64,000 nucleotides of DNA from Thermobispora bispora DSM 43833 (lineage in GTDB: Bacteria; Actinomycetota; Actinomycetes; Streptosporangiales; Streptosporangiaceae): NCBI RefSeq assembly GCF_000092645.1, contig NC_014165.1:2294001-2358000 (forward strand). The letters run 5' to 3'. Below are positions 1 through 64,000 of the stretch, piece by piece; the first letter of the stretch is position 1, and every line of letters begins with the position of its first letter. A program made the translations under genes and the position numbers. The notes under the pieces are model-generated. The model saw only the letters and a list, made by a program, of their open reading frames with translations. It was not told the origin of the DNA and searched no databases.

Positions 1-1
1 C

Positions 2-685
2 CCGGCGACCCAGGAGGGGCTGAGCGCGATCACCCAGGCCATCTCGGAGGGGATCAGCGTCAACGTCACGCTGATCTTCTCGCTCGAGCGGTACCGCCAG
101 GTCATCGACGCGTGGATGACCGGGCTGGAGCGGGCCGCCGCCGCCGGGTACAACCTCGCCGCCATCGACTCGGTCGCCTCGTTCTTCGTCAGCCGGGTGG
201 ACACCGAGATCGACCGCCGCCTCGAGCAGATCGGCACCCCGGAGGCGCTCGAGCTGCGCGGCAAGGCCGCGGTGGCCAACGCGCGTCTCGCGTACCACGC
301 CTTCGAGGAGGCGATGAACTCCCCGCGGTGGCAGGCGCTGCGCGCGGCCGGCGCCCGCCCACAGCGGCCGCTGTGGGCGTCGACCGGGGTGAAGAACCCC
401 GCCTACCCCGACACGCTCTACGTCGAGCAGCTCGTGACGGCGGGGGTGGTGAACACGATGCCGGAGAAGACCCTGGAGGCGGTCGCGAGCCACGGCAAGA
501 TCTCGGGTGACACGATCCGCCCCTTCTACCAGCACGCCTGGGACGTGATGGCCTCCCTCAAGGAGGCCGGGATCGACTACGACGACGTCGTCCGGGTGCT
601 GGAGGAGGAGGGCGTCGCGAAGTTCGAGGCGTCGTGGACCGAGCTGCTGGAGACGATCGAAGCCGAGCTCAGGAAGGCGGCCTGA
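2..685 (+). CDS. tal: Transaldolase, 5'-truncated by window edge
   Basis: Transaldolase moves a dihydroxyacetone unit between sugar phosphates in the non-oxidative pentose phosphate pathway. The frame is open from base 2 and reads [10 protein letters not shown] then [16 protein letters not shown], the strand that precedes the catalytic core of the actinobacterial form. The Schiff-base lysine is probably that in [15 protein letters not shown] (codon at 392-394). About 227 residues are present, so roughly the first 140 lie outside the window. The ATG at 116 is internal and is not the start. pgi follows after 6 bases, so tal probably leads or joins the pgi-zwf-opcA-pgl operon. Confidence 0.95.
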
Positions 686-691
686 GGGCAG

Positions 692-2335
692 ATGACCATT
701 GAGGTGAGCCTGGGTGCCTCGGCCGAGGCGGCCCAGGAGGTGAAGGAGAGACTCGTCGCCGAGGGGGTACCGGCCGCGCTCACCGCGGGCGACCCGGCGC
801 TGTGGGGGCCCGACGCCGAGGCCGAGGCGTCGATCCGGCTCGGCTGGCTGAACCTCCACGAGACCAGCCGGGAGCTCCTCCCGCGGCTCACCGAGCTCGC
901 GGAGCGGGTCCGGGCCGGCGGGATCGACACGATCGTGCTCGCCGGGATGGGCGGCTCGTCGCTCGCCCCGGAGGTGATCTGCGCCACCGCCGACGTGCCG
1001 CTCACCGTGCTCGACACCACCGACCCGCACCAGGTGCGGCGCGCGCTCGGCCCCGGTGACGGCTCGGCCGACGTGCTCCGGCGGACGCTCGTGGTGGTGG
1101 CGAGCAAGAGCGGCACCACGATCGAGACCGACAGCCACCGCCGGATCTACGAGAAGGCGTTCGAGAACGCCGGGCTCGACCCGGCCGAGCACATCGTGGT
1201 GGTGACCGACCCGGGCTCGCCGCTCCACCGGCTCGCCGAGGAGTCCCGCTACGAGGTCGTGCTCGCCGACCCGAACGTGGGCGGGCGGTACAGCGCGCTG
1301 AGCGCGTTCGGCCTGGTGCCGAGCGCGCTCGCCGGCGCGGACGTGGCCCGCCTGCTGGACGAGGCGGCGCAGGTGCGGCCGCTGCTCGCCCAGAACGAGG
1401 GCAACCCCGGCCTGGAGCTCGGCGCGCTGCTCGGCGCGGAGGCGCTCCGCGGCCGGGACAAGCTGATCCTGCGCGACGAGCCGTCGGAGATCACCAGCCT
1501 GCCCGACTGGATCGAGCAGCTCATCGCCGAGTCGACCGGCAAGGACGGCAAGGGCATCCTGCCCGTGGTGGGCGCCGACGCCGCGGAGGCGTCCGACCAG
1601 TACCAGGTGACGATCGGCCCGGAGGCCGGGGCGTTCGTCGACGGGCCGCTCGGCGCCCAGTTCCTCGTGTGGGAGTACGCGACGGCGATCGCCGGGCGGG
1701 TGATCGGGATCGACCCGTTCAACCAGCCGAACGTGGCCGAGTCCAAGGAGAACACCGCGCGCCTGCTCAAGGAGGCGGGGGACGGCCCGCTCCCCACCGG
1801 CCGGCCGATCCTCGTCGACGGGCCGGTGGAGGTCTACGGCGACGTGCCCGGCCACCCGAAGGACCTGGCCGACGTGCTGACCTGGCTGCTGAAGTCGCTC
1901 CCGCCCCAGGGGTACCTCGCGATCATGGCCTACCTCGACCGGGAGGCCGCGTTCGACGCGGCCGCCGTCGGGGAGGCCTCGTTCGAGGAGACCGCGGAGG
2001 CCTGGGCGGCGGCCGACATCGCCACGCTCCGCGGGCTGCTCGACCACCGGACCGACCGGCCGGTCACCTTCGGCTGGGGGCCGCGCTTCCTCCACTCCAC
2101 CGGGCAGTACCACAAGGGCGGGCCGCAGAACGGGGTCTTCCTGCAGATCACCGGGGCGGTCACCGACGACATCGAGGTGCCGGGGAAGCCGTACACCCTG
2201 GGCCGGCTGCAGCTCGCCCAGGCGCTGGGCGACCTGCGGGCGCTCACCTCCCGGGGCCGGCCGGCGGTGCGCCTGCACCTGACCGACCGGGTCGCCGGGG
2301 TCCGGCACGTGCTGTCCGCCGCCAAGGAACTCTGA
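692..2335 (+). CDS. pgi: Glucose-6-phosphate isomerase
   Basis: Interconverts glucose 6-phosphate and fructose 6-phosphate in the cytoplasm, linking glycolysis to the pentose phosphate genes around it. The 547-aa product has the SIS-fold signatures AGMGGSSLAPEV (about residue 88), ASKSGTTIET (about 137) and GRYSALSAFGLVP (about 198). The ATG at 692 lies 6 bases after tal, with only a weak AGGGC ribosome site, which suits translation coupled to tal. It is the tal-linked form seen in actinobacteria, where pgi sits between tal and zwf. No other gene on either strand competes here. Confidence 0.95.
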   Translation: MTIEVSLGASAEAAQEVKERLVAEGVPAALTAGDPALWGPDAEAEASIRLGWLNLHETSRELLPRLTELAERVRAGGIDTIVLAGMGGSSLAPEVICATADVPLTVLDTTDPHQVRRALGPGDGSADVLRRTLVVVASKSGTTIETDSHRRIYEKAFENAGLDPAEHIVVVTDPGSPLHRLAEESRYEVVLADPNVGGRYSALSAFGLVPSALAGADVARLLDEAAQVRPLLAQNEGNPGLELGALLGAEALRGRDKLILRDEPSEITSLPDWIEQLIAESTGKDGKGILPVVGADAAEASDQYQVTIGPEAGAFVDGPLGAQFLVWEYATAIAGRVIGIDPFNQPNVAESKENTARLLKEAGDGPLPTGRPILVDGPVEVYGDVPGHPKDLADVLTWLLKSLPPQGYLAIMAYLDREAAFDAAAVGEASFEETAEAWAAADIATLRGLLDHRTDRPVTFGWGPRFLHSTGQYHKGGPQNGVFLQITGAVTDDIEVPGKPYTLGRLQLAQALGDLRALTSRGRPAVRLHLTDRVAGVRHVLSAAKEL

Positions 2336-2383
2336 CCGATCCGGGTGCCCTGCGGTGCCACACGGGATCGCAAAGGAGGATCC

Positions 2384-3973
2384 ATGACGGAGCAGGACCA
2401 TCCGGAAGGCGGCGACGCCACGACGCCGAAGGCCACCGCCGCACGGCAGACCTACTCCGGCAACCCGCTGCGGGACCCGCGGGACAAGCGGCTGCCGCGC
2501 GTCTCCGGTCCCTGTGTGCTCGTGCTGTTCGGGGTGACCGGGGACCTCGCGCGCCGGAAGCTGCTGCCCGCGATCTACGACCTGGGGAACCGGGGGCTGC
2601 TGCCCCCGGGCTTCTCCCTGGTCGGGTTCGCCCGGCGGGACTGGGCGCACGAGGACTTCGCGCAGATCGCCCACGACGCGGTGAAGCAGCACGCGCGCAC
2701 CCCGTTCCGTGAGGAGGTGTGGGCCCAGCTCAGCGAGGGGTTCCGCTTCTGCCCGGGTGAGCTCCACGACGACCACGCCTTCGACCGGCTCACCGCGCTG
2801 CTCACCGAGCTCGACCAGACCCGGGGCACGGGCGGCAACTACGCGTTCTACCTCGCGGTGCCGCCGAAGCTGTTCGCCCCGGTGATCCGGCAGCTCAAGC
2901 GCACCCGGCTCGCCCACGCGCCGCGCGGCGCGTGGCGGCGGGTCGTGGTCGAGAAGCCCTTCGGGCGCGACCTGAAGACCGCCCGCGAGCTGAACGCGCT
3001 GATCAACACGGTCTTCCCCGAGGAGTGCGTGTTCCGGATCGACCACTACCTGGGCAAGGAGACCGTCCAGAACATCCTCGCGCTCCGGTTCGCCAACACG
3101 CTCTACGAGCCGATCTGGAACCGCGGCTACGTGGACCACGTCCAGATCACCATGGCCGAGGACATCGGCGTGGGCGGCCGGGCCGGGTACTACGACGGCA
3201 TCGGCGCCGCCCGGGACGTGCTCCAGAACCACCTGCTCCAGCTCCTGGCGCTGGTCGCCATGGAGGACCCGGGGAACTTCGACGCCGACTCGCTGCGCCG
3301 GGAGAAGGAGAAGGTGCTCAGCGCGGTCCAGCTCCCCGCGGACCTGGCCACCGGCACCGCGCGGGGCCAGTACACCCGGGGGTGGCAGGGCGGCGAGCCG
3401 GTGGTCGGCTACCTGGAGGAGGACGGCATCCCGCCGGACTCCACCACCGAGACCTACGCGGCCGTCCGGCTGGAGATCGCGAACCGCCGGTGGGCGGGCG
3501 TGCCGTTCTACCTGCGGACCGGCAAGCGGCTCACCCGCCGGATGACCGAGGTGGCGATCGTCTTCCAGCGCGCCCCGCACCTGCCGTTCAGCAAGACCGA
3601 CACCGAGATCCTCGGCCAGAACGCGCTGGTCATCCGGGTGCAGCCGGACGAGGGTATCACGGTGCGGTTCGGCTCCAAGGTGCCGGGGACGGCCATGGAG
3701 GTGCGGGACGTCAGCATGGACTTCGCCTACGGCGAGTCCTTCCTGGAGTCCTCGCCGGAGGCGTACGAGCGGCTGCTGCTGGACGTGCTCATCGGGGACC
3801 CGCCGCTCTTCCCGCACCAGCGGGAGGTCGAGCTCTCGTGGATGATCCTCGATCCGATCGAGGAGTACTGGGCCACCTGCGGCAGACCTGAGGGGTACCC
3901 GGCGGGCACCTGGGGGCCGCCGTCGGCCGACGCGATGCTCGCGAGGGACGGACGCGCCTGGAGGCGGCTGTGA
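2384..3973 (+). CDS. zwf: Glucose-6-phosphate 1-dehydrogenase
   Basis: Oxidises glucose 6-phosphate to 6-phosphogluconolactone and makes NADPH, the entry step of the oxidative pentose phosphate pathway. The 529-aa product has the nucleotide-binding motif VLFGVTGDLARRKLLPA near residue 45 and the active-site signature RIDHYLGKETVQN near 215, which holds the substrate lysine and histidine. The ATG at 2384 is chosen over an upstream in-frame start because AAAGGAGGA (2372-2380) sits just before it. The stop overlaps the GTG of opcA by 4 bases. The 30-odd residues before the core are a family-typical variable tail. Confidence 0.96.
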   Translation: MTEQDHPEGGDATTPKATAARQTYSGNPLRDPRDKRLPRVSGPCVLVLFGVTGDLARRKLLPAIYDLGNRGLLPPGFSLVGFARRDWAHEDFAQIAHDAVKQHARTPFREEVWAQLSEGFRFCPGELHDDHAFDRLTALLTELDQTRGTGGNYAFYLAVPPKLFAPVIRQLKRTRLAHAPRGAWRRVVVEKPFGRDLKTARELNALINTVFPEECVFRIDHYLGKETVQNILALRFANTLYEPIWNRGYVDHVQITMAEDIGVGGRAGYYDGIGAARDVLQNHLLQLLALVAMEDPGNFDADSLRREKEKVLSAVQLPADLATGTARGQYTRGWQGGEPVVGYLEEDGIPPDSTTETYAAVRLEIANRRWAGVPFYLRTGKRLTRRMTEVAIVFQRAPHLPFSKTDTEILGQNALVIRVQPDEGITVRFGSKVPGTAMEVRDVSMDFAYGESFLESSPEAYERLLLDVLIGDPPLFPHQREVELSWMILDPIEEYWATCGRPEGYPAGTWGPPSADAMLARDGRAWRRL

Positions 3974-4878
3974 CGATCTTCACCCTGTCCGACACGACCG
4001 CGTCGAAGATCTCCTCGACCCTCACCATGCTGCGGCACCAGCTCGGCGCGCCCGCGATCGGCATGGTGCTCACCCTGGTGGTCGTGGTCGACGAGGCCGG
4101 CCAGTACGACGCGACGCGGGCCGCCACCGAGGCGGCTCGGGAGCATCCCTCGCGGATCCTCGTGCTCATCAATCGCGATCCGGACGAGCCGAACCGGCTC
4201 GACGCCGAGGTCCGGGTGGGCGAGAGCGCGCCGGGCGAGGTGGTGCTGCTCCGCCTGTACGGCGAGCTGACCGCGCACGCCGACTCGGTGATCATGCCGT
4301 TGCTCCTCACGGACACCCCGGTGGTCGCCTGGTGGCCGGGCCGGTGCCCCACGGTGCCGGTGAAGGATCCGATCGGCCGGCTGGCCGACCGCCGGATCAC
4401 GGACGCCCGGGCGGCGCCGGACCCGATCGCGGCGATCCGGGGCCGGGCCGCCACCTACGCGCCCGGCGACACCGACCTGGCGTGGACCAGGATCACGGTG
4501 TGGCGCAGCCTGCTCGCCGCCTGCTTCGACGAGCCGGTCGGCCGGGTGGAGCGGGGCGTGGTCGAGGGGGCGGCCGGGAACCCGAGCGCGCCGCTGCTCG
4601 CCGCGTGGCTGTCGGAGCGGCTGGACGTGCCGGTCGAGGTGGCCGATTCGCCGGGCCCCGGGCTCACCGGGGTGACCCTCGACCTCGTGGGCGGGGAGCG
4701 GCTCACGCTGACCCGGACCGACGGCCGCATGGCGACCCTGACCCTGCCCGGCCAGCCCGGCCGGCGGGTCGCCCTCGCCCGGCGGTCCACCACGGACCTG
4801 CTCGACGAGGAGCTGCGCCGGCTCGACCCGGACGACATCTACGCTGCCGCGATCCGCAACCTCGCCCGCACGTCCTGA
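3970..4878 (+). CDS. opcA: Glucose-6-phosphate dehydrogenase assembly protein OpcA
   Basis: OpcA is needed for full activity or assembly of glucose-6-phosphate dehydrogenase in actinobacteria and cyanobacteria. The 302-aa product matches the family in length and in pieces such as TLVVVVDEAGQYD and DTPVVAWWPGRCP. It starts with GTG inside the last codons of zwf (GTGA overlap), so the two are translationally coupled, which fits partners made together. pgl begins 54 bases later. The protein has no recognisable catalytic motif; the function rests on family and position. Confidence 0.93.
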   Translation: MTIFTLSDTTASKISSTLTMLRHQLGAPAIGMVLTLVVVVDEAGQYDATRAATEAAREHPSRILVLINRDPDEPNRLDAEVRVGESAPGEVVLLRLYGELTAHADSVIMPLLLTDTPVVAWWPGRCPTVPVKDPIGRLADRRITDARAAPDPIAAIRGRAATYAPGDTDLAWTRITVWRSLLAACFDEPVGRVERGVVEGAAGNPSAPLLAAWLSERLDVPVEVADSPGPGLTGVTLDLVGGERLTLTRTDGRMATLTLPGQPGRRVALARRSTTDLLDEELRRLDPDDIYAAAIRNLARTS

Positions 4879-4932
4879 CCCCCGGCCCCGCCGCCGGACC
4901 GTCCGGCGAGGGCTGACCGTAAGGAGCAGACC

Positions 4933-5709
4933 GTGAGCGTTCCCACCGTCATCGTGCACCGCGACGCCGAGGTGCTCGCGCAGGCCGTCGCCGCCCGGCT
5001 GATCACCCGGCTGGTCGACACGCAGGCCGCCCGGGGCTCGGCCCACCTGGTGCTCACCGGCGGCGGGATCGGCATCGCGACGCTCGCCGCGCTCGCCGCC
5101 ACGCCCGCCCGGGACGCGATCGACTGGCGGTCGCTCGACATCTGGTGGGGGGACGAGCGGTTCCGGCCGTCCGGCGACCCCGAGCGGAACGAGACCGGGG
5201 CGCGGGAGGCGCTCCTCGACCACGTGGACGTCGACCCGGGCCGGGTGCACCCGATGCCGGGCTCCGACTCGGGGCTCACCCCGGAGGAGGCGGCGGAGGC
5301 GTACGCGGCCGAGCTGGCCGCGGCGGCCCGGCCCGAGGACCACGGCCCGGTGCCCTCGTTCGACGTGCTGCTGCTCGGGATCGGGCCCGACGCCCACGTC
5401 GCCTCGCTCTTCCCCGGCCAGCCCGCCGTGTACGAGGAGGACCGGCCGGTGGTCGCGGTGCACGGGGCGCCGAAGCCGCCCCCGACCCGGCTCTCCCTCA
5501 CCTTCCCCGCCATCCAGGCGGCCCGGGAGGTGTGGGTGATCGCGGCCGGGGCGGAGAAGGCGCAGGCCGTGTGGCTCGCCCTCTCCGGGGCCGGGCCGTA
5601 CCAGGTGCCGGCGGCCGCGGCGCGGGGGCGGCAGCGGACGATGTTCCTGCTCGACCGGGCGGCGGCGGCGAAGATCCCGCCGTCCCTCGGTCGCATCGCC
5701 TCCCCGTGA
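4933..5709 (+). CDS. pgl: 6-phosphogluconolactonase
   Basis: Hydrolyses 6-phosphogluconolactone, the product of the zwf enzyme, to 6-phosphogluconate. The 258-aa DevB/SOL-type product shows VLTGGGIGIATLAAL near residue 40, WWGDERFRPSGDPERN near 75, and the LLGIGPDAHVASLFPG signature near 150. The GTG at 4933 follows AAGGAGCAGACC, a good ribosome site. It is the last gene of the pentose phosphate operon; the next gene is convergent, about 100 bases away. I saw no strong hairpin in that 100-base gap. Confidence 0.95.
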   Translation: MSVPTVIVHRDAEVLAQAVAARLITRLVDTQAARGSAHLVLTGGGIGIATLAALAATPARDAIDWRSLDIWWGDERFRPSGDPERNETGAREALLDHVDVDPGRVHPMPGSDSGLTPEEAAEAYAAELAAAARPEDHGPVPSFDVLLLGIGPDAHVASLFPGQPAVYEEDRPVVAVHGAPKPPPTRLSLTFPAIQAAREVWVIAAGAEKAQAVWLALSGAGPYQVPAAAARGRQRTMFLLDRAAAAKIPPSLGRIASP

Positions 5710-5812
5710 CCCCGCGGCGCGGGCCGCAGCCCGGGTACGGCTCCGGCCCCGGACCCGAGGAGGAGGGGGACGGTCCGCGGGTCGATCCGGAAGCGGCGGA
5801 GCCGGCCGTGGG

Positions 5813-6850
5813 CTAGGAGGCCATCGCCATCACCCCGACCGGGATCCGCGCCTCGAGCATCCGAGGGTCCTCGGTGGGCATCGGCGTGGCCCCGAGCGAG
5901 CCGAGCAACCGGCGCATCCGGACGTTCTCGGCGAGCAGGGTGACCCGTACCTCGGCGAGCCCGAGGTCGCCGGCCTGCCGCAGCAGGATCCGGGCGAGGA
6001 TGCCGCCGAGCCCTTTGCCCTGCCAGCGGTCCTCGACGAGGAGGGACATCTCCGCGATGCCCGGGGCGGGGGTGAACATCAGGCTCGCCAGGGCCACCAC
6101 CTGGCCGTCCCGGCCGGCCACGAACGACCTGCCGCGGTCGCGGTCGCAGAGCCGGTCGAACATGTCCGGCGGGAGCTGCGGGAGCGAGGTGAAGTACCTC
6201 AGCCGGCGCGTCTCCGGGGAGCAGCGTTCGTGCAGGTCGCGAAGGGACTCCCGGTAGTGCTCGGTGAGCGGCCGGACCACGACCTCGGCGCCGTCGGCGA
6301 GCCGCACCGGCTCGCCCACGGTGGCGGGCTCCCGGGGCGGCTGCACCAGGCGGGCGAGGGCCGCCGCGCGGGCGGCCTCGGCGAGCGTGAACGGCAGGCG
6401 GGTGCGGCGGATCCGGACCGCCCGGCGGGGCGCCACGGGCACCACGAGCAGCGTGGGGTCGGGCAGCTCTCCGGCCAGGTCGCCGGCGGACGAGCCGTAC
6501 ACCCAGCGTGCGTCGTCCGCGCGCAGCAGCTCGGCGAGCACCTCGGGCAGCCGCCAGGGCGCGGCGGTGAGCCGCGCGGCGAGCAGCAGGGCGCGCGTCG
6601 GCTCGTCGGTGAGCTCGCGGGCGGTGGCGGGCACGATCCGCACCCCGCGCCCTCCGGCCGCCTCCAGGGCGGCCCGGATCGCCTCGGGTGACGCGGGGAC
6701 GTCCGCCAGGAACTCGTCCACCGTGCCGTCAGCGTCGCTCTGCACCGACAGCCCCAGGATGTTGCCGCCCTTCTCCGCGAGTGCCGCGGCGATGGACGCC
6801 AGCCGTCCCGGCCGTTCGTCCACCGTCGTTCTGATCCGGTAGAACCCCAT
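5813..6850 (-). CDS. ACT-domain GNAT N-acetyltransferase
   Basis: A 345-aa protein with an N-terminal ACT domain (residues 1 to about 85, opening [19 protein letters not shown]) and a C-terminal GNAT domain (about 205-340) with the acetyl-CoA loop QGKGLGG. ACT domains bind small ligands, often amino acids, and GNAT domains transfer acetyl groups. Actinobacterial GNAT/ACT proteins are known protein lysine acetyltransferases controlled by amino acids, so an amino-acid-gated acetyltransferase is a fair guess; the substrate is not visible. The ATG at 6850 is chosen because GGGAGGAGC precedes it and the residues upstream are low complexity. It is divergent from the oxidase gene at 7048. Confidence 0.8.
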
Positions 6851-6993
6851 CGGCAGCTCCTCCCCTCTCCCTGGTCCCCCCACAGTCTCGCCGGGCGCCG
6901 TTACACCACGGCTACACGGAGATGAGCCACCCGTTTCCGTTCCCACAGCGGCCGAAAACAGCCGGGCATCCGCACAAGTACCGGAACTATGCC

Positions 6994-7004
6994 ACGATTT
7001 TCGT
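6994..7004. promoter_or_regulatory. Inverted repeat in divergent promoter region
   Basis: The perfect dyad ACGA-TTT-TCGT lies between the ACT-GNAT gene and the oxidase gene. It is flanked by CTAT (6988-6991) and ATAG (7011-7014), which extends the symmetry. It sits about 45 bases before the oxidase ATG, where a repressor could act. I do not recognise the regulator. Confidence 0.35.
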
Positions 7005-7047
7005 CGCAGGATAGCGAGATCGTCACTGATATAGCAGGATTGGCGCC

Positions 7048-8445
7048 ATGACTGCTCCGCTGTCGCCGGATTTCGTCAACGGTGAGGTGTCGTTCTGGTA
7101 CCGCTCGATCGGGGTGCCCGAGCCGGGCGGCCCGCTCGACGGGAACCTGGAGGCCGACGTCGCCATCGTCGGCGCCGGGTACACCGGGCTGTGGACCGCC
7201 TACTACCTCAAGAAGGCGCAGCCGTCCCTCCGGATCGCCGTCCTGGAGAAGGAGTTCGCCGGGTTCGGCGCGTCGGGCCGCAACGGCGGCTGGCTGACCG
7301 GGGCGCTCGCCGGATCGCCGGAGCGCTACGCGAAGACCCACGGCGCCGACGCCGTCCGGCGGCTCCAGCGGGCGATGTTCGCGGCCATCGACGAGGTGAT
7401 CAAGGTGGCCGCGGCGGAGGGCATCGACGCCGACATCGTCAAGGGCGGGGAGCTCACGGTCGCGCGCTCCGCCGCCCAGGCGGCCCGGCTGCACGAGTCG
7501 CTCGCCGCCCAGCGGCGGTGGGGGTGGACCGAGGAGGACGTCCGCCTGCTCTCCACCGGGGAGCTCGACTCCCGGATCCGGGTCAACGGCGCCGTGGCCG
7601 CGACCTGGACCCCGCACTGCGCCCGGATCCAGCCGGCCAAGCTCGTCCGCGGGCTCGCCGAGGCCGTGCGGCGCCTCGGCGTGGAGATCTACGAGCGGAC
7701 CCCGGTCACCGAGATCGCCCCCGGCCGGGCGGTCACCCCGCGCGGCACGGTGCGGGCCGGCTACGTGCTCCGCTGCACCGAGGGGTTCACCGCCCGCATC
7801 CCCGGGTACCGCCGGGCCTGGCTGCCGCTGAACAGCTCCATGATCGTCACCGAGCCGCTGCCGGACGACGTCTGGGCGGAGATCGGCTGGGACGGCCAGG
7901 AGCTCCTCGGCGACATGGCCCACTACTACATCTACGCGCAGCGCACCGCCGACGGCCGGATCGCGTTCGGCGGGCGCGGCAAGCCGTACCTCTACGGGTC
8001 GCGGATCGATGCCCGGGGCCACACCCCCGCCTGGACCATCGGTGCGCTGTGGGAGCTGCTCACCGCGTTCTTCCCCGCCGTCGCCCGGTTCCGGGTGGAC
8101 CACGCCTGGTCCGGGGTGCTCGGCGTGCCCCGCGACTGGTGCTCGACCGTCCACGTGGACCGGGCCACCGGGCTCGGCTGGGCCGGCGGCTACACCGGCC
8201 ACGGGGTGACCACCTCCAACCTGGCCGGCCGTACCCTGTGCGACCTGGTGCTCGGCCGGGAGACCGAGCTCACCGGCCTGCCCTGGGTGGGGCGCCGGGT
8301 GCGCGCGTGGGAGCCCGAGCCGCTGCGGTGGCTCGGCGTCCACTCCATGTACCGCCTCTACCGGCTGGCCGACGCCCGGGAGAGCGCGGGGCTGGCCCGC
8401 ACCTCCGTGCTCGCCAAGATCGCCGACCTCATCACCGGCCACTGA
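7048..8445 (+). CDS. FAD-dependent amine/amino-acid oxidoreductase (DAO family)
   Basis: A 465-aa flavoprotein of the glycine/D-amino acid oxidase superfamily. The Rossmann FAD motif VAIVGAGYTGLWTAYYL lies near residue 35, followed by GASGRNGGWLTGALAGSPERY near 75, a block typical of gamma-glutamylputrescine oxidase (PuuB/OrdL)-like enzymes. The C-terminal part contains GGYTGHGVTTSNLAGR, the second flavin-contact motif. An AGGA ribosome site precedes the ATG. The amidohydrolase gene starts 45 bases downstream, so the pair is probably one transcript for catabolism of an amine or N-acyl amine. The true substrate cannot be told from sequence. Confidence 0.82.
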   Translation: MTAPLSPDFVNGEVSFWYRSIGVPEPGGPLDGNLEADVAIVGAGYTGLWTAYYLKKAQPSLRIAVLEKEFAGFGASGRNGGWLTGALAGSPERYAKTHGADAVRRLQRAMFAAIDEVIKVAAAEGIDADIVKGGELTVARSAAQAARLHESLAAQRRWGWTEEDVRLLSTGELDSRIRVNGAVAATWTPHCARIQPAKLVRGLAEAVRRLGVEIYERTPVTEIAPGRAVTPRGTVRAGYVLRCTEGFTARIPGYRRAWLPLNSSMIVTEPLPDDVWAEIGWDGQELLGDMAHYYIYAQRTADGRIAFGGRGKPYLYGSRIDARGHTPAWTIGALWELLTAFFPAVARFRVDHAWSGVLGVPRDWCSTVHVDRATGLGWAGGYTGHGVTTSNLAGRTLCDLVLGRETELTGLPWVGRRVRAWEPEPLRWLGVHSMYRLYRLADARESAGLARTSVLAKIADLITGH

Positions 8446-8490
8446 GCCCGCCGCGCAGCCCCGCAGTGCAGACCCGAAGAGAGGAGAGCC

Positions 8491-10098
8491 GTGTGCGCTG
8501 AGATCCTGTTCAAGGGCGGCCGCGTCTTCACGCCCGGCGGCTTCGCCGAGGCCGTGCTCGTCCGGGACGGCCGGATCGCCGCGGTCGGCCGCGAGGCCGA
8601 CCTGGTACGGCTCGCGCCCGGGGCCGAGCCGGTCGACCTCGCCGGCGGGCTGCTCACCCCCGGGTTCGTCGACGCGCACATCCACCCCGTGCAGGCCGGG
8701 CTGGAGCGCGCCAAGTGCGACCTGTCCGGGGTGTTCGGCCTCGACGCCTACCTCACGAAGATCGCGGAGTACGCGGCCGCGCACCCGGACCGGGAGTGGA
8801 TCGACGGCGGCGGGTGGGACATGTCGGCCTTCCCGGGCGGCCTGCCCCACCGCACCCAGCTCGACTTCCTCGACCGGCCGGTGTACCTGGTCCAGCGCGA
8901 CCACCACGCGGCGTGGGTGAACACCCGGGCGCTGGAGCTCGCCGGGATCACCAAGGACACCCCCGACCCGGCCGACGGCCGGATCGAGCGCGACCCGGAC
9001 GGCACGCCGAGCGGCGTGCTCCACGAGGGCGCCATGGACCTCGTCGGCCTGCTCACCCCGCGCCCCACCGCCGCCGACCTCGACGCCGCCCTGATGGACG
9101 CGCAGTCCCACCTGTTCTCCCTCGGGATCACCGGGTGGCAGGACGCGATCGTCGGCTCGTACGCCGGGTCGGACGACCAGCTCCCGGTCTACCTGTCGGC
9201 CGCCGAGTCCGGGCGGCTCAAGGCGCGGGTGGTCGGGGCGCTGTGGTGGGACCGCACCCGGGGCGCCGAGCAGATCCCCGAGCTGGTGGAGCGGCGGGCA
9301 CGCGCGGACGGGCTCCCCCGGTTCCGGGCCACCGCGGTGAAGATCATGCAGGACGGGATCCCGGAGAACTTCACCGCCGCGGTCATCGAGCCGTACTGCG
9401 GCTGCGGCGGCACCGGGCTCTCCTACGTGGACCCGGAGCTGCTGCCCGGGTACGTCAAGGAGCTCGACGCGCTCGGGTTCCAGGTGCACTTCCACGCGAT
9501 CGGCGAGCGCGCGGTGCGGGAGGCGCTCGACGCCCTCTCCGGCACCGACCCGGCCAACCGGCACCACATCGCGCACGTGCAGATCATCCACCCGGAGGAC
9601 GTGCCGCGGTTCGCCCGGATCGGGGTGACCGCGAACATCCAGCCGCTCTGGGCCACCCACCACGCCCAGATGGACGAGCTGTGCATCCCCTACCTGGGCC
9701 CGGAGCGGGCGCGCTGGCAGTACCCCTTCGCCGACCTGGTACGGCACGGCACCCGGCTCGCCGCCGGGTCCGACTGGCCGGTCTCCTCGGCCGACCCCCT
9801 GCAGGGCATGCACGTTGCGGTGAACCGCACCGAGCCGGGCGGCTCGGTCCACGCGTCCTACCCCACCGCCCAGACGCCGTTCCTGCCGGAGCAGCGCATC
9901 GACCTCCGGACGATCCTCACCGCGTACACCGCGGGGTCGGCCTGGGTGAACGGGTCGCCCGCCGGGGTGATCGAGCCGGGCCGGCCCGCGGACCTGGTCG
10001 TGCTCGACCGGGATCCGTTCGCCCTGGAACCGGGTGAGATCTGGACCACCCGGGTCCGGATGACGTTCCTCGACGGGGAGTGCGTCTACCACGCCTGA
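8491..10098 (+). CDS. YtcJ-like amidohydrolase
   Basis: A 535-aa metal-dependent amidohydrolase. It has the N-terminal beta sandwich with LLTPGFVDAHIHPVQAG (HxH metal ligands near residue 62), VHFHAIGERAVREAL and NRHHIAHVQIIHPED for later ligands, and AAGSDWPVSSADP with the C-terminal catalytic Asp. Length and order match the YtcJ/LAF3 group, which cleaves amide or imide bonds of mostly unknown substrates. The GTG start follows GAGAGGAGAGCC. It pairs with the upstream flavin oxidase. A strong hairpin lies about 255 bases downstream. It could also be annotated as an exoenzyme-regulatory-like amidohydrolase. Confidence 0.85.
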   Translation: MCAEILFKGGRVFTPGGFAEAVLVRDGRIAAVGREADLVRLAPGAEPVDLAGGLLTPGFVDAHIHPVQAGLERAKCDLSGVFGLDAYLTKIAEYAAAHPDREWIDGGGWDMSAFPGGLPHRTQLDFLDRPVYLVQRDHHAAWVNTRALELAGITKDTPDPADGRIERDPDGTPSGVLHEGAMDLVGLLTPRPTAADLDAALMDAQSHLFSLGITGWQDAIVGSYAGSDDQLPVYLSAAESGRLKARVVGALWWDRTRGAEQIPELVERRARADGLPRFRATAVKIMQDGIPENFTAAVIEPYCGCGGTGLSYVDPELLPGYVKELDALGFQVHFHAIGERAVREALDALSGTDPANRHHIAHVQIIHPEDVPRFARIGVTANIQPLWATHHAQMDELCIPYLGPERARWQYPFADLVRHGTRLAAGSDWPVSSADPLQGMHVAVNRTEPGGSVHASYPTAQTPFLPEQRIDLRTILTAYTAGSAWVNGSPAGVIEPGRPADLVVLDRDPFALEPGEIWTTRVRMTFLDGECVYHA

Positions 10099-10418
10099 CC
10101 GGCCGGGCGGCGTGCCGGCGGGATCGCCGGAGGCGCGCCGGCCAGAGCGCCGGACGGCGGCCTGGGCCCGCTCGGCGCGCGTGCTCACGGCGGGCCCGGC
10201 CAGCCGAGGTCGTCCCGCACACGTGTCACGCGGCGGGGAGGCCCGGGAAACGTGCGGACCGCGGCCGGCACGCCGGCGGCCCCGGCGGCCGGGCCGCGCG
10301 GGCAAGCCCCACTGGAAGGGGCCGGCCCCGGCGGCGCGCGCCCGGAAGAGCAGGAAGCCCTCGCCCCGGGCGGGGCGAGGGCTTCACCGTTCCGGCGCCG
10401 GGGCGGCGCCGATCGCGG
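10099..10418. other. Convergent spacer between amidohydrolase and rbpA
   Basis: No gene is supported here. The sequence is very GC-rich, and the only clear element is the bidirectional hairpin at 10354-10385. ORFs that cross it have random-looking Arg/Ala/Pro/Gly composition. Confidence 0.6.
10354..10385. terminator. Bidirectional terminator hairpin
   Basis: A perfect 14-base-pair stem (GAAGCCCTCGCCCC paired with its complement at 10372-10385) with a 4-base loop lies between the convergent amidohydrolase (+) and rbpA (-). There is no T-run, as is common in high-GC actinobacteria. It could stop transcripts from both sides. Confidence 0.75.
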
Positions 10419-10775
10419 TCAGTACGTGATCTTCGGGCGGTGGGGAGACTTGCGCAGCCGCTCCAGAGCCTCGGCGAGGATCTGCCGGCCGTCCTCCTCG
10501 CTGCGACGCTCCTTCACGTACGCGAGGTGCGTCTTGTACGGCTCGTTCTTCGGCGGAGCGGGCGGGTTCGACCGGTCACGCCCGGCCGGAAGCCCGCAGC
10601 GTGGGCAGTCCCAGATCTCCGGGATGGGCGCGTCGCTGGCGAAGGCCGGACGGACCTCGTGCTGGTTGGCGCACCAATACGAGACCCGTACACGGGGTGC
10701 GGCCTCGCCGCGCTCGGCCTCTCCCATGGGGCCGGCGCCGACTCGGCTGCCACGGATCGCGTTGCCACTACCCAC
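10419..10775 (-). CDS. rbpA: RNA polymerase-binding protein RbpA
   Basis: RbpA binds the principal sigma factor and the RNA polymerase core in actinobacteria and stabilises open complexes. The 118-aa product begins GSGNAIRGSRVGAGPMGEAE, the conserved N-terminal tail and basic linker. It has YWCANQHEVRP and WDCPRCGLPAG, the core domain cysteine pairs (one position is His), and ends in the sigma-interaction helix ILAEALERLRKSPHRP. The GTG at 10775 follows AAGGAGTTCACCG. It lies after secG but is 72 bases away, so it may have its own promoter. I did not find a clear SigR-type site. Confidence 0.96.
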   Translation of the reverse strand: MGSGNAIRGSRVGAGPMGEAERGEAAPRVRVSYWCANQHEVRPAFASDAPIPEIWDCPRCGLPAGRDRSNPPAPPKNEPYKTHLAYVKERRSEEDGRQILAEALERLRKSPHRPKITY

Positions 10776-10847
10776 CGGTGAACTCCTTGCGCTCGATCGC
10801 CCCGGGGAGGGGGGAGTGAATCTCTGTCCCGCTTGCCGGGCGCGCCG

Positions 10848-11078
10848 CTACGGCTTGAGCAGCAGGCCCAGCGCGACGATGCACACGAACCAGATCACAC
10901 CCGTGATGATGGTGAGCCGGTCTAGGTTGCGCTCCACCACCGAGGATCCTCCGAACGAGGAGGAGAAGCCACCGCCGAACAGATCCGACAGGCCGCCCCC
11001 CTTGCCCTTGTGCAGCAGGACGAGCAGCACCAACAGGATGCTCGACAGGATGAGGGTGATGGAGATGCCGATAGTCAC
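10848..11078 (-). CDS. secG: Preprotein translocase subunit SecG
   Basis: SecG is the small membrane partner of SecYE. The 76-aa product has two hydrophobic helices (about residues 5-22 and 54-74) separated by the conserved loop LLHKGKGGGLSDLFGGG. Length is typical. It follows tpiA in the same direction after 119 bases; gap-pgk-tpiA-secG is a conserved actinobacterial order. The many serines after the loop are usual for the family. Confidence 0.95.
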   Translation of the reverse strand: MTIGISITLILSSILLVLLVLLHKGKGGGLSDLFGGGFSSSFGGSSVVERNLDRLTIITGVIWFVCIVALGLLLKP

Positions 11079-11197
11079 CGTAGACCTGTTCCTCTATCCG
11101 GGCGTGCCACTATCCGTGTGCACGTCGATGGCGTGACGATTCATTGTCTTAATGAGGGTACGACCTGATGACAAGTCGCACCCTCACTTCGGGCCGG

Positions 11198-11980
11198 TCA
11201 GCCGGAGTTCTCACCGAACCGGCAGATCTTGACGAACTCCCCCGCATCGAGGCTCGCCCCGCCGACGAGGGCGCCGTCGATGTCGGGCTCCGCCATGATG
11301 CCGGCGATGTTCCCCGACTTCACCGATCCTCCGTACAGGATACGGACGACCTGCGCCACCTCGTCTCCGTAGCTCTCGGCGAGCCGGGACCGGATGGCCC
11401 CGCACACCTCCTGAGCGTCCTTCGGCGTGGCGACCTCCCCGGTGCCGATCGCCCAGACCGGCTCGTACGCCACCACGATCGACTTCGCCTGCTCGGCCGG
11501 GATCCCGGACAGCGCGCCGTCGAGCTGCTCGAGCGTGTACTCGACGTGGCGGCCCTCCTGGCGGATCGGCAGGCCCTCGCCCACGCACAGGATCGGGGTG
11601 AGCCCGTGGCGGAACGCGGCCTTGAGCTTGGCGTTGCAGAGCGCGTCGTCCTCGTGGTGGTACTGCCGGCGCTCGGAGTGACCCACCAGGGTGAAGGTGC
11701 ACCCGAGCTTGGCGAGCATCGCACCCGAGATCTCCCCGGTGTAGGCGCCCGAGTCGTGCGCCGACAGGTCCTGCGCGCCGTACAGGATGCGGAGCTTGTC
11801 CCCCGCGACCAGGGTCTGCACGCTGCGCAGGTCGGTGAACGGCGGGAGCACCGCGACGTCCACCTTGTCGTAGTCCTTGTCGGTCAGCGAGAACGCCAGC
11901 TTCTGGACGAGCGCGATGGCCTCGAGATGGTTGAGGTTCATCTTCCAGTTGCCGGCGATCAGCGGCTTGCGGTCGGCCAT
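11198..11980 (-). CDS. tpiA: Triosephosphate isomerase
   Basis: Interconverts dihydroxyacetone phosphate and glyceraldehyde 3-phosphate. The 260-aa TIM barrel has the N-terminal lysine in [12 protein letters not shown], the catalytic His in [13 protein letters not shown], the catalytic Glu in [16 protein letters not shown], and the phosphate loop [10 protein letters not shown]. The ATG lies 3 bases after the pgk stop, so the genes share a transcript. The C-terminus ([18 protein letters not shown]) is complete. Confidence 0.97.
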
Positions 11981-11983
11981 CTG

Positions 11984-13170
11984 CTACTCCTCCAGCGCGG
12001 CGAGTCCGGGAAGCTTCTTGCCCTCGAGGTACTCGAGGCTCGCCCCGCCGCCGGTGGAGATGTGCGAGAAGCCGTCCTCCGGCAGGCCGAGCCGCCGGAC
12101 CGCGGCCGCCGAGTCACCGCCGCCGACCACGGTGAACGCGTCCGACTTGACCAGCGCCTCGGCGATCGCGCGGGTGCCCCCGGCGAAGGCGTCGAACTCG
12201 AACACGCCCATCGGGCCGTTCCAGAACACCGTCTTGGCGTCGGCGAGCTTGGCGGCGAACAGCTCGCGGGTCCGCGGGCCGATGTCGAGGCCCTGCCGGT
12301 CCGCCGGGATCGCGGTCGCGTCCACCACCTCGTGGGGCGCGTCCGCCGCGAAGTGGGTGGCGGCCACCACGTCGACCGGGAGCACGATCTCCACCCCGCG
12401 CTCGGCCGCCTCGGCGAGGAAGCCCCGCACCTGGTCGAGCTGGTCCTCCTGGAGGAGCGACCCGCCGACCTCGTGGCCCTGGGCCTTGAGGAAGGTGTAG
12501 GCCATGCCCCCGCCGATGAGCAGGCGGTCGACCTTGCCGAGCAGGTTGGCGATCACGCCGATCTTGTCGGAGACCTTCGCGCCGCCCAGGACCACCACGT
12601 ACGGCCGGACCGGGTTCTCGGTGAGCCGCTTGAGCACCTCGACCTCGGCGCGCACGAGGTCGCCGGCCGCGTGCGGCAGCCGCTTGGGCAGGTCGTAGAC
12701 GCTCGCGTGCTTGCGGTGCACCGCCCCGAAACCGTCCCCGACGTACAGCTCGGCGAACGAGGCGAGCTTGTCGGCGAACTCACCCCGGACCGCGTCGTCC
12801 TTGGACTCCTCGCCCGGCTCGAAGCGCAGGTTCTCCAGGAGCGCGACCTGGCCCTCCTTCAGGCCGGCGACCGTGGCCTGCGCGGACTCGCCCACCACGT
12901 CGGTCGCGAACGCGACCTCCTGCCCGAGCACCTCGCCGAGGCGCCGGGCCACCGGGGCGAGCGAGTACTTCGGGTTGGGCTGGCCCTTCGGGCGGCCCAG
13001 GTGGGCGCCGACGATCACCTTGGCCCCGCGCTCCACCAGCTTCTTGATGGTCGGCGCCGACGCGCGGATCCGGCCGTCGTCGGTGATGTTGTCCCCGTCG
13101 AGGGGGACGTTCAGGTCGGAGCGCACGAAGACGCTCCGACCCTTAACGTCGAGCTCGTCGATTCCGATCA

Positions 13171-13171
<1 letters not shown>
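11984..13171 (-). CDS. pgk: Phosphoglycerate kinase
   Basis: Makes ATP and 3-phosphoglycerate from 1,3-bisphosphoglycerate. The 395-aa product has the N-terminal signature [20 protein letters not shown], the substrate arginine loop [13 protein letters not shown], and the C-terminal nucleotide motif [17 protein letters not shown] followed by [18 protein letters not shown]. The ATG at 13171 shares one base with the gap stop (TGATG), so translation is coupled; the upstream in-frame extension overlaps gap and is not family-like. Confidence 0.97.
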
Positions 13172-14250
<1,079 letters not shown>

Positions 14251-14260
14251 TCGAAAGCCA

Positions 14261-14276
14261 AGCGGTCTAGACCATT
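14261..14276. promoter_or_regulatory. DasR-type (dre-like) operator before gap
   Basis: On the minus strand the site reads AATGGTCTAGACCGCT. The published dre consensus for the GntR regulator DasR is, from memory, ACTGGTCTAGACCACT, so 14 of 16 bases agree, including the full central palindrome GGTCTAGACC. It lies where the -35 box would be. DasR links GlcNAc-derived signals to sugar uptake and development in streptomycetes. No dasR gene is in this window, so the regulator is inferred. Confidence 0.6.
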
Positions 14277-14289
14277 TGGACCCGGTACT

Positions 14290-14830
14290 TGTGATCGATT
14301 AAGCACGGATGGGGCCCATCGGGGCCTCCCGGGCGCGGTGCGCCCGGGCCCGGGAACACAGTGCTCCAGGCCCGGGAATGCGGTGCTCCGGGCCAGGGAA
14401 GACGGTGCTCCGGCCCGAGGGCGGGCGTGACGAACGGCGCCGGGGCGCGGCCGGGCCCGCGCCGCCGCCGTAACGCCCGGTCGCGCGAACCGCGAGGGTC
14501 ATGCCCCTCGCCACGGAAGCCTGCCCTCGCCACCGCCCAGGAGGCCTCTCGCCACGCGCCGCACGGCCCGATGCGCGGACCCGCGGGACCTTTCGATGCG
14601 GCGGCCACGGGGCCTTTCGAGCGCGACCGCGGGACCCCTCGGCGCGCACCGTGAGGGTCTCCCATGCGCCGCGAGAGTCTCCGATGCGCACCGCGAGAGC
14701 CCGTCGCCGCTCATGGCCGAGTCCCGCTCCGCCCACCGGAGACCCGCGCAGTCCTCAGAGGCCGCTCCACCCACCGGAGACCCGCGCCGTTCAGCGGAGG
14801 CCCGCGCCGTTCAGCGCGCGGGCCCGGTGC
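14290..14830. repeat. Repeat-rich non-coding spacer between whiA and gap
   Basis: No believable gene lies in this stretch. It is built from short degenerate repeats. A unit like CCCGGGAATGCGGTGCTCC recurs about three times at 14349-14420. A CCGCGAG-GGTC/AGTCTCC unit recurs at 14488-14700. CACCGGAGACCCGCGC recurs at about 14737-14790, followed by two copies of GCGGAGGCCCGCGCC/GCCGTTCAGCG. The ORFs crossing it change frame with the repeats and have biased Arg/Pro/Ala content. Confidence 0.6.
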
Positions 14831-15811
14831 TCACTGCGAGAGCAGGTCGGCGGGGATGCTCGCCTCGGTGGTGGCGATGCCGAGGTCCTGCGCCTTCTTG
14901 TCCGCCATGGCCAGCAGGCGGCGGATCCGGCCGGCGATCGCGTCCTTGGTGAGCGGCGGGTCGGCGATCTGCCCCAGCTCCTCGAGCGAGGCCTGCTTGT
15001 GCTCCACCCGGAGCCGACCCGCCATCACCAGGTGCTCGGGCGCCTCGTCGCCGAGGATCTCCAGCGCGCGCTGCACCCGCGCGCCCGCGGCGACGGCGGC
15101 CCGGGCGGACCGGCGCAGGTTGGCGTCGTCGAAGTTCGCGAGCCGGTTCGCCGTCGCCCGCACCTCGCGCCGCACCCGGCGCTCCTCCCACGCCAGGACG
15201 CTGTCGTGCGCCCCCATCCGGGTCAGCAGCGCGCTGATCGCGTCGCCGTCCCGCACCACCACCCGGTCGACGCCGCGCACCTCCCGCGCCTTGGCGTGGA
15301 TCTTCAGCCGGCGGGCGGAGCCGACCAGGGCGAGGGCCGCCTCAGGGCCCGGGCAGGTCACCTCGAGCGACATCGAGCGGCCCGGCTCGGTGAGCGAGCC
15401 GTGCGCGAGGAACGCCCCGCGCCAGGCGGCCTCGGCGTCGCAGGTCGCCCCGGCCACCACCTGCCGGGGCAGTCCCCGCACCGGGCGGCCGTGGTTGTCG
15501 ATGAGACCGGTCTGCCGGGCGAGGGCCTCCCCGTCCTTGTAGACGCGCACCACGTACCGGGACGTCTTGCGCAGGCCGGACGGCGCGAGCACGAGCACCT
15601 CGGCCTTGTGCCCGAACACCTCCGAGATGTCCTTGATCAGCCGCCGCGCCGCGACGTTCGTGTCGAGCTCCGCCTCGATGACGATCCGTCCCCCGACCAG
15701 GTGCAGCCCGTTCGCGAACCGCAGCAGCGTCGAGACCTCGGCCTTCCGGCAGCACGGCTTGAGCACCGAGAGCCGGCTCAGCTCGTCCTTCACCATGCCC
15801 GTCATGGCCAT
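14831..15811 (-). CDS. whiA: Sporulation/division regulator WhiA
   Basis: WhiA is a conserved Gram-positive DNA-binding protein with a LAGLIDADG-like N-terminal domain and a C-terminal helix-turn-helix; in streptomycetes it works with WhiB to start sporulation septation. The 326-aa product begins [14 protein letters not shown], has [20 protein letters not shown] near residue 130, and ends with the helix-turn-helix stretch [20 protein letters not shown]. It follows yvcK after 27 bases, the usual uvrC-rapZ-yvcK-whiA order. The organism is therefore likely but not proven to be a sporulating actinomycete. Confidence 0.96.
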
Positions 15812-15838
15812 CTGCGCGTGCCCTCCCCCAGAACGACT

Positions 15839-16903
15839 TCAGGCGCCAGTCTCTCGCACGTGGCCCCGAGACGATCGCCGGTTCCCATGGAAAATCTCTG
15901 CCAGCACCGAGGCAAGACGTGGCCCATCGTGGCGGGGAGACCCGTCCGAAACGGCCACATCCGCCAATACCAGGCGGGCTCCCATGGCCTCCGCCGCCTT
16001 CTCCAGGGCCCGCCGGTCCCCCACGACCCTATGGTCGGCGAGCACCGTGTCGAAGGTGAGCGCGGGGGCGTGCTCCCGCAGCACCTCCAGGTGCTTCTCC
16101 GGCGAGAACCCGTCGGTCTCCCCGGGCTGGGGCGCCAGGTTGAGGATCACCACGCGTCGGGCGCGGGTCTCGTGCAGCGCCCGGGCCAGCTCCGGCACCT
16201 TCAGGTGCGGCAGCACGCTGGTGAACCACGACCCCGGGCCGAACACCACCCAGTCGGCCTCGCGGATCGCCTCGACGGCCTGCGGGCAGGCGGGCGGGTC
16301 CGGCGGGAGCAGCGAGATCGACAGCACCCGGCCCGGGGTGGTGGCGCAGGCGACCTGTCCCCGGACGGTCGTGATCCTCCCGTCGACCTCGACCTCCGCC
16401 TGGATGTCCAGCGGCACCGAGGCCATGGGCAGCACCCGGCCGTGGGCGCCCAGCAGCCGGCCCACCCACTCCAGCCCGATGACGGGGTCACCGAGCAGCT
16501 CCCAGAGCGCGACGATGAGCAGGTTGCCGACCGCGTGCCCGTGCAGCTCCCCCTCACTGCGGAACCGGTGCTGGACGACCCTGCTCCACGTACGGCCCCA
16601 TTCGTCGTCCCCGCAGAGGGCCGCGAGGGCCATCCGCAGGTCACCGGGCGGCAGCACGCCGAGCTCGCGCCGGAGCCGGCCGCTCGAGCCGCCGTCGTCG
16701 GCCACGGTCACCACGGCGGTCAGGTTCGAGGTGACGGTGCGGAGGGCGGTCAGCGACGCGTACAGGCCGTGCCCACCGCCGAGGGCCACCACCCTGGGTC
16801 CGCCCGCCGGCCGGCCGGATCCCCCCGGCGGCTCGGCGTGTCTCGGGGGCGGGCCGTCCGGGGCGCCGGAGCGCTCCGGAGCGCCCGCGGTCTCGGGCGT
16901 CAC
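15839..16903 (-). CDS. yvcK: Gluconeogenesis factor YvcK/CofD-like protein
   Basis: A 354-aa protein of the YvcK/YbhK family, with a CofD-like Rossmann fold that binds UDP-sugars; it affects carbon use and cell shape in Gram-positives. Key blocks are [19 protein letters not shown] (about residue 30), [18 protein letters not shown], and [16 protein letters not shown]. The GTG at 16903 overlaps the rapZ stop (GTGA). The first 25 residues are Pro/Gly-rich and not conserved, so a later start is possible. The ORF continues upstream inside rapZ but only in a shadow frame. Confidence 0.9.
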
Positions 16904-17760
16904 TCGCGGCCCACGTCCCGGTGGGTGACCTGGACGTCCATGCCGCGTTCCCGCAATCGCGCCGCGAGCTCCTCGGCGACCGCCACGCTGCGGTGCTTGC
17001 CTCCGGTGCACCCCACGGCGAGGGTGGCGTACTCCTTCCCCTCCCGGACGTAGCCGGCTGCCACGACTCCGAAGACCTCCTCGTACCCGTCGAGAAACTC
17101 CTTCGCCCCCGGCCGGTTGAGCACGTACTCCCGGACCGGCGCGTCGAGCCCGGTCATCGGCCGCAGCTCGGGCACCCAATGCGGGTTGGGCAGAAACCGA
17201 CAATCGATCACGATATCGGCATCGACCGGCAGCCCGTACTTGTACCCGAACGAGACGACGGTGACCTTCAGCCCCGGCCGGTCCTCGCCGCCGAAGTACG
17301 AGGCGATCTTCTTGCGCAGCTCGTGCACGTTGAGCCGCGAGGTGTCGATGACGAGATCGGCGTTGGCGCGCACCTCCCGGAGGATCCCGCGCTCCCGGTT
17401 GATCCCGTCGACGAGCCGGCCGTCCCCCTGCAGGGGGTGCGGGCGCCGTACGCTGTCGAACCGGCGGACCAGCTCCTCGTCGCCCGCCTCGAGGAAGACC
17501 ACCCGGACGTCCACGCCCCGGCCGTCGAGCTCCTCGATCGCCGCGTTGAGGTCCGTGGTGAACGCGAGGCTGCGCACGTCGACCACGACGGCCACCCGGT
17601 CGGTCGCCTTGCCCGCCTCCTCGGCGAGCGAGGAGAGCATGCCGGGCGGCAGGTTGTCGATGACGTACCAGCCCAGGTCCTCGAGCGCCTTGGCCGCGGT
17701 GCTGCGCCCGGCCCCCGACATGCCCGTGATCACCACGAACGACGGCTGTCTCGTCGTCAT
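16900..17760 (-). CDS. rapZ: RNase adapter/nucleotide-binding protein RapZ
   Basis: A P-loop protein of the RapZ/YvcJ family, a UDP-GlcNAc-sensing RNase adapter in enterobacteria and a GTP/ATP-binding protein in Gram-positives. The 286-aa product has Walker [17 protein letters not shown] near residue 13, the conserved [31 protein letters not shown], and the C-terminal [17 protein letters not shown]. It ends in a GTGA overlap with yvcK. uvrC lies 100 bases upstream in the same direction. Confidence 0.94.
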
Positions 17761-17860
17761 CTCCGCTCACCGCCCCTGCCGATGGATGCGCCGTCCCGCG
17801 CGGGGAGCACGGCGCGGTGCGCCCGGTCCCCGGCCGCCGCGTGCCTGGCCCGGGGCGCGT

Positions 17861-19795
17861 TCACGCCTTATCGCCCCGCAACGCGCTGACGATCGCCTCG
17901 GCGGTCGCCGGCCCGATGCCGGGAACGGCACGGATCTCCTCCTCGGTCGCGTCGCGCAACCGCTTCAGCGAGCCGAAATGGCGCAGCAGCGCCTGCCGAC
18001 GCGCCGGTCCCAGGCCCGGGATCCCGTCGAGCGCGCTCTCCTTCAGCGCCTTCGACCGCTTGGACCGATGGTAGGTGATGGCGAAACGGTGCGCCTCGTC
18101 GCGGATCCGCTGGAGCAGGTAAAGCCCCTCGCTGCCGCGCGGCAGGATCACCGGGTGGTCCTCGCCCGGCAGCCACACCTCCTCCAGCCGCTTGGCCAGG
18201 CCGCAGACCGCCACGTCGTCGATGCCGAGCTCGTCGAGCGCGCGCTGCGCGGCCGCCGCCTGCGCCGGGCCGCCGTCCACCACGACCAGGTTGGGCGGGT
18301 AGGCGAACTTGCGCGGCCGGCCGGTGTCCGGGTCGATCGGCGTGCCCGCGCCCGGCCGCTCCTCGTCGCCCTCCGCCCCCTCCAGGGCGGGGGCGAGGTC
18401 GCCCGTGGCCACCCGCTCCTCCAGGTAGCGCTTGAACCGGCGGCGCACCACCTCGTGGATCGAGGCCGCGTCACCGTCCGGGTTCCGCACGGCGAACCGC
18501 CGGTACTCGCTCTTGCGGGCCAGGCCGTCCTCGAACACCACCATGGAGCCGACCACGTCGGAGCCCTGGGTGTGCGAGACGTCGAAGCACTCGATGCGCA
18601 GCGGCGCCTGCTCCAGGCCGAGCGCGTCCGCGATCTCCTGCAGCGCCCGGCTGCGGGTGGTCAGGTCGCTCGCCCGGCGCATCTTGTGCTGGGCGAGGGA
18701 CTCCTTGGCGTTCCGCTCCACGGTCTCCAGCAGGGCCTTCTTGTCCCCCCGCCGGGGGACCCGCAGCTCGACCCGGCCGCCGCGCCGCTCGCTCAGCACC
18801 TCGGCGAGCGCGGCCGAGTCCGGCGGCTCCACGGGGACGAGGATCTCCCGCGGGACCGCGGCGTCGCCGTACATCTGCAGCAGGAACCGCTCGACGAGCT
18901 CACCGGTGGACGCGTCGTCGACCTTGTCGACCACCCAGCCGCGCTGGCCGCGGATGCGGCCGCCCCGCACGTAGAACACCTGCACGGCGGCCTCGAGCGC
19001 GTCCTCGGCGATGGCGATCACATCGCAGTCGGTGGCCTCGCCGAGCACGACGGCCTGCTTCTCCAGGGCCCGCTGGAGGGCCCGGATGTCGTCCCGGAGC
19101 CGCGCGGCCCGCTCGAACTCCTCGGCCTCGGCGGCCTCCCGCATCTCCCGCTCGAGCCGTTTGATGAACCTGCCGGTGTCGCCCGCCATGAAGGAGCAGA
19201 AGTCCTCGGCGATCTTCCGGTGCTCCTCCGCGGTGACCCGGCCGACGCAGGGGGCGGAGCACTTGTCGATGTACCCGAGCAGGCAGGGCCGCCCCATCTG
19301 GGCGGCGCGCTTGAACACGCCCGCCGAGCAGGTCCGCACCGGGAACACGCGGAGCAGCAGGTCCACGGTCTCCCGGATCGCCCAGGCGTGGGAGTACGGG
19401 CCGAAGTACCGGGTGCCCTTGCGCTTGGCGCCCCGCAGCACCTGCACCCGGGGGTACTCCTCCCCCATGGTGACCGCGAGGTACGGGTATGACTTGTCGT
19501 CCCGGTACTTGACGTTGAACCGCGGATCGTACTCCTTGATCCAGGAGTACTCGAGCTGCAGCGCCTCGACCTCGTTGCTCACCACGGTCCAGTCGACCGA
19601 GGCCGCGGTGGTGAGCATGGTCTGGGTCCGCGGGTGCAGACCGGCGAAGTCGGTGAAGTACGAGTTGAGCCGCTGGCGGAGGTTCTTCGCCTTGCCGACG
19701 TAGATCACCTGTCCGCCGGCGTCGCGGAAGCGATAGACGCCCGGCGACTCGGGGATGGAACCGGGCGCCGGTCGGTACGTTGCCGGATCCGCCAC
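17861..19795 (-). CDS. uvrC: Excinuclease ABC subunit C
   Basis: UvrC makes both incisions in nucleotide excision repair. The 644-aa product has an N-terminal GIY-YIG nuclease ([26 protein letters not shown], stated here by position about residues 18-43), the UvrB-binding UVR segment around 205-240, an RNase H-like endonuclease domain with [21 protein letters not shown] (in two halves about 405-425), and C-terminal helix-hairpin-helix motifs ([14 protein letters not shown] and [15 protein letters not shown]). It leads the uvrC-rapZ-yvcK-whiA run. Confidence 0.96.
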
Positions 19796-19871
19796 ACCGA
19801 AAGCCTACTCGCGCATGTCCCGTCTCCGGCGCGGGCGGAACGGGCCGCCCGCGCCGGAAGCGGCCGGGCGG

Positions 19872-20276
19872 CTACCCCACGACGACCGTGTCGCCCTGGA
19901 CCGTGACGTTCCGGGCGGGGAGCGGCGATTTCGCCGGGCCCTCCTTCACCGAGCCGTCGGCGATGTCGAACAGCGTGTTGTGGCAGTGGCAGATGATCGC
20001 CCCTTTGTCGACGCTGCCGACGAGGCACCCCTGGTGGGTGCAGACCGCGCTGAAGGCCTTGAACTCGCCCTGGGTGGGCTGGGTGACCACGATCCGCTTG
20101 TCCCGGATGACCCGGCCCCCGCCGACCGGGATGTCGGAGGCGTTGACGTTCACGCTCTCCCCGGCATCTCCGCCCGCCGCGCCATCCGAGCCGCCCCCGC
20201 CGCAGGCGGCCAGGGCGGCGGCCACCCCGGCCGCTCCGGTACCGAGGATCAGGGCCCGGCGTGTGGTATCGGTCAT
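19872..20276 (-). CDS. Tat-exported Rieske [2Fe-2S] lipoprotein
   Basis: A 134-aa protein with a twin-arginine signal (TDTTRRALILGTGAAGVAAA) running into a lipobox-like LAAC at about residue 24, a Gly/Ser linker, and one Rieske domain with cluster motifs CTHQGCLVG and CHCHNTLF. It is probably lipid-anchored outside the membrane and carries electrons. The partner is unknown, and such single-domain Rieske proteins are common beside unrelated genes in actinobacteria. The ATG at 20276 has GGAGAGG six bases upstream; the TTG two codons earlier has none at proper distance. Confidence 0.88.
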   Translation of the reverse strand: MTDTTRRALILGTGAAGVAAALAACGGGGSDGAAGGDAGESVNVNASDIPVGGGRVIRDKRIVVTQPTQGEFKAFSAVCTHQGCLVGSVDKGAIICHCHNTLFDIADGSVKEGPAKSPLPARNVTVQGDTVVVG

Positions 20277-20938
20277 GCTCAACCTCTCCGGATGGGTGCC
20301 GGGGACGGCCCGTTTCGGCCCGTCCCCGCCATGACTTTCACCGTATGTGGTTGGTTACGGCTCTCACGCCGTGGGGGTTCCGTCCGGACCCGAACGAGAG
20401 GTGTGATCCTGCGCACACCCGAGACGGCGCCGCTCCCACCCGTGGTGAGATCCCGGCTCCCCGGCCACGATGACGCGCTCGCCCCGGTCACGGCTGCGCG
20501 GCGGTGGCGCGCCACGTCCCACGCCCGTGGTCGTACGCCCCTCCCCTGTTCACGGCGGCGCTCCCCCGTTCACGGTGACGCGCCCGCGGACGTCGGCGGT
20601 CACAAGCCGCTCCCACCCGTGGTGAGATCCCGGCTCCCGGCCACGATGACGCGCCTCGGCTCGAGATGGCGCACGGATCCCGTGGCCGGCCATCCGGGCC
20701 CGGTCCGCGCCCAGCCGGGGTCCGCGCGCACCCGGTCTCCCGGGGTGATGCGTTCCCTCGGCCACGCTGCTGCGCCGGCTCACCGCCCGCGGTGCCGCGC
20801 CCGCTCTACCGCGACGATCGGGACATCCCGGAGCGTGCCCGGCCGCCGCTGACCCGCCCTCCGCTCGGCCGCCGCCTCGATGACGACCCGGGCCGGCGCT
20901 CCCTCACCCGGGCGTTCACCCGTGCCGTCCGCGGGCGC
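20277..20938. repeat. Repeat-bearing spacer between Rieske gene and uvrA
   Basis: A 662-base non-coding stretch downstream of uvrA. It has a near-perfect direct repeat of about 48 bases, at 20430-20478 and 20607-20654. Both copies start CCGCTCCCACCCGTGGTGAG and end GATGACGCGC; they differ mainly by one C. Smaller GTTCACGG-CGCTCCCC/TGACGCGC units lie between them (about 20545-20585). I see no gene or RNA structure that I recognise. Confidence 0.65.
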
Positions 20939-23779
<2,841 letters not shown>

Positions 23780-23803
23780 GGTGGTCCCGAAAGATCGACG
23801 AGT

Positions 23804-23817
23804 CAAACAGGTGTACG
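23804..23817. promoter_or_regulatory. SOS (LexA)-like box before uvrA
   Basis: On the minus strand the site reads CGTACACCTGTTTG. The actinobacterial/Bacillus SOS box is CGAAC-N4-GTTCG, so 8 of the 10 defined bases match. It lies 25 bases before the chosen uvrA GTG, a sensible place for LexA repression. Confidence 0.5.
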
Positions 23818-23824
23818 AATAGGC

Positions 23825-24242
23825 TATCCCGAGCCACCGACCTTACCGGGCCGTCGCCCGGAATCCGGCCCGCGTCCGCGTGGGCGGGGCGCATCGTCCG
23901 CCCGGGCCGACCAGGGTATGCGCTCCGGCCGGATTCCGCCCGCCGGTCGGGGGAACTCCCCGGTGAGCGGCCACGGGCTCCGGCGCCCCGCGCCCGTGGC
24001 GTACGGCCGGCCGCGGTCCAGGCCCGCCGCCGACGGGGTCCACGGCACCCGGGGCCGCCGCCCGCGGATGTCCGCCGGCCGGGCCGCCGCGTCCGGATCC
24101 ACGGCCGGACGGGCGCCTCCCGGCCGTTTCACCGGTGGGCTCGCCCGTGCGGTGCCCCGGCCCGCGGCCGTACGGGCCCCTCCCCCCGGCGCGGCCGCGG
24201 CGGTGGGATTAGCGTGAGCCGTACCGACCGAGAAGGAGGACC
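23825..24242. other. Divergent spacer between uvrA and MBL-fold gene
   Basis: Mostly GC-rich sequence without a supported gene. Near the right end TAGCGT (24210-24215) could be a -10 element for the hydrolase at 24243, followed by the strong ribosome site AGAAGGAGG. Nothing else stands out. Confidence 0.5.
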
Positions 24243-24887
24243 ATGACGTACACCGGTAACGTCACCAAGGGCGGGCCGCCCGACGTCCGCGAGCTGCCCG
24301 GCATCACCATCTGGAAGATGGAGGTCGGGGACTTCGAGAACAACGCCTACCTGATCCGGTGCAACGCGACCGGCGACGGCCTCCTGATCGACGCGGCCGC
24401 CGAGCCCGACCGGCTGCTCGAGCTGATCGGGGACCGGCCGCTCCGCGCCATCGTGACCACCCACCGCCACCAGGACCACTGGATGGCGCTGAAGGAGGTC
24501 GCCCGGGCCACGGGGGCCGAGGTGATCGCCCACCCGCTCGACGCGCCCGAGCTGCCCGTCCCGGTGACCCGCGAGGTGGTCCACGGGGACGTGATCACCG
24601 TGGGGAACGCGTCGTTCGAGGTGATCCACCTGCGCGGCCACACCCCGGGGTCGATCGCGCTGCTCTACGAGGACCGGCACCTGTTCACCGGTGACTCGCT
24701 CTTCCCCGGCGGCGTGGGGAACACCTGGGGCGACCGGGAGAAGTTCGAGCAGCTCTTCACCGACGTCGTGGAGCGCGTGTTCGACCGGCTGCCGGACGAG
24801 TGCTGGGTCTACCCGGGGCACGGCCGCGACACCACGCTCGGCGCCGAGCGCCCTCACCTGCCGGAGTGGAAGGCCCGCGGCTGGTGA
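24243..24887 (+). CDS. Metallo-beta-lactamase-fold hydrolase
   Basis: A 214-aa glyoxalase-II-like MBL-fold protein. Metal ligands are in TTHRHQDHW (near residue 78), HLRGHTPGSIALL (near 133), FTGDSLFPGG and YPGHGRDTT. The form with Arg between the first two His (HRHQDH) is a small departure from HxHxDH only in the middle residues. AGAAGGAGG before the ATG is strong. It ends in a GTGA overlap with the MenC-like gene, so the two are co-translated. The substrate is unknown; thioester or lactone hydrolysis is usual for the family. Confidence 0.85.
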   Translation: MTYTGNVTKGGPPDVRELPGITIWKMEVGDFENNAYLIRCNATGDGLLIDAAAEPDRLLELIGDRPLRAIVTTHRHQDHWMALKEVARATGAEVIAHPLDAPELPVPVTREVVHGDVITVGNASFEVIHLRGHTPGSIALLYEDRHLFTGDSLFPGGVGNTWGDREKFEQLFTDVVERVFDRLPDECWVYPGHGRDTTLGAERPHLPEWKARGW

Positions 24888-25990
24888 AGATCACCGGCGT
24901 CGAGCTGATCCGGATCACCATGCCGCTGGCGGCGCCGTTCGCCACCTCCTACGGCACGATGACCACGCGGGACGCCCTGCTCGTCCGCGTGGTCACGCCG
25001 GAGGCGGAGGGCTGGGGGGAGTGCGCCGCCATGGCCCGGCCGGATTACACGCCGGAGTACGTGGCCGGCGCCGCCGACGTGCTGCGCCGCTTCCTGATCC
25101 CGGCCCTGCCCCGGGAGGCGGACGCCCACCGGGTCGGCCCGGCGCTGGCGTGGGTCAAGGGGCACCGGATGGCGAAGGCCGCGCTGGAGATGGCGGTGCT
25201 CGACGCGCAGCTCCGCGCCTCGGGCGAGTCCTTCGCCCGGTTCCTCGGCGCGGTCCGGGACCGGGTGCCGTGCGGGGTGGCGGTCGGCATCACCGGGTCG
25301 CTGCCCGAGCTCGTCGACACCGTCGGCCGGTACGTCGCCGAGGGGTACGCCCGGATCAAGATCAAGATCAAGCCGGGCTGGGACGTGGAACCGGTCCGCG
25401 CGCTCCGCGAGCGCTTCGGCGACGGCCTGCTGCTCCAGGTGGACGCGAACGCCGCCTACACGCTCGCCGACGCCGCGCACCTGGCCCGGCTGGACCCGTT
25501 CGGCCTGCTCCTCATCGAGCAGCCCCTCGCCGACGACGACCTCGTCCAGCACGCCGAGCTCGCCCGGCGGATCCGGACCCCCATCTGCCTGGACGAGTCG
25601 ATCCTCTCGGCCGAGCACGCCGCCGCGGCCATCCGGCTCGGCGCCTGCTCCGTGGTGAACGTCAAGCCGGGCCGGGTCGGCGGCTACCTCGAGGCGCGCC
25701 GCATCCACGACCTGTGCCGCGCGCACGGCGTGCCGGTCTGGTGCGGGGGCATGCTGGAGACCGGCCTGGGCCGGGCGGCGAACATCGCCCTCGCCGCGCT
25801 GCCCGGCTTCACCCTGCCGGGCGACATCTCCGGATCGCGCCGCTACTTCCCGGCCGACATCACCCCGCCGTTCGAGCCCGACGACGGCCACCTCGCGGTG
25901 CCGGACGGCCCCGGCCTCGGCGTGGAGCCGCTCCCCGACCGGCTGGCGGAGGTCACCGCGTCGCGCGAGTGGATCCCGCTCCCGGCCTAG
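24884..25990 (+). CDS. menC: MenC/N-acylamino-acid racemase-like enolase-superfamily enzyme
   Basis: A 368-aa member of the o-succinylbenzoate synthase / N-acylamino acid racemase family. The capping domain reads ITMPLAAPFATSYGTMTTRD. The barrel has the catalytic lysine pair in ARIKIKIKPGWD, metal ligands in LQVDANAAYT, LIEQPLADDD and CLDESI, and the second lysine in VVNVKPGRVGGY. It could make o-succinylbenzoate for menaquinone, but no other men gene is nearby and the family includes racemases, so the symbol is tentative. The GTG start overlaps the hydrolase stop by 4 bases; the next gene is convergent, 6 bases away. Confidence 0.82.
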   Translation: MKITGVELIRITMPLAAPFATSYGTMTTRDALLVRVVTPEAEGWGECAAMARPDYTPEYVAGAADVLRRFLIPALPREADAHRVGPALAWVKGHRMAKAALEMAVLDAQLRASGESFARFLGAVRDRVPCGVAVGITGSLPELVDTVGRYVAEGYARIKIKIKPGWDVEPVRALRERFGDGLLLQVDANAAYTLADAAHLARLDPFGLLLIEQPLADDDLVQHAELARRIRTPICLDESILSAEHAAAAIRLGACSVVNVKPGRVGGYLEARRIHDLCRAHGVPVWCGGMLETGLGRAANIALAALPGFTLPGDISGSRRYFPADITPPFEPDDGHLAVPDGPGLGVEPLPDRLAEVTASREWIPLPA

Positions 25991-25996
25991 CGGGCG

Positions 25997-26293
25997 CTAC
26001 CGCTCGGCGGGGTCGGCGTGCGGCCGCGGCTGCTCCGTGGTGAAGACCTTCACGATACGGTCGGCGGCCGCGGCCGGCTCGTCCACGCTCTCCACCACGT
26101 CGCCCCACGACCAGCGGTAGAACCAGCCCTCGGGCATGGCCACGCAGTCGACGGTCTCGGTGAAGATCGCCGCGTCCGGGTCGCGGACCTTCAGCGAGGG
26201 CGGATCGGGGCGTAGCGAGGCCTCCAAGCCCCGGAGCTCCAGCTCCCGCGCCAGCTTTCCCAGGAAGTACGTTCGGGTGTGCTCACGTGGCAT
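25997..26293 (-). CDS. Small protein of unknown function (98 aa)
   Basis: I do not recognise this protein. It is 98 aa, soluble-looking, with an N-terminal basic helix (TYFLGKLARELELRGLEASL), a middle strand SLKVRDPDAAIFTETVDCVAMP, and a WFYRWSWGDVVESV segment followed by an acidic helix. The codon pattern is normal for the genome and the ATG is sharply defined, so it is likely expressed. It lies downstream of the psd-pssA operon, past a hairpin, and is convergent with the MenC-like gene. Confidence 0.7.
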   Translation of the reverse strand: MPREHTRTYFLGKLARELELRGLEASLRPDPPSLKVRDPDAAIFTETVDCVAMPEGWFYRWSWGDVVESVDEPAAAADRIVKVFTTEQPRPHADPAER

Positions 26294-26346
26294 GGCGACC
26301 AGGGCTCCCTCGGACTAGGCGGTATCCAGCTGATGGCCGGGCCCGG

Positions 26347-26374
26347 ACAGGGGCCCTGGGGACCGGGCCCCTGT
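26347..26374 (-). terminator. Hairpin terminator after pssA
   Basis: CAGGGGCCC (26348-26356) pairs with GGGCCCCTG (26365-26373) around an 8-base loop, with one more A-T pair outside. It lies 15 bases after the pssA stop on the minus strand. Confidence 0.6.
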
Positions 26375-26388
26375 TCCCGAGACGGACG

Positions 26389-27228
26389 TCAGCCCAGGCT
26401 CCCCGAGCGTCGTTCCCTGCGCTGCTGCTGTTTGAACATCAGAACGCGCAACGGAATCGCCGCCACGATGGCGATCTGCATCGTCGCGCCCACCTTGATC
26501 AGGTGGTCGCCGCCGGGCAGCCCGGAGGCCCAGATCGTCAGGCAGGCCACGTTGATCATCATCCAGGCGAAGACGACGGCGGCGAGGTTGCCCCGCGGCT
26601 TGGGGTACTCGATGCGGCTCACCATCAGCCAGGCCACGCCGAGGATGCCGGCCATGGCGAGCGGGTTCGGCTGGAAGAGCAGCACGATGGAGACGACGGT
26701 CATCGCCCCCATGGGGATGGGCAACCCCATGAAGTCGCCGCTCTTCGTCTTCACACAGGCGAACCGGGCGAGCCGTACCACGCCGGCGAGCACCACCGAC
26801 CCGGCCACGCTGAGCACCAGCCAGAGCGGCAGGCTGGCCGAGAAGCCCGCCCAGAGCACGACCATGAACGCGGGCGCGAACCCGAAGCTGATCACGTCGG
26901 CGAGGTTGTCGAGCTCCGCGCCCATGGCCGAGGCCCGGAACTTCCGCGCGACCAGGCCGTCGAACAGGTCGCAGGTCGCGCCGATGAGGAGCAGGACGAC
27001 CGCCGTGCCGAAGAACCGCGGGTCCGGGGTGAACTCCGCGTTCGCCCGCAGGTCGCTGATCGCCGACCAGGCGAGCACGCACACGGCGAGGAAGCCGCAG
27101 AGCGCGTTGCCGAGGGAGAGCGAGTCGGCGGCGGAGAGGCGGAAGGCCTTGCCGACCGGGCCCTGGGACCCGTCGCCGACCTCCCCGACCGGCCAGGTGG
27201 TCTCGGCGTGCAGGTCAGGCGTGGTCAA
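26389..27228 (-). CDS. pssA: CDP-diacylglycerol-serine O-phosphatidyltransferase
   Basis: Makes phosphatidylserine from CDP-diacylglycerol and serine in the membrane. The 279-aa protein has the CDP-alcohol phosphotransferase signature DGLVARKFRASAMGAELDNL (about residues 90-109), followed by the second part of the motif ADVISFGFAPA, and some six to eight hydrophobic helices. The start overlaps psd by 14 bases, and the product of this enzyme is the substrate of Psd, so the pair is a functional operon that makes phosphatidylethanolamine. Confidence 0.93.
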   Translation of the reverse strand: MTTPDLHAETTWPVGEVGDGSQGPVGKAFRLSAADSLSLGNALCGFLAVCVLAWSAISDLRANAEFTPDPRFFGTAVVLLLIGATCDLFDGLVARKFRASAMGAELDNLADVISFGFAPAFMVVLWAGFSASLPLWLVLSVAGSVVLAGVVRLARFACVKTKSGDFMGLPIPMGAMTVVSIVLLFQPNPLAMAGILGVAWLMVSRIEYPKPRGNLAAVVFAWMMINVACLTIWASGLPGGDHLIKVGATMQIAIVAAIPLRVLMFKQQQRRERRSGSLG

Positions 27229-27895
27229 GGCGCGTCACCCCCGCCACCGTCCGCTGACCCACCGTGACCGCCGGGGAGATGCCCTCCGGCAGGTAGACGT
27301 CGACCCGGGAGCCGAACCGGATCAACCCGATCCGCTCCCCTTGCGAGACCTTGGCGCCAGGCGTGAGGTACGTCACGATGCGGCGGGCGAGCGCGCCGGC
27401 GATCTGCACGACCTCCAGCTCCCCGAGGGCGGTGGCGAACTTCCAGACCACCCGCTCGTTCTTGTCGCTGTCCTTGTCGAAGGCCGGCAGGAAGCCACCG
27501 GGGATGTGCTCGATCGAGGTCACGACCCCGTCGGCCGGGGCGCGGTTGACGTGCACGTTCAGCGGGCTCATGAATATCGCCACCCTGGTCCGGCCGTCCG
27601 GCCATGGATCGATGCTCTGCACGACGCCGTCGGCCGGGGCCAGCAACCGTCCCTCCCCCAGGGCGCGCTCGGGGTCGCGGAAGAACCAGAGCATGGCGCC
27701 GGTGAGGGCGGTGAGCGGTACGGCCGCCAGCGCCCACCTGGACGAGCGACGGGTCAGCAGGGCCGTGGTGACCGCCGCGGCGGCGGTCGGAACCAGCCAA
27801 GGGGACACTCCGCGCGCGAGCCGGACACGCGTCAGGGGACCTGCCGCGGCCCCCGCCGTCAGCGTCGCATCGCGGGTAAACGATTCATCGGACAC
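27215..27895 (-). CDS. psd: Phosphatidylserine decarboxylase, short (PSD-A) form
   Basis: Decarboxylates phosphatidylserine to phosphatidylethanolamine. The 226-aa length fits the short PSD-A class. Hydrophobic helices lie near residues 30-70, LLAPADGVVQSI and IFMSPLNVHVNRAPADG are conserved, and RFGSRVDVYLP near the C-terminus holds the Ser at which the proenzyme cuts itself to form the pyruvoyl group. It overlaps pssA downstream. An AT-richer promoter region lies upstream. Confidence 0.93.
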   Translation of the reverse strand: MSDESFTRDATLTAGAAAGPLTRVRLARGVSPWLVPTAAAAVTTALLTRRSSRWALAAVPLTALTGAMLWFFRDPERALGEGRLLAPADGVVQSIDPWPDGRTRVAIFMSPLNVHVNRAPADGVVTSIEHIPGGFLPAFDKDSDKNERVVWKFATALGELEVVQIAGALARRIVTYLTPGAKVSQGERIGLIRFGSRVDVYLPEGISPAVTVGQRTVAGVTRLDHA

Positions 27896-28022
27896 AGGGA
27901 ACCTTTGTAACCTTCGATGACTACGGACCGGTGTAGGGGCTGACGAGCGATATTACCGATCTCGCAGTCATCCCGAGCATTAACGAGTCAAGGCAACGCG
28001 GTTATCGCCACCTTTGTGAACT
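27896..28022. promoter_or_regulatory. Upstream region of psd with paired ACCTTTGT motifs
   Basis: This 127-base gap is clearly less GC-rich than its surroundings. The motif ACCTTTGTRA occurs at 27901-27910 and again at 28010-28019, near each end. TAATAT on the minus strand (about 27950-27955) could be a -10 element for psd. Confidence 0.4.
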
Positions 28023-28997
28023 CTACGAAGTTTTCGACGCGGTGTGCGCCTTTTCGAGATTTCGGGCTTTGATCACACTTGCGACCGTGGTCACCGTCAG
28101 CGTGACCGCGATGACGCTGAGGGAGAGCCAGATCGGGACCTCGGGCGCCCAGGAGAAGCCGCTCTCGTGCAGCGCCTCGAGGATGAGCTTCACCCCGATG
28201 AAGGCGAGCACCACGGAGAGCCCGTAGCTGAGGTAGACGAGGCGCTGCAGCAGCCCGCCGAGGAGGAAGTGGAGCTGGCACAGCCCCATCAGGGCGAACG
28301 CGTTCGCGGAGAAGACGATGAACGGGTCCTTGGTGAGGCCGAAGATCGCCGGGATCGAGTCGAGGGCGAAGAGCAGGTCGGTGGTGCCGATCGCGATCAT
28401 CACGATGAGCATCGGCGTGACCATCCGCCGGCCGTCGACCCGGACCGTGATGCGGGCGCCGACGTAGTCCTCCGTGGTGGGGAACACGCGGCGGGCCCAG
28501 CGGAGCAGGATGTTCTCCTTGAACTCCTCTTCCTCCTCCTTGTTGTGGTCGCGGATGAGGGTGTACGCGGTGTAGAGGAGGAAGGCGCCGAAGACGTAGA
28601 ACAGCCAGCTGAAGTGCGCCAGGGCCGCGGCGCCGATCGCGATGAAGGCGCCGCGCATGACCAGGGCGAGCACGATGCCGACCAGCAGCACCTTGTGCTG
28701 GTAGATCCGCGGCACCCTGAACCGCGACATGATGATGTAGAAGACGAAGAGGTTGTCGACGCTCAGGCTGTACTCGGTGATGTAGCCGGCGAAGAACTCG
28801 GCGCCCGGCTCGATCCCGGCCCAGAACGTTAACCAGACGCCGAACAGCACGGCGAGGCTGGCGTAGACGCTGACCCAGAACCCGGCCTGACGGATCGAGA
28901 ACTCACGTGGGTCGCGCTCGGTGATCCACAGGTCGAAGACGACGACCGCCAGCAGACCCGCGATTACCGCCACCCACATCCACCCGGGCACGCTCAC
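28023..28997 (-). CDS. TerC/Alx-family integral membrane metal transporter
   Basis: A 324-aa TerC-family membrane protein, here probably a manganese exporter. About nine hydrophobic helices are visible. Signature blocks are ITEYSLSVDNLFVFYIIMSRF (in two parts near residues 75-95) and IGTTDLLFALDSIPAIFGLT near 205, each with the Asp of the metal site. A cytosolic acidic stretch (KEEEEEFKEN) lies between the halves. The GTG at 28997 is chosen because GGAGG lies 6 bases upstream. A yybP-ykoY riboswitch upstream supports Mn2+ control. Confidence 0.92.
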   Translation of the reverse strand: MSVPGWMWVAVIAGLLAVVVFDLWITERDPREFSIRQAGFWVSVYASLAVLFGVWLTFWAGIEPGAEFFAGYITEYSLSVDNLFVFYIIMSRFRVPRIYQHKVLLVGIVLALVMRGAFIAIGAAALAHFSWLFYVFGAFLLYTAYTLIRDHNKEEEEEFKENILLRWARRVFPTTEDYVGARITVRVDGRRMVTPMLIVMIAIGTTDLLFALDSIPAIFGLTKDPFIVFSANAFALMGLCQLHFLLGGLLQRLVYLSYGLSVVLAFIGVKLILEALHESGFSWAPEVPIWLSLSVIAVTLTVTTVASVIKARNLEKAHTASKTS

Positions 28998-29001
28998 ACT
29001 C

Positions 29002-29039
29002 GACCTCCGGCACGCGCGCACAACACAATGCCGGAGGTC
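29002..29039 (-). promoter_or_regulatory. Anti-Shine-Dalgarno hairpin of terC riboswitch
   Basis: GACCTCCGGC (29002-29011) is exactly complementary to GCCGGAGGTC (29030-29039). On the transcript the 3' strand of the aptamer can thus pair for 10 bases with the terC ribosome site. The same aptamer strand is also needed for helix P1, so the two structures exclude each other. Confidence 0.7.
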
Positions 29040-29134
29040 TCTCCCGCCCGCGAGCGGCGCGGACCGATGACCCCGGGTGCCCTGGGGGACACCGTGATGA
29101 CGAGATCACCGCGTGGGGATACTCCCCTCCAACC
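29030..29134 (-). ncRNA. yybP-ykoY (Mn2+) riboswitch before terC
   Basis: The minus-strand leader carries the hallmarks of this aptamer: GGAGGGGAGTATCCCC at the 5' side (29115-29130), TCGTCATCACGG in the middle, and GGGAGAGACCTCCGGC at the 3' end (29030-29045). Helix P1 can form between GTTGGAGG (about 29125-29132) and CCTCCGGC. The family senses Mn2+ and often controls TerC or MntP exporters. The arrangement suggests a translational ON switch. Identification is by eye; boundaries are approximate. Confidence 0.82.
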
Positions 29135-29164
29135 GCACCAAGTATACGGGGGTCGATCGGCGCG

Positions 29165-29200
29165 CCGGTCCCGCCGGCCGGGTTACGCCGGCGGGACCGG
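29165..29200 (-). terminator. Hairpin terminator after the murJ-glycosyltransferase run
   Basis: A perfect 14-base-pair stem (CCGGTCCCGCCGGC with its complement at 29187-29200) and an 8-base loop lie about 65 bases past the glycosyltransferase stop. It also separates that operon from the terC leader. Confidence 0.65.
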
Positions 29201-29263
29201 GGTCACGGTTCCGTATCCCCGTCCGCTCCCCGGCGGCCCGTGGTAGCGGGTTCCGGGGTGAGC

Positions 29264-30499
29264 TCACCGGCCGCGCTGCGCCCGGTAGCAGGCCAGCACG
29301 GACTCCACCGCCTCGTCCTCGCCGGGCAGGGCCGCGCCCCGGGCGGCCGCGGCCGCGGCGAGCCGGGCGGCGAGCGCGGGGTCGCCCAGCAACCGCCCGA
29401 TCTCCCGGCGCAGCGCGGCCGGATCGCCCGGAGGCACGAGGATCGCCGCCTCCCCCACCATGTCCGGGATGCCGCCCACCCGGGTCGCGATGATCGGCTT
29501 GCCTGCGCGCAGCGCCTCCTGGACGACGAGCGGCTGGCCCTCCCACCGGCTCGGCACGATCACGGCGTGCGCCACCTGGAGCAGGTCGGCCGGGTCCGCC
29601 CAGCCGTACAGGACCACGGGCAGCCCGTCCGCCTCGATCCGGGCCCGCAGCGCGTCCCGCAGCGGCCCCTCCCCCGCGATCACGAAGACCGGGTCCTCCG
29701 GGTACGGCCCGGCCGCGGCGTCGAGCAGGGTCTCCAGGCCCTTCTGCTGGGCGAGCCGGGCCACGGTGAGCAGCACCGGCCGGGGCGCCGGGCCTCCGGC
29801 GGCGGCTCCCCCGGTCTCCGGCCCGGCCGGCTCCGGCGGCGCGGATCGCTCCGGCTCCGCCGCGCTCCCCGGCGCCGCACCGTCCCCGGGTACGGCGCCG
29901 CGCGCGCCGAGCAGGTCCGTGATCCGCTGCCGCACCTCCGCCGCGGACCGGGTGGGCTCGCCGAGCGGCGGGGCCGGCACGATCGCCGGGCCGACGCGGC
30001 GCGCCCGGCGGGCCCGCATGCGCTCCCCGAGGTCGGGGGAGACGACGAGCACGTGGTCGGCCCGGCGGGCGACGATCCGCTCCAGGAGGCGGTAGATCGC
30101 GCCGATCGCGCCCCCGGCGGTGACCGCGTTGTGCAGGGTGACGAGGAGCCGGGGACGGCCCGGCATCCCGGTGAGCGCGAGGGCGGCGAGGGCGCCGGCG
30201 CGCAGGCCGTGCGCGTGCACCACGTCGGCGCCGCGGGCGAGCGCCCGGAGCCGCGCCACGGACCGGGCGTCGCTCGCCGGGCGGGGCCGGTCGGCGATGG
30301 GCACCTCGGCGAACCGCGCCCCGGCCTCCGTGAAGCCGAACGCCTCCTCGGTGGCGCGCGGCCCGGCCACGGCCACCCGGTGGCCGCGCCGCACCAGGCC
30401 GCGCGCGAGCATGCACACGTGCCGGCCGACGCCCCCGGTGCTGCTGCCGAGCACGAGCAGCACCCGGACGGCGGCGCGGCCGTCCCGCGGTCCGGTCAT
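29264..30499 (-). CDS. GT4-family glycosyltransferase
   Basis: A 411-aa GT-B fold glycosyltransferase. The N-terminal half has VLLVLGSSTGGVGRHVCMLA (residues about 12-31) and VVHAHGLRAGALAA. The C-terminal half has VLLTVARLAQQKGLETLL, FVIAGEGPLRDAL and PSRWEGQPLVVQEALRAGKP with the nucleotide-sugar EX7E motif. A Pro/Ala/Glu-rich insert of about 35 residues near 210 separates the halves and is unusual. The ATG overlaps the murJ stop by 4 bases. A role in cell-envelope or exopolysaccharide assembly is likely from position; acceptor unknown. Confidence 0.85.
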   Translation of the reverse strand: MTGPRDGRAAVRVLLVLGSSTGGVGRHVCMLARGLVRRGHRVAVAGPRATEEAFGFTEAGARFAEVPIADRPRPASDARSVARLRALARGADVVHAHGLRAGALAALALTGMPGRPRLLVTLHNAVTAGGAIGAIYRLLERIVARRADHVLVVSPDLGERMRARRARRVGPAIVPAPPLGEPTRSAAEVRQRITDLLGARGAVPGDGAAPGSAAEPERSAPPEPAGPETGGAAAGGPAPRPVLLTVARLAQQKGLETLLDAAAGPYPEDPVFVIAGEGPLRDALRARIEADGLPVVLYGWADPADLLQVAHAVIVPSRWEGQPLVVQEALRAGKPIIATRVGGIPDMVGEAAILVPPGDPAALRREIGRLLGDPALAARLAAAAAARGAALPGEDEAVESVLACYRAQRGR

Positions 30500-32154
30500 C
30501 TCCCGTCTCCGGTGTCCACTGGTTCGCGTTCCGGAAGCCGCCGTCCCCGCCGGGCGGAGGCGAGCACGGCGGCGAGGTCCCGCCGGGCGGCGACCGCTGC
30601 GGCGAGGAGTCCGGCGGTGAGGGCCGCGGCCCCGGCCAGGGCGGTCACCGCGACCCCGGCCCACGGGCCCGTCTCCCCGGGCAGCGCCGCCACCCAGGAG
30701 CCGGCCAGGAAGCCGCACACCCCGCCGAGCAGCGCAGCGAGCAGGGCCCGGGGGAGGCCGTGGGCCGCCGCGGCGCCCCGGGCGCGCAGCACGGCGATGA
30801 GCAGCGCCGCCCCGCCGACGGTCACGCCGACGGTCTGCCCGAGCGCGAGCCCGCCGAGCCTCCACTCGGGCGGGAGGACGGCGGCGAGCACGATCTGGGC
30901 GGCGATGACGGTGAACCAGCCGGTCACCGTCCCCCAGGCCGCGGCCCGCCCGGCGCCGATGGCGTACAGCACCCGGCTGAGGTGGGCCATGAGGCCGTAG
31001 CCCACGAGCCCGGGGGCGAACAGGGCGACCGCCCGGGCGAACTCGGCCGGGAGCACGTCCGTCTGGGCCTGGGCGAGGAAGACCTGGGCGATCGGGGCCG
31101 CGGCGCCGGCGAGCGCGCCGGCGGCGAGCCCGGAGACCAGCACGACCGCGCGGGTGGTCTGCGCCGACAGCGCGGCGAACCCCGCGTGGTCGCCCTGCGC
31201 GGCCCGGGCGGAGAGCGTGGGGAACGCTCCGGTGGCGATCGGCACGGCGAGCACGGCGTACGGCACCTGGTAGATCGCCAGGGCGTAGCCGTACGCGGCG
31301 AGCGCCCCGCCGCCGATCAGCCGGTTGGCGAGCGGGATCACGATCGCGCTCGCGGTCTGCTGGGCGAGGAGCGCGCTGAGCCCGGCCACGGCCAGCCGCC
31401 GCACCTGCCCGGCCACGCCGTCCGGGAAGCGCAGGGTGGGCCGCCACCGCAGCCGCAGCCGCGCGGCCGGCCCGATCACGGTGAGGGCGAGGGAGAGCAC
31501 GCCGAGCGTGGTGCCGATCGAGAGCGCGAGCTCGGCCGGCCGGGGCACCGCGGCCGGGTCCGCGCCACCGCCGCCGAGCGGCAGGTACGACAGGTAGGCG
31601 ACGATCACCACCAGGCTGGAGACCAGCGGGGCCAGCGCGGGCGCGGCGAACCGGTGGTGGGCCTGGAGCACCCCGTAGAGGACGACGGCGATCCCGTACA
31701 GCGGGATCTGCGGGGCGAAGACCACCAGCATCCGGGTGGCGAGGGCGATCACCTCGTCCGGGGCGCACCCCGGGATGTCGCCGCTCACGAGCAGCCACGC
31801 CACCGGGCCGGCCACCGCGGCGGTGAGCACGGCGACCGGGATGAGCAGCACCAGCACCCAGGTCAGCAGCGCGGAGGCGATCCGGCTCACCCGGTCCCGC
31901 GCCTCCGCGGTGGCGCGCGCCGCGGCCCCGGCGAGCACCGGGACCACCATGCCGGCGAGCGCGCCGCCCACCACGACCTCGAAGACGATGTTCGGCACGA
32001 GGTTCGCGGTGTAGTAGGCGGCGGCCACGCAGTTGGTGCCGACCGCGCGGGCGAAGACGAGCTGCTTGACGAACCCGGTGATCCGCGCCAGGACGGTGAT
32101 CGCCCCGATGAGGACCGCCGCCCCGGCGACGCCGCGGCCGAGCCGCCTAACCAT
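30496..32154 (-). CDS. murJ: Lipid II flippase MurJ/MviN-type
   Basis: A 552-aa polytopic MOP-superfamily protein with about 14 hydrophobic helices. MurJ moves lipid II across the membrane for peptidoglycan synthesis. The N-terminus GAITVLARITGFVKQLVFAR and ANLVPNIVFEVVVGGALAGM are typical, as are internal LLAQQTASAIVIPLANRLI and PYAVLAVPIATGAFPTLSA. The length lacks the long kinase-like tail of the mycobacterial MviN. It sits between a MraY/WecA-like gene and a glycosyltransferase, so an envelope role is sure but exact cargo is inferred. Confidence 0.9.
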   Translation of the reverse strand: MVRRLGRGVAGAAVLIGAITVLARITGFVKQLVFARAVGTNCVAAAYYTANLVPNIVFEVVVGGALAGMVVPVLAGAAARATAEARDRVSRIASALLTWVLVLLIPVAVLTAAVAGPVAWLLVSGDIPGCAPDEVIALATRMLVVFAPQIPLYGIAVVLYGVLQAHHRFAAPALAPLVSSLVVIVAYLSYLPLGGGGADPAAVPRPAELALSIGTTLGVLSLALTVIGPAARLRLRWRPTLRFPDGVAGQVRRLAVAGLSALLAQQTASAIVIPLANRLIGGGALAAYGYALAIYQVPYAVLAVPIATGAFPTLSARAAQGDHAGFAALSAQTTRAVVLVSGLAAGALAGAAAPIAQVFLAQAQTDVLPAEFARAVALFAPGLVGYGLMAHLSRVLYAIGAGRAAAWGTVTGWFTVIAAQIVLAAVLPPEWRLGGLALGQTVGVTVGGAALLIAVLRARGAAAAHGLPRALLAALLGGVCGFLAGSWVAALPGETGPWAGVAVTALAGAAALTAGLLAAAVAARRDLAAVLASARRGRRLPEREPVDTGDGR

Positions 32155-32180
32155 CGGCGCTCATCCGGCTCCGGCCCCGC

Positions 32181-33134
32181 TCACACCTGCTCCGCGCTCG
32201 CCTTCCCGGCCGGCGCCGCCTGCCCCGCCTTGGCGGCCGCCGGTGGTACGGCCTGCGGCTGCGGGGGACGGCGGCCGAGCATGTCGAGCCAGTTGAGCAC
32301 CGGGTTGGCCGCGATCACCTTGGTGAAGCTGACCTTCTCCGAGGCGGCGGTGAGCGCCGCCACCACGCCGAGCGCGGCGAGCCGGGCCGGCCGGTTCAGC
32401 CGGGTCACCGCGGCGAGGCCGAGGAGCGCGCCGAGGGCGTTGGCGCCGCCGTCCCCGAGCATCGCCCGCTCGCCCAGGTCCTCGGGGAGGAGGGCCGCGG
32501 CCGCGCCGAGCGGGACCGCGGCGAGCGCCGCCGCGGACCGGCCGCCGCGCGACCCGGCCGAGGCGGCGAGCAGCGGGACCCCGGCGAGCAGGCCCACCTT
32601 GATCGCCCGGCCGGGGCGCAGGTCGAACAGGTTGGCGAGGTTGGCGCTGCCCGCGATCAGCGCGCCGTCGGCGAGCACCCCGAGCGCGCCGCCCACCCCC
32701 TTGGCGGGGGCGGCGAGGGCGGCCGCGGCGAGCCCGGTCGCCCCGATGCCGGCGATCTTCACCGCACCGCTGGTGATCTCGCCTCGCGCGAGCGCGGCCA
32801 GGTGGCCTTTGAAGCCCTTGGAGGAGGTCGTGCCGTACAGGTCGTCGTACGTGCCGAACAGCCCCGCCCCGGCGGCGGTGAGCAGGGCGGCGGCCCGGTG
32901 GCGCAGGGACAGCCCGGGGGTGATCACGGCCGCGGCGCCGGCGCCGGTGACGAGGGCGGTCCCTTCGAGCAGCGTGACCTGCTCACCCCGGTGGTTGGTG
33001 CGTGACCAGTCCTTCGCACCGCCGATGGGGGGCCGGCGCCGGAACGCGGCGTAGGCCGCGCGAGCGGCGATCGCACCCACGGCCGCACCGATCACGGCGC
33101 CCGTCAGGGCGCCGCGCGATGAGCGATTGGCCAC
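32181..33134 (-). CDS. MraY/WecA-like polyprenyl-phosphate sugar-phosphate transferase homologue
   Basis: A 317-aa membrane protein with about eight to ten hydrophobic segments. It keeps hallmarks of the MraY/WecA/TagO superfamily: GLFGTYDDLYG (Asp-Asp pair near residue 95), ANLFDLRPGRAIK (the NxxNxxDG-like loop, altered) and AMLGDGGANALGALLG (normally GDTGS). The changed loops mean a divergent family member whose activity is uncertain. The GTG at 33134 follows AAGGAG; a GTG 8 codons earlier has no site. It lies between steB and murJ. Confidence 0.75.
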   Translation of the reverse strand: MANRSSRGALTGAVIGAAVGAIAARAAYAAFRRRPPIGGAKDWSRTNHRGEQVTLLEGTALVTGAGAAAVITPGLSLRHRAAALLTAAGAGLFGTYDDLYGTTSSKGFKGHLAALARGEITSGAVKIAGIGATGLAAAALAAPAKGVGGALGVLADGALIAGSANLANLFDLRPGRAIKVGLLAGVPLLAASAGSRGGRSAAALAAVPLGAAAALLPEDLGERAMLGDGGANALGALLGLAAVTRLNRPARLAALGVVAALTAASEKVSFTKVIAANPVLNWLDMLGRRPPQPQAVPPAAAKAGQAAPAGKASAEQV

Positions 33135-33185
33135 TGCTGGCTCTCCTTGGTCTCTCACGCCTGCGGGGTATCGTGCGGCGGCGGA

Positions 33186-34157
33186 TCACCCGCCCGCCGC
33201 GCTCGGGCTCGGCTGCTGGTGGGCGAGCTCCGGTTCGAACGCGCTCGCCCCGTCACCGATGCCGTACGAGCCCGAGCCGCCATCGAGCTGCTCCCGAAGA
33301 GCGTAGATCACCACGATGCGGCCCGCGGCCGTGTCCACGGTATCGACCGTGGAGACGGCGGACGCCGCCCCGCCGGTGTCGTGGAGCGCGGCGATCACCC
33401 CGCCGCCGGCGGAGGCGTCCGTCCCCCCGGCGACCACGGTGCCGAGGCCGGCCGCGTCCAGGCCGGCGGCCACGGCCACGATGGCCGCGTTCTTCCGGGC
33501 CGCGTCCTCCCCCTCGTACCGCTGGGCGGGGGCGAGGACGATCGCGAGGGTGGCGCGCTGCCGGGGATCCCCGCCGACGGTGAGGAAGTCGCCCTTCTCG
33601 AACGCCTCCAGCACCTGGGCGGCCGCCGGGTTGGGATGCCCGGCCTCCGCCCGGTCGGAGGTGACGATCGCGCTGGCGAGCACGGCCGCCGCCTTCTGGT
33701 ACGCGGAGGCGTTCGGGGCGAACTCGAGCCCGGCCGGGGCGACCGCGTCGGCGAGCTCGCCCAGCACGTTCACCTGGTCGGCGGCGATGAACTTGTCGGT
33801 CAGGCTCACCCGCCCGGTGTACACGGCTCCCGCGTCGGTGACGACCTTCTCCAGCGGCTCCCGCAGGCTGGCGGCGGCGCCCGGGGCCTCGACGAGGACG
33901 ACCCGCTCCCCGGCGAGCCGGTCGCGCACCAGCTCCGGCGCGTGCGCGGTGATGAGCGCGTCGCTGCCGCCCTGCTGGGCCTGGAGCTGGGAGATCTGCG
34001 TCAGATACCGCTCATTGTTCTGCCGCAGGGTCTCGGTGAGCTCCTCGGCCGACTTGAAGAACATGGGCTCGAGCACGGTGCTGCCGAGCACGATGCCGAC
34101 CGTGAGCGCGAGGAAGATCGCGACGATCGAGACGAGGTGGTACCTGAAATCGATCAC
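33186..34157 (-). CDS. steB: SteB/MctB-like coiled-coil membrane protein
   Basis: A 323-aa protein with one N-terminal membrane helix (YHLVSIVAIFLALTVGIVLG), a coiled-coil (about residues 35-65), and an extracytoplasmic alpha/beta domain. It matches the family once called copper transporter MctB and, in corynebacteria, SteB, partner of SteA in septum-linked cell-wall splitting. The GTG overlaps the steA stop (GTGA), supporting a shared function. The C-terminal tail is Pro/Ser/Ala-rich. Confidence 0.85.
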   Translation of the reverse strand: MIDFRYHLVSIVAIFLALTVGIVLGSTVLEPMFFKSAEELTETLRQNNERYLTQISQLQAQQGGSDALITAHAPELVRDRLAGERVVLVEAPGAAASLREPLEKVVTDAGAVYTGRVSLTDKFIAADQVNVLGELADAVAPAGLEFAPNASAYQKAAAVLASAIVTSDRAEAGHPNPAAAQVLEAFEKGDFLTVGGDPRQRATLAIVLAPAQRYEGEDAARKNAAIVAVAAGLDAAGLGTVVAGGTDASAGGGVIAALHDTGGAASAVSTVDTVDTAAGRIVVIYALREQLDGGSGSYGIGDGASAFEPELAHQQPSPSAAGG

Positions 34158-35353
34158 GAGAAGAGTCCGACCAACCAGAAGATGAAGCCGTTCCAGGCGA
34201 CGAGGAAGCCGTTCAGCCAGACCTGGCCGATGGGGGAGACCGAGAGCACCACCCCGATGGTGAGCAGCGTGGTGGCCACGAGCAGCAGCAGGGACGAGGT
34301 GGAGATCCGGCTGCGGTAGAGCCGGCTCACCCCCTTGGCGTCCACGAGCTTGCTGCCCACCCGCAGCCGGGTGAGGAACGTGCTCGCCATGCCGGAACGG
34401 CCCTTGTCGAGGAACTCGTCGAGCGTCCAGTGGGTGCCGACGGCGACGATCAGCGAGGCGCCCTTGGCGTCGGCCAGGAGCATGGCGACGTCCTCGCTCG
34501 TGCCCGTCGCCGGGAAGACCACGGCCTCCAGGCCGAGCCGGCGCACCCGCTCCAGCCCGGGGGCGCGGCCGTCGCGGTAGGCGTGGACCACCAGCTCGGC
34601 GCCGCTGAACAGCGCCTTCTCCGACACGGAGTCGAAGTCGCCGACGATCATGTCGGGCACGTACCCGGCCTCGAGCAGGGCGTCGGCACCGCCGTCGACC
34701 CCGATCAGGATGGGACGGTACTCCCGGATGTAGGGACGGAGCGTGGCGAGGTCCTCCTTGTAGTGGTAGCCGCGCACCACGATGAGGACGTGCCGGCCCT
34801 CCATGACCGTCCGCACGTCGGGGACGCCGATGCCGTCGATGAGGAGGTCGCGCTCCCGCCGGATGTACTCCATGGTGTTGGCGGCGAACGCCTCGATCTG
34901 GGCGGACAGGCCGGCCCTCGCCTCGGTCATCGCGGCCTCGACCGACTCGGCCGTCTGCGGCTGGCCCTTGCCGACCAGCTCGTCGCCGAGGTAGATCATC
35001 CCGTCCCGGACGCGGATCACGTCACCGTCGGCGACCCGCTCGAACAGCTCCGGGCTCGCGTCGTCGATCAGCGGGATCCCGGCGTCCAGGAGGATCTTGG
35101 GTCCCATGTTGGGGTAGCGCCCGCTGATGCTGGGCGCCACATTGATCACCGCGGCCGCGCCGCACGCGACCAGGGCCTCCGCGCTGACGCGGTCGAGGTC
35201 GACGTGGTCGATGATCGCGATCTCTCCGGGCTGGAGGCGCTTGGTGAGCCTCTTCGTCCGGCGGTCGACTCTCGCCACCGCGGTGATTCCCGGAAGGTCC
35301 TCGACCTTCCTGCGGCGGAGGCCCGGAACGTTCAAGCTCGGGACCTTCATCAT
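34154..35353 (-). CDS. steA: Cytokinetic protein SteA
   Basis: A 399-aa cytosolic protein with a thiamine-pyrophosphokinase-like core and a C-terminal membrane anchor (about residues 350-395). Blocks include EIAIIDHVDLDRVSAEALV, NVAPSISGRYPNMGP, and GVDGGADALLEAGYVPDMIV followed by GDFDSVSE. In Corynebacterium glutamicum SteA sits at the cytokinetic ring and works with SteB. AGGA precedes the ATG at 35353; an ATG one codon later is equally possible. Next to recN as in most actinobacteria. Confidence 0.88.
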   Translation of the reverse strand: MMKVPSLNVPGLRRRKVEDLPGITAVARVDRRTKRLTKRLQPGEIAIIDHVDLDRVSAEALVACGAAAVINVAPSISGRYPNMGPKILLDAGIPLIDDASPELFERVADGDVIRVRDGMIYLGDELVGKGQPQTAESVEAAMTEARAGLSAQIEAFAANTMEYIRRERDLLIDGIGVPDVRTVMEGRHVLIVVRGYHYKEDLATLRPYIREYRPILIGVDGGADALLEAGYVPDMIVGDFDSVSEKALFSGAELVVHAYRDGRAPGLERVRRLGLEAVVFPATGTSEDVAMLLADAKGASLIVAVGTHWTLDEFLDKGRSGMASTFLTRLRVGSKLVDAKGVSRLYRSRISTSSLLLLVATTLLTIGVVLSVSPIGQVWLNGFLVAWNGFIFWLVGLFS

Positions 35354-35441
35354 GACCAATCCTGCCAGATGACGGGCAGGGCACGGGCCGTGCCTCGGAT
35401 CGATGACGGAAGGGTCACGGTTCGCCCACGTTCACCGTGGG

Positions 35442-37184
35442 TCATGCCGCGGTTCCGCCGCTCTCCGCCCACGCGGCCTTCTCGGCGGCCGCGATCTCGA
35501 GCAGCTCGGCCGCGTGGGCCCGGCCGAGCTCGGAGTCCTCCAGGCCGGCGAGCATCCGGGACAGCTCCCGGGCCCGCCCCTCCTGGTCGAGCACGACCAC
35601 GCCGCTGCGGACCACCCGCCCGTCGCCCGACTTCTCCACCACGAGGTGCTGATCGGCGAAGGCCGCCACCTGGGCCAGGTGGGTGACCACGATAACCTGG
35701 GCGGTCCGCGCCAGCCGGGCGAGCCGCCTGCCGATCTCCACGGCCGCCTTGCCACCGACCCCGGCGTCGACCTCGTCGAACACGAACGTGGGCACCGGGT
35801 CGGCCCCGGCGAAGACCACCTCGATCGCGAGCATGACGCGGCTGAGCTCACCGCCCGAGGCGCCCTTGGCGAGCGGGAGCGGGGGCGCGCCGGGGTGGGC
35901 GGCGAGCCGGATCTCCACCTCGTCCACGCCGTGGGGGCCGAACTCCCCGGTCTGGGTGACGGCCACGCTCACCCGGGCGTGCGGCATGGCGAGCGCGGCG
36001 AGCTCCTCGGTCACCGCCCGGCCGAACCGCTCGGCGGCCGCGGTGCGGATCGCGGTCAGCTCGGCGGCGAGCTCGGCCAGGCGCGCGGTGAGCTCCTCCT
36101 GCTCCCGGCGCAGCTCGTCGATCCGCTCGTCGTCCCCTTCGAGCTCGGCGAGCCGCGCGGCGGCCCGCTCGGCCCACTCGAGCACGGCCGCGGCGTCCGG
36201 GCCGTACTTGCGGGTGAGCCCGTTCAGCGCGGCGATCCGCTCCTGCACGGCGGCGAGCCGCAGCGGGTCGGCGTCCACGGACTCCGCGTACGAGGCGAGC
36301 TCGGTGGCGAGGTCGGAGATCAGGTATCCGGCCTCGGCGAGCCGGTCGGCGATGGACGCGAGCGCCGGGTCGTAGCCGCGCACCGAGTCCAGCGCGGACC
36401 TCGCCTGGCCCAGCAGGGAGACGACGTCGGGGAAGCCGTCGGTGCTCGCCATCGGGTCGCCCAGGAGGGCGGCGTGGGCGGTGGTGGCGGCGGTGCGCAG
36501 CGCGTCGGCGTGCGCGAGCCGCTCGGCCTCCTCCTTGAGCTCGGCGTCCTCGCCCGGCTTGGGGCCGACCTTCTCGATCTCCTCCAGGCCGAACCGGAGC
36601 ATCTCGGCCTCCTGGGCCCGCTCCCGCTGCCTGCCGGTCAGCTCCTCGAGCAGCTCGGTCACCTCGCGGTGCCGCCGGTACGCCTGCCGGTAGGCGCGGA
36701 GCGGCCCCTGCAGCTCCTCCCCCGCGTAGCGGTCGAGCGCCTCCCGCTGCCGGGCGGGCTGGAGCAGCCGCTGCTGGTCCATCTGGCCGTGCACGGCGAC
36801 GAGGTCGTCGGCGAGGTAGGTGAGCGTCCCGACCGGTACGGCCCGGCCGCCGAGCCAGGCGCGGGACCGGCCCTCGGCCGAGACCGTGCGGGTGATGATG
36901 AGCGTGCCGTCCTCGACCTGGCCGCCGAGGTCCGCGACCTGCCGGGCCACCGGCCCCTCCGGGTCGACGATGAGGGTGCCCTCGACCGTCGCCCGCTCCG
37001 CGCCGGGGCGGACCTTGGCCGGGTCGGCCCGGCCGCCGAAGAGGAGGCCGAGCCCGGTGACCACCATCGTCTTGCCCGCGCCCGTCTCACCCGTGACCAC
37101 GGTCAGCCCGGGCGACAGCGGCAGCACGGCCTCGTCGATGACGCCGAGCCCCTGGATGCGGACCTCCTCGACCCTGGGTCGCAC
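35442..37184 (-). CDS. recN: DNA repair protein RecN
   Basis: An SMC-like ATPase in double-strand break repair. The 580-aa product has an N-terminal Walker A (TVVTGETGAGKTMVVTGLGL, about residues 27-46), long coiled-coil arms in the middle, and the C-terminal signature KGASGGELSRVMLAIEVVFA followed by Walker B FVFDEVDAGVGGKAAVEIG. The GTG at 37184 has GGAGGG five bases upstream. No convincing SOS box was found in front. It is in the tlyA-nadK-recN-steAB order. Confidence 0.95.
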   Translation of the reverse strand: MRPRVEEVRIQGLGVIDEAVLPLSPGLTVVTGETGAGKTMVVTGLGLLFGGRADPAKVRPGAERATVEGTLIVDPEGPVARQVADLGGQVEDGTLIITRTVSAEGRSRAWLGGRAVPVGTLTYLADDLVAVHGQMDQQRLLQPARQREALDRYAGEELQGPLRAYRQAYRRHREVTELLEELTGRQRERAQEAEMLRFGLEEIEKVGPKPGEDAELKEEAERLAHADALRTAATTAHAALLGDPMASTDGFPDVVSLLGQARSALDSVRGYDPALASIADRLAEAGYLISDLATELASYAESVDADPLRLAAVQERIAALNGLTRKYGPDAAAVLEWAERAAARLAELEGDDERIDELRREQEELTARLAELAAELTAIRTAAAERFGRAVTEELAALAMPHARVSVAVTQTGEFGPHGVDEVEIRLAAHPGAPPLPLAKGASGGELSRVMLAIEVVFAGADPVPTFVFDEVDAGVGGKAAVEIGRRLARLARTAQVIVVTHLAQVAAFADQHLVVEKSGDGRVVRSGVVVLDQEGRARELSRMLAGLEDSELGRAHAAELLEIAAAEKAAWAESGGTAA

Positions 37185-37273
37185 TGGGTCCCTCCGTTCC
37201 ACCGACCGAACACCGAGATCCTACGCGTTATTCGTCAAGATTTTCGAGGTCAGCGGGCGGGCCCGAATGCCGC

Positions 37274-38275
37274 TCAGGGCCGGACCCTGCCGCGCCAGCC
37301 CTGGACCGGCAGCCCGAACTTCGCGACCAGGCGGTCGGTGAACGGCGCGCCGGTGGTCTCCGCCCCCAGCAGCCGCGCCAGCCGTACCGGGGTCGGCGAC
37401 CGGCGGACCTCGACCCGGCCGGCCGGGGGGAGGTCGAACCGGCGGCGGCCGTCGCACCAGAGCACCCCCGCGCTGGTGCCGGGGACGATCTCCACGGCGA
37501 GCGTGGAGCGCGGGGAGACCACGATCGGCCGGGCGAAGAGCGCGTGCGCGCTGTTCGGCACGAGCAGCAGGGCCTCCACCTCGGGCCAGACCACGGGGCC
37601 TCCGGCGGAGAACGCGTAGGCGGTCGACCCGGTCGGCGTCGCGCAGATCACGCCGTCGCAGCCCCACCGGGAGAGCGGCCGGCCGTCGACCTCCACCACG
37701 ACCTCGAGCATGCGCTCCGCCTTCTCCACCGAGGCCTCGTTGAGCGCCCAGGTCTCCGCGACGACCGAGCCGTTCTCGCGGACGACGACCTCCACCGTCA
37801 TCCGCTCCTCCACCTCGTAGCGGCCCTCGAGCACCCGGTCGACGACCGAGGCCAGGTCCTCGACCTCCGCCTCGGCGAGGAAGCCCACGTGGCCGAGGTT
37901 CACCCCGAGCAGCGGCACGCCGGCCGGGCGGGCGAGCTCCGCGGCGCGCAGCAGCGTGCCGTCGCCGCCGAGCACCAGGGTGAGCTCGGCCTCCGCGGCC
38001 GCGGCCGGGCCCTCGGGCACCACCTCCGCCCCGGCGCAGCCGATCTTGTCGGCCTCGATGTCGAGCACCCGGACGTTCAGGCCCGCGCCGATGAGGCGCT
38101 CCGCCACCAGGTGCGCGCTCTCCACGGCCGCGGACCGGCCGGTGTGCGCGATGACCAAGACCGTCCGCTCGGTGTTCACCCCTCGCTCACCGTTCCTCGC
38201 GCCGGCCGCCCGGCCCGCAGGGCAGGAGCCAGGCGCCGCGCCGGTCCCGTTCCCCGTCACGCCGCGCGCGCTCAC
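37274..38275 (-). CDS. nadK: NAD kinase
   Basis: Phosphorylates NAD to NADP. The product (up to 333 aa) has the catalytic [32 protein letters not shown], and CDGVICATPTGSTAYAFSAG motifs. The GTG at 38275 overlaps the tlyA stop (GTGA) and has GAGGGA upstream, so I chose it. However, the first 32 residues are Gly/Ala-rich and not conserved; the GTG at 38179, just before NTERTVLVIAHTGR, is the other candidate (301 aa). The upstream gene order is usual for actinobacteria. Confidence 0.92.
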   Translation of the reverse strand: MSARGVTGNGTGAAPGSCPAGRAAGARNGERGVNTERTVLVIAHTGRSAAVESAHLVAERLIGAGLNVRVLDIEADKIGCAGAEVVPEGPAAAAEAELTLVLGGDGTLLRAAELARPAGVPLLGVNLGHVGFLAEAEVEDLASVVDRVLEGRYEVEERMTVEVVVRENGSVVAETWALNEASVEKAERMLEVVVEVDGRPLSRWGCDGVICATPTGSTAYAFSAGGPVVWPEVEALLLVPNSAHALFARPIVVSPRSTLAVEIVPGTSAGVLWCDGRRRFDLPPAGRVEVRRSPTPVRLARLLGAETTGAPFTDRLVAKFGLPVQGWRGRVRP

Positions 38276-39081
38276 CGGGGTCCCTCGGCCACCGCTCGCT
38301 CGATGGCCGCGTCCAGGTCGGGCACCGCCTCATGGCCCGGCCCCTTCCCCAGCCACAGGAGGTATTCCACGTTGCCCGCCGGTCCGGGCAGCGGGCTCGC
38401 GGTCACCCCCTTCACGGTGAGGCCGAGCCCCTGCGCCGCGGTGGCCACGTCCCGGACCGCCTCGGCCCGCAGCGCCGGGTCCCGGACCACGCCGCCGGGG
38501 CCGACCCGGCCCTTGCCCACCTCGAACTGCGGCTTGACCAGCAGCACGAAGTCGGCGGTGCCGGCCGCGCACCGCACCAGGGCGGGCAGGACCAGCCGGA
38601 GCGAGATGAACGACAGGTCGCCCACGATGAGCGTGGGCGGCTCGCCGACCATCTCCGGGGTGAGGTCGCGGACGTTCACCCGCTCCAGCACGGTCACCCG
38701 CTCATCGGTCCGCAGCGACCAGGCGAGCTGGCCGTACCCGACGTCGACCGCGATCACGTGGGCCGCGCCGTGCCGGAGCAGCACGTCGGTGAACCCCCCG
38801 GTCGAGGCGCCGGCGTCGAGGCAGCGGCGGCCGGCCACCTGGAGCCCGGTGAAGGCCTCGAGCGCGCCGAGGAGCTTGTACGCGCCCCGGGACACGTACT
38901 CGGGGCCCTCGGCCGCCTCGGCGACCACGATGGGGGCCCCGGTGTCCACCTGCGTCGCCGGCTTCTCCGCCACGGAGCCGCGCACGTACACCCGGCCGGC
39001 CTCGATCAGCCGGGCGGCGTGCTCCCGGGACCGGGCGAGCCCGCGGCGCACCAGCTCCCGGTCGAGCCGAACCCGGGTCAC
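38272..39081 (-). CDS. tlyA: TlyA-family rRNA methyltransferase
   Basis: A 269-aa protein with an N-terminal S4 RNA-binding domain (VRRGLARSREHAARLIEAGR) and an FtsJ-like SAM methyltransferase domain with CLDAGASTGGFTDVLLRHGA and LIVGDLSFISLRL. In mycobacteria TlyA 2'-O-methylates 16S and 23S rRNA and sets capreomycin sensitivity. The GTG at 39081 overlaps the stop of the small upstream gene (GTGA). The longer ORF to 39333 is a shadow of that gene. Confidence 0.92.
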   Translation of the reverse strand: MTRVRLDRELVRRGLARSREHAARLIEAGRVYVRGSVAEKPATQVDTGAPIVVAEAAEGPEYVSRGAYKLLGALEAFTGLQVAGRRCLDAGASTGGFTDVLLRHGAAHVIAVDVGYGQLAWSLRTDERVTVLERVNVRDLTPEMVGEPPTLIVGDLSFISLRLVLPALVRCAAGTADFVLLVKPQFEVGKGRVGPGGVVRDPALRAEAVRDVATAAQGLGLTVKGVTASPLPGPAGNVEYLLWLGKGPGHEAVPDLDAAIERAVAEGPR

Positions 39082-39263
39082 GGCGCGTCCGGCCCGGGCT
39101 CGCCGACCGAGGCGAGCACCGCCTCCAGACCGGCGAGCACCTCCTCGAAGATCGCCACATGCCCGGATACGGGCGTGTCGCCCAGCCGCTCCAAGGGCGC
39201 GAGCACGGCCGCGATGCCGTCCGCCGGCTCGCCCGTGCGCGGCGCACCGCCGCTGTCCGTCAT
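39078..39263 (-). CDS. Small conserved-position protein (61 aa)
   Basis: A 61-aa acidic protein, MTDSGGAPRTGEP then IAAVLAPLERLGDTPVSGHV and IFEEVLAGLEAVLASVGEPG. It has no recognised domain; an amphipathic helix is likely. GGAGGG just before the ATG and the GTGA overlap with tlyA argue that it is real and translated with tlyA. Short proteins at this place are common in actinobacteria. Function unknown. Confidence 0.75.
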   Translation of the reverse strand: MTDSGGAPRTGEPADGIAAVLAPLERLGDTPVSGHVAIFEEVLAGLEAVLASVGEPGPDAP

Positions 39264-39585
39264 CGGTCCCTCCGTCACTCCGCCGTCCCGGCGGGGCCAC
39301 GGCCCCGCGCGCCCCCGATCGCCTCGGCACCACCGGACGGTGGCCCCGTCCGGGGTCCCCCGTCCCGGCCGCCTCCCGCCGGCTCCCGCCCGGCGGACGG
39401 CCGCGCCGCGGGCCGGCCCCGGACCGCGCCGCACCGCCGGGAGATCCGGGCGGCCGGGGCGCCGTCCGGCCTGCTCAGGCCGCGGGCGAGGCGGGCCTGT
39501 CCTTGATTGCCCAGGGCGTCCATGTGAAAGCTAGTGTCTCAGACAGGGGCATCCCGTGGTTCCGGCGGAAGAGAGGGTGGGCGTG
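39264..39585. other. Divergent promoter spacer
   Basis: The gap separates the tlyA-nadK-recN run (-) from the SCP2-like gene (+). TAGTGT at 39532-39537 is a possible -10 element for the plus-strand gene, though no good -35 is at the right distance. The rest is GC-rich without a visible gene. Confidence 0.45.
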
Positions 39586-39933
39586 ATGGCGACCGTCGAG
39601 GAGTGCCGGGCGGCGCTGCAGCGGCTCGTCGAGCAGTTCGAGGAGATCAGCCCGGAGGACCGGGCCAAGCACGTGGTCGACCGGACCGTCGCCTGCCTCA
39701 TCCCCGATCTCGGGGTCACCTTCTACGGGCGCGTCCACCCCGACGGCCTGGAGCCGTTCGGGGAGGAGCCGCCGCCGGACGGGCGGCCGGTGGACGTCAA
39801 GCTCACCCTCACCAGCGAGGACCTGATCTCGATGGTCAACGGCGAGCTCGACATGGCCCGGGCCATCCTCGGCGGCCGGGTCAAGATCGACGCGAGCCTC
39901 GGCGACCTGCTCCGGCTGCGCCGGCTCCTCTGA
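39586..39933 (+). CDS. SCP2 sterol-binding-domain protein
   Basis: A 115-aa single SCP2-like domain, beginning MATVEECRAALQRLVEQF and ending with the hydrophobic GRVKIDASLGDLLRLRRLL. SCP2 domains hold lipids in a tunnel; in actinobacteria such stand-alone proteins have unknown ligands. The ATG at 39586 follows GAGAGGGTGGGC; a GTG just before it would add one residue. The protein is convergent with the HAD gene to its right. Confidence 0.8.
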   Translation: MATVEECRAALQRLVEQFEEISPEDRAKHVVDRTVACLIPDLGVTFYGRVHPDGLEPFGEEPPPDGRPVDVKLTLTSEDLISMVNGELDMARAILGGRVKIDASLGDLLRLRRLL

Positions 39934-40047
39934 CCGGGCCGCGCCGGCTCCCCTGATCCGATCGCCCGCCCCGTTCTCCCCCGGCCCGGCCGGCCCCGCC
40001 GGTGGATCCGCCGCCGCGCCGGCGGACGGCGGCCAGGGTGGCCGCCG

Positions 40048-41049
40048 TCACAGCCCGGTCGCCATGAGCGCCGGTTTCACCGCGTCCTCGTCGGCACGGC
40101 CCTCCCCCGCGGCCTCCCACGCGGCCGCGCAGGCGGCGCGCAGCCCGTCGAGCGGGGTCCCGTCGCCGGTCAGCTCGAGCCGCCCGTCCCGCCAGGCCGC
40201 GGTCCAGCCGCCGCACCGCCACCCGTCCGCGTCCCGCCGTACCGGCACCGGCGGCTCCAGCAGGCCGCGCAGGTCCGCGGCGATGTGCGTGGGCCGGTGG
40301 CGGGGCCCGGCGGTGAGCAGGTCGAGCGGGCCGGTCACCCCGGTCAGCACGAGCAGGCTGTCCACCCCGGCCCGGGTGGCGGCCTCGATGTCGGTGTCGA
40401 GCCGGTCCCCGACGATCAGCGGCCGCCGGGCGCCGGTGCGGAGGATCGACTCGCGGTGGAGCGGCGGTTCCGGTTTGCCGGCCATCACCGGTTCGACCCC
40501 GGTGGCGGTCGCGATGACCCGGCTCATGGCTCCGTTCCCCGGGTACTCGCCGCGGCCGGTGGGCATCGTCGTGTCCCCGTTGGCCGCCACGAACCAGGCG
40601 CCCTGCCGGACCGCGAGCGCACCCTCGCAGAGCAGCCCGTAGGAGATCCCCGGCCACATGCCCTGGACCACGGCGGCCGGGGACTCCAGGGCCGTGGTCA
40701 CCGGCCGCAGCCCGTGCGCCCGTACGGCCATGCGGAGCCCCATGCCGCCGACCACGAGCACGGCCGAGCCCGGCGGCACCCGCTCGGCCACCAGCCGGGC
40801 CGCGGCCTGCGCCGAGGTCACCACGTCGTCAGCGCACGCGGGGATCCCCAGCTCGGTGAGGTGCGCGGCGATCGCGGCCGGAGTCCGGGAGGCGTTGTTC
40901 GTCACGAAGGCGAGCCGCAGCCCGCGGCGCCGGGCCTCGGCGAGCGCCTCCGGTGCCCCGGGCACCGCGTGGCCGCCCAGGTAGACGACCCCGTCGAGGT
41001 CGAGCAGGAGCGTGTCGTAGGCGTCCACGAGCGCCGGCGACCGCGTCAT
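40048..41049 (-). CDS. HAD-IIA family sugar-phosphate phosphatase (NagD-like)
   Basis: A 333-aa HAD phosphatase. Motif I is LLLDLDGVVYLG (near residue 14), motif II is AFVTNNASRTP, the lysine is in VMAGKPEPPLHRE, and the acidic pair is in LIVGDRLDTDIEAATRAG. Class IIA members (NagD, 4-nitrophenylphosphatase, phosphoglycolate phosphatase) act on small phosphates; the true substrate is open. A long extra C-terminal region (about residues 265-333) is unlike E. coli NagD. The ATG overlaps the TPR gene stop by 4 bases. Confidence 0.87.
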   Translation of the reverse strand: MTRSPALVDAYDTLLLDLDGVVYLGGHAVPGAPEALAEARRRGLRLAFVTNNASRTPAAIAAHLTELGIPACADDVVTSAQAAARLVAERVPPGSAVLVVGGMGLRMAVRAHGLRPVTTALESPAAVVQGMWPGISYGLLCEGALAVRQGAWFVAANGDTTMPTGRGEYPGNGAMSRVIATATGVEPVMAGKPEPPLHRESILRTGARRPLIVGDRLDTDIEAATRAGVDSLLVLTGVTGPLDLLTAGPRHRPTHIAADLRGLLEPPVPVRRDADGWRCGGWTAAWRDGRLELTGDGTPLDGLRAACAAAWEAAGEGRADEDAVKPALMATGL

Positions 41050-41477
41050 GCCCGCCTCGCCCGCAGCATCGCCCGCACCTGCCGGAGCGCCGAGACGTAG
41101 TGCTGGAGGTCGGGGCGCATCGCCGCCGCGATGGCGAGCGGCTCGTACGCGCCCTCGATGTCCCCGGTGCGCCACAGGGACATGCCAAGCCCGAAGTACG
41201 CGTAGTCCTCGACCGGGTTGGCGTCGACGATGATCCGGAAGCTGTCGGCCGCCTCGGCGTACCGGCGCGAGTTGAACTGCGCCCGCGCCAGCGCCTCACG
41301 GATGCTGCGCGAGTTCGGCTCTGCCTGCGCGGCCCGCTCGAGCAGGGCGGCGGCCGCGGCCGGGCTGCCGGATTCGAGCAGCTTCACACCCCGCCTGAAC
41401 CACTCGTACACGCCTCCTGACGGGGCGCCGGGCTCTTCGCCGGGGGATCCGGGCGCTCCGTTTCGTTCCTGCGTCAT
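41046..41477 (-). CDS. Tetratricopeptide-repeat protein
   Basis: A 143-aa protein with about three TPR units (residues 25-58, 59-92, 93-126): GVKLLESGSPAAAAALLERA, REALARAQFNSRRYAEAADS and YFGLGMSLWRTGDIEGAYE. TPRs bind other proteins. It is co-translated with the HAD phosphatase, so it may be its partner. It has an acidic, Pro/Gly-rich N-terminus and no signal peptide. It is divergent from the DUF1015 gene. Confidence 0.82.
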   Translation of the reverse strand: MTQERNGAPGSPGEEPGAPSGGVYEWFRRGVKLLESGSPAAAAALLERAAQAEPNSRSIREALARAQFNSRRYAEAADSFRIIVDANPVEDYAYFGLGMSLWRTGDIEGAYEPLAIAAAMRPDLQHYVSALRQVRAMLRARRA

Positions 41478-41595
41478 GGGGTAAGGCCTCCTGCGCTGCT
41501 ACGTGGTCGCCAGGCGTCGGTGACCGACGACCGGGTTGCCTCGGACCCGGCCCGCAAACTCCGGGGAGTCTGGACCGTATGGCAACATGCCCGTT

Positions 41596-42825
41596 ATGAA
41601 CAATTCCGAACGGACGTCTCTTGAACTTCGTCCGTTCCGCGGTGTCAGGTTCGCGGTCGAGGACCTCGCGGCCGTCACCTCCCCGCCATACGATCTCATC
41701 GGCCCCGGCGCCCTGCGGGAGTTGCTCAGCCGTCATCCCAACAACGTGGCGCGGCTGATCCTTCCCGGCTCCGGCCACTACGAGGAGGCGGGCGAGACGC
41801 TGCGGAGGTGGCTCGCCGACGGGGTGCTCACCGTGGACGATCACCCCGCGCTGTACGTGTACGAGCAGAGCGGGGCCGGCTTCACGCAGCGCGGCCTCAT
41901 CGGGGCGCTGGGCCTGGGGTCGGGCGCGGTGCTGCCGCACGAGGACGTCATGCCCGGCCCCGTCGCCGACCGGCTCGCGCTCATGCGGGCCACCGAGGCC
42001 AACCTGGAGCCGATCTTCCTGATCTACGAGGGCGGGGGAACGGCCTCCCGGCTCGTCGAGGAGGAGGCGGAACGGCGGTCCCCCATCGCCGACGTCACCA
42101 CCCCGGACGGGGTGCGCCACCGGCTGTGGGCGATGATCGACCCCGCCGCCATCGCCGCCGTCGCCGAGGACCTCAAGGGCCGCCGCGCGCTCATCGCCGA
42201 CGGCCACCACCGGTACGCCACGTACGAGGCCCTGCGGCGCGAGCGCCCCGGGCCCGGCCCCTGGGACCATGGGCTGGCCTACCTGGTCGACTCGGCGCTC
42301 TACCCGCCGCAGATCAGCGCGATCCACCGGGTGATCCCCGGGCTGCCGCTGGAGGACGCGGTCAACCGGGCGAAGGGCGCGTGCCAGGTCCACGAGTTCT
42401 CCTCGCTGGAGGCCGGCCTGCAGGCGCTCGAGGCCGCGAAGGAGCCGGCGTTCCTGCTCGCCGGGCAGGGCCCGGCCGCCCACCTGCTCACCGACCCGGA
42501 CCCGCTGCAGCTCGAGCACGCCATGCCCGCGGAGCGCTCCGCGGAGTGGCGGGCGCTGCCCACCTCGATCCTCACCTGCTTCCTGCTGCCCAAGGTCTGG
42601 GGGATCCAGGACGGCGAGGAGACGGTCCAGGTGGTCCACCACGACCCCCTGGCGGCGGTGGAGCTCGCCCGGCGAAAGGACGGCACCGCGGTGCTGCTCA
42701 ACCCGATCCGGTTCCCGGACGTGCTCGCGATCGCGGCCCAGGGCGAGCGGGTGCCGCGGAAGTCCACCTCGTTCGGGCCGAAGCCGCGCACCGGCCTGGT
42801 CATGCGGCTATTCGCCGCGGGCTGA
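41596..42825 (+). CDS. DUF1015-family protein
   Basis: A 409-aa member of the DUF1015 (HTH-domain-containing, COG4198) family, of unknown function. Characteristic blocks are LRPFRGVRFA, VTSPPYDLIGPGALRELLS, LYVYEQSGAGFTQRGLIGAL and ALIADGHHRYATYEALRRE, where the GHHRY block looks catalytic or metal binding. Family genes often lie beside serine/threonine phospholipid or D-lactate genes in other groups; here it stands alone. ATG codons at 41587 and 41596 are both possible, with no clear ribosome site, so a leaderless transcript is conceivable. Confidence 0.85.
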   Translation: MNNSERTSLELRPFRGVRFAVEDLAAVTSPPYDLIGPGALRELLSRHPNNVARLILPGSGHYEEAGETLRRWLADGVLTVDDHPALYVYEQSGAGFTQRGLIGALGLGSGAVLPHEDVMPGPVADRLALMRATEANLEPIFLIYEGGGTASRLVEEEAERRSPIADVTTPDGVRHRLWAMIDPAAIAAVAEDLKGRRALIADGHHRYATYEALRRERPGPGPWDHGLAYLVDSALYPPQISAIHRVIPGLPLEDAVNRAKGACQVHEFSSLEAGLQALEAAKEPAFLLAGQGPAAHLLTDPDPLQLEHAMPAERSAEWRALPTSILTCFLLPKVWGIQDGEETVQVVHHDPLAAVELARRKDGTAVLLNPIRFPDVLAIAAQGERVPRKSTSFGPKPRTGLVMRLFAAG

Positions 42826-43013
42826 TCCCCCGCGCACCCGGCCATCACGTCCCGGGCCGCCCGTGACGCCGGTGGCGCCCGGCCTTTCCATCGCGGTGAA
42901 GGAAATCCGGGCTTCCCCATATACCCGGGGGTGACCGTGCGTCATTACTCTGGGGTTCGATGGACGGATCACCGCTCTTGTAAAGAGGAACGGTCGAGTT
43001 TCAGGGGTGGACA

Positions 43014-43940
43014 GTGGAGAACGTGAGGCCGATCGGCGCCGACGTCTACGAGATCGACACCCGGATGGCCGGATGCCCCGGCGTCACCGCCGGCTATCTC
43101 ATCCTCGCCGATCGTCCGTGTCTGATCGAGACGGGAACCTCGACATCCACCCCGACCGTGCGGAAGGCCCTCTCCGCGCTCGGGATCGGCCCCGACGACC
43201 TGGCGACGGTCGTCGTGACGCACATCCACCTCGATCACGCTGGCGGGGTGGGCGACATCGCCGCCGCCTACCCGTCGGCCGAGATCGTCGTGCACGAGCG
43301 GGGCGCCCGGCACCTCGCCGATCCCTCCCGCCTGCTGGCGAGCGCGCGGATGGTCTGGGGTGACAAGCTGGACACGCTCTTCGGCACCCTCCGGCCGACG
43401 GAGGCGTCCCGCATCCGGGCGCTCGGCGAGACCGGCACCATCGACCTGGGGTTCGGCAGGCACCTGTCGTGCTACTACACCCCCGGCCACGCCAAGCACC
43501 ACGTCGGGCTGCTCGACTCGCTCACCGGGGACCTGTACGTCGGCGACGCGGCCGGGGTCTACCTCCCGGAGACCGGCGACCTGCGCCCGGCCACCCCGCC
43601 GCCGGACTTCGATCTCGACGCCGCCCTCAAGTCGATCGACCTGTTCCGGTCCCTCCAGCCGGAGCGGGTGCTCTTCACCCACTACGGGCCGGTCGAGGAC
43701 GTGCAGCCGATCCTCGAACGGGCGGCCGAAGAGCTGCGCATCTGGGTGGACCTCACCAAGCAGGCCAAGGCCGAAGGGCTCGACCTCGACCACGCGGTGG
43801 CCATGGTCCGCGAGAAGACCAAGCAGCGGTACAAGACCACCGAGGGCGACCCGACCCTGCAAGGGCTGGAGACGCTGACCGGCGCCGAGGCGAACGTCGC
43901 CGGGATCATGCACTGGCTGGACCGCACCCAGCAGGGCTGA
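43014..43940 (+). CDS. Metallo-beta-lactamase-fold hydrolase
   Basis: A 308-aa MBL-fold protein. The metal motif is TVVVTHIHLDHAGGVGDIA (near residue 67), with later ligands in CYYTPGHAKHHVGLL, YVGDAAGVYLPE and LFTHYGPVED. The C-terminal 80 residues form a helical domain (EELRIWVDLTKQAKAEGLDL). It resembles the ComEC/RNase J-unrelated, glyoxalase-like group, and the substrate is unknown. The GTG at 43014 has AGGGGTGG upstream. It stands alone between DUF1015 and a convergent TPR gene. Confidence 0.85.
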   Translation: MENVRPIGADVYEIDTRMAGCPGVTAGYLILADRPCLIETGTSTSTPTVRKALSALGIGPDDLATVVVTHIHLDHAGGVGDIAAAYPSAEIVVHERGARHLADPSRLLASARMVWGDKLDTLFGTLRPTEASRIRALGETGTIDLGFGRHLSCYYTPGHAKHHVGLLDSLTGDLYVGDAAGVYLPETGDLRPATPPPDFDLDAALKSIDLFRSLQPERVLFTHYGPVEDVQPILERAAEELRIWVDLTKQAKAEGLDLDHAVAMVREKTKQRYKTTEGDPTLQGLETLTGAEANVAGIMHWLDRTQQG

Positions 43941-44360
43941 TCCGCGCCGCCGGGCCGATCCCCCGCACCGGGCGGATCTCCCGGCGCCGGGCCGGCCTCG
44001 CCTCGGGCCGGCCGCGCATCCGGCCGGCCTCGAATCGGGCCGATCCGCGCCACCGCCGGGCCGTACCGCGCCCAGCCGGCCTGCGGCGGCCGCCGGACCG
44101 GGCCGCGTTAGCCGCCGGCGCGCCCAGGGCGCCGCGGTGCGGGACCCCGGACGCACGCCCGGCGGGGCAGGTACGGCACCGCGCCCGTCACCCGGCCGGT
44201 CCCGGCACGTCCTCCGTGCCGGCATCGCCCGATTCGCGCAGCCGAAGCGGCGCGGAGCCCGGACACCACGGGCGTCTCCGGGAACGTCTCCCGCGAGAAC
44301 CGTGCCGTGGCGAGGCCGTGCCGCGGCCGCCCGGAGGGCCGATCGGCGGCCGGCCGGGGT
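43941..44360. other. Convergent GC-rich spacer with degraded repeats
   Basis: A non-coding gap after two convergent genes. GGCCGGCCTCG recurs three times with small changes at about 43992-44035, and GGGCCGATC occurs near both 43951 and 44037. No gene or firm terminator was found. Confidence 0.5.
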
Positions 44361-45758
44361 TCAGCCCGCCTGCCCGCCGGCCTCTGCCGCGCGGTCGCCG
44401 CCGCGCACGGCCGGTACCGGCACGCCTTCGGCGCGGGCATCACCCGCGGCGCCGCCGGCGGTGCCGTCCGCGCCGCAGCCGCCCTCGGCCGTCTCGCCAG
44501 GGTCGCCGCAGGCCGTCTCACCACCGTCGCCGGCGGCGGTATCACCGCGGCCGCCGGCCGTCGCACCGCCGTTCGTCTCGCCGCCGGCCGTCGCACCGTC
44601 CTCACCGGCGGTGCCGTCCGCACCGGGGCCGGTCGCCTCGTCGCCGTCGCCCCCGGTGGCCTTCTCGCCGCCGTCGCCGGCGTGCGGCGCCCCATCACCG
44701 GGCTCCGGCTCCCCGCCGGGCTCCTCCCCCTCTGGGCCCTGCTCGCCGGGCTCGCCCGCGGCGTCCTCCGCGAGATCCTCCTCGATGTCCTCGATCACCA
44801 GGCCGGTCAGCTCGGCGTACCGCTCGGCGGCGTCGGTCTCCCCGTGCTCGTCGAACGCCATCGCCCGGGCGAACCACTCGACCGCCGCGGCCTCCTTCCC
44901 GGCGTCGGCGAGCGCGTCGGCGTACGCGAAGGCCAGCCGGGCGGACCACGGCCTCGGCTCCGGGTCGCGCAGCTCGGGCACCCGCTGCAGCGTGATCACC
45001 GCGGCCTCGTACTGGCCGAGGTCCCGCCGCGCGCCGGACTCCACGATGGCGAGCTCGATCCGGCTCGCCCGGTCGAGCCGCTTGGGGTCGCCGGTGCGGA
45101 TGACGTCGAGGGCCCGCTCCGGGCGGCCGAGCCCGCGCTCACAGTCGGCGATCATCGGCAGGTAGATGTCCGAGCCGGTGATGCGCCGCGCGGCGCGGAG
45201 GTCCGCGAGCGCCTCGGCGTACCGCCCGGCCCGGTAGGCGGCGATCCCGCTCGCCTCGCGGACCACACCGATCCGCGGGGCCATGCGGCGCGCCGTCTGG
45301 GCGTGCTCGTAGGCCCGCTCCGGGTCGTCCTCGCCCAGCGCCCGCCCGGCCGCGACCAGGTGCTTGGCGACCAGTTCGGCGCGCTCGAGCGGCAGGGAGC
45401 GCAGCTCCGCCCGCACCTCGCGATCGAGCTGGTCCGCCGACACGCCCGGCGGCAGCGGGGGAAGGTCCGGCTTGCGCCCGCGGCGTTCCTCCCGCCGGGA
45501 CGGCCCGGCCGCCGCCCGGCCCGCGCCGCCGCGGGGATCCGCCTTGCGCGGCCGGCCGTGGCGGTCGGGGAACTCCCCGCGCCGGCGGTCACCGCCGGCT
45601 CCGCGCCCGCCGAAGGCCCGTCCGCCGCGGCCGCCGATCCCCCCGCGCCCGCGGAGGCCACCGTTCCCGCGCGGGCCGCCGCCTCCGGCCCGGTTCCGCC
45701 ACGGCCCGCGCTCCCTGTCACCGCGGCCGCTACCGCCACGCCCGTTATCTCTGTTCAC
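44361..45758 (-). CDS. RGG-rich TPR protein with acidic repeat tail
   Basis: A 465-aa protein in three parts. Residues 1 to about 110 are Arg/Gly-rich with RGG-like units (GRGGIGGRGGRAFGGRGAGG). Residues about 120-335 form TPR helices (AYEHAQTARRMAPRIGVV, AALADLRAARRI-type units). The last 120 residues are an acidic, Gly/Thr/Ala-rich tail of imperfect GxTAGEDG-like repeats. RGG tails bind RNA in other proteins, so an RNA- or ribosome-linked adaptor is a guess. The GTG at 45758 has AAGGG upstream. It follows tyrS on the same strand, past hairpins. Confidence 0.75.
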   Translation of the reverse strand: MNRDNGRGGSGRGDRERGPWRNRAGGGGPRGNGGLRGRGGIGGRGGRAFGGRGAGGDRRRGEFPDRHGRPRKADPRGGAGRAAAGPSRREERRGRKPDLPPLPPGVSADQLDREVRAELRSLPLERAELVAKHLVAAGRALGEDDPERAYEHAQTARRMAPRIGVVREASGIAAYRAGRYAEALADLRAARRITGSDIYLPMIADCERGLGRPERALDVIRTGDPKRLDRASRIELAIVESGARRDLGQYEAAVITLQRVPELRDPEPRPWSARLAFAYADALADAGKEAAAVEWFARAMAFDEHGETDAAERYAELTGLVIEDIEEDLAEDAAGEPGEQGPEGEEPGGEPEPGDGAPHAGDGGEKATGGDGDEATGPGADGTAGEDGATAGGETNGGATAGGRGDTAAGDGGETACGDPGETAEGGCGADGTAGGAAGDARAEGVPVPAVRGGDRAAEAGGQAG

Positions 45759-45947
45759 TTGGTGCCCTTCGCTGCTCACTGGCCGGTTCCGGCCATGCGT
45801 CATGGTCCCCGCCCACGGGGACCCTGCGCAGCCGATCGTGGAGCCGCCGGTTCCGGCCGAGCGCCGGAGTACCCGCTGAACGCCGTCGTCGTCTGCCCGG
45901 CTCGTGCTCCGCACCGAGCCCTGACGCTTCCGGTTCGACGCGATGAA

Positions 45948-45969
45948 GGCCACCCGTCCGCGGGTGGCC
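45948..45969 (-). terminator. Hairpin between tyrS and the TPR gene
   Basis: GGCCACCCG pairs with CGGGTGGCC around a 4-base loop TCCG. It lies about 200 bases past tyrS and 190 before the TPR gene, so it may end the tyrS transcript or sit in the TPR leader. Confidence 0.45.
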
Positions 45970-46122
45970 GACGGTTCAAGGGTAGCGCGCCGCGCGGCCG
46001 TGCCCGTCACCCGCGCGTCCGGCCGGGACGCGGGCGCGCCGGCGCCGGCCGGCCGCATCCGCACGCGGGACACGAGCCCGGAGCGGCCGGGCCCACGGCG
46101 CCGCGCGCGAGCGACGACGCAG

Positions 46123-46172
46123 GCCCGCCCGGCCGGCCGGGCGGGCACACGGCTCCGGCGGCCCCGCCGGAG
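46123..46172 (-). terminator. Tandem hairpins just after tyrS
   Basis: CTCCGGCG (46153-46160) pairs with CGCCGGAG (46165-46172) 3 bases after the tyrS stop. A second, 24-base perfect palindrome built on GCCCGCCCGG (46123-46146) follows. Together they are a likely terminator. Confidence 0.55.
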
Positions 46173-46175
46173 GGC

Positions 46176-47441
46176 TCAGCCGACCTCGACGCCGCCGATC
46201 GTCTTCTTGCCCCGGCGGAGCACCAGGAACCGGCCGTGCAGCAGGTCGTCGGCGGTCGGCACGTAGTCCTCGTCCGTGACCTTCACGTTGTTGAGGTACG
46301 CGCCGCCCTCCCGGACCGCGCGCCGCGCCGCCGACTTCGACTCGACGATGCCGCTCGCCGCGAGCAGGTCCACGTACGGCGCGCCGAGCGCGGGCACCTT
46401 CGCCTTCGGCACCTCGTTGAGCGCGGCCTCGAGGGTCCGCTCGTCGAGCTCCTGGAGGGTGCCGTGCCCGAAGAGCGCCCGCGAGGCGGCGACGACCCGC
46501 TCCAGCTCCTCCCGGCCGTGCACCAGCGCGGTGACGTCCTCGGCGAGCGCGCGCTGCGCCTCACGCGCCGCGGGGCGCTCGGCCACGGCCTTCTCCAGCT
46601 CCTCGATCTCCTCGCGGGTGCGGAAGGTGAAGACCTTCAGCAGCCGCACCACGTCACGGTCGTCGGCGTTCAGCCAGAACTGGTAGAACGCGTACGGCGA
46701 GGTGAGCGCGGGGTCGAGCCAGATCGCCCCGCCGGCGGTCTTGCCGAACTTGGTGCCGTCGGCCTTGGTGATGAGCTTGCCGGTGAGGCCGTGGACGTGG
46801 GCGCCCTCCACCCGCCGGATCAGGTCGACCCCGGCCGTGATGTTGCCCCACTGGTCGCTCCCGCCGACCTGGAGCGTGCAGCCGTACCGCCGGTACAGCT
46901 CCAGGTAGTCGTTGGCCTGGAGGATCTGGTAGCTGAACTCGGTGTAGCTGAGCCCCTCCCCCTCCAGGCGGGCCGCGACCGACTCCCGGGCGAGCATCCG
47001 GTTGACCGGGAAGTGCTTGCCGATGTCCCGGAGGAAGTCGATCACTGACAGCTTCTCGGTCCACTCCAGGTTGCTGACGAGCAGCGCCGAGTTCGGCCCC
47101 TCGTCGAACGAGAGGAACTTCTCCACCTGCGCCCGGATCCGGGTCACCCACTCCGCGACCACCTCGACCGGGTTGAGCGCGCGCTCGGTGCTGCGGCCGC
47201 TGGGGTCCCCGATGAGGCCGGTGGCCCCGCCGACGAGCCCGATCGGCCGGTGCCCGGCCCGCTGGAACCGGGTCAGGATCAGCAGCGTGGCGAGGTTGCC
47301 GACGTGGAGCGAGGGTGCGGTCGGGTCGAAGCCCGCATAGACGGAGATCGGTCCCTCGGCAAGTGCCTTGCGCAGTGCGTTCGCATCGGTGGTCTGCGCG
47401 ACGATGTCGCGCCAGTGGAGCTCATCGAGGATATCGGTCAC
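46176..47441 (-). CDS. tyrS: Tyrosyl-tRNA synthetase
   Basis: Charges tRNA-Tyr. The 421-aa product has the HIGH-type motif [15 protein letters not shown], tyrosine-binding [18 protein letters not shown] and [16 protein letters not shown], the KMSKS-type loop [10 protein letters not shown], and a C-terminal S4 domain ([19 protein letters not shown]). The GTG at 47441 gives [18 protein letters not shown]; the 20 residues upstream in frame are not family-like. TAGGGT about 65 bases upstream may be the -10 element. Confidence 0.96.
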
Positions 47442-47578
47442 GGTCCTGGCTCTCGCTTCGGTCAAGGAAGGTACGGCTTTGTCACGAACGTGCCTGATCA
47501 ACAGACCCTATCGCGACTCGGCGGGCGCCGATGCCACCCGGCCCTCTGGCTGAATCTTTCACCGCGGGCACCGCTTCT

Positions 47579-47607
47579 GCCCGCCGTTTGCCCAGCTTAC
47601 GGCGGGC
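47579..47607. promoter_or_regulatory. Inverted repeat between tyrS and lyase gene
   Basis: GCCCGCCGT and ACGGCGGGC flank an 11-base loop in the divergent gap. It lies about 73 bases before the lyase ATG. It could be an operator for the lyase or part of its leader. Confidence 0.35.
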
Positions 47608-47679
47608 CAAACCGGGCCCGGGCGTGCCCTCGGGCCGGCCGCTGGACGGGCCATACCGGGGTGACCTGCCATAGGGCGT

Positions 47680-49898
47680 ATGCGTGGATTATCGAAGCGC
47701 CTGACCACGGCGGCCTGCGCCGGCGCGCTCACGCTGACCGGCGCGGCCGCGGTGACGGCGCCCGCGGCCGCCGCGGTGGGCTGCCGGGTGGACTACGCCG
47801 TCACCGCGCAGTGGCCGGGCGGGTTCACCGGCGACGTGACCGTGACCAACCTCGGCGATCCGATCAACGGGTGGCGGCTGACCTGGAGCTTCCCCGCGGG
47901 CCAGCAGATCACCCAGGCGTGGAACGCGACGGTGACGCAGAACGGGGCGCAGGTGACCGCCGCCGACGCGGGCTACAACGCCGCCATCCCCACCGGTGGG
48001 ACCGTGTCGTTCGGCTTCAACGCCTCCTGGACCGGGAGCAACCCGGCGCCGTCGTCGTTCGCCCTCAACGGCACCACCTGCACCGGTTCGGCGAGCCCGA
48101 CCACGAGCCCGACGGCCGGCCCGACCCCGACCGTCACCGCCACGCCCACTCCCCCGCCGGCCGCCGGGGCGCGGCAGATGGAGGACCTCGACCGGGGGCT
48201 GATCAGCGTCCGGGCGCCGGGCGGCAACCTGGTCTCCTGGCGGCTGCTCGGCACCGACCCGGCGGACGTGAGCTTCAACCTCTACCGGGGCTCGACCAGG
48301 ATCGCCACGGTCACCGGCGCCACGAACTACCTCGACGCCGGCGCGCCGGCCGACGCCTCGTACACGGTGCGGCCGGTGGTGGGCGGGGTGGAGCAGGCCG
48401 CGTCCCGCCCGTCCATCCGGTTCACCGGCGGGAACTTCCTCGACGTGCCCATCCAGCCGCCGCCGGGCGGCACCACCCCGGACGGGGTCTCCTACACCTA
48501 CACCGCCAACGACGCCTCGGTCGGCGACCTCGACGGCGACGGCCGGTACGAGTTCGTGCTCAAGTGGGAGCCGTCCAACGCCAAGGACAACGCCCAGTCC
48601 GGCTACACCGGCAACGTCTACATCGACGCCTACCGGCTCGACGGCACCCGGATGTGGCGGATCGACCTGGGGCGCAACATCCGGGCCGGGGCGCACTACA
48701 CCCAGTTCCAGGTGTACGACTACGACGGGGACGGCAAGGCCGAGGTGGCGATGAAGACCGCCGACGGCACGGTCGACGGCACCGGGCGGGTGATCGGCAA
48801 CGCCTGGGCCGACCACCGGAACTCGTCCGGGTACGTCCTCTCCGGCCCCGAGTACCTGACGATCTTCAACGGGCAGACCGGGGCGGCGATGGCCACGGTC
48901 GACTACGACCCGCCGCGCGGCTCGGTCTCCTCCTGGGGCGACTCGTACGGCAACCGCGTCGACCGGTTCCTCGCCGCCACCGCCTACCTGGACGGGCAGC
49001 GGCCATCGCTGATCATGAGCCGGGGCTACTACACCCGGACCGTGATCGTCGCGTGGGACTTCCGCAACGGCTCGCTCGTCCGGCGGTGGAAGTTCGACTC
49101 GGATGTGGCCGGCGGCCAGTACACCGGCCAGGGCAACCACAACCTGTCCATCGCCGACGTGGACGCCGACGGCAAGGACGAGATCATCTTCGGGGCGATG
49201 GCCATCGACGACGACGGCCGGCCGCTGTGGAACACCCGCAACGGGCACGGTGACGCCCTCCACGTGGGCGACCTCGACCCGAGCCGGCCCGGCCTGGAGG
49301 TGTTCAAGGTCAGCGAGGACGGGAGCAAGCCGGCCGCCTGGTTCGCCGACGCCCGGACCGGGCAGATCATCTGGAGCAACGCCCCCTGCGGGTGCGACAA
49401 CGGCCGGGGCGTCTCCGGGGACGTCTGGGCCGGGAGCCCGGGCGCGGAGTCCTGGTCGTCCGCGGTCAGCGGCCTCTACGACACCCGGGGCCAGAACATC
49501 GGCCGCAAGCCCGGCTCGGCGAACTTCCTCGTCTGGTGGGACGGCGACCCGGTGCGCGAGCTGCTCGACGGCACCCACATCGACAAGTACGGCCCCGGCG
49601 GCGACACCCGGCTGCTGACCGCGTCGGGGGTGCAGTCCACCAACGGGACCAAGGCGACCCCCTCCCTCTCGGCCGACCTGTTCGGCGACTGGCGGGAGGA
49701 GGTGGTCTGGCCGACCACCGACAACCGGGCGCTGCGGATCTACGCCACCACGGACGTCACCGACCGGCGGATCCACACCCTGATGCACGACCCGCAGTAC
49801 CGGGTGGCGATCGCCTGGCAGAACACGGCCTACAACCAGCCGCCGCACCCGAGCTTCTTCATCGGGGACGGCATGGCGACCCCGCCCAGGCCGAACAT

Positions 49899-49911
<13 letters not shown>
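47680..49911 (+). CDS. Secreted rhamnogalacturonan lyase (PL11) with CBM2
   Basis: A 743-aa exported enzyme that cleaves rhamnogalacturonan I of pectin. Residues 1-32 are a signal peptide ([20 protein letters not shown]). Residues about 33-138 form a CBM2 cellulose-binding module ([19 protein letters not shown], closing with LNGTTCTG). A Ser/Pro/Thr linker of about 25 residues follows. The rest is a PL11 eight-bladed propeller, opening [18 protein letters not shown] and carrying calcium-type Asp loops [20 protein letters not shown] and [10 protein letters not shown]. It suggests plant biomass use. Its 3' end overlaps mpg by 13 bases, convergently. Confidence 0.93.
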
Positions 49912-52054
<2,143 letters not shown>

Positions 52055-52075
52055 TCAACCGGGACCTTAGCCGAC

Positions 52076-52111
52076 GTACGCCCCGGCTCCGCGCACGGAA
52101 CCGGGGCGTAC
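52076..52111 (-). terminator. Hairpin between argG and argH
   Basis: GTACGCCCCGGCTCCG (52076-52091) pairs with CGGAACCGGGGCGTAC (52096-52111), 15 of 16 bases, around a 4-base loop. It lies about 100 bases past argG and 45 before argH. It may be a terminator or attenuator. Confidence 0.6.
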
Positions 52112-52212
52112 GGCATCGCATGCGCCCGCGGTCACCGGCCTGTTCCGCGCTCCGCCGCGCCGGTGCGCGCGGCGGGGGCCTCAGGCCATGGCCGCGCCGC
52201 GGGCCTGCCGGG

Positions 52213-53404
52213 TCACGACCGGCGGGCGTCCCGGGCGGCCGCGATCTTGCTGGGCAGCGACCAGAGCTGGACGAAGCCCTTGGCCAGCGACTGGTCGAAC
52301 GCGTCGCCGCTGTCGTAGGTGGCGAGCGAGTAGTCGTACAGCGAGTCCTCCGAGCGGCGGCCGGTCACCACGGCCCGCCCGCCGTGCAGGACCATCCGGA
52401 TGTCCCCGGACACGTGCCGCTGGGTCTCGGCGATGAACGCGTCGAGGGCCCGCTTGAGCGGCGAGTACCACAGGCCGTCGTAGACCAGCTCGCCCCACCG
52501 CTGGTCGACGGTCCGCTTGAACCGGGCGAGGTCGCGCTCGACGGTGACGTTCTCCAGCTCCATGTGCGCGGTGATCAGCGCGATGGCGGCCGGCGCCTCG
52601 TACACCTCGCGCGACTTGATCCCGACGAGCCGGTCCTCGACCATGTCGAGCCGCCCGACGCCCTGCGCGCCCGCGCGCCGGTTGAGCTCGGCGATCAGCT
52701 CGTACGGCGACAGCTCCCGGCCGTCGAGCGCCACGGGGACGCCCTCGGAGAAGGTGATGACCACCTCGTCCGGCTCCCGCGGCACGGAGGGGTCGCTGGT
52801 GTAGGCGTACAGCTCCTCGGTGGGGGCGTTCCAGATGTCCTCCAGGAAGCCGGTCTCGACCGCGCGGCCCCAGAGGTTCTGGTCGATCGAGTACGGCGAC
52901 TTCTTGGTGACGTCGATCGGGAGGCCCTTCTCCTCGGCGAAGGCGATGGCCTTGTCCCGGGTCCAGGCGAAGTCGCGGGCCGGGGCGACGACCTTGAGGT
53001 CGGGGTTGAGCGCGGCCAGGCCGGCCTCGAACCGCACCTGGTCGTTGCCCTTGCCGGTGCAGCCGTGCGCCACGTGGGTGCCCTTGTACTTCCGCGCGGC
53101 CTCGGCGAGGTGCTTGACGATCAGCGGCCGGGACAGGGCGCTGACCAGCGGGTAGCGGTCCATGTAGAGCGCGTTCGCCCGCAGGGCGGGGAAGCAGAAG
53201 TCCCGGGCGAACTCCTCCCGGGCGTCCACGACCACCGCCTCGACGGCGCCGCAGTCGAGGGCGCGCTTCCGGATGACCTCCATGTCCTCGCCGCCCTGGC
53301 CGACGTCGACGGCGACGGCGATGACCTCGGCCCCCATCTTCTCCGCGAGGTACGGGATGGCCACGGATGTGTCCAGACCGCCCGAGTAGGCGAGTACAAC
53401 CCTG

Positions 53405-53412
<8 letters not shown>
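52213..53412 (-). CDS. argG: Argininosuccinate synthase
   Basis: Joins citrulline and aspartate using ATP. The 399-aa product starts [20 protein letters not shown] (PP-loop), has [16 protein letters not shown] for the citrulline and aspartate site, and [20 protein letters not shown] near residue 260. The ATG at 53412 has AGAAGAGA in front and overlaps the end of argR by 8 bases. It is the type 1 form usual in actinobacteria. Confidence 0.97.
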
Positions 53413-56112
<2,700 letters not shown>

Positions 56113-56116
<4 letters not shown>

Positions 56117-57030
56117 GGCCGCTCCCCCTCCCCGTCCGGGCCGTCATCGGGGACCACCATGGTCCCGATGCCCTCGTCGGTGAAGACCTCCAGCAGCAGC
56201 GCGTGCGGCACCCGGCCGTCGAGCACGTGCGCCTGGGGCACGCCGCCCTTCACCGCGGTGAGGCAGGCCTCCATCTTCGGCACCATCCCGCTGGTCAGGG
56301 ACGGCAGCAGCGAGGTCAGCTCGGACGCGGTGATCCGGCTGATCACCTCGTCGCTGTTCGGCCAGTCGGCATAGAGGCCCTCCACGTCGGTGAGGACGAT
56401 CAGCTTGGAGGCGTTGAGCGCGACGGCGAGCGCCGCGGCCGCGGTGTCGGCGTTGACGTTGTAGACCTGGGTGGGGTCCTCCTCGGCGCGGGCGATCGAC
56501 GACACCACCGGGATCCGCCCGTCGTCGAGGAGCGCCCGCACGGCCCCGGTGTCGACCTGGACGATCTCCCCGACCTGGCCGAGATCGATCTCGGCCCCGT
56601 CGACCACCACGCGCTTGCGCCGCGCGGTGAACAGGTGCGCGTCCTCCCCGGACAGGCCGACGGCGAACGGGCCGTGCCGGTTGATCAGCCCGACCACGCC
56701 GCGGTTGACCTGGCCGACGAGGACCATCCGCACCACCTCCATCGCCTCGGGCGTGGTCACCCGCAGGCCGGAGACGAAGTGGCTCTCGATCCCGAGCCGG
56801 TCGAGGTGCGCCTGGATCTGCGGGCCGCCGCCGTGCACGATCACCGGCTTGAGCCCGGCGTAGCGGAGGAAGACCACGTCGTCGGCGAAGGTGGCGCGCA
56901 GCCGGTCGTCGGTCATCGCGTGCCCGCCGTACTTGATGACGACCGTGGCCCCGTGGAAGCGGGCCAGCCAGGGCAGCGCCTCGGTCAGCGTGCGGGCCTT
57001 GTCCAATGCCCCGTTCAGCCGTGTGGTCAT
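56113..57030 (-). CDS. argB: Acetylglutamate kinase
   Basis: Phosphorylates N-acetylglutamate, usually the arginine-inhibited step. The 305-aa product has [18 protein letters not shown] with the catalytic lysine, [40 protein letters not shown] and [12 protein letters not shown]. An N-terminal helix ([15 protein letters not shown]) of the arginine-sensitive hexameric type is present. The ATG at 57030 overlaps the argJ stop by 4 bases. Confidence 0.96.
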
Positions 57031-58181
57031 GTCGAGTACGCCGAGTTCTCGTGGACGTAGGCCGCGGTCAGGTCCGTGGTGTGGACGGTGGCCGTGTGCG
57101 GCCCGGCGGACAGGTCGATGGTGATGGTGACGTCCCTGGGGCGCAGGTCCACCTTGGACCGGTCGTCCCCCGGGGCGCCGCCGCGGCAGATCCACACGCC
57201 GTTGATGGCCACGTTGATCCGGTCCGGCTCGAAGACCGCGTCGGTGGTGCCGACCGCGGCGACGACCCGGCCCCAGTTCGGGTCCTCCCCGTGGATCGCG
57301 CACTTGAGCAGGTTCGACCGGGCCACGGCGCGGCCCACGGTCACCGCGTCCTCCTCGGAGGCGGCGCCGATCACCTCGATCGCGATCGCCTTGGTCGCGC
57401 CCTCGGCGTCGACGAGGAGCTGCCGGCACAGGTCGGCGCAGACCCCGGTGACCACCTTGCCGAACTCCTCCAGGTCCGGCCGCACCCCGGTCGCCCCGCT
57501 CGCCAGGAGGAGCACGGTGTCGTTGGTGGACATGCACCCGTCGGTGTCGAGCCGGTCGAACGTCACCGCGACCGCCCGGCGGAGCACCGCGTCGAGGTCG
57601 GCGGGCTCCACCGCGGCGTCGGTGGTGAGCACGCAGAGCATGGTGGCGAGCGACGGGGCGAGCATGCCCGCGCCCTTGGCCATGCCGCCGACCATGTAGC
57701 CGCCCTCACCCCGGCGGAAGGAGATCTTGCTGACCGTGTCGGTGGTGCGGATGGCGTCGGCGGCGGCGAGCCCGCCGTCCCGGGAGAGCTGCCCGGCCGC
57801 GGTCTCGACCCCGGCGAGCAGGGCGTCCATCGGCAGGCGCTCGCCGATCAGCCCGGTGGAGCAGACCGCCACCTCACCGGCGGGCACCCCGAGGAGCTCG
57901 GCGGCCTTCTCCGCGGTGGCCTGCGCGTCCTCGAGGCCGGGGGCGCCGGTGCAGGCGTTGGCGCCGCCCGAGTTGAGCACCACCGCCCTGACCCGGCCGC
58001 CGCTCAGCACCTTGGTGGACCAGAGCACCGGGGCGGCCTTCACCCGGTTGCGGGTGAACACGCCCGCGGCAGCGTAGGAGGGGCCGTCGTTGACCACGAG
58101 GGCGACGTCGCGCGCACCGCTGTCCTTGATGCCGGCGGCGACCCCGGCCGCGCGGAAGCCCAGCGGCGCGGTGACGCTCAT
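57027..58181 (-). CDS. argJ: Glutamate N-acetyltransferase/amino-acid acetyltransferase
   Basis: Recycles the acetyl group from acetylornithine to glutamate, and in bifunctional forms also uses acetyl-CoA. The 384-aa proenzyme cuts itself before the Thr in [15 protein letters not shown] (about residue 180) to give two subunits. Other blocks are [18 protein letters not shown] and [14 protein letters not shown]. The ATG at 58181 has a GGGGAACG site. Since no argA is nearby, a bifunctional enzyme is plausible. Confidence 0.96.
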
Positions 58182-58236
58182 CCGTTCCCCCGATTCCCCG
58201 GGCCGGCGGCCCGGATCTCGTCGTGTCCGTGCTGGC

Positions 58237-59262
<1,026 letters not shown>

Positions 59263-59280
59263 TCACCACTCCTACATCTC

Positions 59281-59346
59281 TATGCAGTCAAGCTCATGAA
59301 TTTGCAATGCTCAAGAGTATGCAGGACACAGCATGAACATGCAAGA
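59281..59346. promoter_or_regulatory. ARG-box-like ArgR operator region before argC
   Basis: This AT-richer stretch repeats ATGCA/TGCAT and CATGAA half-sites: TCATGAATTTGCAATGC (59294-59310) and GTATGCAGGACACAGCATGA then ACATGCA (59317-59343). Streptomycete ARG boxes are tandem imperfect palindromes of this kind. On the minus strand TTGCAA, a 17-base gap and CATAGA could be a weak argC promoter inside it. Confidence 0.55.
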
Positions 59347-59348
59347 GA

Positions 59349-59394
59349 CGACCGGTCGGCGAAAGGGATCTAGCCGCCAAACCTACTGGTCGGT
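59349..59394. promoter_or_regulatory. Paired palindromes before acyl-CoA synthetase gene
   Basis: CGACCGGTCG (59349-59358, perfect) and ACCTACTGGTCGGT (59381-59394, imperfect) share the core AC-C/T-GGTCGG, 34 bases apart. TetR-family regulators of acyl-CoA synthetases often use such ACYRGTCGGT-like sites. The regulator is not identified. Confidence 0.4.
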
Positions 59395-59435
59395 ATCGTG
59401 CGGGCAAACCCACGGACCCGGGGAGCGACACGCTC

Positions 59436-61091
59436 ATGACGATCTCGCACGAACAGGTTCAGGCTCAGCTCACCGCACCCGGCCAGCTCTTCGAGATGGA
59501 GGAGGTCGAGGCCGGCGGCCACCGCATCCGCGCGTGGAAGCACGCTCCGGCCACGTTCCGCGACATGCTGGAGCTGACCCGCCTCCACGGCAACAAGGAC
59601 TTCCTCGTCTACGAGGACGAGCGGATCACCTTCGAGGAGCACTACCGCCTCGCCGCGACCCTGGCCCACCGGCTCGTGACCGACTACGGGGTCCGCAAGG
59701 GCGACCGGGTGGCCATCGCAATGCGGAACTACCCCGAATGGGTCATCTCGTTCTCCGCCGCGCTCGCGGCCGGGGCGATCGTCGTCCCGCTCAACGCGTG
59801 GTGGACCGACCGGGAGCTCGCGTACGGCCTCAGCGACTCGGGGGCCAAGGTCGTGATCGCCGACGGCGAGCGCGCCGAGCGCATGGCGGGCAGCGGCCTC
59901 CCCATGATCGTGACCCGGGCGGAGGGCGCGAACTGGTCCGAGGTGCTCGGCGAGGTCCGCGCCGACGTGACCCTGCCGGACGTGGGGCTCCGCCCCGAGG
60001 ACCCGGCCACGATCTTCTACACCTCCGGCACCACCGGCCTGCCCAAGGGCGCGCTCGGCAGCCACCGCAACCTCTGCCAGGCGCCGATGACCGTGGCCTA
60101 CGCCCTGCTGCAGGCCGTCGCGCTCGCCGGCGGGGACCCGAACGAGTCGGTCGGCATCCGGCGGATCACCCTGCTCACCGTCCCGCTGTTCCACGTGACC
60201 GGGTGCATGGCCGTGCTCATGGGCACCATGCTGAGCGGCGGCGGCCTGGTGCTCATGTACAAGTGGGACCCGCAGCGCGCGCTCGAGCTGATCGAGCGGG
60301 AGAAGATCACCGTGCTCAGCGGCGTGCCGACCAACGCCTGGCAGCTGCTCTCCCACCCGCGGCTGCACGAGTACGACATCTCCTCGCTCACCTCGATCTC
60401 GTACGGCGGCGCCCCCGCCCCGCCCAAGCTGCTGGAGCGGATCACCGAGCTGCTGCCCAACCGCACCCCGGCGAACGGGTACGGCATGACCGAGACGAGC
60501 GCGCTCGCGATCTACAACAGCGGCGACGACTACCGCCGGAAGCCGGACAGCGTGGGCCGCCCGCTGCCCGTGATCGACGTGAAGGTCTGCGACCCGGCCG
60601 GCAACGAGCTGCCCCGCGGCGAGGTGGGCGAGCTCCACATCCGCGGCCCCATCGTGATCATGGGCTACTGGAACCGGCCGGACGCCACCGCGGAGACGTT
60701 CAGCGGCGGCTGGGTCCGCACCGGCGACCTCGCCCGCATCGACGAGGAGGGGTTCGTCTACATCGTCGACCGGGCCAAGGACATGGTGATCCGGGGCGGC
60801 GAGAACGTGTACTGCGCCGAGGTCGAGGCGGCGATCTTCGAGCACCCCGCGGTCGACGACGCCGCCGTGATCGGCATCCCCGACGAGGAGCTCGGCGAGC
60901 AGGTCGGCGCGGTGGTCCGGCTCAAGCCGGGCGCGACGGCCACCGCCGAGGAGCTCCAGGAGTTCCTCCGCGGCCGGCTCGCCGCCTTCAAGGTGCCGAC
61001 CAAGATCTGGTTCCGCGACGCCGAGCTGCCCCGCAACGCGGCCGGCAAGATCCTGAAGACCCGGCTCAAGGAGGAGACCCTGGGCCGGTGA
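59436..61091 (+). CDS. Acyl-CoA synthetase (AMP-forming)
   Basis: A 551-aa ANL-superfamily ligase that activates a carboxylic acid as an acyl-adenylate and then a CoA thioester. Motifs: IFYTSGTTGLPKGALGSHRN (A3, near residue 190), NGYGMTETSALAIY (A5, near 348), WVRTGDLARIDEEGFVYIVD (A7-A8) and NAAGKILKTRLKEE with the A10 lysine. The substrate is probably a fatty acid; the binding pocket cannot be read by eye. It stands alone, divergent from argC, with paired palindromes upstream. Confidence 0.9.
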   Translation: MTISHEQVQAQLTAPGQLFEMEEVEAGGHRIRAWKHAPATFRDMLELTRLHGNKDFLVYEDERITFEEHYRLAATLAHRLVTDYGVRKGDRVAIAMRNYPEWVISFSAALAAGAIVVPLNAWWTDRELAYGLSDSGAKVVIADGERAERMAGSGLPMIVTRAEGANWSEVLGEVRADVTLPDVGLRPEDPATIFYTSGTTGLPKGALGSHRNLCQAPMTVAYALLQAVALAGGDPNESVGIRRITLLTVPLFHVTGCMAVLMGTMLSGGGLVLMYKWDPQRALELIEREKITVLSGVPTNAWQLLSHPRLHEYDISSLTSISYGGAPAPPKLLERITELLPNRTPANGYGMTETSALAIYNSGDDYRRKPDSVGRPLPVIDVKVCDPAGNELPRGEVGELHIRGPIVIMGYWNRPDATAETFSGGWVRTGDLARIDEEGFVYIVDRAKDMVIRGGENVYCAEVEAAIFEHPAVDDAAVIGIPDEELGEQVGAVVRLKPGATATAEELQEFLRGRLAAFKVPTKIWFRDAELPRNAAGKILKTRLKEETLGR

Positions 61092-61294
61092 CCCGCTCGC
61101 GGGCGCCGCCTGAGCGCGGCGCCCGCGGTTCACCCCATTCCGTACGGGCACTCCGTACGGGCAGTCCGCACGGACGCGCCGGCGGCCGGGCCGGCCGTGG
61201 ATCCGGCCGGCCGCGCCCGAACCTCGGCCCGGTCAGGGAGCGCGCGGACCGGGCCCCGGAGCCGGCCGGTGCGCGGGCCGGCCCGGGGCGCGGG

Positions 61295-62206
61295 TCAGGC
61301 CGCCGGCGCGCCCTCCTCCCGGGGCAGCAGCCGGAGCAGCAGGGCGCGCAGTTCCGCCTCGCCCTCCGCGCCGAGCGCGTCCACCACCATGCCCCGCAGC
61401 CGTTCCACCGCCTCCCGCACCCGGGTGAGCCGCTCCCGGCCGAGCTCGGTGAGCTCCAGCGCGTACCGCCGCCGGTCGTCCGCGTCCTGGCCGCGCGCCA
61501 CGAGCCCGGCCCGGACCAGCTCGTCGACCACCTCGGCCGCGGCCGGTTCCGTGATCGCGAGGTGCCGGGCGAGCCGCTGCTGCGGGCACGGGCCCAGCCG
61601 CTCGAGGGCCGAGAGCGGGCCGTAGTGCCGGATCCGCAGGCCCACGTCGGAGAGCATCGCGTCGCCGACCCGCCGCATCCGCAGGTGCGCCTGGGCGACC
61701 AGGTACTCGACGCTCCGGATGGCCGGCCGCTCCGGCTCCTGCAGCAGCCGGCTCAGCAGCTCGGCGAGGCGCCGCCGTTCCCCTGGTGTGAGCGCGGCCG
61801 TGAGCCGGGCGTCCCGTTCGGCGACCGCCTCGCGCATCCCGGCGAGCGCGGCACGGCCGGCCTCGGTGAGCGACAGCACGTGAGAGCGGCGGTTGGCCGG
61901 GTTGCGCATCCGCCGCACCAGGCCGGCCTCCTCCAGCCGGTCGATGAGCCGGACCATGATCGTCCGGTTGATGCCGAGCCGTTCCGCGAGGTCCCGCTGG
62001 GAGCGCGCGTCGTGCTCCGCGAGCGCGTCGAGCACGACGAACTCCCGCGCGGGCGGCCCTTCCGGGGCCTTCTCGGCGCTGAACCGCGCGTACACCCGGC
62101 GCAGCAGGTAGCCGGGGTACGCGCGCAGCTCCTCGGGCGGGGCCGCGTCGAGCACCTCGGCCGACCGCTCACGGCACCCCTCGTCCTCGTCCTCCCGCCG
62201 CCGCAC
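61295..62206 (-). CDS. Tandem-MarR transcriptional regulator
   Basis: A 303-aa protein with two MarR-type winged helices in one chain. The first is about residues 35-150, with QRDLAERLGINRTIMVRLID and LVRRMRNPANRRSHVLSLTE. The second is about 165-290, with QQRLARHLAITEPAAAEVVD and LVARGQDADDRRRYALELTE. MarR proteins normally dimerise, so this looks like a single-chain dimer. The GTG at 62206 has GGAGGT upstream. It is divergent from the hemerythrin gene, and the gap has promoter-overlapping dyads, so it probably controls itself and that gene. The ligand is unknown. Confidence 0.85.
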   Translation of the reverse strand: MRRREDEDEGCRERSAEVLDAAPPEELRAYPGYLLRRVYARFSAEKAPEGPPAREFVVLDALAEHDARSQRDLAERLGINRTIMVRLIDRLEEAGLVRRMRNPANRRSHVLSLTEAGRAALAGMREAVAERDARLTAALTPGERRRLAELLSRLLQEPERPAIRSVEYLVAQAHLRMRRVGDAMLSDVGLRIRHYGPLSALERLGPCPQQRLARHLAITEPAAAEVVDELVRAGLVARGQDADDRRRYALELTELGRERLTRVREAVERLRGMVVDALGAEGEAELRALLLRLLPREEGAPAA

Positions 62207-62270
62207 CGGCCCACCTCCGAGCGCTCAGCGTAGCAAGCGGAGATGGTTAGGCGAGTAATCAGTTGGAATG

Positions 62271-62299
62271 TTGACACTTAAGCAAGTTGACAATAGCCT
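62271..62299 (+). promoter_or_regulatory. Promoter of hemerythrin gene with embedded dyad
   Basis: TTGACA (62271-62276), a 17-base spacer and TAGCCT (62294-62299) form a near-ideal housekeeping promoter. The spacer holds ACTT-AAGC-AAGT and a second TTGACA (62287-62292). The dyad is a likely operator for the divergent tandem-MarR protein. Confidence 0.65.
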
Positions 62300-62336
62300 C
62301 GGAGGCCCGCGAAGCAGGACGGAAGCGAGGAACACC

Positions 62337-62987
62337 ATGGGAAACCGGCCCCACCGGCTCGACATGACGATGATGTACGCGGTGCACGACGCGCTCCGGC
62401 GGGAGGCGGAGCACATCGCCCGGCTCAGCGCGCGGGCGGGCGACGACCCGTGGCGGGTGCTGCGCACGGCCGCCGGCTGGGAGATGTTCAAGGCGTACCT
62501 GCGGGTGCACCACACCACCGAGGACGACGTGCTCTGGCCGGCGATGCACGAGGCCCTCACCGAGCGGCCGGACGGCCTCGCCCTGCTCGAGGTGATGGAG
62601 GCCGAGCACGCCGCCATCGACCCCCTGCTCCGGGGCATCGACGCGGCGCTCGCCGACCGCGACCGCGGGCCCGAGCTGCTCGGCGGGCTCACCGACGCGC
62701 TCGCCACCCTGCTCCACCGGCACCTCAAGCACGAGGAGGACGAGGCGCTGCCGCTGATCGACGCCACCCTCACCGAGGGGCACTGGCGGCGCTTCGGCGA
62801 CGAGCACCGGACCCGGATCGGCGCGGACGCCCGCCGCTACCTCCCCTGGGTCCTCGACGGCGCGAGCCCGGAGCGCGTGGCGGCCGTCCTCGGCCGGCTG
62901 CCGGAGGAGCTGCGCGCCGCCTACGCGGACGAGTGGCGGCCCGCCTACGCCCGGCTCGACCGCTGGGGCGCCGGGGTCTCCGCCTGA
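62337..62987 (+). CDS. Hemerythrin HHE-domain protein
   Basis: A 216-aa protein with a four-helix hemerythrin-like di-iron site. Likely ligands are His/Glu in MYAVHDALRREAEH, LRVHHTTEDDVLWPAM, VMEAEHAAIDPLL and LHRHLKHEEDEALPLI. Such proteins sense or handle oxygen, NO or peroxide. The C-terminal 80 residues are a helical extension of unknown role. The ATG at 62337 follows GCGAGGAACACC; the in-frame ATG at 62268 would start before the promoter's own -35 box and is rejected. Confidence 0.87.
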   Translation: MGNRPHRLDMTMMYAVHDALRREAEHIARLSARAGDDPWRVLRTAAGWEMFKAYLRVHHTTEDDVLWPAMHEALTERPDGLALLEVMEAEHAAIDPLLRGIDAALADRDRGPELLGGLTDALATLLHRHLKHEEDEALPLIDATLTEGHWRRFGDEHRTRIGADARRYLPWVLDGASPERVAAVLGRLPEELRAAYADEWRPAYARLDRWGAGVSA

Positions 62988-63138
62988 GGCCGCCTCCCCT
63001 GACCCGGCCGGGCAGGCGCGCGGGCGGCCGGAACGCTCCGGCCGCGGCCCGGACCGGCCGGCCCGGCCGCACACCGCTCCCGGTGCCCCGCAACGTGGCC
63101 CGCCGCGCTCACTGATCGACGACCGCGCGGCTCACCCA

Positions 63139-63167
63139 TTGATCAACTGGCGGGCAGGGCGTATCGT
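63139..63167 (+). promoter_or_regulatory. Putative promoter of acylase gene
   Basis: TTGATC (63139-63144), a 17-base spacer, and TATCGT (63162-63167) lie about 90 bases before the acylase ATG. Confidence 0.45.
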
Positions 63168-63185
63168 CCGAAGTTGAGTGCAGCT

Positions 63186-63205
63186 CATGTTACGCGCGTG
63201 ACATG
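63186..63205. promoter_or_regulatory. 20-base dyad in acylase leader
   Basis: CATGTTACGCGCGTGACATG is a palindrome at 18 of 20 positions and lies about 19 bases past the proposed -10 element. It looks like a repressor site of GntR or LacI size; the regulator is unknown. Confidence 0.5.
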
Positions 63206-63255
63206 TCCTCATCTCTCCCCCTGCACCCTCCGTTATCGCGAAGGGACGTTCTCCC

Positions 63256-64000
63256 ATGCACGCGCGTCTTCGACGGCTGGTCACCGCCGTCGCGCTGCTG
63301 GGTCTCGCCTGCGCCGGGCTCCCGGCGCAGGCGGCCTCGGCGGCGCCTGCGGCGGTGGAGACCACGGCGGACACCTCGTACTATCCGCCGGACGACTTCT
63401 GCCTCGGGGTGTGCTTCGACATCCTGCCCCCGGGCCAGAACGGCAACGCCACCCTGGTCGACATCCTCGGCAACCAGACCCTCGGCACCTACCCGCGGCA
63501 CAGCAGGGACCAGCTCGACCGGTACGCGAGCCTGATCTCCGGATACACCGGGCTCACCGAGGAGCAGGTCGCCAAGTTCTTCAACGACGCCAGCTTCGGC
63601 GTGCCCCCGGGGCAGGTCGAGAGCACCACCCGGCCGCGCTCCGACGTCACGATCGTCCGGGACAAGGAGACCGGGGTGCCGCACATCACCGGGACCACCC
63701 GGGAGGGCACCATGTTCGGCGCCGGGTACGCGGGAGCCCAGGACCGCCTCTGGCTCATGGACGTGCTCCGGCACCTCGGCCGGGGTGAGCTCACCTCGTT
63801 CGTCGGCGGCGCTCCCGGCAACCGGGCGCTGGAGCAGAGCGTGTGGCGCAACTCCCCCTACACGGAGGAGGACCTCGAGGCGCAGATCGAGCGGCTCAGG
63901 AACTCCGGCCCGCGCGGCGCCCAGCTCTACTCCGACGTGCAGAACTACGTCGCCGGGATCAACGCGTACATCGACCACTGCATGGCCCACCGCAACTGCC
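63256..64000 (+). CDS. Secreted penicillin-acylase-family amidase, 3'-truncated by window edge
   Basis: An N-terminal-nucleophile hydrolase precursor, 248 residues visible. A signal peptide (HARLRRLVTAVALLGLACAG, cut near QAASA) is followed by a region of about 80 residues and then the alpha-subunit start: VTIVRDKETGVPHITGTT, FGAGYAGAQDRLWLMDVLR and GRGELTSFVGGAPGN. The family includes penicillin G acylase, aculeacin A acylase and AHL acylases that cleave side-chain amides. The Ser that starts the beta subunit lies beyond the window, so completeness and substrate cannot be judged. It is preceded by a promoter and a dyad. Confidence 0.88.
   Translation, partial: MHARLRRLVTAVALLGLACAGLPAQAASAAPAAVETTADTSYYPPDDFCLGVCFDILPPGQNGNATLVDILGNQTLGTYPRHSRDQLDRYASLISGYTGLTEEQVAKFFNDASFGVPPGQVESTTRPRSDVTIVRDKETGVPHITGTTREGTMFGAGYAGAQDRLWLMDVLRHLGRGELTSFVGGAPGNRALEQSVWRNSPYTEEDLEAQIERLRNSGPRGAQLYSDVQNYVAGINAYIDHCMAHRNC

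Follow-up and report, generated by a model that had tools for sequence, protein, structure and literature searches.

Mn2+ (yybP-ykoY) riboswitches reportedly go back to two founding papers of 2015. Among the closest described systems, for which the PMC articles are cited here from extracts, translational ON control by Mn2+ has been reported for the mntP leader of E. coli (PMC11647493). In the transcriptional yybP-ykoY switches of L. lactis, X. oryzae and B. subtilis, the 3' strand of helix P1.1 is taken by a downstream hairpin at low Mn2+ (PMC6754395, PMC11087558), and the same holds for L031, L032 and L036, which belong to a group of seven loci (L031-L037) found by the Rfam model RF00080 elsewhere in the phylum. 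In X. oryzae, Mn2+ was measured to stabilise P1.1 against strand invasion (PMC6754395), and this stabilisation depends on a paused polymerase (PMC11087558). Sequestration of the ribosome-binding site by riboswitches, in which pairing with a sequestor is mutually exclusive, is described for Actinobacteria in general (PMC2258182), in an article whose main text does not contain the term 'yybP'. Finally, Corynebacterium glutamicum provides an actinobacterial terC gene, cg2157, with a yybP-ykoY leader, which scored 49.13 bits in an older Rfam release and has an observed transcript start (PMC3890552). The aptamer family, its link to terC, translational control in mntP, sequestration of ribosome-binding sites in Actinobacteria and the C. 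glutamicum leader are thus already known, as far as the extracts of these articles go. Within the open-access literature, the listing of the C. glutamicum leader was the only record found of an actinobacterial Mn2+ riboswitch or of a Shine-Dalgarno (SD) trap ahead of terC, and no description was found of a class-wide element or of a switch strand acting as a direct anti-SD. What is new in the present work is a class-wide, mostly Rfam-invisible platform that leads directly from P1.1 to the SD.

The locus lies in a 64 kb window, by which we mean the whole stretch of 64,000 nucleotides that was analysed, of the genome of Thermobispora bispora, which belongs to the Streptosporangiaceae and to the class Actinomycetes (one contig, 4,189,976 bases). 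There, a riboswitch candidate occupies the leader of terC on the minus strand (29133-28995). The terC product matches PF03741 and TIGR03718 'R_switched_Alx' (374 bits), its nearest named relatives are found in Streptosporangiaceae, e.g. Planotetraspora and Microbispora, and by analogy with its family it probably exports Mn2+. The longest open reading frame would start at 29021, which falls upstream of the SD, and GTG 28997 agrees better with the relatives. Based on these relatives and on the spacing of the SD GGAGG (29008-29004), 6 nt ahead of GTG 28997-28995, we prefer the latter as the probable start codon. The transcript likely starts near 29134, at the foot of P1.1; a sigma-70 scan of the leader returned no promoter that passed. 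The span given in a first-pass annotation, 29002-29134, covers the leader elements but neither the start codon nor the promoter-like TATACT (29146-29141). As that annotation had claimed, the minus strand carries yybP-ykoY hallmarks, a GGGGAGTA loop at 29127-29120 and a GAGACCTCCGGC 3' strand at 29041-29030, and this 3' strand can close the aptamer, since CCTCCGGC (29037-29030) pairs with GTTGGAGG (29133-29126).

To compare this leader with its homologues, we gathered the upstream regions of terC in related genomes, TerC being found in 51 of 60 relatives. The 110 loci examined comprise 30 of this first set, window included, and a second set made of the best 80 of 366 loci, from named genomes, some genomes being in both. 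The ordered motif GGGGAGTA...CGTCA was present ahead of terC in 105 of the 110; of the five loci lacking it, L026 had only 54 nt upstream, too short to judge. Alignment A1 contains 36 distinct aptamers at 86% identity, mostly from Streptosporangiaceae, with some from other families of the class. Its structure of 33 pairs (P1.1, P1.2, lower and upper P3, and P4) is paired in 90.8% of the cells, and 19 pairs have changed on both sides. None of 500 shuffles reached any of five measures, and sliding the partners reduced pairing to 41-53%. The features of the locus, with the figures of the A1 structure, are the following.

28023-28997, minus strand: terC, Alx-type TerC family membrane protein, 324 aa from the preferred GTG start at 28997.
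29141-29146, minus strand: -10-like promoter element TATACT; TATACT or TATAGT begins 17-21 nt before GGGG in 96/105 leaders.
29126-29133, minus strand: 5' strand of the P1.1 switch helix, GUUGGAGG, pairing with 29037-29030; 78.5% of cells paired.
29120-29127, minus strand: 5' strand of L1, GGGGAGUA, invariant in the 36 non-redundant leaders and overlapping the P1.1 5' strand.
29116-29119, minus strand: 5' strand of P1.2, UCCC; 99.3% of cells paired, one pair changed on both sides.
29115-29112, minus strand: 4-nt linker in place of P2.
29101-29111, minus strand: 5' strand of the lower P3 helix, pairing with 29075-29065; 96.2% paired, 6 of 11 pairs changed on both sides.
29094-29100, minus strand: L3 bulge UCAUCAC, its UCA invariant in A1.
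29076-29093, minus strand: upper P3 helix with apical loop; 90.1% paired, 3 of 4 pairs changed on both sides.
29065-29075, minus strand: 3' strand of the lower P3 helix, from the A1 structure test.
29046-29064, minus strand: P4 hairpin; 92.1% paired, all 6 pairs changed on both sides.
29042-29045, minus strand: 3' strand of P1.2, GGGA, from the A1 structure test.
29038-29041, minus strand: 3' strand of L1, GAGA, invariant in A1.
29029-29039, minus strand: switch strand GACCUCCGGCA, of which 29037-29030 (CCUCCGGC) closes P1.1, the full stretch being the anti-SD.
29002-29012, minus strand: SD arm UGCCGGAGGUC, containing the SD GGAGG at 29008-29004.

P1.1/L1/P1.2, P3 and P4 therefore follow one another in the order that marks the yybP-ykoY family, with co-variation. 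The foot of P1.1 is weak, its three outer pairs forming in 12, 21 and 15 of the 36 sequences, and in four leaders (L050, L073, L115 and L118) P1.1 has lost a C on its 3' side together with a G on its 5' side. A 5' hairpin, GGGGA-GUA-UCCCC (-6.4 kcal/mol), was considered as the cause of the conservation of UCCC and rejected, because UCCC also forms the co-varying P1.2, which is kept at 99.3%; the hairpin is retained only as an element that may assist the OFF state.

The family assignment proposed by the first-pass annotation was to be checked with the RF00080 covariance model. Taken literally, this check gave no match in the window region, at the gathering cut-off or at E up to 10, and 0 of 18 relatives matched. 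Yet RF00080 also missed the published alx leader of E. coli, even at E up to 10, and placed E. coli mntP at 44.9 bits (E 4.2e-11), 0.1 under the cut-off of 45 (Rfam 15); E. coli was among the genomes matched in the control searches with this model. We then used R1, a covariance model built from A1 that does not contain the SD side. R1 scored the window element at 99.9 bits, with no further copy in the same genome at E up to 10 beyond the terC leader, and matched the alx leader over its whole length (37.7 bits, E 8.6e-8). It was significant on L031 (32.6 bits, E 7.2e-6) and L037 (28.3 bits, E 9.1e-5) and weak on L032 (E 0.016), L035 (0.025), L036 (0.22) and L033 (1.4), and E. coli mntP and L034 gave no match at E up to 10. 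Since RF00080 misses alx as well, and R1 matches alx and RF00080 loci of the same phylum, the miss in the window points to a subtype and not to absence of the family. Because R1 matches alx and not mntP, and RF00080 the opposite, this subtype is alx-like. The RF00080 gathering score, which the window does not reach, serves detection and does not define the family, and the window does have sequence and structure homology to accepted members (alx, L031). R1 recovers alx from actinomycete sequences alone and RF00080 does not, so that the Rfam family could gain an alx-like subtype.

In contrast to the transcriptional yybP-ykoY switches, the window leader has no P2, and neither a P2 hairpin nor a four-way junction, features that are frequent in the family without being universal, was found in it. 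However, alx also aligns to R1 without P2 (with one extra nucleotide there), and the loss of P2 is thus no ground for excluding membership. The absence of P2 as a new trait was likewise rejected, as alx aligns without it and extracts of PMC9495176 describe a three-way junction. The distance from GGGGAGUA to L3 is 17-18 nt in 98 of 109 measured class-wide loci and 18 nt in alx, which, too, regulates an exporter, and it is 24-27 nt in L031, L032, L033, L036 and mntP; a value of 6 for L035 is an artefact of the pattern, as values of 8 and 9 in the class probably are.

Across the class, R1 matches 238 of 394 genomes and 85 of 138 genera, and RF00080 matches 10 of the same 394 genomes at E 0.01 or better and none over its cut-off; strict filters were used in these scans, with about 9 (R1) and 6 (RF00080) candidates scored per genome, and the two models are not on an equal footing, R1 having been built from the scanned class. 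We took 120 R1 loci from 75 of the 85 matched genera and 39 families for class-wide tests. L1 in the window has GGGGAGUA on its 5' side and GAGA(CC) on its 3' side, as expected of the family; class-wide, GGGGAGTA is found in 117/120 loci, and GAGAC, GAAGAC or GGAGAC stands on the 3' side in 120/120. The strict L3 pattern is present in 112/120, and L1, L3 and the 3' L1 strand are jointly intact in 109/120. The M_B-site nucleotides of L. lactis are given as U39, C40, A41, U44 and C45 in the extracts of PMC9190785. The window's L3, UCAUCAC, would line up with L. lactis U39-C45 and so include the Mn2+-contacting adenosine, A29098 probably occupying the place of A41.

We then turned to the SD trap. 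In the window, GACCTCCGGCA (29039-29029) and TGCCGGAGGTC (29012-29002) share 11 perfect complementary bases; the pairing with the terC ribosome site is perfect, as first proposed, and longer by one base than the 10 then counted. Seventeen bases separate CCUCCGGC (29037-29030) from the SD arm UGCCGGAGGUC. A search of the 64 kb window for the two-part strand/SD pattern gave this single occurrence, and none of 100 shuffles contained it. For comparison, we collected the 34 GGAGG sites of the window that are followed, 4-10 nt later, by the start codon of an open frame of 100 codons or more. Among these, the terC site matches the switch strand over the greatest length (11), and 22 of the 34 match only 5; the second-longest match, 10 at 13587 on the plus strand, indicates that a long match can occur without such a leader. 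This arrangement differs from that of alx and mntP, whose 14-nt switch strands begin 86 and 122 nt upstream of the start codon; their Watson-Crick runs to the following RNA do not exceed 6 and 7, respectively, and stop at least 30 nt short of the start. The alx strand pairs instead with GGCGAGGTC in a local hairpin, whereas the window strand is itself the anti-SD.

The same platform is found across the class. In the 105 leaders ahead of terC, the strand starting with GAC was compared with the 69 nt that follow it; the Watson-Crick run reaches 7 or more in 97, 6 in six and 5 in two. With one locus per genus (75), the mean run of a strand with its own downstream RNA is 7.03, as compared with 5.52 when permuted (maximum of the permutations 6.04; the own mean is reached by 0/10,000), and 51/75 genera have runs of at least 7, a length found in 27% of swapped pairs. 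Genera with a strand other than the common CCTCCGG (37 in all) behave alike (6.35 vs 5.00 permuted, maximum 5.81), as does a sample of one locus per family, families being treated as independent (6.92 vs 5.42 permuted, 0/20,000). Matched changes of strand and arm include CCTTGTG/CACAAGG, CCTTCGG/CCGAAGG, CCTCCAGC/GCTGGAGG and CCTTGAC/GTCAAGG. In the 67 of 75 genera with at least 7/8 standard pairs, strand positions 4, 5, 6 and 7 show 3, 3, 4 and 3 types of Watson-Crick pair with the SD arm. When the best ungapped 8-mer is scored, 28/75 genera reach 8/8 standard pairs, as against 16% of swapped pairs, and 67/75 reach at least 7/8, as against 61%; this looser test is weaker because any SD partly fits a CCUCC strand. 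Of the 64 genera whose run is 6 or longer, 54 have an SD-like core in the arm, followed by a start codon 3-16 nt on. The strand thus pairs in a mutually exclusive manner with the aptamer or the SD, with co-variation, in a sample where 11/75 genera lack a run of at least 6; having runs of only 4-5, some lineages presumably use something else. Taken together, the complementarity is kept in most homologues by co-variation (75 genera, 39 families, 0/10,000 permutations), and the two-state translational design put forward in the first-pass annotation is well supported by comparison and partly by folding of both states. Its attribution to 'this lineage' is too narrow, the design being found across the class.

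Folding of both states was carried out with Vienna energies, which have no Mn2+, docking or ribosome term and serve as pointers only. For a transcript up to 29029, the minimum-energy fold is exactly the aptamer; for the full leader, it is the trap, with the SD predicted to be fully paired. The ON (aptamer) state was computed at -55.7 and the local OFF (trap) state at -67.0 kcal/mol; further pairs lower the two states to -74.2 and -91.2 kcal/mol (37 C). The computed gap of 11-17 kcal/mol in favour of the trap is more than metal binding would plausibly repay at equilibrium, indicating that the switch is probably set during transcription. On these energies, the locking of P1.1 would have to precede the synthesis of the SD arm. 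When the aptamer was enforced, the base-pairing probability of the SD was 0-0.63 with the RNA ending at 28986, 0-0.92 at 28960 and 0.58-0.97 at 28930; in silico, the SD then leaves the trap and may pair weakly with spacer and coding RNA, to an extent that varies with the folded length.

We propose that the emerging transcript would fold into the aptamer (P1.1, L1, P1.2, P3 with L3, and P4; P2 is lacking). At high Mn2+, docking of L1 on L3 would lock P1.1, CCUCCGGC would remain in this helix and the SD would escape from the trap. At low Mn2+, the SD arm, synthesised some 20 nt later, would displace P1.1 and take the strand in an 11-bp helix; GGGGA, now free, could form a small hairpin with UCCCC, and access of the ribosome to its site would be blocked. 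The logic described for X. oryzae (extracts of PMC6754395 and PMC11087558) would then hold for the terC leader, by analogy, with the SD in place of the terminator. We consider it very likely that this leader is a Mn2+-responsive yybP-ykoY riboswitch of an alx-like subtype, which turns on translation of a TerC/Alx-type Mn2+ exporter. Within this reading, Mn2+ is the probable ligand by analogy with the family and its genes, control would be translational rather than by termination and in the ON direction, and the computed energies point to a setting of the switch during transcription.

The same aptamer could instead act mainly on transcription, the hairpin being a U-less intrinsic terminator or exposing the RNA to Rho when translation fails. 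Indeed, in L031, L032 and L036 the same strand forms a 9-12 bp hairpin followed by a U-run, E. coli mntP couples a translational riboswitch with Rho (extracts of PMC11647493), and in silico the ON state leaves the SD incompletely exposed. However, the competing hairpin of the transcriptional switches is an intrinsic terminator, with its U-run in L031, L032 and L036, whereas that of the window holds the SD and has no U-run; no terminator-like site was found in the terC leader, and at least 5 T in the 8 nt after the arm are seen in only 1/64 genera. Moreover, the arm coincides with the SD, and in 54/64 a start codon follows 3-16 nt later, so that the same helix would block translation. Action mainly on transcription is thus unlikely, and translational control by Mn2+ remains the preferred reading.

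The genes behind the element bear on the nature of its cue. A TerC-like frame lies within 400 nt in 108 of the 120 class-wide R1 loci, and the window element itself stands ahead of terC, hence of a Mn2+ exporter or homeostasis gene as judged from its family. The other 12 loci include GDT1 divalent-cation antiporters (PF01169 for L159 and L178; L164 and L171 look alike), a Na_Ca_ex exchanger in L170, a PGPGW protein and a protein with a GreA/GreB C-terminal domain. It is highly unlikely that, with its switch geometry unchanged, the leader senses a cue other than Mn2+, such as pH or a different divalent ion: E. coli switches are tied to alkalinity besides Mn2+ (PMC9603457), a switch of a Mn2+/Ca2+ transporter is described (PMC9495176), both as given in extracts, and the gene behind some R1 loci is a cation exchanger or GreA-like, but L1, L3 and the Mn2+-contacting adenosine are kept, and 108/120 genes are TerC-like. 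That a fixed hairpin merely lowers terC translation, the aptamer being no longer responsive, is extremely improbable, for although the trap is far stabler in silico than the aptamer state, the co-variation of P1.2, P3 and P4 and the intact L1, L3 and 3' L1 strand in 109/120 loci indicate continued selection on the aptamer, which is the minimum fold of the shortened transcript.

Beyond the window, we think it rather probable that, in many Actinomycetes, TerC/Alx exporters are under an alx-like, P2-less Mn2+ riboswitch mostly unseen by Rfam, in which three strands (the 5' strand of P1.1, the switch strand and the SD arm) co-evolve and the decision is kinetic, and that the SD platform replaced the 3' arm and U-run of a terminator, or the reverse. 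This reading assigns a sensor to the TerC genes in a large class of medical and industrial importance, where Rfam annotation of the leader is mostly blank. The compact exchange between P1.1 and the SD also makes the equilibrium-versus-kinetic question testable in the Mn2+ family: if the decision is kinetic, Mn2+ has only the time of transcribing about 20-30 nt to lock P1.1.

Several further observations were made at R1 loci. In L152, the element precedes a small PGPGW membrane protein (PF09656, 1.7e-17). In L173 (f85), the match is followed by a protein with a GreA_GreB C-terminal domain (PF01272, 8.8e-13); the N-termini at L228 and L236 look like that of this GreA-like protein, their first 78 and 67 residues having no Pfam match. 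It would be unusual for a Mn2+ switch to precede the gene of a transcription factor. Two same-strand elements, L214 and L215 (G603:C1:323541-323651 and 324832-324933), lie about 1.2 kb apart, each before its own TerC-like frame.

Upstream of the leader, a strong inverted repeat, GGTCCCGCCGG...CCGGCGGGACC, occupies 29165-29200 of the window, in the interval that separates the terC promoter from the glycosyltransferase gene upstream; it has no T-run and perhaps marks the transcript end of the glycosyltransferase gene. Relatives such as L039, L041 and L042 have a hexamer TTAGGT/C/A at a fixed distance of 18 nt upstream of the -10 element; of the 96 leaders that possess a -10, 76 or more show it. 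Allowing for one change at most, 25/105 leaders contain TTAGGYNANNCTAA, which resembles what we take to be a DtxR/IdeR/MntR-type operator. The window has GACCGG (29170-29165) in place of TTAGGT/C/A, suggesting that protein control of terC may be lost there.
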